From: Cohaesibacter marisflavi
GTDB lineage: Bacteria > Pseudomonadota > Alphaproteobacteria > Rhizobiales > Cohaesibacteraceae
NCBI RefSeq assembly: GCF_900115225.1
Contig: NZ_FOVR01000006.1
Coordinates: 182,000 to 245,999, forward strand
DNA length: 64,000 nucleotides
Direction of reading: 5' to 3'
The notes under the pieces are model-generated. The model made no database searches. It had not been told where the DNA came from and saw only the letters and a list, made by a program, of their open reading frames with translations. Numbering within the stretch: position 1 is the first letter of the stretch; every line of letters starts with the position of its first letter. The position numbers and the translations under genes were made by a program. Of this stretch, positions 1 to 64,000 are shown one piece after another.

Positions 1-237
1 CGTGGCGGCGGAGCAGATGAAGTCCACCTTATTCTTTGGCAAAACCGTTGCCAGATCGAGTGTGATGTCCTTCTTCTTGCGCCATCCCACGGCGACCCAT
101 GGATTGGATGGTGTGAACTGGAAAAACGGCTTGTTTGAAATCACGGTCACCTTACCAGCCTTCGACAGTTGCTGGCGGATCTCATAAGCTGCTGAAAGGC
201 CGCCCAGGCCTCCTCCCAAAACCACTACATGCGTCAT
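1..237 (-). CDS. Sulfide:quinone oxidoreductase-like FAD flavoprotein (5' part only)
   Basis: The first 79 codons of a minus-strand gene that runs off the left edge. The N-terminus has a Rossmann FAD-binding motif (VVVLGGGLGGLSAAYE, about residues 4-19), followed by PFFQFTPSNPWVAVGWR, which is typical of sulfide:quinone oxidoreductases and close flavoproteins. These membrane-associated enzymes oxidise sulfide and pass electrons to quinone. The ATG at 237 follows a good ribosome-binding site (GGGAGAG). The catalytic cysteines lie outside the window, so a related NADH-type or flavocytochrome c sulfide dehydrogenase-like enzyme cannot be excluded. Confidence 0.75.
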   Translation of the reverse strand, partial: MTHVVVLGGGLGGLSAAYEIRQQLSKAGKVTVISNKPFFQFTPSNPWVAVGWRKKKDITLDLATVLPKNKVDFICSAAT

Positions 238-473
238 ATTCTCTCCCTTTCAGCACCCTTCCCCCCGGAATGAGGCGCTCCTCGCAATCAATTGCATCCC
301 TTTTATTTTAGTTATTTCGAATATTAGGACTATTTAATACAAAGAGAAATAATCAATTCGGCTGATGTGCTTTGGAGGGACAAAAGGGCCATCGGAAAAA
401 TTTTGCCAAGCCCCCTTCATATTCTCGCTTTGTTCCCTTACATTGTGCTTAAACAGCTCCGAGAGGTAAGCAC

Positions 474-3164
474 ATGGCGTCCAAGAAACAGGAAGAGGCT
501 GATAAGCAAAGTGGGTTGGGCGAAGCGCCTCAAGCCTCCTTTGAAGGAGCCCCGCTTTCTGACTCGATTGCAGACTGGGCTGACGAAATCGCTCAGGCCG
601 CCAATCTGGATGCCAAGCCCAAACCAGCACCGAAGCCTAAGAGCGCCAGCAAAAAGCCCGCTGCCAAGCGCAGCAAGAAAGCTGACGACCAGAAGGCCTC
701 CGCCCGAGACCGCGCTGCCGGCGGGCTGAATCCGGTTGCCGGTCTAGACATCTCGCTCGAGAAAGCTGAAGAGCTGGAACGTGTCACCAAGGAGCGCAAG
801 AAGGCCCAGAAGAAAAAGGGCAAGAATGACGACCGCTCGGGCGTCACAGAGACCGTGCGCGCGCTGGAATCCCTCATCGAGCATGGCCGACCGGAATTCA
901 TGGATTCTGAACCATGGCGCCCTCACCGTCCGGATCGTCCGGAAAAATCGGAAGGCGGCGTTTCCTTCGAGTTGAAAACCGAATATGAACCGGCGGGCGA
1001 CCAGCCAACTGCAATTGCCGATCTGCTGGAAGGCATCGGTGATGGCGAAGCAACGCAGGTTTTGCTCGGCGTTACCGGTTCGGGCAAGACCTTCACCATG
1101 GCGCAGGTGATCGCCCAGACCAACCGCCCTGCTCTGATCCTTGCGCCCAACAAGACCCTTGCAGCCCAGCTCTATGGAGAGTTCAAGAGCTTCTTCCCCA
1201 ACAACGCGGTGGAATATTTCGTTTCCTACTACGATTATTACCAGCCGGAAGCCTATGTGCCGCGCACCGACACCTTCATCGAGAAAGAAAGCACGGTCAA
1301 CGAACAGATCGACCGTATGCGCCACTCGGCGACCCGCGCCGTGCTCGAGCGCGACGACGTGATCATCATCGCCTCGGTCTCCTGTATCTACGGTATCGGC
1401 TCGGTGGAAACCTACACCGAAATGAGCTTCAAGATCGAGACCGGCGACGAGATCGACCAGAGCCAGCTGATGGCCGATCTGGTGGCGCTGCAATATAAGC
1501 GCAACGACATGGATTTCCATCGCGGCTCATTCCGGGTGAATGGCGATGTGGTCGAGATTTTCCCGGCCCACTATGAAGACCGTGCCTGGCGCATTTCCTT
1601 CTTCGGTGACGAGGTTGAGGAAATCAAGGAATTCGACCCGCTGACCGGTCAGAAAATGGGCGAGCTTGAGATGATCAAGCTCTACGCCAACTCGCACTAT
1701 GTGACCCCGCGCCCGACGCTTAATCAGGCGATCAAGAGCATCAAAAAGGAGCTCAACGAGCGCCTTGCCGAGCTGGAAGCCCATGGCCGCCTACTAGAAG
1801 CCCAGCGTCTTGAGCAGCGCACCCGCTTTGATCTGGAAATGATGGAAGCAACCGGCGCCTGTCAGGGCATCGAGAACTATTCACGCTATCTCACAGGCCG
1901 CCTGCCCGGAGAGCCACCGCCAACCCTGTTTGAATATCTGCCCGACAACGCGCTCATCTTTGTCGATGAGAGCCACGTGACCATCGGCCAGCTCGGCGCC
2001 ATGTATCGCGGCGACTTCCGCCGCAAGGCAACGCTGGCCGAATATGGCTTCCGCCTGCCAAGCTGCATGGACAACCGTCCCTTGCGCTTTGAGGAATGGG
2101 ACGCCATGCGTCCACAGACTGTGGCGGTTTCCGCAACGCCGGGCAACTGGGAAATGGAAGAAGCCGGTGGCGTCTTTGCCGAACAGGTCATTCGCCCCAC
2201 CGGCCTGACCGATCCGATCATCGAAATCCGCCCCGCAAAGACGCAGGTTGACGATCTGCTCGGCGAGGTCAAGGAAAAGGCGGCGCAGGGCTACCGAACG
2301 TTGGTGACGACCCTCACAAAGCGCATGGCTGAGGATCTTACCGAATATCTGCATGAGCAGGGCGTGCGCGTGCGCTACATGCATTCCGACGTCGACACCA
2401 TCGAGCGCATCGAAATCATTCGCGATTTGCGCCTTGGGGCCTTCGACGTGCTCGTGGGCATCAACCTGCTGCGCGAGGGTCTCGACATTCCCGAATGTGC
2501 CCTCGTCGCTATTCTGGACGCCGACAAGGAAGGCTTCCTCAGATCGGAAACCTCGCTCATCCAGACCATCGGCCGTGCCGCTCGTAACGCCGACGGCAAA
2601 GTCATTCTCTATGCGGACAAGATGACCGGGTCCATGGACCGCGCCATCTCCGAGACCAATCGCCGTCGTGAAAAGCAGCTTGCCTACAACGAAGAGCATG
2701 GCATCACGCCGCAGACGGTCAAGAAGAATATCGGCGACATTCTCGGATCGGTCTATGAAAGCGATCATGTCACCGTCGACAAAGGCCTGGCCGAAGAAAC
2801 AGAGGCTGGCATCGGGCACAATCTGGAAGCCCATATCGAGGATCTGGAAAGCCGCATGAAGGACGCCGCTGCCAACCTCGAATTCGAGGAAGCCGCTCGT
2901 TTGCGAGACGAAGTCAAGCGCCTGCGCGAAACCGAGCTGGCCATTGCCGATGACCCATTGGCTCGCCAGTCGGCAGTCGACGGGAAGACCGGTGGCTATC
3001 GCGGCGAACGCAAATATGGCACCTCGGCGAATATGCCGAAATCAGGCTCCAGCAAAGGAAGCCGTATCCAGCAGCCCGATCTGGACGATATGGGCCCAGG
3101 CACAGACATGCCCCGTCCCAAAGGCGCCAGCAAGGCTCCGCGCCCCAAGCGCCCAAAGAGCTGA
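474..3164 (+). CDS. uvrB: Excinuclease ABC subunit B (UvrB)
   Basis: Damage-verifying helicase-like subunit of nucleotide excision repair, loaded by UvrA and then binding UvrC. The 896-aa protein holds the Walker A motif GVTGSGKT (residues 199-206), the [11 protein letters not shown] beta-hairpin region, FVDESHVT, the C-terminal helicase half with [10 protein letters not shown], and a C-terminal UVR domain (about 785-820) for UvrC contact. Compared with E. coli UvrB (about 670 aa) there is an extra Lys/Ala/Pro-rich N-terminal stretch of about 160 residues before the conserved start, and a basic C-terminal tail. The ATG follows GAGAGG. I looked for an alphaproteobacterial LexA box just upstream and did not find a clean one. 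uvrC lies 9 kb downstream. Confidence 0.97.
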
Positions 3165-3194
3165 CCCGTAATCGGCAGATAAATAGTCAAAAGA

Positions 3195-3228
3195 AAAGGC
3201 CCCGCTTCACTCTGAAAGCGGGGCCTTT
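3195..3228. terminator. Bidirectional terminator between uvrB and the Dcu carrier gene
   Basis: A perfect 13-bp inverted repeat (AAAGGCCCCGCTT / AAGCGGGGCCTTT) with a 7-nt loop sits 30 bp after the uvrB stop and 33 bp after the stop of the convergent gene. T-rich 3' flanks exist in both directions, so it can serve both genes. Confidence 0.9.
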
Positions 3229-3261
3229 CTCATTCATCGCGTCACCCAAACGAGGCGTCCA

Positions 3262-4590
3262 TCAGCCAATCACAATCTCGGCCAGCAGGAAGCCAACGAC
3301 CGAACCGGTAACCACGGCAATCAAGCCAACTGCCATGAAGGAGTGGTTGAAGTACCATTTTCCGATCTTCGTTGTACCGGACACATCGAAGTTGACGGTG
3401 GCAATGTCGGATGGATAGTTCGGGATGAAGAAATAGCCATAAACTGCAGGCATCAACCCGATCAGCAGCGCAGGCTCCAAGCCTAGCCCCAGACCAACCG
3501 GCAACATCATGCGCGCCGTCACGGCCTGAGAGTTCACCACAACAGACACGATGAACAGCGCCAGTGCGAAGGTCCACGGATATTGGGTCACCATATCAAC
3601 GATACCAGCCTGGAACTGCGGCATGGCATATTTGAAATAGGTGTCCGACATCCAAGCAATACCGAAAATGGCAATCGCGGCAACCATGCCCGACTTGAAC
3701 ACGACCCCGTCAGGCACCGTGCGCGGATGCGTCTTTGTGGCCAACATGATGATACCGCCAAAGCACAGCATCATCATCTGGATGACAACGGACATGCTGA
3801 TCGGCTTCTCAGCTCCGGCGACAGTTCTCACCTCGGGCACCATGGCGATGAAGACAATCGTCAGAATGGCGAGGACAAACAGAAGCACGGCGTTGCGTGC
3901 GGAAGTTGGCAGAGCCTCGTTGAGAGAGGTCGCCGTGGTAGATTTGATCCGTTCCGCCCACGCTGGATCCTGCAGACGTCGCTGATATTCCGGATCTTCA
4001 TTCAGTTCCTTGCCGCGACGCATGCTATAAAGCGCCATGGCAAGCGTCCCGCACAAGGTGGCTGGAACGGTAACCATCAGAATGGAAAGCAGCGTGATAT
4101 CAGGATTGATATCTGACAACTGTGCCAGGTAATAGACGACCGCAGCAGAGATCGGCGAGGCTGTAATACCAACCTGAGAAGCAACCGACGCGGCTGCCAT
4201 GGGGCGTTCCGGGCGGATACCATTTTTCAGAGCTACGTCACCGATAATCGGCATGATGGAATAAACCGCATGGCCCGTGCCCAACATGAAGGTCATGGTG
4301 TAGGTTACAAACGGAGCGATCAGCGTAACGCGCTTCGGGTTAGAGCGAAGCATGCGCTCGGCGACCTGCAGCATGTATTTCAAGCCACCGGCGGCTTCCA
4401 GGATAGAGGCACAGGTCACCACTGCCAGGATGATCAACATGACGGTGATGGGTGGAGACGTTGGCGGCATCTGAAAGATGAAGACTTCGATGACCAGGCC
4501 AATGCCGGACACCACGCCCAGACCGATCCCGCCAAAACGGGAGCCGATATAGAGCATGACCAGCAAAAACAGGAATTCAAGATAAAGCAT
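3262..4590 (-). CDS. Anaerobic C4-dicarboxylate transporter, DcuA/DcuB family
   Basis: Inner-membrane carrier expected to exchange or take up fumarate, malate, aspartate and succinate. The 442-aa protein is almost entirely hydrophobic with about ten or more membrane segments, and begins MLYLEFLFLLVMLYIGSRFG as Dcu proteins do. The stretches FMLGTGHAVYSIMPIIGDVA and SVASQVGITASPISAAVVY match the conserved core of the family. The ATG at 4590 has an AAAGGA ribosome-binding site. It stands alone, convergent with uvrB. DcuA and DcuB cannot be told apart by eye. I saw no clean FNR box upstream. Confidence 0.9.
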   Translation of the reverse strand: MLYLEFLFLLVMLYIGSRFGGIGLGVVSGIGLVIEVFIFQMPPTSPPITVMLIILAVVTCASILEAAGGLKYMLQVAERMLRSNPKRVTLIAPFVTYTMTFMLGTGHAVYSIMPIIGDVALKNGIRPERPMAAASVASQVGITASPISAAVVYYLAQLSDINPDITLLSILMVTVPATLCGTLAMALYSMRRGKELNEDPEYQRRLQDPAWAERIKSTTATSLNEALPTSARNAVLLFVLAILTIVFIAMVPEVRTVAGAEKPISMSVVIQMMMLCFGGIIMLATKTHPRTVPDGVVFKSGMVAAIAIFGIAWMSDTYFKYAMPQFQAGIVDMVTQYPWTFALALFIVSVVVNSQAVTARMMLPVGLGLGLEPALLIGLMPAVYGYFFIPNYPSDIATVNFDVSGTTKIGKWYFNHSFMAVGLIAVVTGSVVGFLLAEIVIG

Positions 4591-4997
4591 CTGACGGGGT
4601 CCTTTCGGCGGCCAAATCAGGCATAGATTTCGCTGGCGATCCGCTATAAACGACTAACTTGCAACCATGCCAGCGCGTGAGACAAATGAGAATCTCAAGC
4701 GATCTCTGCAATTTTCATTTCATGTTTGCGTCGCATTAAGCGGAGATACGAGAATTTTACCAGCCGGTCTTTTACGTACATAGAAAGACTATCCACGATT
4801 ATCATACGCATCGTCATTTTTTACAAGACATACGCTGAATAATGTAGCAAATCTGCAACAGTTCCGCCTTTTTCTGCTCTCAGGGCGTCCAAATCACGCA
4901 TCGATTGAAAATGGCCATGTTTCGATCACACTCCCGCCCATAAGACAGATGACAAGGAGCCTCAAACGCGAGACCGACCAAGCGCAACAAACAAAGA
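4591..4997. other. Intergenic region between divergent Dcu carrier and RlpA-like genes
   Basis: About 400 bp without a recognisable gene. It must hold the promoters of both divergent genes. A short palindrome GAGAATCTC lies near 4688-4696, but no site I can assign to a known regulator. Confidence 0.5.
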
Positions 4998-5381
4998 GTG
5001 AGAAAATCAAGCGTGAACAAGATTGCATCAACCGGCATAGGCCTTATCGCGGCCACCCTGTTCCTTATGGTATTGCAGGATGTAAGCCACGCTGCAGACA
5101 AGAGCCACTGCGGGACGGCATCCTGGTATCAATTAACGACGAGAACAGCATCGGGCGAAATGGCCAACCCCACCAAGATGACGGCGGCCCATCGTTCTAT
5201 TCGGTTTGGCCAGAAAATCGAAGTGACAAATATGCGCAATGGCAAAAAGGTCATTGTTCGGGTCAATGACCGCGGCCCCTTTATCAAGGGGCGCATTTTG
5301 GATGTCAGCCGTCAGGCGGCCAAGCGTCTGGGCTTCAAGAATGCCGGTACCACTAAGGTCTGCATCCGGAACGCATCATAA
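4998..5381 (+). CDS. RlpA-like double-psi beta-barrel cell-wall protein
   Basis: Small exported protein with an N-terminal signal peptide (NKIASTGIGLIAATLFLMVL, cleavage probably after SHA) and a single RlpA-type double-psi beta-barrel: GTASWYQ, the TASGEMANP segment, TAAHRSIRFGQKIEV and VRVNDRGPFIKGRILDVS. RlpA proteins are septal or pole-associated lytic transglycosylases acting on peptidoglycan lacking stem peptides. The barrel Asp in VNDRGPF is kept. There is no SPOR domain, so at 127 aa this is a minimal form. Start codon is GTG at 4998; a second GTG at 5013 is equally possible because neither has a strong ribosome-binding site. Confidence 0.85.
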   Translation: MRKSSVNKIASTGIGLIAATLFLMVLQDVSHAADKSHCGTASWYQLTTRTASGEMANPTKMTAAHRSIRFGQKIEVTNMRNGKKVIVRVNDRGPFIKGRILDVSRQAAKRLGFKNAGTTKVCIRNAS

Positions 5382-5458
5382 GGCGCCCCAAGTAATGCCA
5401 CCATGGCTGGCTTCCACTAGATTGTATTTTGAAAAACAGATCCGAGCGAACGAGCAGG

Positions 5459-6472
5459 CTACTGACGCGCATTCGCCTGCTTGATGCGCTTCTTAGCCCC
5501 CCCGGCTTCGTCGACCAGAGCCACCAGCTCTTCTGCCTTGTCGTTGACGAGCCAGCCGTAATAATTCTCTTGGGGCCAGACTGTGCGACCGGATTTCTTC
5601 CGTTTCTCGCGCAGTTCACGAGCATGGATATCGGAATCACCGATATTGTAGAGTGTCGCCGTAATTCCAGGATTTTGCGAAATATCGACACCTGCGATGC
5701 TGCGGTAATCATCGATGGCCTTGCGGATCATCGCGGCCATAAAGGCCAGAGAAATATCCGGTTTCATGATCGCATTGTAGACCCCGGCAGCATTGTCGGC
5801 ATCCAGCTTGCGAATACCAGACTTCTGATGCACCAGATCGGAAAGTTTGAGCGCCGTTAGCGGGCTGATCTGCCCCAGGCCGAAGGTCTGGCCAGCATAA
5901 ATGGGCTGGAAGAACACCTTGCTGAAACGATCTCTCGGGAAGGTCTTCCCGTCCACTTTCTTGCCCTGAAAGTCCTTTTTCCAGACCGCCTGACGGCAGG
6001 ACCAGAGTGAGTAAGAATCCTTGTGTTCGTCACAGGCTTCGAACTGTGGCCGCTTGAGGAAGGTCTCGATATCTTCGCCATCATAGGCGAATTTCAAATC
6101 CATGCCTGAATAGATGGCAGCCTTTGTGTAATAGGTCTGAAGATAGTCGAAAACATTGATATTGTAGGTGTGCTCACCAACAATCGCACCAATCATATGG
6201 ATCGGATCGATGGAATAGACATCAGCTGCATCCTTGATTTTGGCAAGGAGCTTTTTGTCCTTCTGCAAAAGGGCATGAACCTTGTCGTATTTTTTCTCAA
6301 ACGACAATTTCTGCGCCTTGGTGCGCAAATGGGATCCATTGGGGATCTTGGGCTGAACCTTCTGGCGGTTTCCCGAGGGCACCACCTGTACAGATTTGGC
6401 AAGAGCCTGCTGATCAGACAGCACAAATGCTCCAGCCAGAAATGCAAAACACACAGCCAATATGAATTTCAT
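5459..6472 (-). CDS. DUF1402 family exported protein, lytic-transglycosylase-like
   Basis: A 337-aa exported protein with a signal peptide (MKFILAVCFAFLAGAFVLS, ending near QALA). The motifs IVGEHTYN (candidate catalytic Glu) and GQTFGLGQISPLTAL resemble the Glu and GLGQ elements of SLT-type lysozyme-fold lytic transglycosylases. I recognise it as the DUF1402 family found mainly in Hyphomicrobiales; activity is inferred from the motifs only. I chose the ATG at 6472 because the frame upstream opens only with a TTG at 6484. It is convergent with the RlpA-like gene, so two presumed peptidoglycan-acting genes face each other. Confidence 0.8.
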   Translation of the reverse strand: MKFILAVCFAFLAGAFVLSDQQALAKSVQVVPSGNRQKVQPKIPNGSHLRTKAQKLSFEKKYDKVHALLQKDKKLLAKIKDAADVYSIDPIHMIGAIVGEHTYNINVFDYLQTYYTKAAIYSGMDLKFAYDGEDIETFLKRPQFEACDEHKDSYSLWSCRQAVWKKDFQGKKVDGKTFPRDRFSKVFFQPIYAGQTFGLGQISPLTALKLSDLVHQKSGIRKLDADNAAGVYNAIMKPDISLAFMAAMIRKAIDDYRSIAGVDISQNPGITATLYNIGDSDIHARELREKRKKSGRTVWPQENYYGWLVNDKAEELVALVDEAGGAKKRIKQANARQ

Positions 6473-6599
6473 TTCAATGCCCAACTTTCAATGGAATCAA
6501 ATCTCACCCGATTGGATTGCAACCTATCAGCAATTCGCCCATTTACGTAGTGCATTTATGCAACAGACAGCCAAGAAGCGACCATAAAACCGCCTGTTT

Positions 6600-6839
6600 C
6601 TACCCTTTTTCAAGACTGTAGAGGTCGTCGTTATAACTATCCATATGCTTTTGCAGCAGCGCTTGCGCATCCAGCAAGCCCTTGTTGTAAAAGATCGGCC
6701 CTAGATGGGTTGCAAGATGATCAAGGAAAAATTCGGCTTCAAACCGCCCGAGATCCAGATCGAGTTCATCACGCAGATAGTCTTGAAGGATTCCGACAAG
6801 ACGCGCCTTGTCTTCCTTCGAAAAAGAAATCTCACTCAT
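6600..6839 (-). CDS. DUF2164 family small protein
   Basis: A 79-aa cytoplasmic protein with no signal peptide or membrane segment. The pattern FSKEDKARLVGILQDYLRDE followed by LGRFEAEFFLDHLATHLGP and FYNKGLLDAQALL fits DUF2164, a widespread small family of unknown function. It lies 60 bp beyond the MBL-fold gene on the same strand and is probably cotranscribed with it. Confidence 0.8.
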   Translation of the reverse strand: MSEISFSKEDKARLVGILQDYLRDELDLDLGRFEAEFFLDHLATHLGPIFYNKGLLDAQALLQKHMDSYNDDLYSLEKG

Positions 6840-6899
6840 CCCTGCCTCCCGGAACGCGAAAGCACGCCCCCAGCTTGGAAGGCGTGCTCCAGAAAAGTC

Positions 6900-7535
6900 T
6901 CAAAGTCCCTTGAGGAATGGGTTATTCACTCGTTCGTCACCAATGGTGGAATGGTTCCCATGTCCGCAGATAAAGGCAACATCATCGCCTAGAGGCAGGA
7001 TCTTGTCGCGGATGGACGCCAGAAGCGTTTCGTGATTGCCCCCCGGCAGATCCGTACGGCCGATAGAGCCATTGAACAGGACGTCTCCCATGATCGCAAA
7101 ACGGGCTTCCTCATTGTAGAAAACCACATGCCCCGGCGCGTGCCCCGGACAATGCAGAACGGCAAAAGGCATACCGGCAATATCAACCGTATCCCCTTCC
7201 GTGAGCCAACGATCCGGCTCGCATGGCTTGGCCGCAGGCACACCGAACTGCAGAGCCTGATCAGCCACCCGCTCGATCAGTTCCCTGTCAGCCTCATGTG
7301 GGCCTTCAACATCGACATCCAGAGCGTCACGCAATTCTGCCGCGCCACCGATATGGTCGATATGCCCATGGGTAATCAGAATGCGCTCGACGGTTATCTT
7401 TTCATGGTCGAGCACTTGCAGGATTTTTTCCACGTCCCCACCCGGATCGATGACCACGCCTTTTCCGCTTTCCTCATCCCAGATAATCGTACAATTCTGC
7501 TGGAATGATGTTACGGGAATGATTGCAACTTTCAT
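6900..7535 (-). CDS. Metallo-beta-lactamase-fold hydrolase (glyoxalase II-like)
   Basis: A 211-aa MBL-fold hydrolase. It has the metal motif ITHGHIDHIGG (HxHxDH), a following metal-binding His in HCPGHAPGH, the bridging Asp in GDVLFNGSIGR, and a final His in FICGHGNHSTIG. The family includes YcbL-type glyoxalase II-like thioesterases and related hydrolases; the substrate cannot be read from the sequence. I set the start at the ATG at 7535, preceded by AGGA, because the frame further upstream (to 7640) is not conserved-looking and has only a weaker start. Confidence 0.88.
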   Translation of the reverse strand: MKVAIIPVTSFQQNCTIIWDEESGKGVVIDPGGDVEKILQVLDHEKITVERILITHGHIDHIGGAAELRDALDVDVEGPHEADRELIERVADQALQFGVPAAKPCEPDRWLTEGDTVDIAGMPFAVLHCPGHAPGHVVFYNEEARFAIMGDVLFNGSIGRTDLPGGNHETLLASIRDKILPLGDDVAFICGHGNHSTIGDERVNNPFLKGL

Positions 7536-7795
7536 GTGACCAATCCTGTCTGTTCGGGGCCTGTCTCTTCGGGAAAAAATGCTCAAAAACAATTTGAGAG
7601 GTGATTGTTTCATGCATAAAGCACTTGGCTGCAAAAGCAACCGTGAATAAGCTGTCCAAAACTGGCAGCAGCAAGACTAAACTGGAGTAAAGTGGCAACA
7701 TCGCGACGAGTTGAACAAATATCAAACAGCAGCAATTGGCCAATCATGGCGAGTCAGTTATTCTTTTGGCGTCACCCTCCTCAGGAGAAAGCGAA

Positions 7796-8491
7796 ATGAG
7801 ATCCGGACAGAAAATCCTTGTTAAAGCAATCGCTAATGGCATGGGCTTGTGGCTGCAAACGGTTCACGGCTTTTTCCTGCTGGCTTGTCTGGCAAGCCTC
7901 CTTTTCGCTGCAACCGTCACAGAAGGCAAGGCGCAAGAGATCCCGCAGCGCATTCTGGATAACCACCGCGCCACCATGGGCTGCTGGCTGGCAGAATTTG
8001 ATGATGAAGAGCTGGCAGACAAGGCACTGATCATCCGCCTAGGGGTGCAGACATTCTATGGATTGGTCTGTGCCAGCAACCTCTATGGCGATAGCTACCG
8101 GCTTTATCAGGTGGAAGATGGCCGGGCGGAATGGGCCAATTTGGTGACCTTCCCGCAGCTCGACACGAAATTGGGCTGGTATGCGTCAACCGAGCTACAA
8201 AAACCCACATGGGACGAGAAGAAAAAGCTGCTCCGCTCCGAGTTTCCCAAACAGGGCAGCACCAGCTCCTGCCGCCAATATAGCATCTATTCCTGGCAGA
8301 AAGGCCGCTTTTACATCGCCCAGATCGGCCTCTCCGGAGATTGCGAAGAGAAGGATAATGACAAAGATCTGATCATTTATCCCTTCGTTGACGAAGTTGA
8401 GCAGGGCGAAGCATCCGGCATAGTAACCCAAGAGGGTGCATCAGAAAAAAGTACGGGTGAAAAGGGCAAAGACGCCAAAGAGCAAAAATAA
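7796..8491 (+). CDS. Secreted protein of unknown function
   Basis: A 231-aa protein with a strong signal sequence (residues about 20-45, ending near TEGKAQE) and a soluble domain with four cysteines (MGCWL, LVCAS, SSCRQ, GDCEE) that probably form disulfides in the periplasm. The C-terminal 30 residues are Lys/Glu/Gly-rich and probably disordered. The ATG at 7796 follows AGGAGAAAG and is a much better start than the TTG at 7736. I do not recognise the family. A monocistronic unit is likely. Confidence 0.75.
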   Translation: MRSGQKILVKAIANGMGLWLQTVHGFFLLACLASLLFAATVTEGKAQEIPQRILDNHRATMGCWLAEFDDEELADKALIIRLGVQTFYGLVCASNLYGDSYRLYQVEDGRAEWANLVTFPQLDTKLGWYASTELQKPTWDEKKKLLRSEFPKQGSTSSCRQYSIYSWQKGRFYIAQIGLSGDCEEKDNDKDLIIYPFVDEVEQGEASGIVTQEGASEKSTGEKGKDAKEQK

Positions 8492-8639
8492 CGCCCCTTG
8501 TCTCCCTTTCTGATGCTCATCAACCATCCGATAAACCAAAGAGAGTGCAAACTGCGCCCTGCCTGCAAGCATAGTTTGACAGGCGGCCTCTGGTAGGTCA
8601 TAGCAGCGGAACCCATTACTCAACCCGATTGCCATCCAG

Positions 8640-9494
8640 ATGAACTATCGCCATATCTATCACGCGGGCAATTTTGCCGATTGCCTCAAACATATCATTC
8701 TCACGCGCATCCTTGCCTATCTGCAAAAGAAGGATAAAGCCTGCTTTGTGCTCGATACCCATGCAGGCATCGGGGAATATGATATGTCCAGTGAAGAAGC
8801 CCAGAAGACGGGCGAATGGCAGGAGGGCATCGCGCGCCTACGAGGAACAGACAAGCGCTTCCCTCCGCTTGTTTCAGAGTGCCTGTCTGACTATCTGCGC
8901 ATCATTGACGAGCTCAACCCGGATGGGGAGATGGCGCTGTATCCCGGCTCCCCCCGTCTCATCGAACAGATGCTGCGGCCTGTCGACAGGGCCACATTCA
9001 TCGAAAAGCATCCCCAGGATGCCGAAACGCTGGCCATCACCATGGGTCGCAACCGACAGATCCATGTACGCGAAGATGACGGTTGGGTAGCCTTGCGCGC
9101 CGACTTGCCCCCCAAGGAGCGCCGCGGCATGGTGCTGGTCGATCCGCCTTTTGAGGAGCCAGACGAATATATCCGCATGGTTGACGCATTTCTCAAGGGC
9201 TATCGGCGCTGGTCCACCGGCATCTATTGCCTTTGGTATCCCATCAAGGCGCGACGAGACGTGGATGACGCAGCACAAATGCTGGCAGAGTCCGGCGTGG
9301 ACAATATCCTGCGCGCCGAAATGATCGTTCATAAGCTCGACACAGCAAAGCGGTTGAATGGGACGGGGCTGTTCATCATCAACCCGCCCTACACATTGCA
9401 TGACGAACTAAAGGCATTGTTGCCCGTGCTTGCCGACATATTCGGACAAACCGCGCATCGCTCAACCCTTGAATGGATTGCGCCACCCAAATAA
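8640..9494 (+). CDS. rlmJ: 23S rRNA (adenine(2030)-N6)-methyltransferase RlmJ
   Basis: SAM-dependent enzyme that N6-methylates A2030 of 23S rRNA. The 284-aa length is usual. The family opening MNYRHIYHAGNFADCLKH, the SAM-binding LDTHAGIGEYD (residues 38-48) and the catalytic-type motif DPPFEE (169-174) are all present. No strong ribosome-binding site precedes the ATG, but the conserved N-terminus fixes the start. It stands alone between two exported-protein genes. Confidence 0.95.
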   Translation: MNYRHIYHAGNFADCLKHIILTRILAYLQKKDKACFVLDTHAGIGEYDMSSEEAQKTGEWQEGIARLRGTDKRFPPLVSECLSDYLRIIDELNPDGEMALYPGSPRLIEQMLRPVDRATFIEKHPQDAETLAITMGRNRQIHVREDDGWVALRADLPPKERRGMVLVDPPFEEPDEYIRMVDAFLKGYRRWSTGIYCLWYPIKARRDVDDAAQMLAESGVDNILRAEMIVHKLDTAKRLNGTGLFIINPPYTLHDELKALLPVLADIFGQTAHRSTLEWIAPPK

Positions 9495-9562
9495 AGCGCC
9501 CGTTAGCGCGCCAATCATGGCCAGCCCGAGCCCCCCAAGTCACCCATTAGATGAGGCCCAAC

Positions 9563-10246
9563 ATGAAACAAAGGTCCGCCCCTTTCCTTCCGCTCATGGC
9601 ATGCCTCATTTTCTTGGCGGGCCTGGTAAGCTTCGCGGGCTCATCCCGCCCAGCGCTGGCCGATGAGGCCGGTGACTTCGACTATTACATCCTGACCCTT
9701 TCGTGGTCTCCCACCTATTGCGCCGATCAGGCAAAGCGCAATCGCGATCAGCTTCAATGCTTCTCCGAGCGGTCCTACGGCTTTGTCATACATGGTCTCT
9801 GGCCTCAATATGAGAAAGGCTATCCGGATCGGTGCCCAACCCGCTTTCGCGATCCATCTGACAAGCTGGTCTCCCAAATGCTCAAATTCTCGCCCAGCGA
9901 AAGCCTCATCCATCATGAATGGGACAAACACGGCACATGCAGCGGCCTCAATGCGCTCGACTATTTCCGCCTTGCCGTCAAAAGCTTCAAGAAGCTCAAT
10001 CGACCTGAGCAGTATAAGGATCTGGCCCGCCCTCTCCTGATGACGGCAAGTCAGATCGAGCAAAGCTTTTACAACGCCAACCCAGATCTGCCCAAAGATA
10101 GCCTCTTTATTACCTGCGGTCGGCAGAAGCTGCGGGAGGTGCGCGTCTGTCTGGATAAGGCGGGCGAGCCAAGGCGCTGCAGCGCTTCTGCTCTCAAGGG
10201 ACAATGCCGCTCGAAAGACAAGCTGCGTATTCTGGCGGTGCGCTAA
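9563..10246 (+). CDS. Secreted ribonuclease T2 family protein
   Basis: Exported RNase of the T2 family (E. coli RNase I type), which degrades RNA without base specificity in the periplasm or outside. There is a signal peptide ending near ALADEAG, then both catalytic signatures: FVIHGLWPQ (CAS-1 His) and HHEWDKHGTC (CAS-2 His, Glu, Lys, His), plus the cysteines expected for disulfides. The ATG at 9563 has GAGG at good spacing; the ATG at 9551 would add four residues. Confidence 0.93.
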   Translation: MKQRSAPFLPLMACLIFLAGLVSFAGSSRPALADEAGDFDYYILTLSWSPTYCADQAKRNRDQLQCFSERSYGFVIHGLWPQYEKGYPDRCPTRFRDPSDKLVSQMLKFSPSESLIHHEWDKHGTCSGLNALDYFRLAVKSFKKLNRPEQYKDLARPLLMTASQIEQSFYNANPDLPKDSLFITCGRQKLREVRVCLDKAGEPRRCSASALKGQCRSKDKLRILAVR

Positions 10247-10254
10247 CCGCGCAA

Positions 10255-10271
10255 CTTGGGGACTTTCCCCA
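10255..10271 (+). terminator. Small hairpin after the RNase T2 gene
   Basis: A perfect 7-bp inverted repeat (TTGGGGA / TCCCCAA, 3-nt loop) 8 bp after the stop, followed by only a short T tract. A weak terminator at best. Confidence 0.4.
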
Positions 10272-10507
10272 ATTTCACGTCAATAGTCGCCAGCAATCTG
10301 CCTCGAAGCAGACCCCAGTCCCTTTCCAGCTTGACGGATCGGCAGGAAACAGGAACAGTATTTGTGTTAACCAAATATTTGAGCCTGATTTCATGTCCAG
10401 GGTCATCATCTGGAGCGTCTGTTCCAGCGACCAAATGAAGTCTGCATTTCACTTTTCAGTTACCCGCCGCCATGCGCCGGGCCCCTCAGTCAATAGGAGC
10501 TGACAGC

Positions 10508-10906
10508 ATGAAACACCATTTCTTTTCTTTGGCGGGCGCCTTGCTGCTCTCGGCCTTTACCGGGGCTGCCTCTGCCGCTGTTCTGCCAGAATGTGACAGT
10601 TCGAGCATTCTCTCCCGCGTGGACAGCAAACTTGCCATCGCCGAATCCAATGTCATCCAGTCGGGCGATCCGATCATCACTCTGGATCATGTCCGTCACG
10701 CCAAAACGCAAGATCTGTCCGAGCCATATTTCCCGCGCCGCTTTTGTCAGGCAACCGGCTATACCCAGCAGGGCAACAAGAAGACCATCTATTATCTGAT
10801 TGAAGCCAAAGCCGGGTTTGCTGGTTATAGCTACAATGTGGAAGCGTGCATACTGGGGCGAGACCCATGGCGCGTCTATGGGGCCTATTGCCGCTCTCTG
10901 CGCTAG
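10508..10906 (+). CDS. Small secreted protein of unknown function
   Basis: A 132-aa exported protein: signal peptide MKHHFFSLAGALLLSAFTGA with cleavage near ASA, then a compact domain with four cysteines (PECDS, RFCQA, EACIL, AYCRS). The ATG has an excellent AGGAG site 8 bp upstream, and a terminator follows 32 bp after the stop, so it is a complete single-gene unit. I do not recognise the family with certainty. The cysteine spacing suggests a disulfide-stabilised periplasmic protein. Confidence 0.75.
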   Translation: MKHHFFSLAGALLLSAFTGAASAAVLPECDSSSILSRVDSKLAIAESNVIQSGDPIITLDHVRHAKTQDLSEPYFPRRFCQATGYTQQGNKKTIYYLIEAKAGFAGYSYNVEACILGRDPWRVYGAYCRSLR

Positions 10907-10937
10907 GAGCCTCGCGCCCTATAACGAGACTATTGAT

Positions 10938-10970
10938 ACACCGGTTCAGAAATGGATCGGTGTTTTTTTT
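10938..10970 (+). terminator. Rho-independent terminator
   Basis: A hairpin with ACACCG / CGGTGT arms, followed at once by eight T residues, 32 bp after the preceding stop. Confidence 0.85.
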
Positions 10971-11303
10971 GCACGAAAAAGAGGTATCGCTCCAACCGCT
11001 CACGCAAAGCGCGCACCTGACAGCGAAACAGCTCCGCTTACGAGCCCATTTCAGCGCTTTAATCCATTTCCGACAGACATTCTTGCGCAAGCGTGCTCTT
11101 AACCATGTCCGGAACGGGGTGAGTTGCACAAAAACGAATAAAAACAATTCATTACATTCGAAAGACTTTAAAAAACTCTCCAAAAATAATTATACATCAA
11201 GCCTTTAAATGTCCCTTGCATCTTCTTATATACTGCGGATAACTACTGCTTTGCAGAAAAAAGAGCTGCCAAATACAAAATAAAAACGGATCCAGTCCAA
11301 CTC
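10971..11303. other. Gene-free AT-rich region upstream of the Na+/Ca2+ exchanger
   Basis: About 330 bp; the last 170 bp are distinctly A+T-rich, as expected for a promoter, but I could not pick one convincing -35/-10 pair. No gene or known RNA seen. Confidence 0.45.
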
Positions 11304-12254
11304 ATGATGATGTACCTGTACCTCGTTGGAGGCCTCGTCTTGCTCCTAGTTGCAGGCGACCTACTTGTTCGTGGAGCAATCACGCTCGCAACACGTCTCA
11401 GCATCCCCCCACTCATCATCGGTCTGACTATCGTTTCATTTGGCACCTCCGCCCCCGAACTGATCATTTCGCTCGACGCAGCCTTTAAAGGCCTTGGCGG
11501 CATTTCCATTGGCAATGTCGTTGGCTCCAACATCACGAATATCCTGCTTGTTCTGGGCCTTCCCGCCCTGATCCGCCCGACCCAGTGTTCGGAAAGCGGC
11601 ACGCGATCCAGCACGGTTTTCATGATCGCGATTTCCGTCGTTTTCTCTGCCCTCTGCCTGCAAGGGGTGCTCGATGTTACATCGGGTATCGTACTGCTCT
11701 CCCTTTTGATCTTCTTTCTCAGTTGGACCGTCTGGACATCGCGCAAGCAGCGCGGCGAACCCTGCGATCTGGTGGATGATGACCTGCTCGAAGAAGCCCC
11801 TTCCAATTTGGGTGTGGCCATTGCCTTCATCATCATCGGTTTGATCGGCTTGCCTCTGGGCGGCCATCTGACCATTGAAGGCTCTTCGACCATCGCCCGC
11901 ACCTGGGGCGTATCAGAAGCGGTTATCGGCCTGACGGTGGTTGCTCTGGGCACGTCACTGCCCGAGTTGGCCACGACGCTTGTCGCCGCGATCCGCAATC
12001 AGGGTGCCATGGCCTTTGGTAACGTGATTGGCTCGAACATCTTCAATATTTTGGCCATCATGGGCCTGACCGCGACCATCATCCCCGTGTCCGTCCCCGA
12101 ACGGGTCATCGGGCAGGATCTGCTCTTCATGCTCGCAACAGCGCTGCTCATGCTGCTCTTCACAGTCTTCAAGATGGAGCTGACCAGAGCACGGGGCATT
12201 CTCATGGTTCTGCTCTATGTTGCCTATGTGACGCTTGCCTTTGTTGTCAACTGA
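11304..12254 (+). CDS. Calcium/sodium antiporter (CaCA family, YrbG-like)
   Basis: Inner-membrane cation exchanger of 316 aa with about ten membrane segments and the two internally repeated alpha motifs that form the ion site: GTSAPELIISLDAAFKG near residue 50 and GTSLPELATTLVAAIRN near 215. GNVVGSNITNILLVLG and GNVIGSNIFNILAIMG are the matching partner segments. A hydrophilic loop around 140-165 links the two halves. Three ATGs in a row open the frame, so the exact start is uncertain by one or two codons. Confidence 0.93.
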   Translation: MMMYLYLVGGLVLLLVAGDLLVRGAITLATRLSIPPLIIGLTIVSFGTSAPELIISLDAAFKGLGGISIGNVVGSNITNILLVLGLPALIRPTQCSESGTRSSTVFMIAISVVFSALCLQGVLDVTSGIVLLSLLIFFLSWTVWTSRKQRGEPCDLVDDDLLEEAPSNLGVAIAFIIIGLIGLPLGGHLTIEGSSTIARTWGVSEAVIGLTVVALGTSLPELATTLVAAIRNQGAMAFGNVIGSNIFNILAIMGLTATIIPVSVPERVIGQDLLFMLATALLMLLFTVFKMELTRARGILMVLLYVAYVTLAFVVN

Positions 12255-12362
12255 CAACGCTTGCACGAAGCGTCGGAATCGAGCCGGGTGGAATTGACTT
12301 TCCGCTCCGAGTCATAGCCTGTAGACTGCCAGATCAGAATCTATGGCAACCCATCAGAGACC

Positions 12363-14360
12363 ATGAGCGAAGAGACAAAGACACCCCAGACTGACGCAGA
12401 AGAAGGGATGCCCCCATCCCCTGAAGCAGAGGATAAGAGCGAGGAGCAACAGGCTCGCCCGAAGAACGGCTTTGAGGTGATCGGCGATTTTGTGCGCCGC
12501 TTGCCAAACAGCCCCGGCGTTTATCGCATGCTCAACGCCAATGGCGATGTGCTCTATGTCGGCAAAGCGAAGAATCTCAAAAAGCGCGTCACTAACTATT
12601 CCCGCCACGGCAACCAGACAAACCGCATCTTGCGGATGATCCAGCTGACAGCCAGCATGGAATTTGTGACCACGGCAACCGAAACCGAAGCCCTGTTGCT
12701 GGAAGCAAACCTTATCAAGCGCCTCCGTCCGCGTTTCAACGTGTTGCTGCGCGATGACAAGAGCTTCCCCTATATTCTGATCGGTGAAGATCACGAAGCC
12801 CCACAAATCGCCAAACATCGTGGCGCTCGCAAGCGCAAGGCAAAATATTACGGCCCCTTTGCTTCGGCTGGCGCGGTGAATGACACGATCAACGCCCTAC
12901 AAAAAGCCTTCCTTTTGCGCACCTGCACAGATTCGGTATATGAAAGCCGCACCCGCCCCTGCCTGCTGCATCAAATCAAGCGGTGCGCAGCACCCTGCAC
13001 CGGCGAAATCTCGATTGAAGACTATGCTGCCCTCGTCAAGGAGGCCCATCTGTTCCTGACGGGCAAGAGCCAGACCGTGCGCAAGGAAATGTCCGACCGT
13101 ATGCAGCAAGCCGCCGAAGAACTGGATTTCGAGCGCGCCGCGATCTATCGCGATCGTCTGGCAGCCCTTAGCCACATCCAGTCCCATCAGGGCATCAACC
13201 CGCAAAATACCGAAGAAGCCGACATCTTTGCCTGCTATCAGGATGGCGGCCAGACCTGCATTCAGGTCTTCTTCTTCCGCACCGGTCAGAACTGGGGCAA
13301 CCGCGCCTACTTCCCCAAGGCGGACAAGACGCAGGACGAAGCCGAAGTGCTGGGCGCTTTCGTTGCCCAGTTCTACGACAACAAGCCCTGCCCGCGCCTC
13401 GTGCTCCTCTCTCACACCATTGAGGAACAGGACCTGATCGCCGAAGCTCTGACCAGCAAATCAGAACAGAAAATTTCCGTTATGGTGCCCCAGCGTGGTG
13501 AGAAGAAAGAACTCGTCGACCACGCCCTTTCCAACGCAAGGGAAGCGCTGGGACGACGCCTTGCGGAGACCTCAAGTCAAACCCGTTTGCTGGATGGTGT
13601 TGCAGAAGTCTTTGGGCTGGCAAACCGGCCCAACCGCATCGAGGTTTACGATAACAGTCACATTCAGGGCACCAATGCCGTGGGCGGCATGATCGTGGCG
13701 GGGCCGGAAGGCTTCATGAAGAACCAATATCGCAAATTCAACATCAAATCGCAGGACATCACCCCGGGCGATGACTTCGGCATGATGCGCGAGGTGCTCC
13801 AACGCCGTTTTTCACGCCTGCTCAAGGAAAATGGCAAGCGCCCCTCAGCCAGCGAGGCTGCTGAAGCGCTGGACGAGGAAAAGAACGGTCATGTGCCTGA
13901 CCCGGCCTGGCCAGACCTTCTTCTCATCGATGGCGGTCTGGGGCAGCTCAACGCCGTGCGCGAGATCCTCGCTGACCTCGGAGTCCACGACCTACCCCTT
14001 GTCGGCGTCGCCAAGGGTCCAGATCGCGATGCGGGTCGCGAGCATTTCTTTGTTCCCGGCAAAGAGAGTTTCATGCTTCCTTTGCGCGATCCGGTGCTCT
14101 ATTTCATCCAGCGCCTGCGCGATGAAGCCCACCGCTTTGCCATCGGCACCCACAGGGCGCGTCGCTCCAAGGCCATATCGCAAACCGGCCTTGAGGATAT
14201 CCCGGGTATTGGGCCTGCACGCAAACGCGCCTTGCTGCATCATTTCGGCACAGCCAAGGCCGTACGCAGCGCAGCCCTCTCAGACCTTCTCGCCGTAGAT
14301 GGCATATCTGAACAGATGGCCAGAAATATTCACGCCTATTTTCATGAAGATGCCACCTGA
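12363..14360 (+). CDS. uvrC: Excinuclease ABC subunit C (UvrC)
   Basis: Dual-incision nuclease of nucleotide excision repair. The 665-aa protein has an N-terminal GIY-YIG nuclease domain (GVY at 52-54, YVG at 65-67), a cysteine-containing segment ([14 protein letters not shown]), a UVR domain around 240-275 for UvrB contact, the RNase H-like second nuclease ([16 protein letters not shown] and [12 protein letters not shown]) and two C-terminal helix-hairpin-helix motifs ([17 protein letters not shown]). About 35 acidic residues precede the conserved start. It opens the uvrC-pgsA-moaD-moaE arrangement common in Hyphomicrobiales. Confidence 0.97.
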
Positions 14361-14469
14361 TTGCGGATCAAGTGTTTAGCCGCATTGACGAGAACGCACT
14401 GGACGTGCTTTGAAAGAGGCGAGATACTATCATCCAGTTCAGTCCAGTCCGAGAAGGGAGCTGCCCGCC

Positions 14470-15045
14470 ATGACCGGCTCAAAAACCTTCAACATACCAA
14501 ACATTCTGACCATCGCCCGTATTCTAGCGGTTCCGGCGATCGTCTTTTGCATGCTTTGGCCAACCCATGATTGGGCCCGCTGGACCGCCTTGGGCCTGTT
14601 CAGCGCCGCCGCCATAACTGATTTTCTCGATGGCTATTTGGCCAGACGTTGGAATCTCCAGTCCGCCCTTGGCCGAATGCTGGATCCGATTGCCGACAAG
14701 CTGCTGGTTTCCGTCAGCATCCTCATGTTGACCAATGATCACACCCTTGCCGGATGGCAAATCTGGGCAGGCGTCATCATTCTATGCCGCGAAATTCTCG
14801 TCTCGGGCCTGCGCGAATTTCTCGCAGGGCTGCAAGTCAGTGTTCCCGTCACCAAGCTGGCCAAGTGGAAAACAACCGCCCAGCTCATTGCCATCGGCTT
14901 TTTGCTCGCCGGTCCGGCAGGAGACAAGGTGTTGTTTTTTGTATCGGATCTGGGTTTGGTTCTGCTTTGGATTTCCGCGCTTCTGACCCTTTATACCGGC
15001 TACGATTATTTCCGCGCAGGCATGCAGTATCTGCTTGAAGACTGA
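14470..15045 (+). CDS. pgsA: CDP-diacylglycerol--glycerol-3-phosphate 3-phosphatidyltransferase
   Basis: Membrane enzyme that makes phosphatidylglycerol phosphate, the committed step to phosphatidylglycerol and cardiolipin. The 191-aa protein carries the complete CDP-alcohol phosphotransferase motif: D51, D54, G55, A58, R59, G68, D72 and D76, and several membrane segments. The ATG at 14470 follows AGGGAG; the longer frame to 14410 opens only with TTG. It lies 109 bp after uvrC. Confidence 0.95.
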   Translation: MTGSKTFNIPNILTIARILAVPAIVFCMLWPTHDWARWTALGLFSAAAITDFLDGYLARRWNLQSALGRMLDPIADKLLVSVSILMLTNDHTLAGWQIWAGVIILCREILVSGLREFLAGLQVSVPVTKLAKWKTTAQLIAIGFLLAGPAGDKVLFFVSDLGLVLLWISALLTLYTGYDYFRAGMQYLLED

Positions 15046-15069
15046 TTCCAAGCACGCGAAACAGGCGAC

Positions 15070-15092
15070 CGCCACACTTCTGGCGTGTTTTT
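15070..15092 (+). terminator. Possible terminator between pgsA and moaD
   Basis: A short CGCCA / TGGCG stem with a 6-nt loop, followed by TGTTTTT. It would partly separate moaDE from pgsA. The stem is only 5 bp, so termination may be incomplete. Confidence 0.5.
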
Positions 15093-15134
15093 CCCGTTCT
15101 ATGTAATGGACCAATTACATCAGGAGACCGGACT

Positions 15135-15386
15135 ATGAAACTTGTTTATTTTGCCTGGTTGCGCGAACATATCGGCATTGACGAAGAGCAGGTTGATCTG
15201 CCCGCAACGATCGATACCGTTGGAGACTTACTCATCTGGCAGAAAGGTCGCGGCGATGGCTATGCCATCGCCTTTTCAGAGCCAGAGACCGTCAGGGTCG
15301 CTTTGGACCAGTTCCATGCCGAACAGGACGATCCGGTGGACAGAGTGGAGGAAATTGCCTTTTTCCCGCCCATGACCGGAGGTTAA
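15135..15386 (+). CDS. moaD: Molybdopterin synthase sulfur carrier subunit
   Basis: Small ubiquitin-like subunit of molybdopterin synthase; its C-terminal glycine is activated to a thiocarboxylate and donates sulfur to precursor Z. The 83-aa protein ends in the required Gly-Gly (PPMTGG) and has the MoaD-type opening MKLVYFAWLREHIG. The ATG is preceded by CAGGAG. moaE lies directly downstream. Confidence 0.93.
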   Translation: MKLVYFAWLREHIGIDEEQVDLPATIDTVGDLLIWQKGRGDGYAIAFSEPETVRVALDQFHAEQDDPVDRVEEIAFFPPMTGG

Positions 15387-15499
15387 ATGGCCGCTGTTCA
15401 ATCCGCCCGACAATACTATATGGGGAAGCTGAGAAACGGCCAAACCGGCTTTCATTGACCGACCGGCAGCAGCAATCGCCAGCCAATATGGACTCTCAT

Positions 15500-15961
15500 A
15501 TGAGCGTTACCCTACAGCCTGATGATTTCGATATTTCCAGTGAACTTGACGCCCTCATTGGCGGCCGCACATCTGTCGGCGCAGCAGTGACCTTCACCGG
15601 GCTCGTGCGGGACATGGTCAAGGATCAGCGGATCTCGGCCATGACGCTGGAGCATTATCCGGCCATGGCACAAGCTGAGCTGGAACGCATCGAGGCCGAG
15701 GCCCATGCCAAATGGCCAGATTTGACAGACAGCCGCATCATCCATCGATTCGGCACGCTCGAACCGGGCGACCGTATTGTGCTTGTCATCACCCTTTCCT
15801 CCCACCGGCAAGTGGCGTTTGAGGCGGCAGAATTCATTATGGATTTCCTCAAGACCCGCGCCCCCTTCTGGAAAAAGGAAAGCCTCGCAGATGGCCAAAG
15901 CGACTGGGTAAAAGCCAGCCTCAAGGATGACGAAGCTCTGGACCGCTGGAAAGAGCAATAG
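15500..15961 (+). CDS. moaE: Molybdopterin synthase catalytic subunit
   Basis: Catalytic partner of MoaD in molybdenum cofactor synthesis. The frame contains GAAVTFTGLVRD, LEHYPAMAQ, IIHRFGTLEPGD, SSHRQVAFEAAEFIMDFLKT and the active-site PFWKKE. From the ATG at 15500 the protein has 153 aa, the usual size. The frame is open back to a TTG at 15455 and has another ATG at 15488; none has a strong ribosome-binding site, so the start was chosen by family length. Confidence 0.93.
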   Translation: MSVTLQPDDFDISSELDALIGGRTSVGAAVTFTGLVRDMVKDQRISAMTLEHYPAMAQAELERIEAEAHAKWPDLTDSRIIHRFGTLEPGDRIVLVITLSSHRQVAFEAAEFIMDFLKTRAPFWKKESLADGQSDWVKASLKDDEALDRWKEQ

Positions 15962-16194
15962 CGGTAAAACCACGGCTGAGTGGATGTTTCGAGCCACCCG
16001 ACAACTTGCCTTAGTTTGTCCAATATTTTTCCGCAAAGTCACTAGAGGTTGATGTTTACAGCCCTGCACACCCTTGGCCTTCCGACATGTAGGCCGCAAG
16101 CATATCCATGCAGCAATAGCGGAACAATCAGGGTGCCCCGCGTGTTTGTTAGATATCGGCAGACACAACGAAATAATATTTTAGGAGTGAAACC

Positions 16195-16980
16195 TTGAGA
16201 CAATTGTTCTTCAAGTGCATAGCGATTGGCGCCGCATTTTTCATGCCAGCCCTCGCGCAGGCAGCAGAGGGCTTTGCGACAGCAAACGTCAACATGCGCG
16301 CTGGCCCCAGCACAAACTTCCCCGTAATCACGGTCATTCCTGACGGCCGGTCAGTCGAAATTCACGGCTGCCTGAGCGATAGACCATGGTGCGATGTGAG
16401 CTTCTTTGGTAACAGAGGTTGGGTATCCGGCCATTATGTTCAGGCGAGTTATCGCAGCAGACGCGTGCGAGTCGAGCCAGACTATTACCGCTCCCTCGGC
16501 ATTCCCTCCGTGGTCTTCAGCATCGGAACCTACTGGAACAATCACTATAGAAACCGCTCATTCTATCGCGATCGGGATAGATGGAGCCGCGGAGAGCGGG
16601 GCCATTATGAACGGAAGCCGGATGTACGCCCACATAGGCCGGATGTTCGCCCGCACGACTGGAACAAACCGACTGCGCGCCCGTTCAACCGTAACAATAA
16701 GCCACCCCGGGTAGTCTCTCCGCGTCTCGAGAGAGGTCAACCAACGGCTGGCACCAGACGCCCGGACGCAAGAAACAACAAACCGGACATCGAGCGCAAG
16801 CGGCCAACAGACAGAAACTTGCGGCCTAACTTAGAACGCAAGCGACCAATAGACCGTAACAGTCGCGCAGCTCCAACCCACAACCGCCCCAAGGCAGGAC
16901 AGAACAGACCATCCGGACAAAAACCCGGCGTCAAACGCCGCATTGAATGCCGCCCGGGAGATCCTCGCTGCAAGCAGTGA
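16195..16980 (+). CDS. Exported SH3-domain protein with long cationic tail
   Basis: A 261-aa protein with signal peptide (RQLFFKCIAIGAAFFMPALA, cleavage near QAA), one bacterial SH3 domain (about residues 27-85: ANVNMRAGPSTNFPVITVIP, then GWVSGHYVQ) and a low-complexity tail rich in Arg, Pro, Asn and Lys with near-repeats such as KPDVRPHRPDVRPH and the pair IERKRPTDRN / LERKRPIDRN. SH3b domains often bind cell wall; the tail may bind anionic polymer. The start is TTG with a very good AGGAGTG site. Four late cysteines are absent except IECRPGDPRCKQ at the end. Confidence 0.82.
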   Translation: MRQLFFKCIAIGAAFFMPALAQAAEGFATANVNMRAGPSTNFPVITVIPDGRSVEIHGCLSDRPWCDVSFFGNRGWVSGHYVQASYRSRRVRVEPDYYRSLGIPSVVFSIGTYWNNHYRNRSFYRDRDRWSRGERGHYERKPDVRPHRPDVRPHDWNKPTARPFNRNNKPPRVVSPRLERGQPTAGTRRPDARNNKPDIERKRPTDRNLRPNLERKRPIDRNSRAAPTHNRPKAGQNRPSGQKPGVKRRIECRPGDPRCKQ

Positions 16981-17000
16981 ACCACGGAGATAGGCAACAT

Positions 17001-17039
17001 AGATCGGCTATACCCGCACACTGGCATAGCCGATCTTTG
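17001..17039 (+). terminator. Terminator of the SH3-domain gene
   Basis: A perfect 11-bp inverted repeat (AGATCGGCTAT / ATAGCCGATCT), 14-nt loop, followed by a short T stretch, 20 bp after the stop. Confidence 0.75.
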
Positions 17040-17140
17040 ACAAGAACGCCTGTCAAAAATCCCCCCCCCTTTGAAACCAAGTTGAACGTCTGAGCAGATC
17101 CGCAAGTTGGCTTTCAAGAGCAGCAGTCCTCCCCCAGACA

Positions 17141-17172
17141 AAAGCGCCGCCCAACGAATTGGACGGCGCTTT
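17141..17172 (-). terminator. Terminator of ilvE
   Basis: A 12-bp stem with one mismatch (AAAGCGCCGCCC / GGACGGCGCTTT), 8-nt loop. On the minus strand it is followed by a T run, 36 bp past the ilvE stop. It could also stop plus-strand read-through. Confidence 0.8.
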
Positions 17173-17207
17173 CTACTTCAGGAAGGGATGATTGCTTATT
17201 TCTTTAA

Positions 17208-18098
17208 CTATTCTGCAGCAACAGCCTTTGGCGTTACTTCGTCGTTATAATCGTGGATCAGGCGCTCGGTAACAGCGCCCGGAGTAAAGGTATACTGGCT
17301 GATGGACGCAACGGGTGTGATCTCAGCTGCCGTGCCGGTCAGGAAGCATTCTTCCATGTCGGCCATTTCTTCAGGAAGGATTTTGCGTTCCTGAACCTCA
17401 ATGCCGCGGCGTTTAGCCAGATCGATAACCGTCTGGCGGGTGATGCCATCAAGGAAGCTGTCCGGACGAGGCGTATGGATAACACCGTCTTTGATGAAGA
17501 AGACGTTCGCGCCGGTAGCTTCTGCAACATACCCTTCATGATCGAGCATGATGGCGTCGGTGAAGCCCTTGTCGTTGGCAGCATGCTTGGACAGGGTGCA
17601 GATCATGTAAAGACCCGCAGCCTTTGCCTTGCATGGAATGGTGCGCGGATCCGGACGACGCCAGTCGGCGATCATCAGATGCAGGCCCTTCATGCGCTCT
17701 TCGAGAGAGAAGTAGGAAGGCCAGTCCCAAGCAGCAACAGCAACATGAATCTTGCAGTCATGCGCGCCGATACCCATGGATTCAGCACCGCGCCATGCAA
17801 CCGGACGCAGATAGCCGTCGGTGAGATTGTTCTGAATCAGAACATCTTTCTGAACCTCCATCAGCTCTTCGCAGCTGTATGGCAGGTCGAAACCAAGCGC
17901 TTTGGCCGAAGCAATCAGGCGTTCGGTATGCTCTTTGAGCTTGAAAATCTCGCCGCCATAGGCGCGCACACCTTCAAACACGGTGGAACCATAATGCAGG
18001 CCATGGGTAAGAACGTGTACTTTCGCGTCTTTCCAGTCTACATATTCACCGTTATACCAGATTCTACCTTCGCGCTGATCAAATGCTAAATCGGCCAT
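17208..18098 (-). CDS. ilvE: Branched-chain amino acid aminotransferase
   Basis: PLP-dependent class IV aminotransferase that performs the last step of valine, leucine and isoleucine synthesis. The 296-aa protein has the PLP lysine in CKAKAAGLY (K159), HGLHYGSTVFEGVRAY near the N-terminus, and EATGANVFF with the conserved Glu (E193). The ATG at 18098 follows AGGAG. A D-amino-acid or ADC-lyase paralogue is unlikely given length and the FEGVRAY motif. It is divergent from the MarR-type regulator gene. Confidence 0.94.
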   Translation of the reverse strand: MADLAFDQREGRIWYNGEYVDWKDAKVHVLTHGLHYGSTVFEGVRAYGGEIFKLKEHTERLIASAKALGFDLPYSCEELMEVQKDVLIQNNLTDGYLRPVAWRGAESMGIGAHDCKIHVAVAAWDWPSYFSLEERMKGLHLMIADWRRPDPRTIPCKAKAAGLYMICTLSKHAANDKGFTDAIMLDHEGYVAEATGANVFFIKDGVIHTPRPDSFLDGITRQTVIDLAKRRGIEVQERKILPEEMADMEECFLTGTAAEITPVASISQYTFTPGAVTERLIHDYNDEVTPKAVAAE

Positions 18099-18451
18099 CG
18101 TTTCACTCCTGACAATTCCGTCGGTTCTTCGCCGATGGATATTTTTGAACCGGAAAATGAGCCTTGTTGATACAATTCACTCAAACCGATCCAATTCCAT
18201 TTATTCCGTAGCAAGATTGAAATGATATGTTTTTTCGTCGATATTTGTTCAATCATTACCCGGATGTTGATCAATGTGTAACAAATGAAACAAATTAAGT
18301 CAACATTACTGACATATATTGCCCTTCCAGACACAGGGAGTGACAAAATGGTTTTGACCGGATATTCAATGAAGTTAGAAGATTTTTCCTACTTGAGCCA
18401 CGAGAGACGAACTGTTGATCGCCTGCAATTCGTAACAAGAGAAAAAATAAA
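18099..18451. other. Divergent control region of ilvE and the MarR-type regulator
   Basis: About 350 bp, A+T-rich, without a gene. It contains TTGATCAA (an 8-bp palindrome near 18268-18275). No leader peptide rich in branched-chain codons was found, so ilvE attenuation is not supported. Confidence 0.45.
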
Positions 18452-19006
18452 ATGACCGAGAAAAAGGTGGACAGCGACGAGGTCATCACGCATCCCATGT
18501 CGGAAGATGATGGCATCTCCTTCGAAATGATCGAATTGCTCTTCTTTGCCTACCGCGATTTCGTGGCCGATCCGGACACCATGCTTGCGACATTGTCCTA
18601 TGGACGAGCGCACCATCGGGTGCTGCATTTTGTCAATCGCAGGCCGGGTATTACGGTGGCTGCCCTGCTGGATATTCTCAAGATCACCAAGCAGAGTCTG
18701 GCCCGCGTGCTCAAGCAGCTGATTGAAGACGACTATATCGCCCAACAGCCCGGCGAAACCGATCGGCGCCAGAGACGCCTCTTCCCCACGGTAAAAGGAC
18801 GCGAACTGGCGTTGGAAATCTCCAAATGTCAGGCGCGCCGCATAGAAGAAGCCTTGCAAACCTTGCCGCCAGAGACCAAGAAAGCAAGCAAAGCCTTTCT
18901 TTACGCCATGATTGAGCCGCAAGGGCGCCCTACGGTGCGAAGCCTCAATCACGGATTGGAAGCATTGACTGTGTTCGAGCCGGACGATTCCAGCCGAAGA
19001 AAATGA
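18452..19006 (+). CDS. MarR family transcriptional regulator (PetP-like)
   Basis: A 184-aa winged-helix regulator. The DNA-binding region is about 45-118: VLHFVNRRPGITVAALLDIL, then KITKQSLARVLKQLIEDDYI and the wing with ETDRRQRRLFPTVKG. The next genes are an OmpR-type response regulator and a kinase. In Rhodobacter capsulatus the pair PetP (MarR-like) and PetR (OmpR-like) sits next to the bc1 genes; the same pair here suggests homology, but petABC is 29 kb away. 13 bp separate it from the response regulator gene. Confidence 0.85.
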   Translation: MTEKKVDSDEVITHPMSEDDGISFEMIELLFFAYRDFVADPDTMLATLSYGRAHHRVLHFVNRRPGITVAALLDILKITKQSLARVLKQLIEDDYIAQQPGETDRRQRRLFPTVKGRELALEISKCQARRIEEALQTLPPETKKASKAFLYAMIEPQGRPTVRSLNHGLEALTVFEPDDSSRRK

Positions 19007-19019
19007 GAGACAAGACCTG

Positions 19020-19721
19020 ATGCCAAGTGACGCCAAATCTCTGCCGGACAATGCGCAGCATTTGCTGGTCATCGATGACGACAGCCGCATTCGCACATTG
19101 CTCCATCGCTATCTGACCAACAATGGCTTCCGCGTAACCACGGCACAGAATGCGCAGGAAGCCCGCAAGACGATTTCCGGCCTGACCTTCGACATGCTGA
19201 TCCTCGATGTCATGATGCCTGGCGAAAGCGGCATGGAGCTGGCGGCAGACTTGTGCAAATCCAATCCTGTGCCGATCCTCATGCTGACAGCCCGCGCCGA
19301 AGCGGAAAGCCGCATTCAGGGGTTGGAAATCGGCGTGGCGGATTATCTCTCCAAGCCCTTCGAGCCGCGCGAGCTGCTGTTGCGTATTCGCAATATTCTC
19401 AAACGCAACGTCAGCCAACCCCAAAGCCCGATTGACGAGGTGACCTTTGGTCCCTTCTGCTTCAAGCTGGAACGACAGGAGCTGCTCTGCGGCGAAGACG
19501 TCATTCGCCTCACGGACAGGGAGCGTGAACTGCTCTGCCTGTTTGCCTCTCAACCGGGGGCAACAGTCACCCGCTTGGCACTTGCCGGAGAAGACGGAAC
19601 GGGAGAACGCACCGTTGATGTACAGATTAACCGCCTGCGCCGCAAGATCGAGCCGGATCCTTCCAACCCGATCTATTTGCAAACCATCCGGGGCATTGGC
19701 TATCGTCTATTGACTGATTAA
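19020..19721 (+). CDS. OmpR-family response regulator (PetR-like)
   Basis: A 233-aa two-component response regulator: receiver domain with acidic pocket (DDD at 19-21), phosphoacceptor D63 in LILDVMMPGESG, Thr in MLTA and Lys in LSKPFEP (K112), then a C-terminal winged helix (about 135-230) ending with the TIRGIGYRLL motif. It is cotranscribed with the MarR gene upstream and, 53 bp downstream, a kinase gene. PetR of Rhodobacter was reported to control the bc1 operon; whether that holds here is inference. Confidence 0.92.
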   Translation: MPSDAKSLPDNAQHLLVIDDDSRIRTLLHRYLTNNGFRVTTAQNAQEARKTISGLTFDMLILDVMMPGESGMELAADLCKSNPVPILMLTARAEAESRIQGLEIGVADYLSKPFEPRELLLRIRNILKRNVSQPQSPIDEVTFGPFCFKLERQELLCGEDVIRLTDRERELLCLFASQPGATVTRLALAGEDGTGERTVDVQINRLRRKIEPDPSNPIYLQTIRGIGYRLLTD

Positions 19722-19774
19722 TGGCAGGTAGTCGCCTTCCCTTCACGGCAGCACCATTCAGGGGTCTGTAAAGC

Positions 19775-21238
19775 ATGACCAAAGGGCATATCAAGAAAGA
19801 GACCGGCAGTGAGAAGACCGCCGCTGAGAAAGCGCATGAGGAGGCTTTAAAGCCCCTTTGGCTTCGTGTGCTGCACCAGTCCATTCTGCCTCTGCAATTG
19901 CTCTACAAAGGCTACCGCAAGGGCGCTCGCCTGCTCGCGCGAGCCATGCCCAAGGGCCTGTTTGCCCGCTCCCTCATCATCATCGTTGCACCGATGGTCA
20001 TCCTGCAGTCTGTCCTTGCCTTTGTCTTCATGGAGCGTCACTGGCAGACGGTGACAGACCGTCTTTCCACTGCGGTGACGCAGGATATTGCTGCCATCAT
20101 CGCCATTCTGGAAACCTATCCGCAGGACGACGACTATAGTCAGGTCATCAAGATCGCGCAGGACAGGCTTAGCCTCAACATCTCCATTCTGCCCGACGGA
20201 CCGCTGCCCCCGCCCGGCCCGAAACCCTTCTTCAACCTGCTTGATCATGCCCTGTCGCGTCACATAACGGCCCAGATCGGCAAGCCCTTCTGGATTGATA
20301 CGGTCGGCCGCTCCAACATTGTCGAAATCCGCATCAAGCTGGATAACAAAGTGCTGCGTGTATTTGCACGCCGCTCACAGGCCTACGCCTCCAACTCCCA
20401 TATCTTCCTGGTCTGGATGGCGGGCACGTCTCTGGTGCTGCTGGTTGTTGCCATTCTCTTCCTGCGTAACCAGATCCGCCCTATCCAACGCCTCGCAGGC
20501 GCGGCAGAACGGTTCGGCAAGGGGCAGGAAGCGCTTAATTTCCGCCCCTCAGGTGCGCGAGAAGTGCGGCAAGCCGCTCACGCTTTCCTGGAAATGAAAC
20601 GCCGTATCGAGCGACAGATAGAACAGAGAACGGTCATGCTGGCAGGGGTCAGTCACGATCTGCGTACGATCCTCACGCGCTTCAAACTGCAGCTCGCGAT
20701 TCTGGAAGAAAGCCCCGAAACGTCCGAGATGCAGCGCGACGTGGATGAAATGCAAATGATGCTGGAGGATTATCTGGCCTTTGCACGGGGGACGTCTTCG
20801 GAAAAGGCCGAAGTGATCGACATCCCGCAATTGTTGACCGAGCTTCAGTTCGATGTCCAACGGTCGGGCCATGAATTGGCCATCGAGCATACCGGAGGGG
20901 AAAGCATCGAGGTACGCCCGCAGACCATCAAACGATGCCTGCATAACCTGTTGAGCAATGCCACACGCTATGCAGAAACTGTTGAATTGTCATCGGAGCG
21001 GTTGGGCAATTGGTGGCTGATCAATATCGACGACGATGGTCCGGGCATTCCGGAAGACGAGCTGGAAAGTGTCTTCCGGCCCTTCTATAGGCTTGATACC
21101 GCGCGCAACCAGAACACGCCCAACACCGGCCTTGGGTTGGCGATTGCCCGGGATATTGCCCGCGCCCATGGCGGAGATCTCAGACTGAGCCGCAGTGCAC
21201 TCGGTGGACTAAGAGCAACCCTGCGCCTGCCATCCTGA
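19775..21238 (+). CDS. Sensor histidine kinase (EnvZ type)
   Basis: A 487-aa membrane kinase and the likely partner of the response regulator upstream. After about 60 basic N-terminal residues come membrane segment 1 (about 63-86), a periplasmic domain of about 120 residues, membrane segment 2 (about 208-230), HAMP, an H-box with H294 in GVSHDLRTILTRFK, N-box NLLSNATRYAE, G1 DDGPGIPEDE and G2 TGLGLAIARDIARAHGG. The signal sensed is not evident. The long cytoplasmic N-terminus before the first membrane segment is unusual for EnvZ-like kinases. Confidence 0.92.
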   Translation: MTKGHIKKETGSEKTAAEKAHEEALKPLWLRVLHQSILPLQLLYKGYRKGARLLARAMPKGLFARSLIIIVAPMVILQSVLAFVFMERHWQTVTDRLSTAVTQDIAAIIAILETYPQDDDYSQVIKIAQDRLSLNISILPDGPLPPPGPKPFFNLLDHALSRHITAQIGKPFWIDTVGRSNIVEIRIKLDNKVLRVFARRSQAYASNSHIFLVWMAGTSLVLLVVAILFLRNQIRPIQRLAGAAERFGKGQEALNFRPSGAREVRQAAHAFLEMKRRIERQIEQRTVMLAGVSHDLRTILTRFKLQLAILEESPETSEMQRDVDEMQMMLEDYLAFARGTSSEKAEVIDIPQLLTELQFDVQRSGHELAIEHTGGESIEVRPQTIKRCLHNLLSNATRYAETVELSSERLGNWWLINIDDDGPGIPEDELESVFRPFYRLDTARNQNTPNTGLGLAIARDIARAHGGDLRLSRSALGGLRATLRLPS

Positions 21239-21278
21239 TCGTTTTCGTAGCAGGAACAATTTGGAAGCGAGACATTGC

Positions 21279-21303
21279 GAGGTGGACATTCGCCCTCCAC
21301 CTC
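21279..21303. terminator. Hairpin between convergent kinase and csaA genes
   Basis: A perfect 8-bp inverted repeat (GAGGTGGA / TCCACCTC), 9-nt loop, between two converging genes. No T tract on either side, so intrinsic termination is doubtful. Confidence 0.35.
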
Positions 21304-21327
21304 CAGCAAAGCAATGGCGTGAAACCG

Positions 21328-21681
21328 CTAACAGAGGCGGGAGCCATTTGGCACCGGCTTGTCGACACCGGCAAGCACAATCGCACCTTCTTCATCCTCA
21401 TATCCCAAGGTCAAAACCTCGGACATGAAGGGCCCAATCTGTCTTGGTGGGAAATTGACAACGCCCATCACCTTGCGGCCAACCAACTCTTCGGGCATAT
21501 AGTGGACTGAGATCTGCGCGGAGCTTTTCTTGACCCCGATTTCAGCGCCGAAATCGATTTTCATCTTATAGGCAGGCTTGCGCGCCTCGGCAAAAACCTC
21601 GGCTTCGATGATCGTACCGACGCGAATATCCACTTTCAGAAAATCGTCAAACGCAATATCTGCTGCTTTTTCCGTCATCAT
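21328..21681 (-). CDS. csaA: tRNA-binding protein CsaA
   Basis: A 117-aa stand-alone OB-fold tRNA-binding domain related to the C-terminus of methionyl-tRNA synthetase; CsaA has been described as an export-linked chaperone. Motifs: [56 protein letters not shown] and PNGSRL. Two ATGs in tandem (21681 and 21678) open the frame. The ribosome-binding site and start are inside a perfect hairpin (separate entry). Confidence 0.93.
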
Positions 21682-21709
21682 TATTCCCTTTTCGTAAAAA
21701 GGGAATAAT
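21680..21709 (-). promoter_or_regulatory. Perfect inverted repeat covering the csaA ribosome-binding site and start
   Basis: Arms ATTATTCCCTTTT and AAAAGGGAATAAT (13 bp, no mismatch) flank a 4-nt loop. In the csaA mRNA this folds the AAGGGA ribosome-binding site and the first base pairs of the start codon into the stem. It could act as a translational switch (temperature or protein-dependent), or as a DNA operator. There is no T run for termination. Confidence 0.65.
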
Positions 21710-21729
21710 CAAGGAGTTGCGAATGGATA

Positions 21730-22452
21730 TCAAGACGGCATGGGTGCCATGGAGCCACCGTCCACAGAAGGCCCCTCACTGACGATAGGATCGTCTTTCA
21801 CCGCGTCATCGCCAGCACCGGAACGAGAGCGGCGACGGGATTTGCGACAGCGTTTACCCATGCGAGGCAGAGCGCACGCGATTTTCTCAGCACGGTGCAG
21901 CGCTTTCTCGCCCTTCTTGAGGAACTTGTCGAGGGTTGCCATGGTTTTGGCAAGGTCGGCACTGTCATCACCAATCCATACCGAAAAGGCTCGCGCATAA
22001 GCCAAAAGAGCCCCCTTGCTGCGCGCCATGCCAGAAAGACCAGCCGGAGAGATGTGAGAAATATCAAGGAACCACTCTCCTGTCAGGCGCGACAGGGCTA
22101 GCAGATGGAGGCCAAGCATCGGATCCCGACGCGCCGCCTTGTTCAGCTCCAAAATGAGATCCCGATGTCCCTGCATGGCGTCGAACCGCGCCATGATCAC
22201 ATCAAAAAGACGCTCCCGTGCCGGTTCGTCTCCCATATCCGGGTCATAGGACTCCAGCATCGCTTGATCGATGCGGCGCACAAGGTCGGAAACATAAGCA
22301 TAGCGATCGCGATATTCGAGAAAGGCCAGCTTGATATCGATATCAGCCTTGGTCGCAATCTCTGCGCAAGATACGGAGCGCCACCCTCTGGTCATGACGA
22401 CCTGAGAAAACTCCTCAAACAGGCGCTGTCTGATTTCCGGATTGTGATCCAT
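21730..22452 (-). CDS. TetR-like transcriptional regulator
   Basis: A 240-aa protein with an N-terminal helix-turn-helix of TetR type (about residues 6-50: IRQRLFEEFSQVVMTRGW, SCAEIATKADIDI, FLEYRDRYAYVSDLV), an all-helical ligand-binding-like region and a basic stretch (GKRCRKSRRRSRSG) near residue 200. Ribosome-binding site GAGGGAG precedes the ATG. The helix-turn-helix is a poor match to typical TetR (no clear YYHF segment), so it belongs to a divergent subfamily seen in alphaproteobacteria. Ligand and targets are unknown. Confidence 0.75.
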   Translation of the reverse strand: MDHNPEIRQRLFEEFSQVVMTRGWRSVSCAEIATKADIDIKLAFLEYRDRYAYVSDLVRRIDQAMLESYDPDMGDEPARERLFDVIMARFDAMQGHRDLILELNKAARRDPMLGLHLLALSRLTGEWFLDISHISPAGLSGMARSKGALLAYARAFSVWIGDDSADLAKTMATLDKFLKKGEKALHRAEKIACALPRMGKRCRKSRRRSRSGAGDDAVKDDPIVSEGPSVDGGSMAPMPS

Positions 22453-22636
22453 CTTTCTCTCCCTCGCTTAAACCCGTCATATGCAGTTTGATACTATGCT
22501 TTGCACAATCAGGATCAAATCACACGAAAAACAGGACGCCCCATTGATCATGCATGCCGTTCTGACCAGTCTACTCTACAAATGTGGCCCAAACAGGGGC
22601 ATTTCAAGCACAATCGCGTGAAACCGGGCAGACAAA

Positions 22637-22672
22637 AGCCGCTCCGAAAGGGTAAACCTGTTCGGAACGGCT
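22637..22672 (-). terminator. Terminator of proC
   Basis: A 12-bp stem with one mismatch (AGCCGCTCCGAA / TTCGGAACGGCT), 12-nt loop. On the minus strand it is followed by TTTTG, 21 bp beyond the proC stop. Confidence 0.8.
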
Positions 22673-22692
22673 ATATAGAATGGCTCAAAAGC

Positions 22693-23514
22693 CTATTTCG
22701 ACAGCTCGATAGAGCGATCTCTGGCAGCAACCGTAGCCTTGGCCAGCAATTCGCCAAGCCCGCCCTCTTCAGCCATCAGCACGGCAAGCGCTGCGGCAGT
22801 GGTCCCGCCCGGAGAGGTGACATTCTCGCGCAGGGTAGAGGCACTGAGCGGTGACTGATGGAGCAACTCTCCGGCACCGACGATGGTTTGCCGCGCCATC
22901 AGATTGGCCGCGTCCGGCGCCAGCCCGAGCGCTTCACCAGCCTTGGCCAGAGCCTCGACCATATAGAAGACATAGGCAGGCCCGGAGCCGGAAACAGCCG
23001 TTACAGCGTCGATCAGGGCTTCTTCGCCAACCCAGGTGAATTCACCAGTGGAAGAGAGCAGTTCAGCAATCGCCTCACACATCTCCGCAGACACCCCTTC
23101 AGAGGCAAAGGCTGCAAACATGCCGCGCCCGACCTGAGCTGGCGTATTCGGCATGACGCGAGCGACACCCGTGTCCGCCCCAAAATAGGACTGGAAGGTC
23201 GCAATTGGCGTGCCAGCAGCGACAGAAACAACAACGGTCTTCGGTCCAACCAGACCTGTGAGGCCCGGCAGCACCTTGGCCATCATCTGCGGTTTGACTG
23301 CAATGACGAGAATGTCCGGCTGCGTAACAGCTTCAGGTGAGGAGACTAGGGAAAAGCCGCATTTGTCTGCAAGCGCTTTCATATCTTCTGGCTGTCCAGG
23401 ATCAATCACCGTAACATTCTTGGCTTCCAGATCCATATCAAGCCAGCCCGTGAGCATGGCACCGCCCATCTTGCCAGCACCAACCAAAACCAGCGACAAC
23501 TCATTCATTTTCAT
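22693..23514 (-). CDS. proC: Pyrroline-5-carboxylate reductase
   Basis: NAD(P)H-dependent last enzyme of proline synthesis, cytoplasmic. The 273-aa protein has the dinucleotide motif LVGAGKMGGAMLTGW near the N-terminus, VIAVKPQ, RVMPNTPAQVGRG, AVSGSGPAYVFY and the C-terminal signature LRENVTSPGGTTAAAL. Start at ATG 23514; an in-frame ATG two codons on is an alternative, and neither has a strong ribosome-binding site. It is followed by its own terminator. Confidence 0.95.
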   Translation of the reverse strand: MKMNELSLVLVGAGKMGGAMLTGWLDMDLEAKNVTVIDPGQPEDMKALADKCGFSLVSSPEAVTQPDILVIAVKPQMMAKVLPGLTGLVGPKTVVVSVAAGTPIATFQSYFGADTGVARVMPNTPAQVGRGMFAAFASEGVSAEMCEAIAELLSSTGEFTWVGEEALIDAVTAVSGSGPAYVFYMVEALAKAGEALGLAPDAANLMARQTIVGAGELLHQSPLSASTLRENVTSPGGTTAAALAVLMAEEGGLGELLAKATVAARDRSIELSK

Positions 23515-23680
23515 TGTGTCAATTCCATCAAATTAATGTTCAGATCCAGCCCTTGCAGATCTTGTCATCCCTTTTGAGTGCCACAGACTGCGGGCTTTTT
23601 CAAATTCTCATCGTGCCAAAGGTGATAAAAGTCAGCCATCAGATGAAAAATGGCCGACGCCAGAAACCAACCAGACAATC

Positions 23681-23710
23681 AAAAAGCCCGCCTGAAACCA
23701 GACGGGCTTT
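23681..23710 (-). terminator. Terminator of ubiK
   Basis: AAAGCCCGTCTGG pairs with CCTGAAAC-flanked CAGGCGGGCTTT on the minus strand, followed by a T run; 46 bp past the ubiK stop. Confidence 0.85.
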
Positions 23711-23755
23711 CCCGCGCCACGCATCCGTGACGAAACCAATGCGCGATAAGGCACC

Positions 23756-24073
23756 TTATTCCTTTTCAGGAGCCTTATCGGAGCCATCAAGATCAGCGCC
23801 ATCGATGGAAGAAAGATCATCCAACACACCGAGCTTTTCCTCAAGAATGGCAAGACGCGCCGAGAGCTTGTCATTTTCGTCGCGCGCGGCAACGGCCATG
23901 GCCTTGACTGCTTCGAATTCATCGCGCGTCACCAGATCCATGTCGCCCATCAGGCGTTCCAGTTGCGCACGAATCGCGACCTCTGCCTCATCGCGCACCC
24001 CTTGGGCAACACCGGCGGCATCATTCATCAATTTGGCGAATTCATCAAAAAGCCGATTGTTTGTCTGTGTCAT
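23756..24073 (-). CDS. ubiK: UbiK-type accessory factor (BMFP domain)
   Basis: A 105-aa protein with an N-terminal amphipathic region (RLFDEFAKLMNDAAGVAQGV), VTRDEFEAVKAMAVAARDEN and a C-terminal coiled coil (LSARLAILEEKLG) with an acidic end. This layout is the BMFP (membrane fusogenic) family; UbiK in enterobacteria helps ubiquinone synthesis. The gene symbol is by family similarity. The ATG follows AGGGGAAAG. Divergent from lgt. Confidence 0.82.
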   Translation of the reverse strand: MTQTNNRLFDEFAKLMNDAAGVAQGVRDEAEVAIRAQLERLMGDMDLVTRDEFEAVKAMAVAARDENDKLSARLAILEEKLGVLDDLSSIDGADLDGSDKAPEKE

Positions 24074-24266
24074 AACACTTTCCCCTCGCTTGGCGCGGCA
24101 AGCCCATGATTTGGCTGGCTTGCGTCCATCCTGCCTTAGATCTGTCTTTATCTCCAGATATAATGCCCCATGCGTATTTCACAATGAATATTTGCAGTTT
24201 CCCTTGACTTGACGTCGATAAACCAACAAATCCAGACATACCGAAGCATTTTCAAAAGGCAGAGCC

Positions 24267-25091
24267 GTGACCCTTCTGGCCATTCCCTTCCCGATGATCG
24301 ACCCTGTGCTCTTGTCCCTTGGGCCGATCCAGATCCATTGGTACGCCATCGCCTATATCGTGGGCATTCTGCTTGCGTGGTTCTACACCAAGCGCCTTGC
24401 TGCCAGACAACAGCTCTGGCCGGGCAACGAAAGCCCTCTTTCGGCTGCAGCTCTGGATGATTTTGTCTTCTGGGCCACCATCGGCATTATTCTTGGCGGT
24501 CGGCTGGGCTATGTCCTCTTTTATAATCTCGATGCCTATCTACAGCATCCCATGCAGATACTGGCCCTATGGACCGGCGGCATGTCCTTCCATGGCGGCT
24601 TCCTTGGCGTCACACTGGCCATGATCCTGTTTGCCCGTGCCAAGAGCATTTCGCTTCTGTCCATGTTCGACCTTGTCGCCATGGCCGCTCCCATCGGGCT
24701 GTTTTTCGGACGCATTGCCAATTTCATCAATTCAGAGCTTTGGGGCCTCCCCACCAGCCTTCCGTGGGGCGTTGTCTTCCCCAATGGCGGACCGGAGCCG
24801 CGCCACCCCAGTCAGCTTTATGAAGCGGCACTGGAAGGGCTCCTGCTGTTCATCATCCTGCGCGTCCTCAGCCACTGGACAGGCGCATTGAAAAAGCCGG
24901 GAACCGTTGCCGGCCTGTTTGCCATTCTCTATGCGATTTTCCGTTCACTGGTGGAACTGGTGCGGGTGCCTGATAGCCAGCTTGGCTATTTCAGCCTTGG
25001 TACCACAATGGGCATGTGGCTCTCGGCCCCGATGATCCTCGCCGGTCTGGCCATGATCATCCATGCCCAGCTGAAGCGATCCGATGGGTAA
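24267..25091 (+). CDS. lgt: Phosphatidylglycerol--prolipoprotein diacylglyceryl transferase
   Basis: Inner-membrane enzyme that attaches diacylglycerol to the lipobox cysteine of prolipoproteins. The 274-aa protein has seven or so membrane segments, the active-site stretch MSFHGGFLG, the family signature GRIANFINSELWG, and HPSQLYEA. Start is GTG at 24267 with AAGG upstream. Its stop codon overlaps the start of the next gene, so lgt-midA-pgeF is one operon. Confidence 0.96.
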   Translation: MTLLAIPFPMIDPVLLSLGPIQIHWYAIAYIVGILLAWFYTKRLAARQQLWPGNESPLSAAALDDFVFWATIGIILGGRLGYVLFYNLDAYLQHPMQILALWTGGMSFHGGFLGVTLAMILFARAKSISLLSMFDLVAMAAPIGLFFGRIANFINSELWGLPTSLPWGVVFPNGGPEPRHPSQLYEAALEGLLLFIILRVLSHWTGALKKPGTVAGLFAILYAIFRSLVELVRVPDSQLGYFSLGTTMGMWLSAPMILAGLAMIIHAQLKRSDG

Positions 25092-26193
25092 AGACGCACG
25101 AACCTCTCTAAAAGAGCGCCTCAAGCGCATGATCCGGGCAACCGGCCCGATCAGCGTTGCCGATTATATGAGTCTCTGCCTCTCAGATCCGCAAGATGGC
25201 TATTATACAAGCCAGCAGCCGATCGGTTCCGGAGGAGATTTCATAACCGCACCGGAAATCAGCCAGCTTTTCGGCGAGCTGCTGGGCATCTGGATGCTTG
25301 CCATCTGGCAACAGTCAGGCCGCCCGAAGCCGTTTCATCTGGTCGAGTTCGGCCCTGGTCGCGGCACGCTGATGAGCGACATGATCCGCGCCATAGCCAC
25401 TGACAGAGACGCCGCCATGCATCTGCATGTGCATCTTGTTGAGATCAGCCCGACATTGAAGCGTGAGCAGAATAAAGCCTTGGCAAACTTTGACGCCTCC
25501 AAAGAGTGGCACACAGATTTTGCCAGTCTGCCAGAAGCCCCTCTGTTTATAGTCGGCAATGAATTTTTCGATTGCCTACCTATCCATCAATGGGTCTTTC
25601 ACAAAGGCCATTGGCATGAACGGGTGATCGGGCTCTACGCTGAGGATCACTTATGCTTCGGCCTTGGCCCTGTCCGCGGCTTGGGCACCCCGCAAGAGAC
25701 AGCTGAAGACGGCGCCATTCTCGAGCGCGCGCCTGCCAGCGACGCGATGATGGGCAGCATTAGCACTCATCTTGCTTCCCATGGCGGCGCAGGGCTCTTC
25801 ATCGACTATGGCTATGATACCCCCGCATATGGGGACACCTTTCAGGCCATGCGCCACCACGCCTATGCTGATCCGCTCGCCGATCCCGGCGCGCACGACC
25901 TCACGGCGCATGTGAATTTTACTGCTCTACGCAATCGCGCAAAGGAAGAATTCGCTAAAGCTCCAGTCAGCCGAATGATTGCCCCACCGGTGATGACACA
26001 AGGAAATTTCCTGCTTGCCATGGGGCTTTTGCAGCGCGCCGGGCAAATTGGAGCCGGGCAGAGCCAGCAAGTGCAAGAGAGACTATCACAAGCGGTTGAG
26101 CGTCTCGCAAGCCCAGAGCAAATGGGAAGTCTGTTCAAATGTCTTGCCCTGATGCCTGAGGGGACATCTCTGCCACCAGCTACGCTCACATAG
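25084..26193 (+). CDS. Class I SAM-dependent methyltransferase, MidA/NDUFAF7 family
   Basis: A 369-aa methyltransferase. The mitochondrial homologue NDUFAF7 dimethylates an arginine of a complex I subunit; bacterial members are presumed to be protein arginine methyltransferases. Visible motifs: GGDFITAPEISQLFGELLG, SAM-binding VEFGPGRGTLMSDMI, GNEFFDCLPIHQWV and GLFIDYGYD. It starts inside the end of lgt (8-bp overlap), showing translational coupling. Confidence 0.9.
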   Translation: MGKDARTSLKERLKRMIRATGPISVADYMSLCLSDPQDGYYTSQQPIGSGGDFITAPEISQLFGELLGIWMLAIWQQSGRPKPFHLVEFGPGRGTLMSDMIRAIATDRDAAMHLHVHLVEISPTLKREQNKALANFDASKEWHTDFASLPEAPLFIVGNEFFDCLPIHQWVFHKGHWHERVIGLYAEDHLCFGLGPVRGLGTPQETAEDGAILERAPASDAMMGSISTHLASHGGAGLFIDYGYDTPAYGDTFQAMRHHAYADPLADPGAHDLTAHVNFTALRNRAKEEFAKAPVSRMIAPPVMTQGNFLLAMGLLQRAGQIGAGQSQQVQERLSQAVERLASPEQMGSLFKCLALMPEGTSLPPATLT

Positions 26194-26353
26194 TGAGCGG
26201 GGCGGAAGCGGAGATAGAGAAATACGGGTATTTTCATGTGACAGGGCGTCTCACTAGTCTCTTTTTCCTGTTGACTTCCCCCTCAAAGGAAAAGACTCTT
26301 TGATAAGATCTTGCCCACCGCACACCCAACTTAACCGACAATCGGGAGACAGC

Positions 26354-27121
26354 ATGCGCATTCAACATCCGTCACTTGAGGCCCTTGATGGCATAGCGCA
26401 CGGATTTTTCACGCGCAGAGGCGGCAGCTCGAAAGAGACGTATCATAGCCTCAATTGCGGTTTCGGCTCGGGCGATGACAAAGAGCAGGTAAGGCAAAAT
26501 CGCGCTTTGGTGGCCAAAAGCCTCGGCGTTGCCAGCGACAGGCTTGTCACCGCCTATCAGGTCCACTCCCCCGATGCGATGATCGTCGACGCCCCCTTCA
26601 GAGAAGGCGAAACGCCAAAACTGGATGCGCTCGTCACCAACACACCCGGCCTTGCCGTGGCAATCCTGACCGCTGATTGCGGCCCCCTTCTGTTCGCAGA
26701 CCAGCAGGCAGGCGTCGTAGCTGCGGCCCACGCTGGCTGGCGCGGCGCCTTTGAAGGCGTCATCGCCGATACGGTCGACAAGATGTGCGAGCTGGGAGCA
26801 AAGCCTGAAGCCATCACCGCCATTCTCGGCCCCACCATTTCACGTGACAATTACGAGGTCGATCAGGCCTTCATGGACCGCTTCCTTGAAAGATCCGCAA
26901 GCTGGAACCGCTTTTTCAGCGCGGGCAAAAGGGATGGACATGTGCAGTTTGATCTGCCAGCCTTCATATTATCAAGATTGCAGGAAAGCGGTGTTGGCAC
27001 CGCGATCAATCTCGATCGTTGCACCTATGGCGAAGAAGAGCTGTTCTTCAGCTATCGCCGGACGACACACCGCAATGAACCCGACTATGGCCGATTGATT
27101 TCAGCAATAGCAATCATCTGA
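26354..27121 (+). CDS. pgeF: Laccase-domain purine nucleosidase/polyphenol oxidase family protein (YfiH)
   Basis: A 255-aa protein of the YfiH/DUF152 family, in which PgeF cleaves misincorporated amino acids from cell-wall precursors and relatives act on purine nucleosides. Conserved elements: GFFTRRGGSS, VTAYQVHSPD, ILTADCGPLLFAD with the metal Cys, AAHAGWRGAFEGV and the C-terminal RTTHRNEPDYGR. I set the start at ATG 26354 (GGGAG upstream), trimming a longer frame. Third gene after lgt and midA, with a 160-bp gap. Confidence 0.92.
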   Translation: MRIQHPSLEALDGIAHGFFTRRGGSSKETYHSLNCGFGSGDDKEQVRQNRALVAKSLGVASDRLVTAYQVHSPDAMIVDAPFREGETPKLDALVTNTPGLAVAILTADCGPLLFADQQAGVVAAAHAGWRGAFEGVIADTVDKMCELGAKPEAITAILGPTISRDNYEVDQAFMDRFLERSASWNRFFSAGKRDGHVQFDLPAFILSRLQESGVGTAINLDRCTYGEEELFFSYRRTTHRNEPDYGRLISAIAII

Positions 27122-27168
27122 CCATTTATATTCCGGCAGGTTTGAGCCCGCCAACCAAGGAGCTTCTC

Positions 27169-28326
27169 ATGGCGCTACACTTTTCATCGGATGAATTCGA
27201 AAGCCGCAAGGCCTCTCTTCTGGCGAAAATGGCAGATCGCAAACTCGATGCCATGCTGATCTTCGCTCAAGAAACCATGTATTGGCTCACCGGCTATGAC
27301 ACAACGGGCTTCAATCTGTTCCAGTGTCTGGTCTTGCGCAAGGATGGCAGCACCGATCTGCTGACCCGTTCAGCCGACGTACGCCAGGCCGAACAGACAT
27401 CCAATATCGGCACCATCCATATCTGGGCGGACCGCAAGAAGAAGAAAGCCTCACCGGCGGTACAACTGCGTGGCCTATTGGAAAAGCTGGACCTTCTGGG
27501 CAGCCGCATCGGCATCGAATATGACGCCCACGGGCTAACGGGCAAAGATGCCAAAACGCTGGACGATTCCCTCAAATCCTTTGCCGACACCGAGGACGCT
27601 TCCAGAATCATCCCTCCGCTGAGGGCCATCAAGTCCGGCGCAGAGATTGCCTATACCCGCAAAGCTGCAGAATTGACCGACCTTGCCTTCACCGAGGCTT
27701 TGCCGCTCATCAAGGCCGGCGCCGACGAAGGCAAAATTTTGGCAACCATGCAAGGCGTCGTTCTGGAACATGGCGGCGATTATCCAGCCAACCATTTCTC
27801 TATTGGATCATCGGAATCTGCCCTGCTCTGCCGCTATAAGACCGGCCGCCGCACCCTTGATGCGCAAGATCAGCTGACCATCGAATGGTCCGGCGCCTTC
27901 CGCCATTATCACGCACCTGCAATGCGGACCCTCGTCATCGGACGACCATCCCCAAGGCATCTGGAATTGTATGAAATTGCCAAAGAAGCGCTGCTGGCGG
28001 TGGAACAGGTCATGCGTCCGGGTCACGTCATTGGCGACATCTTTGATACCCACGCCAAGGTTATCGATGAAATGGGCGCCCATGCCCATCGCCTCAATGC
28101 CTGCGGTTATAGCGTTGGTGCCCGTTTTGCCCCCAACTGGATGGACTGGCCCTTGATCTATCGCGGCAACGAATATGCCATCTGCCCGAACATGACCCTG
28201 TTTGCGCATATGATCATCATGGATAGCGACGAACAGGTAGCCATGACCTTGGGGCAGACATATCTGACGACGGAATCCGAGCCAGAATCACTCTCGAAAC
28301 TGCCACTGGAATTGATTGTTCGGTAA
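27169..28326 (+). CDS. M24 family creatinase/Xaa-Pro-peptidase-like protein lacking metal ligands
   Basis: A 385-aa two-domain pita-bread-fold protein: N-terminal creatinase domain (about 10-145) and a C-terminal M24 domain. The metal-binding Asp pair of true aminopeptidases is missing: E239 stands at the first Asp and the second lies in HAPAMRT, and the usual His region reads CGYSVG. This pattern is typical of the creatinase/DoeA (ectoine hydrolase) branch, which works without metals, so a C-N hydrolase of a small solute is more likely than a peptidase. The ATG has AAGGAG upstream; a terminator follows. Confidence 0.85.
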   Translation: MALHFSSDEFESRKASLLAKMADRKLDAMLIFAQETMYWLTGYDTTGFNLFQCLVLRKDGSTDLLTRSADVRQAEQTSNIGTIHIWADRKKKKASPAVQLRGLLEKLDLLGSRIGIEYDAHGLTGKDAKTLDDSLKSFADTEDASRIIPPLRAIKSGAEIAYTRKAAELTDLAFTEALPLIKAGADEGKILATMQGVVLEHGGDYPANHFSIGSSESALLCRYKTGRRTLDAQDQLTIEWSGAFRHYHAPAMRTLVIGRPSPRHLELYEIAKEALLAVEQVMRPGHVIGDIFDTHAKVIDEMGAHAHRLNACGYSVGARFAPNWMDWPLIYRGNEYAICPNMTLFAHMIIMDSDEQVAMTLGQTYLTTESEPESLSKLPLELIVR

Positions 28327-28387
28327 CAATTTATTGTTCTTAAAGAAGAGTTAAAACAAATCCTGTTTGATAGGGTCACAACGCAAC

Positions 28388-28436
28388 AGGAACAGGGTCC
28401 GCTTGGCTCAAGTGAACCGACCCCGTTCCTTCTTTT
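28388..28436 (+). terminator. Rho-independent terminator after the M24 gene
   Basis: Arms AGGAACAGGGTC and GACCCCGTTCCT pair with one mismatch around a 19-nt loop and are followed by TCTTTTT. Confidence 0.8.
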
Positions 28437-28498
28437 TGCCAATGAGGCCATTGGGCAAAAATGACATTGAGCGCACAGAAATGCGGAGTGATGATACC

Positions 28499-29158
28499 AT
28501 GCATAATCAACACCTGGGTTTACTGAGCAGAGTCTCAGCTTTGGTTTCTCTGGCGATGCTCGTAACTGCATGCGCCAGCGGAGGAGCCCCCACACCTCCC
28601 GGAGCAATTGGAGACACCCCTCCTTCCATTCTGGAAAGCCTGCCACCGGCAGAGGCTCCTGCTGATGAAACCGGTCAGGATGGCATAACCAATCTGGCCG
28701 CAGCAGACACGGCAGGTCTTCCCCCGGCCACCAGCCTTCCCAACGCGACCAGCACCAACACCAGCCAGCCAGCCACGCAATATCAGGCTCCTGCCTCTCG
28801 TGCGGTCTTGACATTCGAGCCTATGGTTGGCGCACCCAGCCGTGTTGCCCGCGAATTGGCAACAGCGCTTGGCATGCGCGTGGCACAACAGTCCTTGCCT
28901 GTGGTCAAGCGCACCGACAGCAAGGTCACCCATCGGATCAAGGGCTACTTCTCTGCCAGCAAATCCGGCTCCGAGTGCGTGGTCTCCTATGTCTGGGATA
29001 TTTTCGATGCGAAGGGCAAACGCGTCAATCGCGTAACCGGAACGCAAAAGACCCAGATGGTCTCTTCCGATCCATGGGATAGCGTCACCGGCCCAGTTCT
29101 GGACAAGGTGGCAACGGATACAGCCGCCAAGCTTAAAACCTGGCACGCCAGCATCTAG
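28499..29158 (+). CDS. Lipoprotein of unknown function
   Basis: A 219-aa lipoprotein: signal sequence HLGLLSRVSALVSLAMLVTAC with the lipobox LVTAC and Cys at residue 25. A Pro/Ala/Thr-rich disordered linker follows (about 28-110), then a conserved-looking domain of about 110 residues (FEPMVGAPSRVARELATALG, HRIKGYFSASKSG, VVSYVWDIFDAKGKRV). I know similar lipoproteins from Hyphomicrobiales but no function. The ATG at 28499 has GGAG 10 bp upstream. Terminators flank the gene on both sides. Confidence 0.8.
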   Translation: MHNQHLGLLSRVSALVSLAMLVTACASGGAPTPPGAIGDTPPSILESLPPAEAPADETGQDGITNLAAADTAGLPPATSLPNATSTNTSQPATQYQAPASRAVLTFEPMVGAPSRVARELATALGMRVAQQSLPVVKRTDSKVTHRIKGYFSASKSGSECVVSYVWDIFDAKGKRVNRVTGTQKTQMVSSDPWDSVTGPVLDKVATDTAAKLKTWHASI

Positions 29159-29190
29159 AACAGCACAGCTTTACAATAATCAAGTTGCCC

Positions 29191-29224
29191 AAAAGCGCCC
29201 ACAGATCTCAGCGGGCGCTTTTCT
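29191..29224 (+). terminator. Rho-independent terminator after the lipoprotein gene
   Basis: AAAAGCGCCC and GGGCGCTTTT form a perfect 10-bp stem with a 12-nt loop, 32 bp past the stop; the T stretch is part of the 3' arm. Confidence 0.85.
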
Positions 29225-29446
29225 ATGCATCACCTTAGTGGAGGCGACACAAATTCGGAAATTGGCAAAAATCCAATATATTTTTCCGATATCTAGAATA
29301 ACTATAATTTTAAAATTGTATTATTCGGCACAACAGCGCGACAAATTGTCTCTCTATACTTGATTTTTAGTTTGTTAACCACGTTTAAAAAACAACAAAA
29401 TATCATCCCTGACAAAAATAAAGCAATTTTATAGGGGAATAAAATA

Positions 29447-31930
29447 ATGCAATACTTCTCTTCAATAAAGCAGCGAAAGTCGTGCTTTATTTATATCAGT
29501 AGTATTACAGTATCTTTTGTTACTTTTCTATTCGGATCTGCAAGTGCCATGGCCACGCCAGCGCTTGAGGCACGTATTACCGAGCTTGAAAACCAGATTG
29601 CACAGGGTATACACGCCCAGCAGGTCAACTCGGATCACATCTGGACCATGACGGCCGCCGCGCTGGTTTTGCTCATGCAGGTTGGCTTCCTTTTGCTTGA
29701 AGGCGGCATGGTGCGCTCGAAAAATTCCATCAACGTCGCCCAGAAGAATATTCTCGACCTTCTGGTTTCCATTTCCCTTTTCTACCTGCTTGGTTTCGGG
29801 CTCATGTTTGGCACCAGTCTTGGCGGCTGGATCGGTTGGCAAACCGATCTGTTCGCGTGGGATTCTTTCCCCGACTGGAATTACACCTTCTTTGTCTTTC
29901 AAGCCGTGTTCGTCGGCACTGCCGCCACCATTGTCTCCGGCGCGGTGGCCGAGCGTATGACTTTTACCGGTTATCTCGCCAGCTCTGTGCTCATTTCCAT
30001 GATCATCTATCCGGTCTTTGGCCATTGGGCATGGGGCAACCTGTTAAGCGGCGACAACACCGCCTGGCTCGCGGACAAAGGTTTCATCGATTTTGCAGGC
30101 TCCTCGGTCGTCCATTCGGTCGGAGCCTGGGTGGCTTTGGCTGGCATCATCATCATCGGCCCCCGCATCGGTCGCTTCAACAGAGACGGTACGCCCAACA
30201 AGATCCAGGGCTATTCCATCGTTCTTGCCTCTGCCGGGGCCATCATTCTGCTGTTCGGCTGGATCGGTTTTAATGGTGGCTCCACAACGGCAGGAACGCC
30301 GGACTTTGCCCGCATCATTGCCAACACTTTGCTATCAGCGGTCTTTGGCGGCACGGCAGGCTTTCTGCTTGGCTGGGTCAAGGATGACGTGTTCGAGCCC
30401 AGCCGCTCCATCAACGGCATGCTCGGGGCGCTGGTCGCCATCACCGCAGGCTGCGATGCCGTCAATCCGCATGGCGCCGTGATGATCGGCATCATCGCGG
30501 GCCTTGCCGTATGCCTTGCCGAAGACTTCATCGCTGGCGTACTGAAGCTGGATGACGTGGTCGGCGCCGTCTCGGTTCATGGTGTGGGCGGTGCATTGGG
30601 CACCCTGCTAGTCGCTCCCTTTGCCATTGACAGCAAGTTGGCCGCAGGCTCCCGTGTTGACCAGTTTTTGGTTCAGGGACAAGGCGTGCTGCTCTGCTTT
30701 GTCTGGGCCTTCACTGCTGCCATCGTCATGTTCAAACTGATTGATATGACCGTCGGCCTGCGTGTCGACGCTGAAGACGAATTGCGCGGCCTCAACATTT
30801 CCGAACATGGCGCAACCCTCGGCACTGGCGAGTTACAGCGCAAGCTGATGGAAATGACCGAAGGCACCTGCGATTTGACCAGCCGCTTTGACGAAAGCTC
30901 CGGGGATGAAATGGGCGAGCTAGCCCAGGTGATCAACCCTTTTGTCGACAAGGTCCATCACCTCGTCTCCGAAATATCCAGACAGGCGGAGGCCGTGGAC
31001 GAAACCTCGCAAAATCTGGTTGAGATCTCGCAGGAATTCACCGACAACTCCCAAATGCTGGCCAGTCATTCCTCCAGCATGCATGAAGTGGTCTCCGGCG
31101 TTGAAAGCCGCATCGGCTCGGCCCAGAGCACCTCATCACAAATGGCCAAATATGGCGAGGAAATCGTCTCCTCGGCCCGCAGCATGTCCAACGAGATCCG
31201 CGAAGTATCCGATACGGTGGGCCATCTCGCCCAGTCTGTGGAGGAGATCGCCTCCAGCGCGGACAATGCCTCGGAAATCTCACTCAAGGCAGCCAATCTG
31301 TCGTCCAATGCCAACGACACCATGGAAGCACTGGTGGCTGCATCCAAAGAAATTGACGTGGTTGTGCAGTTCATCATGAATATGGCAAACCAGACGAACC
31401 TGCTGGCCCTCAACGCCACCATTGAAGCCTCCCGCGCGGGCGAAGCGGGCAAAGGTTTTGCCGTTGTGGCCGACGAGGTTAAGCAGCTAGCGGTACAGAC
31501 CTCCAAGGCCGTGGAAGAAATCAAGGAAAAAGTGAACCGCATCCAGAGCGGCTCCAACAGTGCCCAGACAGGCATCGATGAGGTTTCCAAAATCATTCTG
31601 GCCATTCGCGAAGGCGTGGAAACGATCCGCGAGACGACTCATCAGCAAAGCCAGTCGACCTCCAACATCGCCCAGAGCACGTCTCAGATCAGCTCCATGG
31701 CAGAGGACATGACCAACAGAATCACCGGACTGTCCTCCGGCATCGGCGAGATCTCGATGGCAGCCAACGATATGTCGACCGCCTCCAAAGGCCTATCTGA
31801 AACCAGCGGCATTCTGAATGGTCGCGCCAGAAGCGGCGAAAGCAACGCCAGCCAGACAAGAGACCGTGCTCAATCGCTCAAAAAGGTATCCCGGAGCCTT
31901 GTCCAGTCCGTTGCCGAATTCAAGGTCTGA
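29447..31930 (+). CDS. Ammonium transporter-methyl-accepting chemotaxis receptor fusion
   Basis: An 827-aa protein. Residues 1-37 are a signal peptide. Residues about 60-445 form a complete Amt/Mep/Rh channel: [20 protein letters not shown], the Asp in [14 protein letters not shown], the twin pore histidines H223 and H378 (VHGVGGALG), [10 protein letters not shown], and the Amt C-terminal motif [17 protein letters not shown]-like linker follows (about 462-515). Residues about 515-827 form an MCP signalling coil with the CheA/CheW-binding tip [20 protein letters not shown] (646-665). It is predicted to couple ammonium binding or transport to flagellar chemotaxis. No che genes are nearby, and no glnK. 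A GGGGA ribosome-binding site precedes the ATG. Confidence 0.95.
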
Positions 31931-31967
31931 CGGCAATTCGGACAGAAAGGCGTAAGACCTTCCTATA

Positions 31968-32004
31968 GCCTTCGACCCGAAAGCGGGCCGGAGGCTCATT
32001 TTTT
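31968..32004 (+). terminator. Terminator of the Amt-MCP gene
   Basis: A hairpin GCCT...CCCG / CGGG...AGGC with a GAAA-type tetraloop, followed by CATTTTTTAG. Confidence 0.75.
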
Positions 32005-32262
32005 AGCATTATTTTTAGAGAAAAAAGCGGTTCACTGCGTCACATAAACTTTACAAGACGGGGGTTCGTTGTTTACAAGGCCCCTACAATACAGCGCATC
32101 CTCCAGGAACGCGGCATCCACTCCAATAGTTTTCAAGCAATCAGTTTTTCAACTTTTGAAAGTCTCAATCGTTGAAAAGGGGATTGTTAATCAGGGGCCC
32201 ATAGGAGCCATCCCCCGACCAACGGCTCCCCCAATCTTGCGAAGCGACAGGGCATAAGGTTC
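32005..32262. other. Upstream region of prs
   Basis: About 260 bp without a gene. It should hold the prs promoter; no convincing -35/-10 pair or known leader RNA could be picked by eye. Confidence 0.4.
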
Positions 32263-33195
32263 ATGAAACTTCTCGCCGGCAATTCCAATCCGACTCTCAC
32301 CAAACGCATTGCCGATTATCTCGGCATTGAAATCAGCGATGTTTCCGTAAGACGATTTGCGGACCAGGAAATCTTCATCGAAGTGCACGAAAATGTGCGC
32401 GGACAGGATGTCTTCGTGGTTCAGCCAACCTCTTATCCGGCCAACGACCATCTGATGGAACTGCTGATCCTGATCGACGCTCTGCGCCGCGCATCAGCAC
32501 GCCGCATTACCGCGGTCGTGCCTTACTTCGGCTATGCACGCCAGGACCGGAAACCCGGCCCGAGAACACCAATCTCGGCAAAACTGGTTGCCAACCTCAT
32601 CTCGAATGCGGGCGCAGATCGCGTCCTGACACTCGATCTGCATGCAGCCCAGATTCAGGGCTTCTTCGACATTCCGACTGACAACCTTTATGCCGCTCCG
32701 GTTTTCTCCCGCGACATTCTGGAACGCAACGAAGTCGAAGACGTCATGGTGGTTTCTCCGGACGTTGGCGGCGTGGTTCGCGCCCGCGCTCTGGCAAAAC
32801 GCATTGGCGCCCCGCTGTCCATCGTCGACAAGCGTCGTGAACGCGCCGGTGAATCCGAAGTGATGAACATCATTGGCGATGTAACAGGCCGCAACTGCGT
32901 ACTCGTAGACGACATCATCGATTCCGGCGGCACCCTGTGCAATGCAGCAGAAGCCCTCATCAACAAGGGTGCAGCATCGGTTACAGCTTACATCACCCAC
33001 GGCGTTCTGTCTGGTGGAGCTGTTGCCCGCATTACCGCTTCCAAGCTGCGCGAATTGGTCATCACCGATTCCATCGAGCCGACTGAAGCGGTTCTGAACG
33101 CCCATAACATCCGCGTTCTGAGTGTCGCCAACCTGCTCGGCGAAGCCATTTCCCGCACAGCCAACGAACAGTCGGTTTCATCCCTGTTCGACTAG
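32263..33195 (+). CDS. prs: Ribose-phosphate pyrophosphokinase
   Basis: Makes PRPP from ribose 5-phosphate and ATP for nucleotide, histidine and tryptophan synthesis; cytoplasmic hexamer in the family. The 310-aa length is normal. Motifs: [20 protein letters not shown], the ATP loop [10 protein letters not shown], the metal-binding [15 protein letters not shown] and the PRPP loop [15 protein letters not shown]. It has its own terminator. PRPP is the substrate of the apt product encoded at 45.8 kb. Confidence 0.97.
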
Positions 33196-33248
33196 GCAGC
33201 ACGCTGAAGTCTTTCGGCGCGAAATGTCGAAGGAACTTAAATAAATTT

Positions 33249-33285
33249 GCCCACAGCATCGCATAAATGCTGTGGGCTTTTGTTT
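33249..33285 (+). terminator. Strong terminator between prs and the MurI-like gene
   Basis: Perfect 11-bp stem GCCCACAGCAT / ATGCTGTGGGC, 7-nt loop, then TTTTGTTT. It ends 18 bp before the next start codon, so that gene needs read-through or a promoter inside the hairpin region. Confidence 0.92.
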
Positions 33286-33303
33286 CTCTGGAGCCATAAC
33301 AGT

Positions 33304-34107
33304 ATGGATCAATTAGGAACCCCGGTGGGCATCTTCGACGCTGGCATTGGCAGCTTTGGGATAGTTGAAACCGTCAAGAAGCATTATCCCAATCAGGATA
33401 TTATCTGGTTTGCAGATCGAGCAAGCTTTCCTCTCGGCAAAAAGACACCAGATCAGCTATTTGAGACAGGAAGAAAGAGCGTCTCTTTCTTGCAGTCTCA
33501 TGGGGCCCAAAAAGTCATTGTCGCAGCCAATGTGCTAAGCATGGTTGTTATGGAGCGATTGCAGGAAGCCTTTCCTGAGTTGGAGCTATATGGCGTAACT
33601 CCGCCCGTCAGAAGAGCTGCCGAATACGGCAATTTCTGTATTCTGGGCGTAGAGGCAATGGTTACTGATCCAAAGCTAAGAGAGTTTGTTGAGCGTTTAA
33701 AGCCCTCGTCTCTCAAAGCCAGCTTTGCGAACGCATCTCCCTTGATCGATGAGCTGGTGGAAACAGGCATCTTCGTTTCAGATCCTGACAGGACGGAAGC
33801 GCGTGTGCGAGACTATATGAGCAACCTGACACCCCAACAAATGGGGGTCGCCGCCTATACGCTCTCCAGCACACATTTACCATGGTTGCGATTTGCTTTC
33901 GAGAGAGCTTGTCCAGATAAAGTATTTTTGGACCCAGCCGAAGAATTGGTTCTGGAAATGCGCCTGCCCAATGATGGCAGCGGTCAAATCACAGCATTTA
34001 CAACGGAGAATATCGACCTAAGCATGACGCAGCCAGAACTGAAAAAGATGCTTGATCTGATTGGATATTCCCATATCGAGCCCAATATAGTGCCTCAAAC
34101 GGAATAG
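33304..34107 (+). CDS. Glutamate racemase (MurI)-family protein without catalytic cysteines
   Basis: A 267-aa Asp/Glu racemase-fold protein aligning by eye with MurI along its length: GIFDAGIGSFGIVETVKKHY (Asp12 kept), DIIWFADRASFPLGKKT, then VIVAANVLS where MurI has ACNTAS, ANASPLIDELVETG, and LSSTHLPWL where MurI has GCTHYPLL. Both catalytic cysteines are therefore replaced (A75 and S189). A two-cysteine racemase mechanism is not possible; it may be a lyase- or binding-type relative or a regulator. ATG at 33304, chosen over a frame opening upstream within the terminator. Weak ribosome-binding site. A terminator follows. Confidence 0.82.
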   Translation: MDQLGTPVGIFDAGIGSFGIVETVKKHYPNQDIIWFADRASFPLGKKTPDQLFETGRKSVSFLQSHGAQKVIVAANVLSMVVMERLQEAFPELELYGVTPPVRRAAEYGNFCILGVEAMVTDPKLREFVERLKPSSLKASFANASPLIDELVETGIFVSDPDRTEARVRDYMSNLTPQQMGVAAYTLSSTHLPWLRFAFERACPDKVFLDPAEELVLEMRLPNDGSGQITAFTTENIDLSMTQPELKKMLDLIGYSHIEPNIVPQTE

Positions 34108-34174
34108 CACTTGAATAGTCACGGGATAGCTCAAGCTGCTTCAGCCCCCTCCCTGTTAGCGCGAAAATCGATAA

Positions 34175-34208
34175 CCCCGCAGTCTCATCTGATGCTGCGG
34201 GCTTTTTG
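34175..34208 (+). terminator. Terminator after the MurI-like gene
   Basis: CCCGCAG / CTGCGGG arms with a 12-nt loop followed by CTTTTTGTTT, 68 bp past the stop. Confidence 0.88.
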
Positions 34209-34580
34209 TTTGAGCGCCCTTCCCCAGAGTCATTTACTTGATTGGCCGGGACTACGCTCTTCTCCAACTCGCGGAAAACGCTTGGTTACAATTGGATAAC
34301 AATCATTCCTTGCGTTGCTGCGAATCTGGAGTAAATTACCGCCATCCTGTCTGATTTGTTCGACACATCCCCCGATAGAATGCCCACCTCAATGACGTGT
34401 GCTGACCACATCTTATTGACAATTATACGTACCAAGAGCTCAAGGTTGTTTCTATTCTGAGGGCCGTTTCACATCGCCCAATACAAAGCTCATTCTTTGG
34501 CAGCAGTTGTTGTTTCACATCTTGAGATTGCCAAAGTCTGATCTTACATCTCCGCTTTTCACTGTTGAAGGCTATTCACG
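34209..34580. other. Gene-free region upstream of the TPR-sulfotransferase gene
   Basis: About 370 bp with no recognisable gene, RNA or repeat; presumed promoter region. Confidence 0.4.
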
Positions 34581-36590
34581 TTGGCAAAACTAAAAGTAGA
34601 TCTCACCCTCAAGAATGCTCAAGCCTTGGCCCAAAAGGGCAATTATTCCGAAGCGAGAAGGCTATATCAGACTGTATTGGAAGTCTTCCCCGGCAACAGT
34701 CGCGCAGTTCAGGGGTTAGCTCTCTTGGAAAAGCAGATTAAAATAAGAGGCGCGAACACCCACATCAACGAAACGATCAGGACACTGGGTGGATTGCTTT
34801 CCAAAGGCTTCTTCCAAGATGCCATTGACCAGTCTCAGGAAATCCTCAAGCAACGCCCCGATGTGTTTGTCATCTGGTATATTCACGGTATTGCTTCCAT
34901 CCAGCTTGGAAAGCTCGATCAGGCCATAGCTGCCTTTGATCGAGCAATTTCTCTCAAGCCAGACTATATCGAGGCTCACCTGAACAAAGGATACGCCCTG
35001 CAAATGCAGGGATTGCACGAGCAGGCCATTTCTTCGTTTCAGAAGGTTTTATCCATCAAGCCGGATCTGCCGCAAGCCCACAACAATATCGGCAATGCTC
35101 TTCGCCAACAGGGCAAGCTGACCGAAGCAATTGCAGCTTACCAGAAAGCCCTGTCGATCAATCCGGCATTTCCCGAGGCATTGTATAACCTGGGCCGCAG
35201 CTGGCAGGATCTTGAAAAGATGGAAGAGGCGCAGAGTGCTTACCGAAAGGTCCTGTCCATAAAGCCAGACCTGCCCGAGGCCAACAATGATCTTGGCACA
35301 GTTTATCTGGAACAAAGAAAAATTGACGAGGCAACCGAGGCATTCCAAAAGGCCATACGCCATCGTCCCGCATTTTCCGAAGCCCATAGCAATCTCGGAA
35401 CGGCCCTGTATGAGCAAGGTCACATCGAGGAGGCCATTGCGTCTTGCAACAAAGCCTTGTCTCTCAACCCCGAGCATGTAAGCGCCTACACCAATCTCGG
35501 CGTTATCTTTACATCGGCCGGCGAGCCCGACAAGGCTATGGAGGCTTACACAAAAGCGCTGTCCATCAAGCCAGATGACGCACAAACGCTCCATAATATT
35601 GGTTCCTATTTAGACCACACTCCAGATGATCCTCAAATCGGCTTCATCGAAGGCCTTTTGAACAAGCAGGATCTGTCAAGCAAGGACAAGATCCTGCTAC
35701 ATTACACTCTGGCAAAAATCCATGAAGAAACAGGCCAGTTGGAGGAGTCTCTCAAGCATTATAAAGCGGGTGGCGCACTGCAGATCAACCGTGTGCACTA
35801 CACTATCGAAAAGGATGAAGAGCTTTTCGAAAAGATCCGGCAGTCAGCGCCCGGCATCAAAGCACAAGCATTGGTTCCTTCCCGAGACGATGAGACTGTC
35901 ACACCGATTTTCATTCTCGGCATGCCGCGATCTGGCACAACATTGATTGAGCAGATCATTTCGAGCCATGGTGACGTCCATGGAGGTGGCGAACTCGACT
36001 ATGCAACGAACTTGGGTTTAAAAATCAGCTTGGGAACCGTTCCTGCAACGACTGAAAATTTACAGATTTTCAGACAGACATACTTGTCGGAACTGAAAAG
36101 AGCATCCGAAGGCAAAGCATATGTCACCGACAAAATGCCCTACAATTTCCGCCAGATCGGCCTTATCTGTTCGGCGCTTCCCGAAGCGAAGATCATCCAT
36201 GTGAAGCGCGATGCAGCAGCGATCTGCTGGTCTAATTTCAAGACATGCTTCGTCGGCAACGGTTTGGGATACAGTTATGATCTTCAAGCCGTCGTGCGCT
36301 TCTATAAGCTATATGAAGACCTCATGACCTTCTGGAACCAGACATATGGCGACCGGATAATAGAAGTCGATTATGATGCTCTGACCAATGACCATGACAC
36401 TGAAATCAGAAAGCTGATCAGCTATTTGAACCTCGACTGGCAGGATGCTTGTCTGTCTCCTCATGCAAACAGCCGCATGGTCAAAACCGCATCGAATTTG
36501 CAGGTCAGAAAGTCAATCTACAAAAACAGTTCCAAAGAATGGCTCAAATTCAAGCCGTTCCTTGATGGGGCTTTTGACGAATTGCTTTAA
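34581..36590 (+). CDS. TPR-repeat protein with C-terminal sulfotransferase domain
   Basis: A 669-aa fusion. Residues about 10-345 are tandem tetratricopeptide repeats (roughly nine, with repeated LSIKPDLPEA / LSINPAFPEA endings), and residues about 440-669 are a PAPS-dependent sulfotransferase: IFILGMPRSGTTLIEQIISSH contains the 5'-phosphosulfate loop (447-454), with TDKMPYNFRQIGLI and HVKRDAAAICWSNF further on. Similar fusions modify proteins or glycans in alphaproteobacteria; substrate unknown. Start is TTG at 34581 with GAAGG upstream. No signal peptide, so probably cytoplasmic. Confidence 0.9.
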   Translation: MAKLKVDLTLKNAQALAQKGNYSEARRLYQTVLEVFPGNSRAVQGLALLEKQIKIRGANTHINETIRTLGGLLSKGFFQDAIDQSQEILKQRPDVFVIWYIHGIASIQLGKLDQAIAAFDRAISLKPDYIEAHLNKGYALQMQGLHEQAISSFQKVLSIKPDLPQAHNNIGNALRQQGKLTEAIAAYQKALSINPAFPEALYNLGRSWQDLEKMEEAQSAYRKVLSIKPDLPEANNDLGTVYLEQRKIDEATEAFQKAIRHRPAFSEAHSNLGTALYEQGHIEEAIASCNKALSLNPEHVSAYTNLGVIFTSAGEPDKAMEAYTKALSIKPDDAQTLHNIGSYLDHTPDDPQIGFIEGLLNKQDLSSKDKILLHYTLAKIHEETGQLEESLKHYKAGGALQINRVHYTIEKDEELFEKIRQSAPGIKAQALVPSRDDETVTPIFILGMPRSGTTLIEQIISSHGDVHGGGELDYATNLGLKISLGTVPATTENLQIFRQTYLSELKRASEGKAYVTDKMPYNFRQIGLICSALPEAKIIHVKRDAAAICWSNFKTCFVGNGLGYSYDLQAVVRFYKLYEDLMTFWNQTYGDRIIEVDYDALTNDHDTEIRKLISYLNLDWQDACLSPHANSRMVKTASNLQVRKSIYKNSSKEWLKFKPFLDGAFDELL

Positions 36591-36719
36591 TGATCGCAGT
36601 TGCCGGCAACACCGTTGCATGAGAGTTTGATTGCATAGGCCAGACAAGCCTGTCCGGCTCCGATAACAGGACGGGCAAAGGTCGCCGCGAAAAATCGCTG
36701 ATTTCTGCGTTACCACCGC

Positions 36720-36748
36720 TTGCCAATAGCACCCTTATGTCTTATAAG
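36720..36748 (+). promoter_or_regulatory. Predicted promoter of rplY
   Basis: TTGCCA and TATAAG separated by exactly 17 bp, a near-consensus housekeeping pair. Transcription would start near 36755, giving an approximately 80-nt leader before rplY. Confidence 0.65.
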
Positions 36749-36791
36749 CCCTCCAGCTGCCTCTACACCCTTGGAGGAGTTGCAGCAGCGG

Positions 36792-36813
36792 GGCCGAACA
36801 TTCGGCCTTTTTT
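36792..36813 (+). promoter_or_regulatory. Terminator-like attenuator hairpin in the rplY leader
   Basis: GGCCGAA / TTCGGCC with a 2-nt loop followed by six T residues, only 24 bp before the rplY start and after its predicted promoter. Because it lies inside the leader, it looks like an attenuator. An upstream GCTGC / GCAGC pair (near 36756 and 36784) could form an alternative or upstream stem. Confidence 0.6.
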
Positions 36814-36836
36814 CTATTTTTTCAGGAGTATATCCA

Positions 36837-37457
36837 ATGGCTAACTTTGAATTCAAAGCAGAACGCCGTGACCGGGTCGGTAAGGGGTCCGCTCGTGCAT
36901 TGCGTCGCGAAGGCAAGATCCCTGCCGTCATCTATGGCGACAAGAAAGATCCTATCTCCATCGCTATCCCTTACAAGGAAACCAACCTTCAGATCCATAA
37001 GGGCGGTTTCCTGACGCACATCGTGACCATCGATGTGGATGGTGACAAGATCCGCGCGATCCCTCGCGACTACCAGCTCGACGTCATCCGTGACTTCCCG
37101 ATGCATGTCGACTTCCTGCGTGTTTCACGCACCACCAGAATCACTGTTGGTGTTCCAGTTGAATTTATCAACGAAGAAGAATGCCCAGGCCTGAAACGCG
37201 GTGGCGCCCTCAACATCGTTCGTCGTGACGTCGAAGTTGAATGCCCGGCAACCGATATTCCGGAATCCTTCGTATTCGATCTGAAAGAAGCCGATCTTGG
37301 CGATTCGATCCACATTTCCGCAACGACCTTGCCGGAAGGTGTGAACCCGACCATTACCGATCGCGACTTCACCATCGCTACCATCGCAGCACCTGCTGGC
37401 TTCAACGAACCAGCTGAAGGTGAAGAAGAAGAAGGCGCTGAAGCAGAAGCTGAGTAA
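36837..37457 (+). CDS. rplY: 50S ribosomal protein L25/general stress protein Ctc
   Basis: 5S rRNA-binding large-subunit protein of the long Ctc type (206 aa): N-terminal L25 domain ([21 protein letters not shown], about 4-95) and the C-terminal TL5 domain, ending in an acidic tail of Glu and Ala. The ATG at 36837 follows CAGGAG; the frame upstream is leader sequence. First gene of rplY-pth-ychF. Confidence 0.96.
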
Positions 37458-37507
37458 TCGGCTCTGCGTTTCAGACCCCACAAGTTCAGGGTTCGGGAGG
37501 TTAATCC

Positions 37508-38275
37508 ATGTATCTGCTCGTCGGACTTGGCAATCCCGGACCCCAATATGCAGGAAACCGCCACAATATCGGTTTCATGGCAGTCGATGAGATTGCCCGC
37601 CAGCATAATTTCGGTCCATGGCGCCGCAAGTTTCAGGGTGAGGTCAGCGAAGGCCTTATCGGCTCGAATAAAGTCCTGCTCCTCAAGCCTACCACCTTCA
37701 TGAATGAATCCGGCCGTGCGATCTCGGAAGCCTGTCGCTTCTACAAGATCCCGCCTGAAGACGTCTATGTCTATCATGATGAGTTGGATCTCAACCCCGG
37801 CAAGGTGAAGGCCAAACTGGGCGGCGGCGTCGCCGGGCATAACGGCCTGCGCTCGACTGGTGCGCATATCGGCAACAATTTCCACCGCATCCGTCTGGGG
37901 ATCGGCCATCCGGGCCGGGAACGGGTCACCCAATGGGTGTTAGGCGATTTCGCCAAAGTGGACAGAGAGTGGCTGGAGCCAACACTCGACGCTCTGGCCT
38001 ACACAGCCCAGAGCCTCATCGAGAATGATCTGGGCCGCTTCATGACGGATTTCAACCAGAGGCTGGCCCCTCCCGTCAATGGCCACAAGAAAAGCAAGTC
38101 ACAATCCGCAAGCGCTGACACAAAGCCCTCCCAACCAGGCAGCAAGGCATCATCAAGCAGCTCGGATAAACCGAACAAGGGCAGCAACAGCGCCCGCTCC
38201 GACAAAAACGCGGAGCCCCCACGCAATGCGATGGCCGAAGCGCTGAAACAGCTGGTCACCAGAAACAAGGATTAA
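37508..38275 (+). CDS. pth: Peptidyl-tRNA hydrolase with disordered C-terminal extension
   Basis: Releases tRNA from prematurely dropped peptidyl-tRNA. The catalytic core (about 1-185) has [20 protein letters not shown] with His19, [29 protein letters not shown] and AGHNGLRS. Beyond it, about 65 residues are Ser/Lys/Asn/Pro-rich and low in complexity, then a short helix ([14 protein letters not shown]). Typical Pth is about 190 aa. It is 50 bp after rplY and 5 bp before ychF. Confidence 0.95.
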
Positions 38276-38280
38276 GAGCA

Positions 38281-39381
38281 ATGGGTTTTAAATGCGGTAT
38301 CGTGGGATTGCCAAATGTCGGCAAATCCACCCTGTTCAACGCGCTAACGAAAACCGCAGCGGCACAGGCAGCCAACTATCCCTTCTGCACCATTGAACCG
38401 AATACGGGCGATGTTGCCGTTCCGGATCCGCGCATGGATGCCATCGCAAAGATTGCCGGTTCCAAGGAAATCATCCCGACCCGCCTTACCTTTGTTGACA
38501 TCGCCGGTCTCGTGCGCGGTGCATCCAAGGGCGAAGGTCTGGGCAACCAGTTTCTGGCCAACATCCGCGAAGTGGACGCCATTGTGCATGTGCTGCGCTG
38601 CTTTGAAGATGAAGACATCACCCATGTGGAAGGCAAGATCGATCCGGTTACCGACGCTGAAACCGTTGAAACCGAGTTGATGATTTCTGACATGGAGAGC
38701 CTTGAGCGCCGTGTGGCCAACCTGCGCAAGCGCGGTCAGACCGGAGACAAAGACGCCAAGGCGCAAGCCGCCCTGATGGATCGCCTGCTTGAGCTGCTGC
38801 ATGATGGCAAACCGGGCCGTATGCTCGACATGGCCGACGATGAAGAACGAAAGGCCGTCAACGATCTCAACCTGCTGACGACAAAACCCGTCCTCTATAT
38901 CTGCAATGTGGATGAGGAAAGCGCTGGCACGGGCAATGAATTCTCCAAGGCTGTTGAAGCCATGGCAGAAAAACAGGGCGCAGGCGCCGTTGTCATCTCT
39001 GCAGCGATCGAGGCTGAAATCTCTCAGCTGGATGCAGAAGAACAGGAAGAATTCCTGGAAACGCTGGACCTGGAAGAGCCCGGTCTCGACCGCATGATCC
39101 GCGCCGGTTACGACCTGCTGCACCTCATCACCTATTTCACAGCTGGCCCGAAAGAAACCCGCGCCTGGACCATCACCAAAGGCTGCAAGGCCCCACAGGC
39201 CGCCGGTGTCATTCATACCGATTTCGAACGCGGCTTCATCCGCGCCCAGACCATCGCCTTTAATGACTATGTGACCCTTGGTGGCGAAACAGCGGCCAAA
39301 GAAGCTGGCAAAGCCCGCGACGAAGGCAAGGAATATATTGTGCAAGACGGCGACGTCATGCTCTTCAAGTTCAACACTTGA
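38281..39381 (+). CDS. ychF: Redox-regulated ATPase YchF
   Basis: Obg-family P-loop ATPase associated with ribosomes and stress control. The 366-aa protein contains [14 protein letters not shown] (P-loop at 9-16), [20 protein letters not shown] (switch II region), a coiled-coil insert, and the C-terminal TGS-like domain with [25 protein letters not shown] and [11 protein letters not shown]. The NVxE-type specificity motif reads CNVDEES, in keeping with ATP preference. Last gene of the operon, followed by a terminator. Confidence 0.97.
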
Positions 39382-39401
39382 GGAACTGGAACAGCCAAAC
39401 A

Positions 39402-39432
39402 AAAAAGCCTGCCCATTCCGGGCAGGCTTTTT
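39402..39432. terminator. Bidirectional terminator after ychF
   Basis: Perfect stem AAAAAGCCTGCCC / GGGCAGGCTTTTT with a 5-nt loop between two converging genes. Confidence 0.92.
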
Positions 39433-39468
39433 ATGCGCTAGCAGTAACAAACTCTGATCAAAGCGGGC

Positions 39469-40029
39469 TTACTTGGCGTGCAGCTTGACCCAGTCGGCAA
39501 AGGCCGCAGCAAACTGCTTGAGGAAGTCCCGCGTACCGTCATTTGTCATCTGATCCTTATCGTCAAACAGACCACCGAATGCGCCGATATAGGCTTCTGG
39601 CTGCTGCATGGCAGGCATATCAAGGAAGGTCAGGGACTGGCGCAAGTGATGGTTGGCGCCAAAGCCGCCAATACCGCCCAGAGACCCAGATACGATACCC
39701 GCAGGTTTACCAGACCAGGAACTCTCGCCAGCAGGACGCGACCCGACATCAAGCGCATTCTTCAAGGCAGCAGGCACAGAACGGTTATACTCCGGTGTTA
39801 CAAACAAAACGCCATCGGCAGGCGCCAAAGACGCGCGGAAGGATTTCCATTCTTCGGGTGCATTTTCGCCATCCAGATCCGGATTATAGAAGGGCAATGA
39901 GCCCACTTCCACAAAACGGAAAGACAAGCTTTCCGGGGCCAGATTGACGATCGCATTAGCGACCTTGCGGTTGATGGAGTCTTTTCTCAAACTCCCCACG
40001 ATGACGGCAATATCATAACTATCTTTCAT
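39469..40029 (-). CDS. NADPH-dependent FMN reductase
   Basis: A 186-aa flavodoxin-fold reductase of the ChrR/YieF/azoreductase group, which reduces quinones, chromate or azo dyes with NAD(P)H. GSLRKDSINRKVANAI binds the FMN phosphate, and TPEYNRSVPAALKNALDVGS is the diagnostic motif. The ATG follows AGGAGAG. Single gene, convergent with ychF. Physiological substrate not readable. Confidence 0.92.
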   Translation of the reverse strand: MKDSYDIAVIVGSLRKDSINRKVANAIVNLAPESLSFRFVEVGSLPFYNPDLDGENAPEEWKSFRASLAPADGVLFVTPEYNRSVPAALKNALDVGSRPAGESSWSGKPAGIVSGSLGGIGGFGANHHLRQSLTFLDMPAMQQPEAYIGAFGGLFDDKDQMTNDGTRDFLKQFAAAFADWVKLHAK

Positions 40030-40272
40030 TGGGCTCTCCTGAAAATAATGAAATCAATGAAGGGAGCAGGCTGGATTTTCTTGCAAACCCCTTCGTCCCG
40101 ATCCCTTGTTGTTTTCCTTAAAATGGTATCATCCGATCAACGGTTCAAACCCGTATAAGTTCCGGTAGAGCCATAGTGTAAATGAAAATATTTCATTACG
40201 CCGCCAATGGACTTCTTTGGCAGCAACAAACGCTATGGCAGTCGTTAAGGAAAAGAAGAGGAGCCAGCGCCT

Positions 40273-40407
40273 ATGAGCAGGAGCAAGCCGCCTCTACCCA
40301 GCAAAATCTGTCCGGCATGCCTCAGGCCATTCAACTGGCGCAAGAAATGGGTGCGTTCCTGGCCGCAGGTTCTCTATTGCTCTGAGCGTTGCCGGCGGCA
40401 AAGATAG
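40273..40407 (+). CDS. DUF2256 zinc-ribbon-like small protein
   Basis: A 44-aa protein beginning [20 protein letters not shown], with the pairs CPAC and YCSERC and the core [18 protein letters not shown]. This is the DUF2256 family, short proteins with four metal-type cysteines, of unknown function. AGGAG lies 10 bp upstream. The longer frame overlapping it on the same strand (40182-40385) codes for nothing recognisable. Confidence 0.85.
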
Positions 40408-40450
40408 CGCAGGATCACGCGCACATAATGCAAAACAACCTGTATGCCCA

Positions 40451-41053
40451 TCAGCCAGCCCCGCCATAGGCATTCATGAACGCATCGACAGCTGCATCAA
40501 CCGCGAGATCGAAATCAAGCAATGGGGGACAACGATACATAATCGGCTCGGCAACTCCGCTTTCTAACAGCCCCTTTAGATGCAGGCTGACAATTTGGGC
40601 AGAAGGCCCCGAAATGGCCCCCTGCTGCATTTTGAGCGCCATAAAGTCTTCCACCTCACCCCAGCCACGTCCCTGACCGTTCTTATAAAGCAACTGAGAC
40701 AGCTTACCTTCGAAATCTTCAGAAACGGCGCTGCGAAAAAGCGCCATGGTTTCCTGATCGGTGATGAAGTCCAGATAGTCGCGTCCGAATTTTTTCAACT
40801 GACCCGCCAGATCATCATTGTCCCGGTCCTCGAAAATCCGGAATACAGCGGTTCCTTGATCATCCAATGACTGCATCAGCACGGCGGCAAACAATTCTTC
40901 CTTAGAACTGTAGTAACCATAAAGTGTAGCTTTTGACCCCCCAAGCTCCGCAGAAATCGCTGACATGCTGGCCCCATGATAGCCATTCTGGCCAAAGACT
41001 TTGGCAGCAACCTGCAGAATCTCGAGCCGTTTTTCATCTGTCTTAACGCGCAT
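40451..41053 (-). CDS. TetR family repressor of the adjacent efflux operon
   Basis: A 200-aa TetR-type regulator: helix-turn-helix at about 10-55 (ILQVAAKVFGQNGYHGASMS, ISAELGGSKATLYGYYSSKEELF), then a helical ligand domain with the AefR/TetR_C-like form. The ATG at 41053 follows AGGGAG; the GTG 24 bp upstream is a poorer start. Divergent from the outer-membrane factor gene with palindromic sites in between, so it most likely represses the pump and itself. Confidence 0.92.
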   Translation of the reverse strand: MRVKTDEKRLEILQVAAKVFGQNGYHGASMSAISAELGGSKATLYGYYSSKEELFAAVLMQSLDDQGTAVFRIFEDRDNDDLAGQLKKFGRDYLDFITDQETMALFRSAVSEDFEGKLSQLLYKNGQGRGWGEVEDFMALKMQQGAISGPSAQIVSLHLKGLLESGVAEPIMYRCPPLLDFDLAVDAAVDAFMNAYGGAG

Positions 41054-41081
41054 GCGACACTCCCTATAAGTGAACACAAGA

Positions 41082-41143
41082 GTACAGTTTTAGCTTGACG
41101 AGCGCAAGTGAAGAATATAACTAAAACGTACTGTACGGTTTTA
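41082..41143. promoter_or_regulatory. Predicted operator region of the TetR repressor
   Basis: Site 1, GTACAGTTTTAG at 41082-41093. Site 2, CTAAAACGTACTGTACGG at 41121-41138 followed by TTTTA; its core CGTACTGTACG is a perfect palindrome. The half-site GTAC(A/G)GTTTTA appears twice in direct orientation 51 bp apart, and CTAAAAC is its partner. The sites lie between the divergent starts at 41053 and 41177. Confidence 0.6.
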
Positions 41144-41176
41144 CCGCACCCTGAACCCAATTTGGATTTCCCAACT

Positions 41177-42622
41177 ATGTCGCATTTCAATCTGAACCAC
41201 CATCGCGCCACGCCAATGGCCCTGAGCATCCTCATTCTCTTGGCTGGCTGCGCCATTCCGCCAAAAGACACCCCGCTCACCGAGATGAAATCGGTTGAAA
41301 GCTATCAGACCGGAAAGTCGCTCCTTTCCAGCGCTGCCCAATGGCCATCTGACCATTGGTGGGAAGCCTATAAAGACAAACAGCTAAACCAGTTGATGAA
41401 GGAAGGCCTTTCGCAAGCCAACGATATTCGGCTGGCACAGGCGCGCCTCAAATTGGCGAAAGCCGCGACCGGCATGTCCAAGGCCGGCCTGCTTCCCAAT
41501 GTTGGTGCGCAGGCGTCTGTCGATCAGGAACGCCAGAGCTACCATTATCTGATGGATGAAGCATTCGTGCCTCAAGGCTGGAATGATGGCGGCATCGCGA
41601 CGCTCAACTTTAATTGGGAAATCGACTTTTGGGGCAAGAACCGGGCCGCACTGGCCGCCGCCAAGGGCGAACAGCAAGCAGCCGAAGCAGAGGCTGCAGC
41701 AGCGCGCCTTGCCGTCTCCTCCGGTATCGCACAGGCTTATGCGCAGTTAGCATCGCTTTATGCCAGCCGTGATGCAGCCTCCAGCGCCCTGCGTGTCCGC
41801 AACGACAGTCTCAAGCTGATGCAGTCCCGCTTCAATCAGCAGCTTGAAAATGAAAGCGCACTCGAAAGAGCCAAATCCAACCAGCAAAGCACGATCGCCC
41901 GCCTTGCTGCCATTGACGAGAATATCGCTCTGGCAAAGAACCAGATGGCAGCTCTTCTGGGCAAAGGACCGGACCGAGGATTGTCCATCAAACGTCCAAG
42001 GGTCAACGGCGGTCATTATTATGGCCTACCAAACCAGTTGCCGCTCGACCTTCTGGGACGCCGCCCGGATATTGTTGCCGCACGTCTGAGGGCAGAGGCA
42101 GCTGTCAAACGCGTAGATGAGGCCAAGGCTTCCTTCTACCCGAACGTCAACTTGACGGCGATGATTGGCCGACAGGCCCTTGGCCTAGACATGCTACATG
42201 CCGGAGACGCAACGCTCGGCTCCATCGGCCCGGCGGTTTCTCTGCCGATTCTGGACGGAGGACGCCTGCGGTCTGGTTTCATGAGATCCAAAGCCAGCCA
42301 GGAGATGGCGGTCGCGACATATGATCAGACGCTCACAAGAGCGCTCAAAGATGTTGCCGACGCCATGGTGAGCAAACGCCAGCTCTCCGTGCGCCTGAGA
42401 GCAACCCGCAATGCCGTGCAAGCGGCGCAAAATGCCTATGACATTGTCAAGAACCGCTATGAAGGCGGCCTTGCAACCTATCTTGAAGTCCTAGCCGCCG
42501 AGGACGCCATGATTGGCGCCCGCGGTGCCGCGGCTGCTCTGAGAGCGCGTAGTTTTGCGCTCGATATTCAGTTGGTCCGTGCTCTTGGTGGAGGCTTTCG
42601 TGACATGGAGAAAACCAAGTGA
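41177..42622 (+). CDS. Outer-membrane efflux lipoprotein, OprM/NodT family
   Basis: TolC-like outer-membrane channel of a tripartite pump, 481 aa. Lipobox LLAGC (Cys at about residue 24) makes it a lipoprotein. Family motifs: WWEAYKDKQLNQLM, LNFNWEIDFWGKNRAAL, LDLLGRRPDIVAARLRAEAA, VSLPILDGGRLRSG and YEGGLATYLEVLAAE. The ATG at 41177 was chosen over GTG at 41108 because the operator lies in between. Its stop overlaps the next gene's start. Confidence 0.93.
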   Translation: MSHFNLNHHRATPMALSILILLAGCAIPPKDTPLTEMKSVESYQTGKSLLSSAAQWPSDHWWEAYKDKQLNQLMKEGLSQANDIRLAQARLKLAKAATGMSKAGLLPNVGAQASVDQERQSYHYLMDEAFVPQGWNDGGIATLNFNWEIDFWGKNRAALAAAKGEQQAAEAEAAAARLAVSSGIAQAYAQLASLYASRDAASSALRVRNDSLKLMQSRFNQQLENESALERAKSNQQSTIARLAAIDENIALAKNQMAALLGKGPDRGLSIKRPRVNGGHYYGLPNQLPLDLLGRRPDIVAARLRAEAAVKRVDEAKASFYPNVNLTAMIGRQALGLDMLHAGDATLGSIGPAVSLPILDGGRLRSGFMRSKASQEMAVATYDQTLTRALKDVADAMVSKRQLSVRLRATRNAVQAAQNAYDIVKNRYEGGLATYLEVLAAEDAMIGARGAAAALRARSFALDIQLVRALGGGFRDMEKTK

Positions 42623-43797
42623 GTGACATGAAAAAAGTACCAACGGATGTAAAACTCGAGAACAAGATCGAAAAGATCTATGAGGATCGCGAGACAGAAA
42701 TGCCTGAAAAGAAAAGCAAACGCTGGCCCCTGTTTTTTGGCCTCTTCGTCGCTGTAGCGGCCCTTTCTGGCGCCTACTACGCCTATGACACGCTCTATGC
42801 GTCCAAGCATGCCATCACCGACAACGCCTATGTGGGCGCAGATATTGCAGGCATCACACCACTGATTGCCGCTCCGGTGAAGGAAGTACGCGTCAGCGAT
42901 ACCCAGCATGTCGCCAAAGGTGATATTCTGGTGGTGTTGGATGATACCGACGCCAAGCTGCATCTGGCACAGGCCGAAGCCGGCTATCAGCAGTCGCTGC
43001 GGGCCGTCAAGGCTCTGAACGCAACGGACAAGACCCTGCTCGCCCAGATCGAAGGCCGCAAGGCCGATCAGAAGCGCGCTGAAGCCCAACATGAAATGGC
43101 CGAGGCCAATTTCGCCAAGGCCAAGATCGACCTCGAACGCCGCCAGACTCTGGTCGAAAACGGCTCCGTCTCTGGCGATGAGCTGACCATGGCCGAAACC
43201 GCCTTCAAGAATGCCGAGGCCAATCTGGGAGCAGCAGAAGCGGCTCTCGAAGCGGCAAGCGCGGGACTTGAAGCCGCGGAAGGTCAGCAAATGGCCAACG
43301 CAGCCATGATCGAAGGTGCATCAGTGGAGAACAACCCCCAAGTGTTGGTCGCCAAGGCTCAACGAGATCAGGCTCAAGTCAATCTGGACCGCACGGTCAT
43401 TCGCGCACCGGTCGACGGTGTCGTGTCCATGCGCCGCGTGCAGGTCGGAGAACGGGTTCAGCCGGGCATGCGCCTGATGGTCGTCGTCCCCCTTGACGAG
43501 GTCTATGTCGATGCCAACTTCAAGGAAGTGCAATTGGAAAAGGTTGAGCCGGGCCAATCTGTGACCCTTCATTCCGACCTTTACGGCAGCGATGTCGAAT
43601 TTGAGGGCACCGTTGTGGGCTTCTCTGGCGGGACCGGCGCTGCCTTCTCCGCCGTCCCTGCCCAGAACGCCACCGGCAACTGGATCAAGGTGGTCCAACG
43701 CCTACCGGTCCGCATCGCACTTAATCCAGAACAACTGAAAGACCATCCCCTGGAAGTGGGCCTGTCCATGGAAGCCGACATTCATGTCGCTGAGTAG
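42619..43797 (+). CDS. HlyD/EmrA-type periplasmic adaptor of the efflux pump
   Basis: A 392-aa membrane-fusion protein: short cytoplasmic N-terminus, one membrane segment (about 37-58), biotinyl-lipoyl halves (TDNAYVGADIAGITPLIAAP and DRTVIRAPVDGVVSMRRVQ), a long alpha-helical hairpin and a beta-barrel (VYVDANFKEVQLEKVEPGQS). It links the MFS pump to the outer-membrane channel. GTG start at 42619 preceded by GGAG, overlapping the previous stop by 4 bp; ATG at 42628 is possible. Confidence 0.94.
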   Translation: MSDMKKVPTDVKLENKIEKIYEDRETEMPEKKSKRWPLFFGLFVAVAALSGAYYAYDTLYASKHAITDNAYVGADIAGITPLIAAPVKEVRVSDTQHVAKGDILVVLDDTDAKLHLAQAEAGYQQSLRAVKALNATDKTLLAQIEGRKADQKRAEAQHEMAEANFAKAKIDLERRQTLVENGSVSGDELTMAETAFKNAEANLGAAEAALEAASAGLEAAEGQQMANAAMIEGASVENNPQVLVAKAQRDQAQVNLDRTVIRAPVDGVVSMRRVQVGERVQPGMRLMVVVPLDEVYVDANFKEVQLEKVEPGQSVTLHSDLYGSDVEFEGTVVGFSGGTGAAFSAVPAQNATGNWIKVVQRLPVRIALNPEQLKDHPLEVGLSMEADIHVAE

Positions 43798-43820
43798 TCG
43801 GACATAAAGGACATAAAAAG

Positions 43821-45338
43821 ATGACGAACGATGACAGCAACAGCCGGCCCCTAACAGGGGCCAGCCTAATAATTGCTGCTCTGGCGATCGGCACAGGCAA
43901 CTTTCTTGTCGTGCTGGACAGCACGATTGCAAACGTATCGGTCCCAACGATTGCCGGATCTCTGGGTGTTTCCATGTCGCAAGGCACATGGGTCATCACC
44001 TCCTACGCGGTGGCGGAAGCCATCACTGTGCCTCTGACAGGCTGGTTGGCCATGAAGTTCGGTGCCGCCCGAACCTTCATTTTCTGCTTCTTTGCCTTTG
44101 CGCTGGTCTCCCTTTATTGCGGCATGGCCGGCTCGCTCAACACACTCATTCTCGGGCGCGTCATGCTCGGTCTGGTTGGCGGCCCCATCATGCCTCTCTC
44201 CCAGATGCTGCTGATGCGCATCTTCCCCAAGGAGAAAGCCACAGCGGCCTCGGTGCTCTGGGCGATGACGACCCTTATCGGCCCGATTGCAGGCCCTATT
44301 CTAGGTGGCATCATCTGCGATAGCTATGGCTGGCAGTGGATCTTCCATATCAAGGTGCCTGTAGCCATTATCGGAGGCCTGGTTGTCTGGGCCTTCCTCA
44401 GACATCAGCCAGACCCCAAAACCAAGGCGCGCATTGATGCCGTCGGCCTTGGGTTGCTGATCATCTGGGTCGGGGCTTTGGAAGTCATGCTCGAAGAAGG
44501 GCGAGACAAGGATTGGTTCTCCTCGCCGGAAATCTGCATCCTCGGAGCGATTGCCGTCATAGGCTTCCTCTCGTTCCTGATCTGGGAGTTGACCGATGAA
44601 AACCCCATCGTAGACTTGCGCATCTTCAGGCACAGGGGCTTTACGGCTGCCTCGGTGACCTTTGCCGGGGGCTTTGCCGCCTTCTTCGCCTCAGTGGTGA
44701 TCCTGCCTTTGTGGCTGCAGCAGAATATGGGCTACACCGCCACCTGGGCTGGCTATGCCACCGGCATCATGGGCATATTGGCCATGGTATCTGCACCCAT
44801 TGTTGGCAAGGTGGTCGAAGTGGTTGATGCCCGCATAATTCTCTCGACGGGCCTTTTGGGGCTTGGCGCGATGATGGCATGGCGCATGACTTTCAACAGT
44901 GATGTAACCTTCATGCAAATGGCGTGGCCAACGCTCTTCACTGGGCCATTCATGGTGATGTTCTTCGTCCCTGTCACAGGGCTGGCCTTGGCCACCGTGG
45001 AGCCCCATGAGCAAGCCAACGCCGCCGGGCTCTCCAACTTCATGCGAACGCTCGCAGGGGCCTTTGCCACGTCTCTGGTGCAGACCCAATGGCAGAATAC
45101 CGCACGCGTGAAGCAGAATGAGCTCGTTAACATGATGCCAAACACCGACCGGGTCATCAACGACATGATGCAAGGAGGGATGTCCCACGACGCAGCTGTC
45201 GGCAGCCTCAGCTACACGATCTACCATCAGAGTGTGCTGCTCTCGACGCTGGAAATGTTCGGCATCATAACCGTCGTCTTCGGCTTTGCCGCCCTGCTGC
45301 CATGGTTGGCTCCACGCGCCAACATTGTGCAACACTAG
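43821..45338 (+). CDS. MFS drug efflux permease, DHA2/EmrB type
   Basis: A 505-aa proton-driven exporter with 14 membrane segments. LDSTIANVSVPTIAGSLGVS is the DHA2 motif D1, GWLAMKFGAARTFI is motif A, and the motif C stretch WAMTTLIGPIAGPILGGIIC follows. Together with the adaptor and channel it forms a tripartite pump for hydrophobic toxic compounds. 23 bp after the adaptor gene, with a terminator after the stop. Confidence 0.95.
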   Translation: MTNDDSNSRPLTGASLIIAALAIGTGNFLVVLDSTIANVSVPTIAGSLGVSMSQGTWVITSYAVAEAITVPLTGWLAMKFGAARTFIFCFFAFALVSLYCGMAGSLNTLILGRVMLGLVGGPIMPLSQMLLMRIFPKEKATAASVLWAMTTLIGPIAGPILGGIICDSYGWQWIFHIKVPVAIIGGLVVWAFLRHQPDPKTKARIDAVGLGLLIIWVGALEVMLEEGRDKDWFSSPEICILGAIAVIGFLSFLIWELTDENPIVDLRIFRHRGFTAASVTFAGGFAAFFASVVILPLWLQQNMGYTATWAGYATGIMGILAMVSAPIVGKVVEVVDARIILSTGLLGLGAMMAWRMTFNSDVTFMQMAWPTLFTGPFMVMFFVPVTGLALATVEPHEQANAAGLSNFMRTLAGAFATSLVQTQWQNTARVKQNELVNMMPNTDRVINDMMQGGMSHDAAVGSLSYTIYHQSVLLSTLEMFGIITVVFGFAALLPWLAPRANIVQH

Positions 45339-45395
45339 AAAGCGCGGGTCGCGCCTTACGCCACTTCAAAGGGGATAGGCTCCGCGCAAAATAGC

Positions 45396-45434
45396 AAACG
45401 CCCGCTCCAGATACTGATCCGGGGCGGGCGTTTT
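45396..45434 (+). terminator. Terminator of the efflux operon
   Basis: AAACGCCCGC / GCGGGCGTTT arms with an 18-nt loop and a TTTTC end, 57 bp past the permease stop. Confidence 0.82.
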
Positions 45435-45499
45435 CATAGCAACCGGCACTACCTGAGACCCAAATCTCGGTAATATCCGGCGGGAATGACCCTATCTAT

Positions 45500-45703
45500 T
45501 CAGGCATCTGTCTTTTCAGACGCCGGGCAGCTATTGAACCCGATAAGGGTGTAAAGCGGGCAGAAGCGGAACAAACCGGTCGCCAGTGGAATGATTCCCA
45601 ACAGGCCCCACAGGGTTTGCGGTCCGATGAAGACGATCGCAAGCAAGACGATACCCACGATCACACGAATGATCCGATCGAGCTTTCCAACATTCACAGT
45701 CAT
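45500..45703 (-). CDS. DUF2892 inner-membrane protein
   Basis: A 67-aa protein with two membrane segments (VGKLDRIIRVIVGIVLLAIV and LWGLLGIIPLATGLFRF) and the CPLYTLIGFNSC ending of the DUF2892/YgaP-tail family, two cysteines included. Members often accompany sulfur-handling proteins, but here it stands alone. The ATG at 45703 follows AAGGAG; the upstream extension of the frame is not used. Confidence 0.85.
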   Translation of the reverse strand: MTVNVGKLDRIIRVIVGIVLLAIVFIGPQTLWGLLGIIPLATGLFRFCPLYTLIGFNSCPASEKTDA

Positions 45704-45826
45704 GATCTGACTCCTTTGTAGCAAGGATTGCATCTTACTCCCATATAAGCATTCACCCTAGGTAAAACACTTATATGCGATATTAAGTCACAGCGCAGAC
45801 TCCTGCGCACCGGCATAACAAAGCGA

Positions 45827-46372
45827 TCAGAGCCCTTCAAAGGCTACCAATGTATGCACATCAATACCGCGCTCTTTGAGCAGCGACACGCCGCCAAGGT
45901 CAGGAAGATCGATTACGAAAGCAGCCCCTTCAACCTGACCACCCACACTTTGCAAAAGCTCGCAAGCTGCCACAGCCGTGCCGCCGGTCGCAATCAGATC
46001 GTCAACGAGAAGCACCTTCTCTCCTGACGCAACCGCATCATCATGCATCTCGATCCGGTCGGTGCCATATTCCAGAGAATAATCCTGAGCAACCACCTTG
46101 CCGGGCAACTTGCCCTGCTTGCGGATGGGAACAAATCCCACGCCCAGATAATCCGCCATTGCACCTCCGAAAATGAAGCCGCGCGCTTCGATACCAACAA
46201 TCTTCTCTATGCCCTTATCAAGATAGGGTGCAGAAAGATCACGGATGGATTGCTTGAAGCCGTCAGCATGGGAAATGAGGCTGGTAATGTCTCTGAAGAT
46301 GATGCCTCGCTTGGGATAATCCGGAATGGATCGGATGAGGCTCTTGAGATCAAGTTTTTCGCTGCTTTGCAT
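45827..46372 (-). CDS. apt: Adenine phosphoribosyltransferase
   Basis: Purine salvage enzyme: adenine plus PRPP gives AMP. The 181-aa protein contains [53 protein letters not shown] and the PRPP loop [17 protein letters not shown]. Start at ATG 46372 with GGAG upstream. Separated by 300 bp from the LacI-type gene, so probably its own transcript. Confidence 0.97.
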
Positions 46373-46673
46373 TCGCTAGGCTCCGCTTCTCGCAATTCGT
46401 AGATAAGCACCGGCTTCCTGTTGGACGCAGCCGTACCCTTTATCGGCATCCAGTTGCTGGATCTGCCCTCCCCTAGATATGGACAAGAAATCCGGACAAG
46501 GCAATTCAAAAAGTGCAAGCAACCCCTCCCAAATGGGCGCAGAAACAACGCATGCAGCGTCATAAAGCGAAAGCCTCCGGACCTCGCCCGCGAAAGCCGC
46601 CCCGATTCGGGATCACAAGCTTCACAGGTCAAAGCCGCAAGGGAAAAACCTCTCGGCTACGGCGCAAGCCTGC
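46373..46673. other. Gene-free stretch between apt and the LacI-type gene
   Basis: 300 bp. A 61-codon plus-strand frame (46513-46698) would give a very basic peptide but has no convincing ribosome-binding site, so nothing is called. Confidence 0.4.
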
Positions 46674-47729
46674 TCACTTTTCTCCAGGGAGAGGCTGACC
46701 GCTCAAATGCAGGGAATGGGGAAGAAAAAGGGGCGAAGGTCTTTCCTCGCCATCCCAGACCGCTTTCAATGCCGCAACACTGCCGCGTCCATAATGTTCG
46801 GCAGACACGCCAATAGAGTTCAGCCATCCCGCAATCCATGGATTGAGAGGGCAAGCATCAAACCCGATAAAGCCGAAGTCCCTTACAGGGTCCATAGCGC
46901 GTTCGGTAACCTGTCGATAGGCCCCATAAGCCAACATGTCGCTCATGCAAAGGATGACCCTCGGCGGGTTATCGCGCTCCAAAATCTGAGCCATGGCTGC
47001 ATAGCCCACTTCCAGATGATTAAGCCCTTCAACATGCGCATGCAGGATATCGCGCTCCATAATCCCCGCTTCAGCCAGTCCATCCAGAACGCCCTGACGC
47101 CGATAGGTCGCAGCCGTACGATCAAGAGCCCCATGAATGAGCGCCACGTTGCGAATACCCCGCGCAATCAGCAGATCAGCCACGTCGCGCCCGGTCCGGT
47201 AATTGTCGATACCCATATAGGGGCTATTGCTATCGTCCGGATCGGGCCGATTGACAAACAGCATCGGCGGGCCACTCTCACGCATCCGGTCGAGAACCGG
47301 GCTTCCCACTGCCCCAACGATGATGACCGCCCGCGCCAGTTGGGATTGCATCTCAAGCAGATATTCATCTTGCACATCGGCGCGCTCATAGGTATCGCAA
47401 ACGGACATGACATAGCCTTCGTCCCGCAGCGCCCTTTCTATAGAAGCAGCAATCGCAGCCATGGTCGGATTTTCGATGGCGGCGGCCAGCAGGCCAATAA
47501 TGCGACTTTCCTGACAGCGTAAAGCCCTTCCGATGCTCGCCGGACGGTAGTGCAATGCCTCCACGGAAGCCCGAACGCGCTCTACGGTTTGCTTTGATGC
47601 CTTGTTGGTGATGCCATTGATAATTCTTGAGGCGGTGGCAATAGAGACGCCAGCATGCGCAGCAACCATGGCAAGGGATACGCGCCCGTTTTTGTTGTTG
47701 TTTTTTCTACTTTCGGTTTTTGCTGGCAT
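46674..47729 (-). CDS. LacI family transcriptional regulator
   Basis: A 351-aa regulator: N-terminal helix-turn-helix and hinge (VSLAMVAAHAGVSIATASRI, about 17-70, with YRPASIGRAL) followed by a periplasmic-binding-protein-like effector domain (IIGLLAAAIENPTMAAIAAS to the end). It most likely senses a sugar or nucleoside. GAGAGG precedes the ATG. No transporter or catabolic gene lies next to it, so the target is unclear; rhaB is 16 kb away. Confidence 0.93.
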   Translation of the reverse strand: MPAKTESRKNNNKNGRVSLAMVAAHAGVSIATASRIINGITNKASKQTVERVRASVEALHYRPASIGRALRCQESRIIGLLAAAIENPTMAAIAASIERALRDEGYVMSVCDTYERADVQDEYLLEMQSQLARAVIIVGAVGSPVLDRMRESGPPMLFVNRPDPDDSNSPYMGIDNYRTGRDVADLLIARGIRNVALIHGALDRTAATYRRQGVLDGLAEAGIMERDILHAHVEGLNHLEVGYAAMAQILERDNPPRVILCMSDMLAYGAYRQVTERAMDPVRDFGFIGFDACPLNPWIAGWLNSIGVSAEHYGRGSVAALKAVWDGEERPSPLFLPHSLHLSGQPLPGEK

Positions 47730-47884
47730 ACAGCCTCTCTATAGCTAAATTTTATACTTCCATATATAGTATTTAATATATCTACAAGCTTCCCGAGATT
47801 TTTTCCTTTACACAATCGTAGCAGATCATCTGAGCATACGCCGATCCGGCGCCTCCCCTTTCGATCAACCTTTCAACCAGCACA

Positions 47885-47910
47885 CAAAAAAGGGCCCCGA
47901 AAAGGGGCCC
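47885..47910 (-). terminator. Terminator of petABC
   Basis: GGGCCCC / GGGGCCC arms around GAAAA; on the minus strand followed by six T residues, 33 bp after the petC stop. Confidence 0.9.
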
Positions 47911-47942
47911 TCATTTGACTTCTAATCCAGACGCTTTCGTGA

Positions 47943-48824
47943 TCAGTGCTTCACTTTCGACCACAATTTGCGCTTGGTAAAGAACATCAGGAACGAGAAG
48001 ACAACAAGGAAGATGAGAGCATTCACGCCCACCCGCTTGCGTTCTTCCAGCTTGGGCTCTGCGGCCCACATCAGGAAGGATGTCACGTCCTTGGCATATT
48101 GCTCCGTGGTCATCGGCGTTCCATCGGTATAATCCACCAGCTCGTCAGAAAGCGGTGGAGCCATGCCGATCGCGACACCAGATCCGAATGCCGGATTGTA
48201 ATATTTGTCGCCGACAGTTTCTTCCAGCTCTTCAGGCGTTTCCTCATAAGAGGTCAGAAGGGCATAGATATAATCCGGCCCATATTCCTGATAGGCGGTT
48301 ACCGGGTGCCAGATCATACGCAGAATGTCGTTGAACACTTCCACCCCGACATCAGGACCGACAGACGCAGCACGCGCCTTGGCAATCAGGGAAAGATCAG
48401 GCGGAGCCTTGCCACCGTTGGCGGCAGCAGCTGCTTCCACATTGGGGAAAGGCGATGGGAAATGATCAAAGGGTTTGCCCGGACGGGTGAACATGTCCCC
48501 TTCGGAATCCGGTCCATCCTCGATGTCATAGTCAGCAGCAATCGCTTTGACTTCATCGTCGGTATAGCCAAGCGCCCCTTCCTGCCCCAGATTGCGGAAT
48601 GCAATATAGTCCAGTGAATGGCAACTTGAACAAACCTCACGATAGATCTGGAAGCCGCGCTGCAGCTGTGCCTTATCAAATTTCCCGAACGGGCCTGAGA
48701 AGGTCCAGTCCTGTTTTTCGTATTTGTGCCCGCCTTCACCCGAAGCCATCGCCCCGACGGATGTAACCGCCATGGCGCCAGCAACAACGAGCGCGCGAAC
48801 CGCAGTTTTGGTAAGCGTAATCAT
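47943..48824 (-). CDS. petC: Cytochrome c1 of the bc1 complex
   Basis: A 293-aa exported, membrane-anchored c-type cytochrome that passes electrons from the Rieske protein to cytochrome c. Signal peptide (about 1-27, ending AMA), heme motif CSSCH (65-69), RFL-type regions, the Met ligand in GVAIGMAPPL, and a C-terminal membrane anchor (ALIFLVVFSFLMFF) with a basic tail. Strong AGGAAAGGG ribosome-binding site. Last gene of petABC. Confidence 0.95.
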   Translation of the reverse strand: MITLTKTAVRALVVAGAMAVTSVGAMASGEGGHKYEKQDWTFSGPFGKFDKAQLQRGFQIYREVCSSCHSLDYIAFRNLGQEGALGYTDDEVKAIAADYDIEDGPDSEGDMFTRPGKPFDHFPSPFPNVEAAAAANGGKAPPDLSLIAKARAASVGPDVGVEVFNDILRMIWHPVTAYQEYGPDYIYALLTSYEETPEELEETVGDKYYNPAFGSGVAIGMAPPLSDELVDYTDGTPMTTEQYAKDVTSFLMWAAEPKLEERKRVGVNALIFLVVFSFLMFFTKRKLWSKVKH

Positions 48825-48847
48825 GGGTTGTCCCTTTCCTCGCTCGT

Positions 48848-50101
48848 TCAGGCTCTTGCTTCTGCAGCAGCAGAATCACCATGTTTGGCCAAGACTGCTT
48901 CGTTGATCGACGCGGGCAGTGGCTTCGGTTTCTCAATGAACCCGAGCACCGGCAAAATGACCAGGAAGTAGGCGAAATAGTAAACCGTGAAGATACGCGC
49001 CCAGAGCACATAGCCTCCCTCAGCCGGCTTACCACCCAGATAGCCAAGCCCGATGCAGACCACGACAAAAATCCAGAAGAACTGGCGCCCCAGCGGACGA
49101 TAGTTCATGGAACGAACCTTGGAGGTATCGAGCCACGGCAGCACGAAGAGCACGCCGATCGCACCGAACATGGCCAATACGCCCATTAGCTTGTCAGGAA
49201 TAGCACGCAGGATCGCGTAGAACGGCAGGAAATACCATTCGGGCACAATGTGCGGAGGCGTCACAAGCGGATCTGCCGGGATATAGTTGTCCGGATGGCC
49301 CATGAAGTTTGGCACCATAAACATCATCCAGGCAAAGAACACAAGGAACACGACAATCGCGAAGATATCCTTGATCGTGTAATACGGGGTAAAGGCCACC
49401 GTATCATTGCTGTCTTTCACCTCAACCCCGGTCGGATTGTTGTTGCCGACCACATGGAAAGCCCAGATATGCAGGGCAACCACGCCAACCAGCATGAATG
49501 GCAGCAGATAGTGCAAGGAGAAGAAGCGGTTGAGCGTCGGGTTATCAACCGAGAAACCACCCCAGAGCAGCGTCACGATTGCGTCGCCAACATAAGGGAA
49601 GGCCGAGAACAGGTTGGTAATAACCGTCGCGCCCCAGAAGGACATCTGTCCCCATGGCAGCACATAGCCCATGAAGCCGGTCGCCATCATCAGCAGGAAG
49701 ATCACGACACCCAAAATCCAGACCACCTCACGCGGGGCTTTGTAGGACCCGTAATAAAGGCCTCGGAAAATATGGATATAAACGGCGATGAAGAACATGG
49801 ACGCGCCGTTAGAATGCATATAGCGCAGCATCCAGCCCCAGTTCACATCGCGCATGATATGCTCGACAGAGGCAAAGGCCAGCGTGGTGTTGGGCACATA
49901 ATGCATGACCAGCACAATGCCGGTCACGATCTGCGCCACAAGGCACACGGCGAGAATGGCGCCGAAAGTCCAGAAGTAATTAAGGTTCTTGGGAACTGGG
50001 TAAGCAATGAAGGAAGAATGCACCAGACCGGCAATCGGCAGGCGACTTTCCATCCATTTCAAAAACCCGTTCTGCGGCTCGAAGGTCGAATGTCCGCTCA
50101 T
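48848..50101 (-). CDS. petB: Cytochrome b of the bc1 complex
   Basis: A 417-aa membrane subunit carrying both b hemes and the quinol sites. The heme histidines are H96/H197 and H110/H211, each pair spaced 14 residues as expected. The Qo-site motif reads [21 protein letters not shown]. Eight membrane segments can be made out. AAGGAG lies before the ATG. 29 bp after petA and 23 bp before petC. Confidence 0.97.
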
Positions 50102-50130
50102 GACTGGTCTCCTTAAGACATTTGCGGGCG

Positions 50131-50655
50131 TCAGCCGATTTTGATCAGGGTATCGCTAACAAACTCATAGGGTGGCAACTCCAGATTCAGTGGAGCAGGA
50201 CCCTGGCGGATTCGACCGGCGGAATCATAGTGCGATCCATGGCATGGGCAGAACCAGCCATCATAGTCGCCCTTCTGTCCTTCGGGCACACACCCCAGAT
50301 GCGTGCAGATGCCGATCATGATCAGCCATTGTTCCTTGCCGGGCTTGACGCGCTCTTCATCGGTCTGAGGATCGCGAAGGTCAGCCACGTCAACAGCTTT
50401 GGCCTCTTCAATCTCAGTCGGAGTTCTATGCCGAATGAATACCGGTTTGCCGCGCCATTTGACAGTGAGGCTTTGTCCCTCTTCAATTGAGGAAATATCC
50501 ACTTCAATGGATGAAAGCGCCACAGCGCTGGCATCAGGGTTCATCTGGTCAATAAATGGCCAAGCGAGCGCAGCTGCGCCGACGGCCCCAAACGCTCCGG
50601 TCGCGATATAAAGAAAATCGCGGCGGGTTGGTTCTTCCCTTTCGCTGGTAGCCAA
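50131..50655 (-). CDS. petA: Rieske iron-sulfur subunit of the bc1 complex
   Basis: A 174-aa protein with an uncleaved twin-arginine type anchor ([20 protein letters not shown]), and the 2Fe-2S ligands C117, H119, C136, H139 with the disulfide pair C122/C138 in CTHLGC and CPCHGSH. Start is TTG at 50655 with GAGGA at good spacing; there is no ATG before the anchor. First gene of petABC. Confidence 0.96.
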
Positions 50656-51003
50656 GACGAGGTCCTCTTCTAGCCAGTGTCCAACTTCCAGCTCGCCTGC
50701 GCCTCCAAATAATCACGTCCCTTGCGAAACGATAAAGTCCCAAAATCGCGGCGAGCCAATTTCACCGGTGCTCGTTCACATTACCGAGACCAGTCAAACA
50801 CTTTTTACATTGATCGCTGATGTTGTCTAGAGAGGCAAATCGCAGAAACTGCCGATTTTCAGCAGTTTGGCCTGACAAATTCGTCTTATATCGGCAAAAA
50901 TTGAGCGAAACACCGCAGGACTACTACTTATCCAAGCAGTTCCCACAAAGCGCGTTTCCGCTTGTCTTCGACCTTTGGATTGGAATGATTCTAGTGGAAA
51001 ACA
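50656..51003. other. petABC upstream region
   Basis: About 350 bp between the ABC exporter gene and petA. It contains CTGCCGATTTTCAGCAG-like repeats near 50850 (CTGCCGA / TCAGCAG) and must hold the petABC promoter. No clear FnrL, RegA or PetR site could be assigned by eye. Confidence 0.4.
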
Positions 51004-51061
51004 GGCCATCATCGGCCAAAATACCCGATTTTGGCAATCAGGCGATAAAACCGCCTGATTG
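51004..51061 (-). terminator. Tandem hairpins at the 3' end of the ABC exporter gene
   Basis: Perfect repeat CAATCAGGCG / CGCCTGATTG (51035-51061, 7-nt loop) spans the stop codon; directly adjacent is CCAAAAT / ATTTTGG (51016-51034, 5-nt loop), and GGCC / GGCC at 51004-51017 partly overlaps the second. In the minus-strand transcript they follow each other without a gap. Probably an mRNA 3' end or processing structure. Confidence 0.55.
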
Positions 51062-52861
51062 TCTGTCCCACAAAGAAGCATAGAGTCCGCCCTGTGCGAG
51101 CAGTTCCTCGTGACTTCCCATCTCCACGATGCGACCGCCATCCATGACAATCAACCGGTCCATGGAAGCAATGGTTGAGAGCCTGTGCGCGATAGCCAAA
51201 ACGGTCTTGTCTTTCATCAGCAGGTTAAGACTATCCTGAATGGCTGCTTCCACCTCGGAATCAAGAGCCGAAGTGGCCTCGTCAAGCACAAGGATGGGAG
51301 CATTCTTGAGAAGAACCCGAGCAATGGCGATCCGCTGGCGTTGCCCTCCGGAAAGCTTGATGCCGCGTTCACCCACTTCGGCATACAGGCCCTTGTTGCC
51401 ATAGCGGTCTTCCAGATCCTTGATGAAATCAAGCGCCTGCGCCTGCTCCGCAGCCTTGTAGGCGGCCTCTTCACTGGCCCCTTCAAGCCCATAGATGATA
51501 TTCTCAAGCACCGAGCGATGCAGCAGAGAGGTATCCTGGGTGACAACCCCGATCTGCGCCCTCAAGCTATCCTGCCTGACATCGGCAATATTCTGCCCAT
51601 CAATACGGATCGAGCCGGAATTGAGGTCATAGAAGCGCAACAGCAAATTGATCATAGTCGATTTGCCAGCCCCGGAGCGACCAACAAGCCCGATCTTTTC
51701 TCCCGGACGAATGGTCAGATCCAGACCATCGATCACCGGCTCATCCTTGCCATAGTCAAAACAGACCTTGTCGAAGGTGATTTCCCCGCGCTCAACGATC
51801 AGGTGTTTCGCATCATGGGTATCACGCACCAATTGCGGCTGGGAAATCGTACCAATACCATCTTGCACGGTACCGATATTCTCGAACACCCCGCTGACTT
51901 CCCACAATATCCACTCGGACATGCCACGCAAGCGCATGACCAACCCCGCCACCAGAGCAATATCCCCCGGCAGGACCAGCCCGACTTGCCAGAAATAGAT
52001 GCCAACCGCGACCGAACTGAACAGCAGCAGATTGTTCAGCGTCTTGAGGGTGATCTCCATGATCGTCACCAGACGCATCATCGAATAAACATTATTCATG
52101 AAGCCGGTCATCGACTGCTTGGCATAATTATCCTCGCGGGCCGCATGGGAAAACAGCTTGACGACGGAAATATTGGAATAGGCGTCAACCACCTTTCCCA
52201 CCATCTCCGAACGCGCATCCGCCTGATCACGGGAGATATCGCGCATCTTGGGCACGAAATAGACCAAAGCTCCGATATAGCCAATGATCCATAGAAGCAT
52301 CGGTAAGGCGAGTTGCCACTTGGCCGTACTGACAAGATACAGCGCCGAGAGGAAATAAACGCAGACATAGACGAACACGTCCGCCAGACGCGATACCACT
52401 TCGCGCACGGCCAGGGCCGTCTGCATCACCTTTTGCGCCACCCGACCGGCAAACTCGTCCTGATAGAATTCCATCGACTGGCGCAACAAATAGCGATGCA
52501 GGCGCCAGCGGATCGACATGGGATAGTTGCCCATAACAGTCTGGTGGAAGAGGATCTGCCAAATTGCCTCCAGTCCCGGCATGATGATGAGCAACAACAC
52601 GCCCATCCAAATGAGATCGCCACCATGATCAGTCATGAAAGTAGCTCGATCACTATCGGCGAACCAGTTGACCAGATCACCGACAAAACCGAACAGGCTG
52701 ACTTCGATAATCGCGATCAACGCGGTTATCACGGAAACGACGACCATATAGGGAGCCACAGGGCGGGTGTAATACCACATGAAAGCCCAGAACCCTTGCG
52801 GTGGCTGCTCAAGACTATAGTCGGCAAACGGGTCAACCAGCTTTTCAAAAAAGGAAAACAT
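51038..52861 (-). CDS. ABC exporter (fused permease and ATPase)
   Basis: A 607-aa MsbA/MDR-like half-transporter: six membrane segments in residues about 25-330 and a nucleotide-binding domain with Walker A GLVGRSGAGKST, signature LSGGQRQR, Walker B ILVLDEATSALD and the H-loop AIAHRLST. The opening MFSFFEKLVDPFADY is typical of an alphaproteobacterial subfamily; substrate unknown. ATG at 52861 chosen on that basis, since the frame reaches 52960 and no strong ribosome-binding site helps. Divergent from trmL. Confidence 0.93.
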   Translation of the reverse strand: MFSFFEKLVDPFADYSLEQPPQGFWAFMWYYTRPVAPYMVVVSVITALIAIIEVSLFGFVGDLVNWFADSDRATFMTDHGGDLIWMGVLLLIIMPGLEAIWQILFHQTVMGNYPMSIRWRLHRYLLRQSMEFYQDEFAGRVAQKVMQTALAVREVVSRLADVFVYVCVYFLSALYLVSTAKWQLALPMLLWIIGYIGALVYFVPKMRDISRDQADARSEMVGKVVDAYSNISVVKLFSHAAREDNYAKQSMTGFMNNVYSMMRLVTIMEITLKTLNNLLLFSSVAVGIYFWQVGLVLPGDIALVAGLVMRLRGMSEWILWEVSGVFENIGTVQDGIGTISQPQLVRDTHDAKHLIVERGEITFDKVCFDYGKDEPVIDGLDLTIRPGEKIGLVGRSGAGKSTMINLLLRFYDLNSGSIRIDGQNIADVRQDSLRAQIGVVTQDTSLLHRSVLENIIYGLEGASEEAAYKAAEQAQALDFIKDLEDRYGNKGLYAEVGERGIKLSGGQRQRIAIARVLLKNAPILVLDEATSALDSEVEAAIQDSLNLLMKDKTVLAIAHRLSTIASMDRLIVMDGGRIVEMGSHEELLAQGGLYASLWDRQSGGFIA

Positions 52862-53027
52862 CACGATGCTACCGGAGAGATCCGGTCCTGTTACGACGGA
52901 CAAAGGGGTGAGAAAACGCACACGCGAGAAGTTACCCGACCATCGGATCGCCACGCCCACGCTTTGATGCAGATTATGCGCAGCTTATATCAGCTTTGAT
53001 GACAAAATAAGCATGAATAATTCTAAA

Positions 53028-53061
53028 CACAGTTATGAACTGTGCTGTGATATTAATCACA
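53028..53061. promoter_or_regulatory. Two adjacent palindromes, one matching the CRP consensus
   Basis: CACAGTT / AACTGTG (53028-53044, 3-nt spacer) is followed after one base by TGTGATATTAATCACA (53046-53061), an exact TGTGA-N6-TCACA. They lie between the ABC exporter start (52861, minus) and trmL (53197, plus). A CRP/FNR-family regulator is the natural candidate, but the target gene is unclear. Confidence 0.6.
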
Positions 53062-53196
53062 CGCTGCTGAAGGCTTGGGCAAAGAGAAAGACATTGCCTT
53101 GGTGCGCAACCTAATACACTTGGGAAGCAGGCGATTTCCAGTCGACAGCCATAACATTTCCATTGTGATTCACGATCAAGACTGTAAAACCAACCC

Positions 53197-53658
53197 ATGA
53201 CTACTATAGATATTGCCCTTTTCCAGCCGGACATACCGCAGAACACGGGAACCATTCTGAGAATGGCTTCCTGTCTGGCTCTGCATGTTCATATCATCGA
53301 ACCATGTGGTTTCACGCTCAATGACCGAACCCTGCGCCGCGCTGGCATGGACTATCTCGAACGCGCCAGTTTCACCAAGCATATCTCATGGAACCACTTC
53401 AAGGATTGGCAAAAGGAAAGCGGCAGACGGCTGCTCCTTGCCACCACCAAGGCGTCTCAATCCTTTTATGAAATCACCTATAAGGCCGGTGACATTATCC
53501 TCTTTGGCAGAGAATCCGCTGGCGTTCCTGATGAAGTGCATGACTATGTGACCGAGCGCATCACGATTCCCATGCGCGCGGGCGAGCGCTCGCTGAATCT
53601 GGCCATCTCGACAGCAATGATAACCACCGAAGCCCTACGGCAAGTGAGATCTTATTGA
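53197..53658 (+). CDS. trmL: tRNA (cytidine/uridine(34)-2'-O)-methyltransferase
   Basis: SPOUT-class enzyme that methylates the wobble base ribose of leucine tRNAs. The 153-aa protein has [19 protein letters not shown] at the start, [13 protein letters not shown] motif ([14 protein letters not shown]) and the knot-forming [18 protein letters not shown]. No clear ribosome-binding site, but the N-terminus is the family's. Followed by hemF with 2 bp between stop and start. Confidence 0.93.
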
Positions 53659-53660
53659 CG

Positions 53661-54578
53661 ATGAGTGAAACAGCAAACAGCACCATCCCCGAAGGCCTGC
53701 CAGCCGATCTTGAGGCCAAGAAACAACGCGCCACCGACTGGTTCCGAACCCTGCGAGATCGCATTTGCACCGAGTTCGAGGCAATCGAGCAGGAGTTGAA
53801 GGGATCCGGCCCCTTGCAAGAACCGGGCAACTTTGTTCGCACCCCTTGGGAACGCACCGACCATTCCGGAGCCAAAGGCGGCGGCGGAGAGATGTCGATC
53901 ATGAAGGGTCGCGTCTTTGAAAAAGTCGGTGTGCATGTCTCCACGGTCCATGGTGAATTTGCGCCCCAGTTCCGCGACCAGATCCCCGGTGCATCGGAAG
54001 ATCCTCGTTTCTGGGCCTCGGGCATTTCGCTGATTGCCCATTTGCAGAATCCGCATGTTCCCGCCGTGCATATGAACACCCGCATGATCGTCACCACTCG
54101 TCAATGGTTTGGTGGCGGTGCGGATCTGACGCCCGTTCTGGCCAATCGCCGCAGACAGGAAGACCCAGACAGCATCGCCTTTCACAAGGCCATGCAGGAG
54201 GCCTGCAACAAGCATTCTGTAGCCGATTATCAAGCCTATAAGGAATGGTGCGACCGCTATTTCTATCTACCGCACAGGAATGAAGCCCGCGGCATTGGCG
54301 GCATCTTCTATGATCGCCACAATAGCGGTGACTGGGAAGCCGATTTCGCCTTTACGCAGGATGTCGGACTGGCCTTCCTAAACATTTATCCAATGCTTGT
54401 GCGGCGCCAGATGGGAGAGCCATGGACCGATGCAGAACGTGAGGAACAGTTGATCCAGCGCGGGCGCTATGTGGAATTCAACCTGCTCTATGACAGAGGC
54501 ACCATTTTCGGCCTGAAGACCGGCGGCAATGTGGATTCCATCCTGTCGTCCATGCCGCCAGAGGTCAAATGGCCATAG
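53661..54578 (+). CDS. hemF: Oxygen-dependent coproporphyrinogen III oxidase
   Basis: Converts coproporphyrinogen III to protoporphyrinogen IX with oxygen during heme synthesis. The 305-aa length is typical. Motifs: [38 protein letters not shown] with catalytic His, [14 protein letters not shown] and [11 protein letters not shown]. Its product is needed for the bc1 hemes encoded nearby. ATG at 53661; the frame reaches a TTG at 53655 that overlaps the trmL stop. Confidence 0.96.
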
Positions 54579-54648
54579 GCCAGACGGCTAGCCTGCCCCC
54601 ATCAAGCCAGACCCCAGCAAGCCTGAACACGGCAAGAATAAACAAAGG

Positions 54649-54668
54649 GCGAAGCGGCGTCGCTTCGC
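54649..54668. terminator. Hairpin between hemF and the converging HAD gene
   Basis: GCGAAGC / GCTTCGC, 6-nt loop, ends directly at the HAD stop codon. T tracts are short on both sides. Confidence 0.45.
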
Positions 54669-55415
54669 TTATCCCTCACCATGCTGGTTCAGCAATTCGG
54701 GCAATTGGCTCATATCCCTGAAAATGCGGGCGCCATGGGCAGCAAGGGCCTGGCCAGTGCCCTTGGGCGCATAGCCAAAACAGAGCATCCCTGCCCTTTG
54801 CGCCGCCAACGCTCCGCTAGCGCTGTCTTCAATCACGACACATTGATCCGCAGTCACGCCCATTGCTTCGGCCGCAGCCAAATAGAGCCCCGGCTCGGGT
54901 TTGGCTATGCCGATGGTCCTTGCAGAAAAGCGACGCCCGTCAAACCGCTCCCACAGGCCGGTCTGTCCTAGTGTGATTGACATTTTCTCGTCCGACCCAT
55001 TGGAGGCAACACAATAGGGCACGCCTTTCTCATCCAGCAGATCCAAAACCGCAATCACACCGGCAATAGGCTCAACACCCTCGCGCAATCGACCATGCAG
55101 CTCCTTGCGATATTCCATGCACCAATCGTCAGGCAGATCGGCCCCCATGGCCTTGAGCGTTTCAAACTCGGTCTGCAAAGTACCGCCGACAAATTTTCGC
55201 TCGGCCTCTTCAATCGTGAGAGTCATACCATGGCGCGCGAGATTGGCGACCAGCACTTCATTGGCAGGCGTCTCACTATCAACGAGCACGCCATCGCAAT
55301 CAAAAATAACAAGAGCAGGAAACAAGAGACAACTCCGGACAGTTGCAGGCAAGCGCTCGCGATACAGCCCGACCAGATCGCGTCTCGCAGAAGAGAGCGC
55401 AGGCCGAAAAGGCAT
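54669..55415 (-). CDS. HAD-superfamily phosphatase (subfamily IA)
   Basis: A 248-aa hydrolase with nucleophile motif FDCDGVLVDSE (Asp about residues 39-41), a helical cap, motif II ASNGSD, motif III Lys in AKPEPGLYLAAA and motif IV VVIEDSASG. Close to phosphoglycolate/beta-phosphoglucomutase-like HADs; substrate unknown. The ATG directly follows the cca stop codon, giving a coupled start, but about 30 non-conserved residues precede the HAD core so a later start is possible. Confidence 0.85.
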   Translation of the reverse strand: MPFRPALSSARRDLVGLYRERLPATVRSCLLFPALVIFDCDGVLVDSETPANEVLVANLARHGMTLTIEEAERKFVGGTLQTEFETLKAMGADLPDDWCMEYRKELHGRLREGVEPIAGVIAVLDLLDEKGVPYCVASNGSDEKMSITLGQTGLWERFDGRRFSARTIGIAKPEPGLYLAAAEAMGVTADQCVVIEDSASGALAAQRAGMLCFGYAPKGTGQALAAHGARIFRDMSQLPELLNQHGEG

Positions 55416-56666
55416 CTAACGCAAGGATCTTGCCATGGAAAGCAATTGCCCTTTGCTTAGCGCAAATCCGCTGGAGACCCAAGCCTTTTCCAGTTGCCCC
55501 AGATGGTTGCCGATCTTGGGCCCCGGCTTCATGCCTTTATCGATGAGATCACGTCCGTTGAGCGGAAAAACAGGCACTGTCCAAAGAGCAATATCGCGCA
55601 GCAGCATTGAGAGCTCGGTCAAGTCAGGGGCAATCTGCCGTCTGACCAGCGCCAGCAGCACCAGATCCCGTGCGGTCTCCTTGCCATGCGCGTAGGCCAG
55701 CTGTTCAAGCACCTGCTCATTAATGGTCTTGATGCTGCGCACAGTTTTCGCCATACGCATCATCGCGTCGCGATTGCGGTTGGGCAGTCGCAGGGTCTTG
55801 GCCAGCCGCTCGGCATCTTCGCGCACATCAATGCAGAGCGCGGTCATAAGAAGATTGAGATCCGGCTTGAGATAAAGCTGCGCGGCCAGTTGCTTCAATC
55901 GAGCAAACCGCGCCAGATGGGGCACACAGGCCAACAGCCCCGTGAGCATGCCACCCTGATGCATGGCATCCAGAGCCTTGAGCGCAAAAGGCCCCTCCAG
56001 AAGCTTGACCATCTCCGCCCCGATCCGCTCAGCAGAGAGCGTTGGCAGCGAGGCTTGCGCGGCAATACAGGCTTGATAGTCGCCCTCTTCCAAACGCTCG
56101 CCATACTGGGAGAAGAAACGGAAAAACCGCAAGATGCGCAAATAGTCTTCGGCTATCCTTCTGTCTGCATCGCCAATGAAGCGCACATGCCGCGCACGCG
56201 CGTCCTTGATGCCCTGACCGACAGGATCATATAGTCGCCCCTCAGCATCCATATAGACGGCATTCATGGTGAAGTCGCGCCGGTGAGCATCCTCGCCCCA
56301 GTCACGCCCGAAAGCCACCTCTGCGTGGCGTCCATCGGTTTCAACATCGGTGCGTAGGGTGGTCAACTCAAAGGGGCGTCCGTCGATGACCAGCGTCACC
56401 GTTCCATGGTCAATGCCGGTCGGGATGGCCTTGATGCCCGCCTCTTGGGCCCATGCCATGATGGTGTGCGGCTCGGCCGTGGTAGCGCAATCGATGTCGG
56501 ACACCTTGGCTCCAAGCAATGAATTGCGCACAGCGCCACCCACAACACGCACTTCTTCCCCGTCGCGATTGACCAGAGAAAAAACTGTCTGCAACGAAGG
56601 ATCATTGCGCCACCCGAAAGCGGGATCATCCGCAACACCGCAGCTATGGTCTTGCGCGCTCATCAC
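55416..56666 (-). CDS. cca: CCA tRNA nucleotidyltransferase
   Basis: Adds or repairs the 3' CCA of tRNA; class II nucleotidyltransferase of 416 aa. The catalytic head has VVGGAVRNSLLG and SDIDCATTA (metal Asp pair), then PIPTGIDHGTVTLV-like GIDHGTVTLVIDGR, DFTMNAVYMDAEGRLYDP and DRRIAEDYLRILRFFRF. The gene overlaps the upstream small membrane-protein gene by 4 bp. Confidence 0.95.
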   Translation of the reverse strand: MMSAQDHSCGVADDPAFGWRNDPSLQTVFSLVNRDGEEVRVVGGAVRNSLLGAKVSDIDCATTAEPHTIMAWAQEAGIKAIPTGIDHGTVTLVIDGRPFELTTLRTDVETDGRHAEVAFGRDWGEDAHRRDFTMNAVYMDAEGRLYDPVGQGIKDARARHVRFIGDADRRIAEDYLRILRFFRFFSQYGERLEEGDYQACIAAQASLPTLSAERIGAEMVKLLEGPFALKALDAMHQGGMLTGLLACVPHLARFARLKQLAAQLYLKPDLNLLMTALCIDVREDAERLAKTLRLPNRNRDAMMRMAKTVRSIKTINEQVLEQLAYAHGKETARDLVLLALVRRQIAPDLTELSMLLRDIALWTVPVFPLNGRDLIDKGMKPGPKIGNHLGQLEKAWVSSGFALSKGQLLSMARSLR

Positions 56667-56926
56667 TCACTCATGATCTGCCCGGGCACAACCTTGTCCC
56701 CGTCAAAATGGGCTGGAACATAGGTGCCGCTTAGCGGGTTGTTATTGACCACCGACATGGTGATAAAGCCAGCCAGACAGAAGAGAATGCCTGCCAGCAC
56801 GAGCCAGTATCGGGGTGCGTCAATCCATGCCCGCTTATTGATCTTTCTTGTCAGAAAAAGGTAAGCCGCATAAAGAATGAATGGCAGCAGGAACAGAATA
56901 ACTTGCGTTATGATGACGCGGATCAT
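56663..56926 (-). CDS. DUF6111 family small membrane protein
   Basis: An 87-aa protein with two membrane segments (VIITQVILFLLPFILYAAYL and YWLVLAGILFCLAGFITMSV) and a C-terminal YVPAHFDGDKVVPGQ segment outside the membrane. I recognise it as DUF6111, found between NUDIX and cca genes in Hyphomicrobiales. It overlaps both neighbours by 4 bp, so it is translated in a chain with them. Function unknown. Confidence 0.78.
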   Translation of the reverse strand: MIRVIITQVILFLLPFILYAAYLFLTRKINKRAWIDAPRYWLVLAGILFCLAGFITMSVVNNNPLSGTYVPAHFDGDKVVPGQIMSE

Positions 56927-57552
56927 GAATGATAGACCGTCTCGTAAAGGTTTCTAAGGATACCAGCGGTAACCCCCCAGATATAGTGATCCTTGTAAGG
57001 CATTGCAAAGTAATGACGCGTTTTTCCCCGCCACTCCCCACTCTTGCGCTGATGGTTGGCAGGGTCCATCAGAAAGCGCAGGGGCACCTCGAAAATTTCG
57101 TCGACTTCACAAGGGTTTGGCACCAAATCGAAGCCCGATTGAACGGTCGAGAGAACAGGAAAAATCCGGTATCCGGTGGAGGAAATATAGGGGCGAAGCA
57201 GTCCGAAAGTATCAACATAGCGTGAGGCAAGGCCGATCTCTTCATCCGCTTCTCGCAAGGCAGCCCCTTGCGGAGAATCATCTCCGTCATCCACCTTGCC
57301 CCCGGGAAAGGCAATCTGCCCGGCGTGAGAAGGCAAATGGCTGGTGCGCTGGGTCAAAATGACCGTCGCCTCCTGCCCCCTATCAACAATCGGAATGAGG
57401 ACCGCCGCATCTCTGAGTGCCACGACCTCGCCTTCATGCCACGCCAGATCCTTGATGGGCGTCTGCTCGACCGGCGAGCGATGGCTCTCGGCATCACGCG
57501 CGAGCGCCTCAACAACCCGCTGACGAAACTCAAGAGCTGAAAAATCCGTCAT
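56923..57552 (-). CDS. CoA pyrophosphatase, NUDIX family
   Basis: A 209-aa NUDIX hydrolase of the CoA pyrophosphatase (NudL/YeaB) group: LTQRTSHLPSHAGQIAFPGG precedes the Nudix box GKVDDGDDSPQGAALREADE, in which the first Glu is an Asp as is common in this group. It cleaves CoA or oxidised CoA to 4'-phosphopantetheine and ADP. AGGGA before the ATG. Second gene of the DUF1285-NUDIX-DUF6111-cca-HAD operon. Confidence 0.9.
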   Translation of the reverse strand: MTDFSALEFRQRVVEALARDAESHRSPVEQTPIKDLAWHEGEVVALRDAAVLIPIVDRGQEATVILTQRTSHLPSHAGQIAFPGGKVDDGDDSPQGAALREADEEIGLASRYVDTFGLLRPYISSTGYRIFPVLSTVQSGFDLVPNPCEVDEIFEVPLRFLMDPANHQRKSGEWRGKTRHYFAMPYKDHYIWGVTAGILRNLYETVYHS

Positions 57553-57561
57553 TCCATTCCC

Positions 57562-58227
57562 TCAAGCCATTCCTTCAAGCATGGCCAATTCTTCCATTGA
57601 ACAAATGGGAAAGGCATCACCGCTGCGGATACCGAAATGCCCACATGTGTCTCCCGTTCCTTCCTCGGCAAGAGCCACAAGATCGAACATCAAGGCCCGT
57701 GTTACCAGAGCCTCAAGCCCACCGCGCACGCGCAAATAGGCCTTGAGACCGTGGGTCCCATCCTCAAGCGCAAAGCGCAGTGGATGGTCGGCATCAAGCG
57801 GAACAAGATCGTCAACATTTGTGCGAAAAACAAGACGTCCACTGTGATCCGGCATATCTGCCTCTGCAGCCATCTCGACAGCCAGAAAGGGAGCATCGTC
57901 GACAGTGATGCGCAGCTTTTCAACCGGCGTAACAAGATAGGTCTGCCCGTCTTCTTCCCTTCGCAGCACAGACGCAAAGAGCCGCACCAGAGCGTCGCGC
58001 AGAATGGGCGTGCCCTGATAGAACCATGTCCCGTCGCTGGCAATACGCATATCGATATCACCGCAAAATTCAGGATGCCATGTCTCGACAGGCGGCAGGG
58101 CACGGTTGTCTCCTGCCCGCTCCATCAGAGCAGACAGGCTGGCAGGCATTGTTGGCAACAGGGCCTCATCCTCGCCGTGGGACGTAGCGCCCCTCTGCGT
58201 TCTTTGCTGATGCTGCTTGTCGTTCAT
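57562..58227 (-). CDS. DUF1285 domain protein
   Basis: A 221-aa cytoplasmic protein. After about 45 variable residues comes the DUF1285 core: PPVETWHPEFCGDIDMRIAS, DGTWFYQGTPILRDALVRLF, YLVTPVEKLRITVDDAPFLA, and a C-terminal region rich in acidic residues. DUF1285 structures show a PH-like double-barrel; no enzyme activity is known. First gene of the cca operon, 9 bp before the NUDIX gene. Confidence 0.85.
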   Translation of the reverse strand: MNDKQHQQRTQRGATSHGEDEALLPTMPASLSALMERAGDNRALPPVETWHPEFCGDIDMRIASDGTWFYQGTPILRDALVRLFASVLRREEDGQTYLVTPVEKLRITVDDAPFLAVEMAAEADMPDHSGRLVFRTNVDDLVPLDADHPLRFALEDGTHGLKAYLRVRGGLEALVTRALMFDLVALAEEGTGDTCGHFGIRSGDAFPICSMEELAMLEGMA

Positions 58228-58362
58228 TGCGTTCCAAAATCCAGATCTTCCCTGGTCACGCGACTAAACAATGATCCGCGACGCAGGGAAACCGCAATGA
58301 ATATAGGACGCTAGTCAGCGAGCGCAATGAAATTCTAACATTGGGTGATCCAGACGGCTCGA

Positions 58363-58863
58363 TCAAACACCCGGCTTGACCATCCCCTTGCATTGCCCTA
58401 CAGCCTCGACATCAAGAGGCAACAGCAGAAGACGCAGAGGATCGACCGGTCCGGGCATCTCAATAGCGCCCATGGGCACGCGCTCAAAGCCGAACCGCGC
58501 ATAATAGTCATAATCGCCAACCAGCAGGATGGCGCAATAGTCCAGATACTTGGCGTCATGAATGGCCCGTCCCATCAGAAGCTTGCCGGCTCCCTTATTC
58601 TTGAAATCAGGATTGACGGCCAAAGGCCCCAGCAGCAAGGCACGACATCCCCCGATCCGGATGGGAGACAACCGCACAGAGCCAGCCAGATGGCCATGAG
58701 AGGTAGCCACAAAGCTTAAGGAGGCCTCAGGTTCAACCGCTTCGCGCACACGGAATGCGGTCCTAGCAAAACGACCGGGACCGAACGCATCACGATGCAG
58801 CTGTTCAATCGCACTCACATGAAGCGGGAGCTCACGCTCAAGGGTAAAGTCTAACTCACACAT
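58363..58863 (-). CDS. GNAT family N-acetyltransferase
   Basis: A 166-aa acetyl-CoA-dependent acetyltransferase (from MCELDFTLERELP). The acetyl-CoA motif A is LLLGPLAVNPDFKNKGAGKL; then GDYDYYARFGFERVP is typical of the YhbS-like GNAT group. The frame is open to 58929, and none of the four in-frame ATGs has a convincing ribosome-binding site, so the start is uncertain by up to 22 residues. Confidence 0.85.
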   Translation of the reverse strand: MCELDFTLERELPLHVSAIEQLHRDAFGPGRFARTAFRVREAVEPEASLSFVATSHGHLAGSVRLSPIRIGGCRALLLGPLAVNPDFKNKGAGKLLMGRAIHDAKYLDYCAILLVGDYDYYARFGFERVPMGAIEMPGPVDPLRLLLLPLDVEAVGQCKGMVKPGV

Positions 58864-58929
58864 TGGGGGATTTCCGTTTTGTGACCGCATGGGCGGCATT
58901 GCCTTGTTTGATGCTCGGATTGGGCGCAT

Positions 58930-59691
58930 TTGCGAAGCAGAGCAGCTTTCCTTTATGAAACGCCATGCTCAAATACGCTTGCGCCAACTATTGTTATGGT
59001 TTCCGTCGTCGTAGCATCATTGAAGGTCTCTCCTATTCGTTAGCTCCCAGCTACCACAGTCTTCCGATGCTGTCTATACGTCACATAATATTTCAAACAA
59101 CAAAATAACAAAATTAAATTCCAAATATTCTATATAAAAAGCACAATTCACCGAACAACTAACCCCTTCTGCCTCATCGTGGCCGGTTGAGCGCTGGCGA
59201 GCCGCTATTACCTATCCCCGACGCTCAAAGGCTCCCCCAATGCCGAGTGACATCATTCCCTAACGACTGGAATCACCACAACAGCGCCCCGCAGGTCCGA
59301 TCCATCCCCAAATGACGCGTTTGACAGGCCTTTCAATTTTGTGCGGACCGCCCTCGCTCGCTAGGCGTTTTTGCATAAGTACAAATAGCAAAGCCCGAGC
59401 AACAGACGCGCAATCTTACACCGCCTGAACCAGCCTGAATGAAAGATGATTTCAATCGCTCTCAAGAGAGCAACAAGGCCCAGCAAAAGCGTCCGCTTTG
59501 CGCGCCAAAATTCTAGGCAGCCAATCCTCCAAAATTGCACATTTTATAATCATGCTAAAATTTCAGACAAATTCAGCCCTTAATTGCGAAACCCGCCAAC
59601 GAAGACTTATCAACCAGAAAGTGAAAGTCAATTCTGCTTATATTATTTATTAACAATTTGATATTATTATATATTTCCAACGAACCAGAAA
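58930..59691. other. About 0.76 kb without a recognisable gene
   Basis: No frame with convincing start, ribosome-binding site and composition was found on either strand, and I recognise no stable RNA. The last 120 bp become very A+T-rich and lead into the microgene promoter region. It could hold a small RNA. Confidence 0.4.
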
Positions 59692-59710
59692 TTGCATGGC
59701 AGACATGCAA
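59692..59710. promoter_or_regulatory. Palindrome TTGCATG-N5-CATGCAA upstream of the microgene
   Basis: A perfect 7-bp inverted repeat with a 5-nt spacer, about 110 bp before the microgene start and next to A+T-rich promoter-like DNA. The form is that of a dimeric repressor or activator site; no regulator is assigned. Confidence 0.6.
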
Positions 59711-59720
59711 GATTTCGACT

Positions 59721-59785
59721 ATATTCCTATTGGTTTATCAGGAATATGAGCGCAAATTTCAAATATGTGCTGCTTTTTTCAGCAG
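59721..59785 (+). repeat. Two further inverted repeats in the microgene leader
   Basis: ATATTCCT / AGGAATAT (59721-59747, 11-nt loop) and CTGCT / AGCAG with a T-rich loop (59770-59785). They lie between the palindrome and the ribosome-binding site and may form leader RNA structure. Confidence 0.5.
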
Positions 59786-59821
59786 TTTATGTCTAAAAAT
59801 TCATCAAACCGGAGCAAGGCC

Positions 59822-59932
59822 ATGATGAAGTTCCTGAAGAAAAGCAAAAAAACTGCTCGCTATCACTGGCAACCAGCAGTCAATATGTCCGACCGCAAAG
59901 TCGTGAACACCCTCATCAATCCGATGGGCTAA
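59822..59932 (+). CDS. 36-aa microprotein of unknown function
   Basis: A 37-codon frame opened by two tandem ATGs behind GGAGCAAGG. The peptide begins MMKFLKKSKKTARYHWQPAV and ends NTLINPMG. The first half is strongly basic with aromatic residues, the second half neutral; no membrane segment or signal peptide. A strong terminator lies 55 bp after the stop and a palindrome 110 bp before the start, so it is a complete small transcription unit. No modification or export genes adjoin it. I do not recognise the family; a leader peptide, membrane- or nucleic-acid-binding microprotein, or peptide precursor are possible. Confidence 0.6.
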   Translation: MMKFLKKSKKTARYHWQPAVNMSDRKVVNTLINPMG

Positions 59933-59986
59933 CACGCGCTTTTCGGCTGTCTCCAATCAGCTGAAATGAACAAAATGCGGCCACAC

Positions 59987-60024
59987 AAAAAGGCAAGAGC
60001 CAGCGCAAGGCTCTTGCCTTTTTT
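59987..60024 (+). terminator. Strong terminator after the microgene
   Basis: AAAAAGGCAAGAGCC and GGCTCTTGCCTTTTT form a perfect 15-bp stem with a 7-nt loop, followed by more T residues. A weaker stem with one wobble pair (TTTCGGCTG / CAGCTGAAA) lies 30 bp before it. Confidence 0.92.
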
Positions 60025-60122
60025 ATTGCCGGCCTAGGTCCCATCTCTCCAATGCCATGACAGATCTCGAGTAATTGGGGTGAAGCTCAAAAAGCATCTG
60101 GACGTACAGCATAAAAAGAACT

Positions 60123-61043
60123 ATGCGCTATCTTATGTTTAGATTGGCGCATATCTCAGACCCCCACCTTGGCCCCCTGCCCGAAGCAACAGCCTGGCAG
60201 CTCGCCAACAAGCGTATTTTCGGCTATGTCAATTGGCGCCGAAACCGCAAGGGTGTGCTGACCACAGACACTCTGGACAATCTCATCACGGACATGCAGG
60301 AGCAGCACCCGGACCATCTGGCGGTAACGGGAGATCTTGTCAATCTGGCCCTGCCTGCGGAGATCGCCAACGCAAAGCGCTGGCTGACCACATTGGGCTC
60401 GCCCGAAGACGTATCGGTCATTCCCGGCAACCATGATGCCTATGTACCCAACGCCCGCATGAAGGCCGAAGAAGCCTGGCGTCCCTTTATGAGCGGAGAC
60501 ATTGCCCATTCTGGCCCGCTGACCTTCCCCTATCTCAGAGTACGCGAAAAGGTCGCTATCATCGGCGTCAATTCAGCCCGGGCAACCTTGCCTCTATTGG
60601 CAACCGGCTATTTCCGTAAATCTCAGGCCAAGAAGCTCGCCAAGCTGCTCGATGAGTGCAAGGAAAAGGGCCTATTTCGTGTTGTCATGATTCACCATCC
60701 GCCGTTGAAACGCTCCACGCATTGGCACAAGCGGCTGATCGGCGGCTCACGCTTCCGCAAAACACTGGCCAAGCATGGTGCAGAGCTGGTTTTGCACGGC
60801 CACACTCACCTATTGACCAAAGACAGCACCGAAGGTCCAAATGGGCGCATTCCGGTCATCTGCGTTCCCAGCGCCTCGCAAGGGTTTGGCAACAGCCATA
60901 AGCCGGCAGCACGTTTCAATCTATTTGATATCGATGGAGAGGCTGGAAATTGGAGCTGCAGGCTCATCGAGCGCGGCTATTCCTCTGAAGACAAGCTGAT
61001 CAGCGAGTTGGGCAATCAGATGCTCTCCATTCCCAACGGATAA
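60123..61043 (+). CDS. Metallophosphoesterase (calcineurin-like, CpdA type)
   Basis: A 306-aa two-metal phosphoesterase with all five family motifs: HISDPHLG, VTGDLVN, IPGNHDAY, VMIHHPPLK and LHGHTHLL. The CpdA branch hydrolyses cAMP, others cyclic di-nucleotides or lipids; the substrate is not certain. Start at ATG 60123 or at ATG 60135 (MFRLAHISD), neither with a strong ribosome-binding site. A terminator separates it from the microgene. Confidence 0.88.
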   Translation: MRYLMFRLAHISDPHLGPLPEATAWQLANKRIFGYVNWRRNRKGVLTTDTLDNLITDMQEQHPDHLAVTGDLVNLALPAEIANAKRWLTTLGSPEDVSVIPGNHDAYVPNARMKAEEAWRPFMSGDIAHSGPLTFPYLRVREKVAIIGVNSARATLPLLATGYFRKSQAKKLAKLLDECKEKGLFRVVMIHHPPLKRSTHWHKRLIGGSRFRKTLAKHGAELVLHGHTHLLTKDSTEGPNGRIPVICVPSASQGFGNSHKPAARFNLFDIDGEAGNWSCRLIERGYSSEDKLISELGNQMLSIPNG

Positions 61044-61089
61044 AGACGCTGCAATACGGCACCTCAACAGCGCAAGGCACTCAGGTCAT

Positions 61090-61665
61090 CTAGAAATTGG
61101 TTGGCAGGAACCAGGCGTAAAGCACCAGACCAATTGCACCAGCAAGAATGCCGCACAGGAACCACCAGATGGCGTTGGAACCGCCCGACTGGCTACGCTT
61201 GGCCAAAGCCGCGGTTTTGGGATTGATCGCCTTATCGGACATCTTGTTGAGCAGATAATCGGACTCGATTGCCTTCTCACGCTCGATGATGCGTTCAGCC
61301 AAATAATGGGTCACGGAATCGGCCACATCATCCACGTCCTGACTTTGAGCCAGCACAACCCGACCAAGCCGGGTATCCTTAAGAAAGCGATAAGTCCGCT
61401 TGTCGCGGGCCATTTCGACGAAGCTCGTGATATCGATCCAGAAGCGCGGTTTACGACCCGGAACGATCTGGAAGGTCAGCATTTCCATATCTTCGGGCAG
61501 CTCTTTGGCGACATCCTCGAGTGCCTCATGGAGAATCTCCAAACGGGCACGCTCGGTGTCACCAAGCTCGACAACCACGCTGCTCTGTTCCACATCAGCG
61601 ATCCGGACATCACGAATGGCACGGTCGAGACTTCTTTTATTTTCAGTATGTTGCTGCTCTTCCAT
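61090..61665 (-). CDS. Conserved membrane-anchored protein of unknown function
   Basis: A 191-aa protein with an N-terminal acidic, mainly helical and strand-forming domain (ARLEILHEALEDVAKELPED, FQIVPGRKPRFWIDITSFVE), a helix with VTHYLAERIIEREKAIESDY, and one C-terminal membrane segment (IWWFLCGILAGAIGLVLYAW). The bulk should face the cytoplasm. I have seen similar proteins only in Hyphomicrobiales, without function. Convergent with the metallophosphoesterase gene. Confidence 0.72.
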   Translation of the reverse strand: MEEQQHTENKRSLDRAIRDVRIADVEQSSVVVELGDTERARLEILHEALEDVAKELPEDMEMLTFQIVPGRKPRFWIDITSFVEMARDKRTYRFLKDTRLGRVVLAQSQDVDDVADSVTHYLAERIIEREKAIESDYLLNKMSDKAINPKTAALAKRSQSGGSNAIWWFLCGILAGAIGLVLYAWFLPTNF

Positions 61666-61931
61666 GTCCGAATCCCGTCCGTCTGCTCAAAACCATTTTC
61701 GCCAGAGGCAAACCTGATTCCTCGTCCCCATCCATTGCAATAAGTTGAGCGAATCAAAAGCGCATCTGACTGATGTCCCCTCTCTAAAGACCTCAAACGA
61801 CGGCTTCTGTCATCTCTCGAATACAGACTATCAATATATGCTCTCGCTTAACGTTAAGCAATTGTTAAGAGATGAGGACAGCAAAACATGGTTAAAGCAA
61901 TCAATATTAACCAACAGCAGCCGACGCTCTC

Positions 61932-62708
61932 TTAACGAGCAGAGCGAATGGATTGCCGGATGAGAGCCAACACCTCGCGGCTGGCCTCCAGATGCACCAT
62001 ATGGCCGGCTTTCTCGAAAATATGCACGGCTATCATGGCAGGCAGGCCAACGCATTGCCCGACAGGTATGACGCGATCCTGACGCCCCCAGATAACCTTG
62101 ATCGGAAGTGACAAGCCCCCCAACTCATCCAGAGGCAGCGTCTTCTGCCTCTTGCCATCGAGAATGGCCTCAGCGGTCCGCTTCAGACTTTCGCACACAT
62201 GCGGATCCTGACGCAGCTGCGCCGCATAGCCAGCCATGGCACGGGGCAACCGGAACTCGGAGCCGAAAAACTGCTCCAGCACCATCTGCAAGCCTTCTTC
62301 ATCTGTCTGCGCTGCATAGCGGCGCAACAGGGCTTGATTGATTTCAGGTCCGAAGCCCCCCGGAGCCAGAAGGCTGAGAGACGCGACAAGCTCAGGCCGC
62401 CTCAGGGCGATGACGGCAGCTGCAGCCCCGCCCATGGAATGCCCCGCCAGATGCACCTTGCCAATACCCATTGCTTCCAGATCATCCAGAACCGCTTTTG
62501 CGGCGACCACAGCATTGCATGTCTTGGGATAGTCCAGCGAGCCGCCATGTCCCGGCAAATCGAACGCAAGAGAGCGCCAGGACCCTGCTAGCCCCACCTG
62601 AAAATTCAACCAGCTGCTCACATCACCACCAAAGCCATGCAAGAACACGACGGGCGCGCCCTCTCCTTCGCCCATATCCACGCAATTCAATCTGGTCTGC
62701 ACGTCCAT
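61932..62708 (-). CDS. Alpha/beta hydrolase
   Basis: A 258-aa alpha/beta-hydrolase with oxyanion motif FLHGFGGDVSSW, nucleophile elbow AGHSMGG (Ser), acid Asp in WGRQDRVIP and the catalytic His in KAGHMVHLE. Sequence style resembles hydrolases linked to acetoin dehydrogenase E2, but no dehydrogenase genes adjoin it. The ATG at 62708 is preceded by AGGAG at short spacing; a GTG at 62723 would add five residues. Confidence 0.9.
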   Translation of the reverse strand: MDVQTRLNCVDMGEGEGAPVVFLHGFGGDVSSWLNFQVGLAGSWRSLAFDLPGHGGSLDYPKTCNAVVAAKAVLDDLEAMGIGKVHLAGHSMGGAAAAVIALRRPELVASLSLLAPGGFGPEINQALLRRYAAQTDEEGLQMVLEQFFGSEFRLPRAMAGYAAQLRQDPHVCESLKRTAEAILDGKRQKTLPLDELGGLSLPIKVIWGRQDRVIPVGQCVGLPAMIAVHIFEKAGHMVHLEASREVLALIRQSIRSAR

Positions 62709-63005
62709 TTCTCCTGCAATCACCGCATAATACTAAGCCTATATAAGAAACAAGAGGTCTTCCAAGCAAGGAAGTCTTTCACGGGAAGAAATAAAGCAAT
62801 CCCGCCTCGCAATCGTATGAAGCGGGCCAGCGTTCATCGCCAATTGACAAGATACGTATTCTTCCGCTTCCTCTTGCGCTATCGCCAAGGGCTTTATTCA
62901 CAACAGAAAATTTTCTGCCTACATGCTGCAAAGCCAGCTTGACAGCCCAACACACGATGCCTATAAGCCTCACACACCGCGCCCAAACGGGCAAGCAAAC
63001 GGTTC

Positions 63006-63082
63006 GGCGGAGTAGCTCAGTTGGTTAGAGCAGCGGAATCATAATCCGCGTGTCGGGGGTTCAAGTCCCTCCTCCGCTACCA
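63006..63082 (+). tRNA. tRNA with anticodon CAT (elongator Met, possibly Ile2)
   Basis: A 77-nt cloverleaf with encoded CCA: acceptor GGCGGAG pairing with CTCCGCT (a G-U at the first pair), D loop with AGCTCAGTTGGTTAGAGC, anticodon stem GCGGA / TCCGC with loop ATCATAA, variable loop GTGTC-type, and T arm GGGGGTTCAAGTCCCTC. The sequence fits elongator tRNA-Met of alphaproteobacteria; a lysidine-modified tRNA-Ile2 also has CAT and cannot be strictly excluded. Confidence 0.93.
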
Positions 63083-63592
63083 AAATTCCCCCTTCAATTC
63101 AGGAACTTACAACAATTCGCTTTCTTGAATTGGTTGTGGTTTTACACTTTTTCTGCAAAAGCCTTACATTTCTTTCTCTTTTTCGTTTCTCCAAGCGCTT
63201 TTCACAAACACAATGTGGCGCGCCTTTTCAGTCCGTACAAGTCGCTTTAGACATTAGCATTCTATAACTCTCCCTCAAATACAAAGAAGACATCCCATCC
63301 CCTTACTTGGAAAGCATAAGGGGCATCGATGACCCGCTTGCCTAAATGGGGAGATCAGCCCACCAACCCGATAGAAAACTGACAAAGACTTTCAGAGCCT
63401 TTTACAATAGAGATCAACCTATTGATTTATAATATCAATCATATTGACTAGTCATATCTCGCCAACAGATAGCTAAAAATTGACTTTTTTACCCTGTCTG
63501 AATTTGAAGCCAGTGGCTAACTAAATGCGTAGCGCTCGATCGAAGGATCATCTTTGGGAGAGGCAAAGGCGTTGCACATTTGGGAGGAGATC
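63083..63592. other. Gene-free region between the tRNA and rhaB
   Basis: About 510 bp. It contains CCCCTTA / TAAGGGG (63299-63323), ATTGAT / ATCAAT (63421-63439) and GACTAGTC (near 63446), all palindromic and close to rhaB, so likely part of its control region. No gene recognised, and no repeat of the tRNA 3' end that would mark an integrated element. Confidence 0.45.
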
Positions 63593-64000
63593 ATGGTCAC
63601 CAAGGCCGTTGTTGCGGTGGATCTGGGGGCGTCATCGGGGCGCGTGCTCAAGGTTGCGCTGTCTGATGGACAGCTCTCTTTGCAAGAGATCAATCGCTTT
63701 CCTCATGGCCCCAAGTCAATTGATGGTCGCCTTTGCTGGGATCTTGATTATCTCTGGGGTGGCATCCGGCAAGGCATTGGTAAGGCCTTCGCCTCAGATC
63801 CGACCATCGCCTCCATCGGCGTCGATAGCTGGGCCGTGGACTTCGTGCCCGTGGATGAGGATGGAGCGGCCTTGTTGCCCTTTGTAAGCTATCGAGATGC
63901 CCGCACCGAAGGCATCATGCCCGATTTCTATCGCAGAAGCAGGATCAGCGCCCATGAGCTGTTCGAGAAGACCGGCATCCAGTCGCTGGAACTCAACAGT
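63593..64000 (+). CDS. rhaB: Rhamnulokinase (5' part only)
   Basis: The first 136 codons of a FGGY-family sugar kinase cut by the right edge. VAVDLGASSGRVLKVALSDG is the ATP phosphate-1 motif with the RhaB-specific ASSGR, followed by INRFPHGPKSIDGRLCWDLD, SIGVDSWAVDFVPVD and YRDARTEGIM, all rhamnulokinase features. It phosphorylates L-rhamnulose in rhamnose breakdown. Excellent ribosome-binding site (GGAGGAGATC) before the ATG at 63593. Confidence 0.92.
   Translation, partial: MVTKAVVAVDLGASSGRVLKVALSDGQLSLQEINRFPHGPKSIDGRLCWDLDYLWGGIRQGIGKAFASDPTIASIGVDSWAVDFVPVDEDGAALLPFVSYRDARTEGIMPDFYRRSRISAHELFEKTGIQSLELNS

Follow-up and report, generated by a model that had tools for sequence, protein, structure and literature searches.

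An Amt domain fused to a chemoreceptor signaling domain in Cohaesibacter marisflavi: a likely ammonium chemoreceptor from a family of sensor Amts

A 64,000-nucleotide stretch of the Cohaesibacter marisflavi genome (here called the window) encodes one protein of 827 residues in which an Amt domain is followed by a HAMP domain and an MCP signaling domain. Judging from its sequence, this protein is likely an ammonium chemoreceptor, with an Amt part that we predict to sense ammonium rather than to transport it, and our best reading is that the fusion comes from one family of sensor Amts that are likely nonconducting. The gene is a single reading frame that runs from ATG to stop without interruption at positions 29447 to 31930 of the forward strand. 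Its parts and its surroundings are as follows, in window coordinates.

29447..31930, forward strand: Amt-HAMP-MCP fusion gene, 827 residues (ORF, Pfam domains, homologues, and relatives).
29447..29554, forward strand: N-terminal hydrophobic stretch resembling a signal peptide, residues 1 to 36 (sequence; helix 11 to 30 in the model).
29558..29623, forward strand: stretch ahead of TM1, residues 38 to 59 (one helix with TM1, 38 to 88, in the model; predicted to be periplasmic).
29642..30817, forward strand: Amt domain, residues 66 to 457, with the pore residues and the residues of a Ks-Amt5-type site (Pfam and alignments).
30779..30796, forward strand: altered C-terminal switch ELRGLN, that is, ExxGxN, residues 445 to 450 (alignments; meaning of the motif from the accessible part of PMC4852598).
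30830..30952, forward strand: HAMP domain, residues 462 to 502, covering profile positions 12 to 50 of 53 (Pfam).
31256..31780, forward strand: MCP signaling domain, residues 604 to 778 (Pfam and model).
31397..31459, forward strand: hairpin tip, residues 651 to 671, facing CheA/CheW by homology (alignments).
29159..29446, no strand: intergenic region upstream of the fusion, 35% G+C (base composition and motif scans).
28367..29158, forward strand: upstream neighbor, a hypothetical protein, bounding on the left the site at which six relatives have no fusion (flank comparison).
32263..33195, forward strand: downstream neighbor, ribose-phosphate pyrophosphokinase-like (prs, named from sequence), forming the right edge of the same site (flank comparison).

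The initial annotation of this gene had described an Amt joined to a HAMP-like linker and an MCP coil, and all three Pfam domains indeed exceeded their cutoffs: PF00909 (Amt; residues 66 to 457, 348.1 bits versus a cutoff of 23.2), PF00672 (HAMP; residues 462 to 502, 31.4 bits versus 25), and PF00015 (MCPsignal; residues 604 to 778, 121.8 bits versus 34.6). The two pore histidines that it had named, H223 and H378, are present together with the Phe gate (F155 and F275) and the vestibule residues W196 and S279. Among the 120 homologues listed, W196, S279, H223, and H378 are kept in 120, 118, 120, and 120 proteins, respectively. In structure comparisons, the Amt part has the Amt fold with its eleven helices, and the hairpin, formed by helices 564 to 663 and 665 to 766 in the single-chain model, matched long helices and other receptors and little more. 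The signaling tip is intact, as had been claimed, with N656, E660, G665, and F671 invariant in both homologue alignments. Ahead of the channel, residues 38 to 59 (29558 to 29623) look amphipathic and continue as one helix into TM1 in the model, and they could possibly form a coil above the trimer.

The fusion is intact in 8 of the 20 genomes of the family (its own included), all in one genus, at 79 to 100% identity. In the seven other genomes it lies in one frame of 828 to 837 residues, and the same two genes flank it in all five relatives whose flanks were checked. Both PF00909 and PF00015 are present in every one of the 120 database homologues listed, the close matches including two Cohaesibacter proteins with 78 to 79% identity (P0005 and P0006). 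Since seven other genomes carry the fusion and the homologues listed have both domains, an assembly join is excluded; the one-frame copies and shared neighbors likewise rule out a frameshift, the other error that the initial annotation had considered. It is extremely improbable that the gene is an assembly artefact or a decaying, functionless fusion, a reading to which two observations might lend something: 12 of the 20 family genomes gave no match at an E value of 1e-150, and at one homologous locus, on an uncultured Rhodobacteraceae contig (L014:3902-5629), the frame stops within the MCP part while the match continues, making this a broken or misassembled copy. Against this stand the eight intact family copies, the 120 database proteins listed, and the functional columns kept in 18 and in 78 aligned homologue rows. 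Six of the 12 genomes lacking a match were examined, and each keeps the gene block with no fusion between the hypothetical gene and prs; the fusion is therefore a clean accessory gene.

The evidence that sets this Amt apart from a transporter lies at the C-terminal end of the channel. According to the accessible part of PMC4852598, five C-terminal residues are universally conserved in transporters (Arg370, Glu376, Gly379, Asp381, and Tyr390 in Amt-1 numbering), mutants in the ExxGxD motif are inactive, and open channels go along with close docking of the C-terminal region. The window protein retains the first three as Arg439, Glu445, and Gly448, but it has Asn450 in place of Asp and Gly459 at the Tyr position. 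The C-terminal motif thus has the letters that the initial annotation gave it but is not the ordinary Amt motif that it was taken for, and “complete ammonium channel” overstates the case, as two of the five residues universal in transporters are replaced. Because of these two replacements, we predict that the channel does not conduct in the manner of a transporter.

The exchange of Asp for Asn followed fusion in three sets of proteins, which overlap in kind and are not independent. Among 80 loci, the switch residue is Asn in 45/45 fused and Asp in 35/35 unfused Amts; these are the best 80 of 557 loci, fetched through two peptide patterns, with tail types assigned by a homemade MCP profile and regular expressions and two kinases (L048 and L057) recognized by eye. 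In a Pseudomonadota sample of 45 Amts from 40 hand-picked stretches, it is Asn in all 4 fused and Asp in all 41 unfused proteins. Among the database proteins listed, it is Asn in 240/240 fused and Asp in 120/120 unfused proteins; the 240 comprise the 120 Amt-MCP matches listed and 120 matches of an Amt-GGDEF-EAL protein, one of the latter without most of the Amt, and the 240 and the 120 were all close relatives of three queries, neither set being independent of the other. Across all three sets, Asp occupies the ExxGxD position in 196 of 196 unfused Amts. The C-terminal Tyr was found in none of the fused Amts of the three sets (0/45, 0/4, and 0/240) and in 35/35, 32/41, and 120/120 of the unfused ones. 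The single known exception to Asn is a degenerate Amt-like kinase in the same genome, which has Ser and stands outside the counts and the tree. Residue 84 tracks fusion less strictly (Val in 35/35 unfused Amts, Leu in 39 of the 44 fused Amts with a letter there). A GlnK gene was found on none of the 45 fused loci versus 29 of the 35 unfused loci, the 6 unfused loci without it including some on short contigs, and no GlnK match was detected in the 64-kb window (best E value, 0.66). We found no description of ExxGxN as a family-wide switch in the literature searched, part of which was accessible only in part.

The residues of the buried ammonium site tell a different kind of story. In Ks-Amt5, two ammonium ions are held in a buried site made of Q24, E31, N47, D50, T51, T109, and T112 (accessible part of PMC5764959). 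The equivalents in the fusion are Q78, E85, N101, D104, L105, T161, and S164, so that five of seven are identical and the differences are T51 to L105 and T112 to S164. Wherever the 120 homologues listed are aligned, Q78, E85, N101, D104, and T161 do not vary; Glu replaces the site Asp in one of the 45 fusions among the 80 loci. As proof of sensing, these residues fail the control: the same Q, E, N, D, and T occur in all 35 unfused Amts among the 80 loci (GlnK lies on the locus in 29 of these) and in 120/120 further unfused database proteins, so the site alone is no argument for sensing. One of the two peptide patterns covers N101, and the count for the N47 position among the 80 loci is therefore biased. 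The site Gln is absent from all 41 unfused Amts of the Pseudomonadota sample. Since unfused relatives share the five residues, the site marks an Amt subfamily and not sensing as such. The statement that assimilatory Amts lack the site (accessible part of PMC5764959) is qualified accordingly, five of the seven residues being present in unfused, mostly GlnK-linked Amts. As a separate observation, E85 (29699 to 29701) lies five residues ahead of an RxK motif, which by spacing would be the place of Mep2 Tyr49, a residue that bonds the twin His and closes the Mep2 pore (accessible part of PMC4852598). At this position the unfused Pseudomonadota Amts have Tyr in 35/41 and Glu in 6/41, and the subfamily of the fusion has Glu.

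The protein could instead be a transceptor, a term used for fungal Mep2, with an Amt part that continues to transport ammonium and a receptor tail that signals the flux; we consider this unlikely. All pore residues are intact, and the bulky residues said to block the pore of Ks-Amt5 are only partly shared: F81 is common to both, and Y30 and F34 correspond to L84 and M88 here, so nonconduction does not follow from these positions. Moreover, in one alphaproteobacterial genome (G286; 1.6 Mb, 95% complete) an Amt-MCP fusion is the sole Amt match, with which a transporting fusion would fit as well; either a piece of that assembly is missing or the cell has no ordinary Amt. Against transport, every counted fusion has lost both the Asp of ExxGxD and the Tyr that follows it, and ExxGxD mutants are reported to be inactive (accessible part of PMC4852598). 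In addition, none of the 45 fusions has a GlnK gene beside it. An Amt match in a frame of ordinary length (<550 residues) is also present in C. marisflavi itself and in 9 of the 10 further fusion-bearing genomes searched; of these frames, only that of C. marisflavi was read.

The preferred reading, a sensor Amt, is consistent with the tree of 100 Amt domains, which was built by a quick method without the switch columns; 12 of the 41 unfused Pseudomonadota rows were included by hand, and one truncated sequence (L016) and the degenerate Amt-kinase of C. marisflavi were left out. All 52 fused rows, including Ks-Amt5 and Sd-Amt1, fell on one side of one branch, whose support (SH-aLRT, 89) is below the 95 level. 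This branch holds MCP, kinase, and c-di-GMP outputs, with 3 label changes for MCP, 5 for GGDEF, and 6 for kinase. The change from D to N and the fusion each required one change on the tree, and the perfect association of switch and fusion therefore represents one event without reversal and not many. The simplest reading would be a single conversion to a receptor, after which outputs were swapped. Amt-MCP fusions were found in Alphaproteobacteria, in Imhoffiella, Saccharospirillum, and Alteromonas (Gammaproteobacteria), in Metabacillus and Halobacillus (Bacillota), in Neorhodopirellula (Planctomycetota), and in Verrucomicrobiota and Spirochaetota MAGs. Within the class, the fusion was detected in at least 4 of 289 genomes (its own included) at an E value of 1e-150 and looks uncommon, a count that is a lower bound because the threshold was strict and scoring was limited to three candidates in each genome.

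Both chemotaxis genes and flagellin genes are present in the C. marisflavi genome (5.34 Mb in 41 contigs), and the reading of the protein as an ammonium chemoreceptor, first proposed in the initial annotation, is supported as likely. There are 30 MCPsignal matches and 11 flagellin_N matches, 9 of the latter above the cutoff. A search for CheW domains in this genome found one cluster only, made of one CheW and a CheA frame that contains two CheW domains, and near it lie CheY-, CheB-, and CheR-like genes and a FliI-like ATPase gene (names read from the ORFs). CheW-domain genes were also found in all 10 other fusion-bearing genomes. That the receptor has a chemosensory output other than swimming, or responds to a signal other than ammonium (methylammonium, or the state of the membrane or its energy), strikes us as quite improbable: ammonium as the ligand is itself predicted from sequence, and the sign and the output are not given by the Pfam domains, but the genome has a single CheA/CheW cluster with a FliI-like gene nearby, and the parts responsible for selectivity (W196, S279, and the twin His) are kept in 120, 118, 120, and 120 of the 120 homologues listed.

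The fusion is one of four Amt genes in its genome. The unfused AmtB has an adjoining GlnK gene. An Amt-PAS-GGDEF-EAL protein of 1,077 residues (L008:8248-11481; contig C28:248247-251480) has ExxGxN and is a second intact sensor Amt; with the same switch in both proteins, ammonium may feed both chemotaxis and c-di-GMP. The fourth gene encodes the degenerate Amt-like protein (L004:460-2646, reverse strand; contig C27:338252-339352), with an Amt match of 135 to 137 bits, an HATPase tail of 22.7 bits that is below the 26.4 cutoff, Phe in place of both pore His, and the switch EKRGLS. This kinase is possibly an ammonium-blind sensor of something else. All seven other fusion-bearing genomes of the genus have four Amt matches in frames of the same sizes, including a low-scoring match in a frame of similar size to that of the degenerate protein.

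The tail of the fusion matches the receptors among which it would work. The HAMP motif and the hairpin tip are 158 residues apart in the fusion, 158 residues apart in 102 of the 108 measurable proteins among the 120 Amt-MCP homologues listed, and 158 to 159 residues apart in 13 of the 14 resident receptors with a HAMP-like motif (among 21 frames from 20 stretches), one of these 13 having another HAMP-like motif nearer the tip. Given this match in length, the tip of the fusion should reach the same baseplate level as the tips of the resident receptors. The fusion has no strict methylation motif, whereas 19 of the 21 resident receptor frames have one; a relaxed motif coincides with the +79 position of the resident receptors, and residues 599 and 600 form an EE pair one heptad closer to the tip than the resident -63 site. 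Together with the genome in which the fusion is the sole Amt match, the missing strict motif weighs against the explanation that we favor.

Under that explanation, NH4+ would pass the outer vestibule (W196 and S279) and lodge at or close to the twin histidines and the buried Q78/E85/N101/D104 site. In transporters, the resulting shift would let the C-terminal region dock and the channel open; in the fusion, the C-terminal region would no longer dock and open the pore normally, and the shift would instead go along the C-terminal helix into the HAMP domain and the hairpin. These would change CheA activity through CheW and so bias flagellar rotation. Amts are trimeric and ordinary MCP sensors are dimeric, which poses a genuine symmetry puzzle. 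Because the Amt part forms a trimer and HAMP-MCP coils form dimers, we propose an assembly of two Amt trimers and three shared receptor dimers, which from symmetry alone would be the smallest one that satisfies both and would amount to one trimer of dimers.

The region upstream of the fusion (29159 to 29446) differs from the window as a whole in base composition (35% versus 54% G+C). Nitrogen control via sigma-54/NtrC was considered and rejected: the sigma-54 site (TGGCAC-N5-TTGCA) is absent from this region, and its count in the whole window is near chance (32 found versus 28.3 expected). A sigma-70 scan of the same region gave one weak site on the opposite strand. The upstream element GTTAACCAC is largely retained in four aligned relatives.

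Among the closest known systems is Ks-Amt5 of “Ca. Kuenenia stuttgartiensis” (PDB 6eu6), a published ammonium sensor histidine kinase (accessible part of PMC5764959), and the initial annotation was right that Amt-histidine-kinase sensors are known. Ks-Amt5 shares with the fusion the Amt fold, the pore residues, the site residues Q, E, N, and D and T109, ExxGxN, a fused C-terminal signaling part, and a place on the same branch; its output, however, is a DHp-CA kinase without HAMP in contrast to the HAMP domain and MCP hairpin of the fusion, and its T51, T112, Y30, and F34 are L, S, L, and M in the fusion. Sd-Amt1 of Shewanella denitrificans (PDB 8qj3, 8qj4, and 8qpf), which we know from the titles of its entries and its aligned Amt part, is described in those titles as a receptor that has ON and OFF states. 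It has the Amt fold, ExxGxN, and Q, E, N, D, T, and S at the same site positions, but this chain of 644 to 661 residues groups with kinase and GGDEF fusions, apart from the Amt-MCPs closest to the window protein. AmtB and Amt-1 transporters with GlnK resemble the fusion in fold and pore but keep ExxGxD, mostly keep the Tyr, often have an adjoining GlnK gene, and have no signaling tail. The ordinary HAMP-containing MCPs of C. marisflavi have the same tip sequence and HAMP-to-tip length, whereas the sensor of the fusion is an eleven-helix channel fold and a strict methylation motif is missing from it. Its own Amt-PAS-GGDEF-EAL protein shares ExxGxN and the site residues but has c-di-GMP output domains.

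The fusion combines a sensor Amt with a chemotaxis output and carries a family-wide switch. In the literature searched, which most subscription papers lay outside, we found neither an Amt-MCP chemoreceptor nor a direct bacterial ammonium chemoreceptor; the lone match for “Amt-MCP” was false, being AMT-mcpGFP. Taxis to ammonium salts is described for a few Clostridium strains, with no receptor given in the accessible part of that source (PMC9689628). We put forward tentatively, as a possibility somewhat short of an even chance, that an ancient single conversion, in which ExxGxD became ExxGxN and the Tyr and the GlnK partner were lost, turned the channel into a receptor in which the C-terminal region has ceased to open the pore and drives any plugged-in output instead; the outputs would then have been swapped among kinase, c-di-GMP, and chemotaxis. 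Where chemotaxis became the output, the threefold channel would drive twofold coils through paired trimers, giving a preformed trimer of dimers.

Ammonium ranks among the major nitrogen sources, and the Amt-MCP fusion is a candidate direct bacterial ammonium chemoreceptor with relatives across several phyla. Its database homologues are often named “ammonium transporter,” and as a one-residue marker, ExxGxN could tell ammonium receptors apart from real transporters. The same residue also offers a one-residue test of the conversion of a channel into a receptor.
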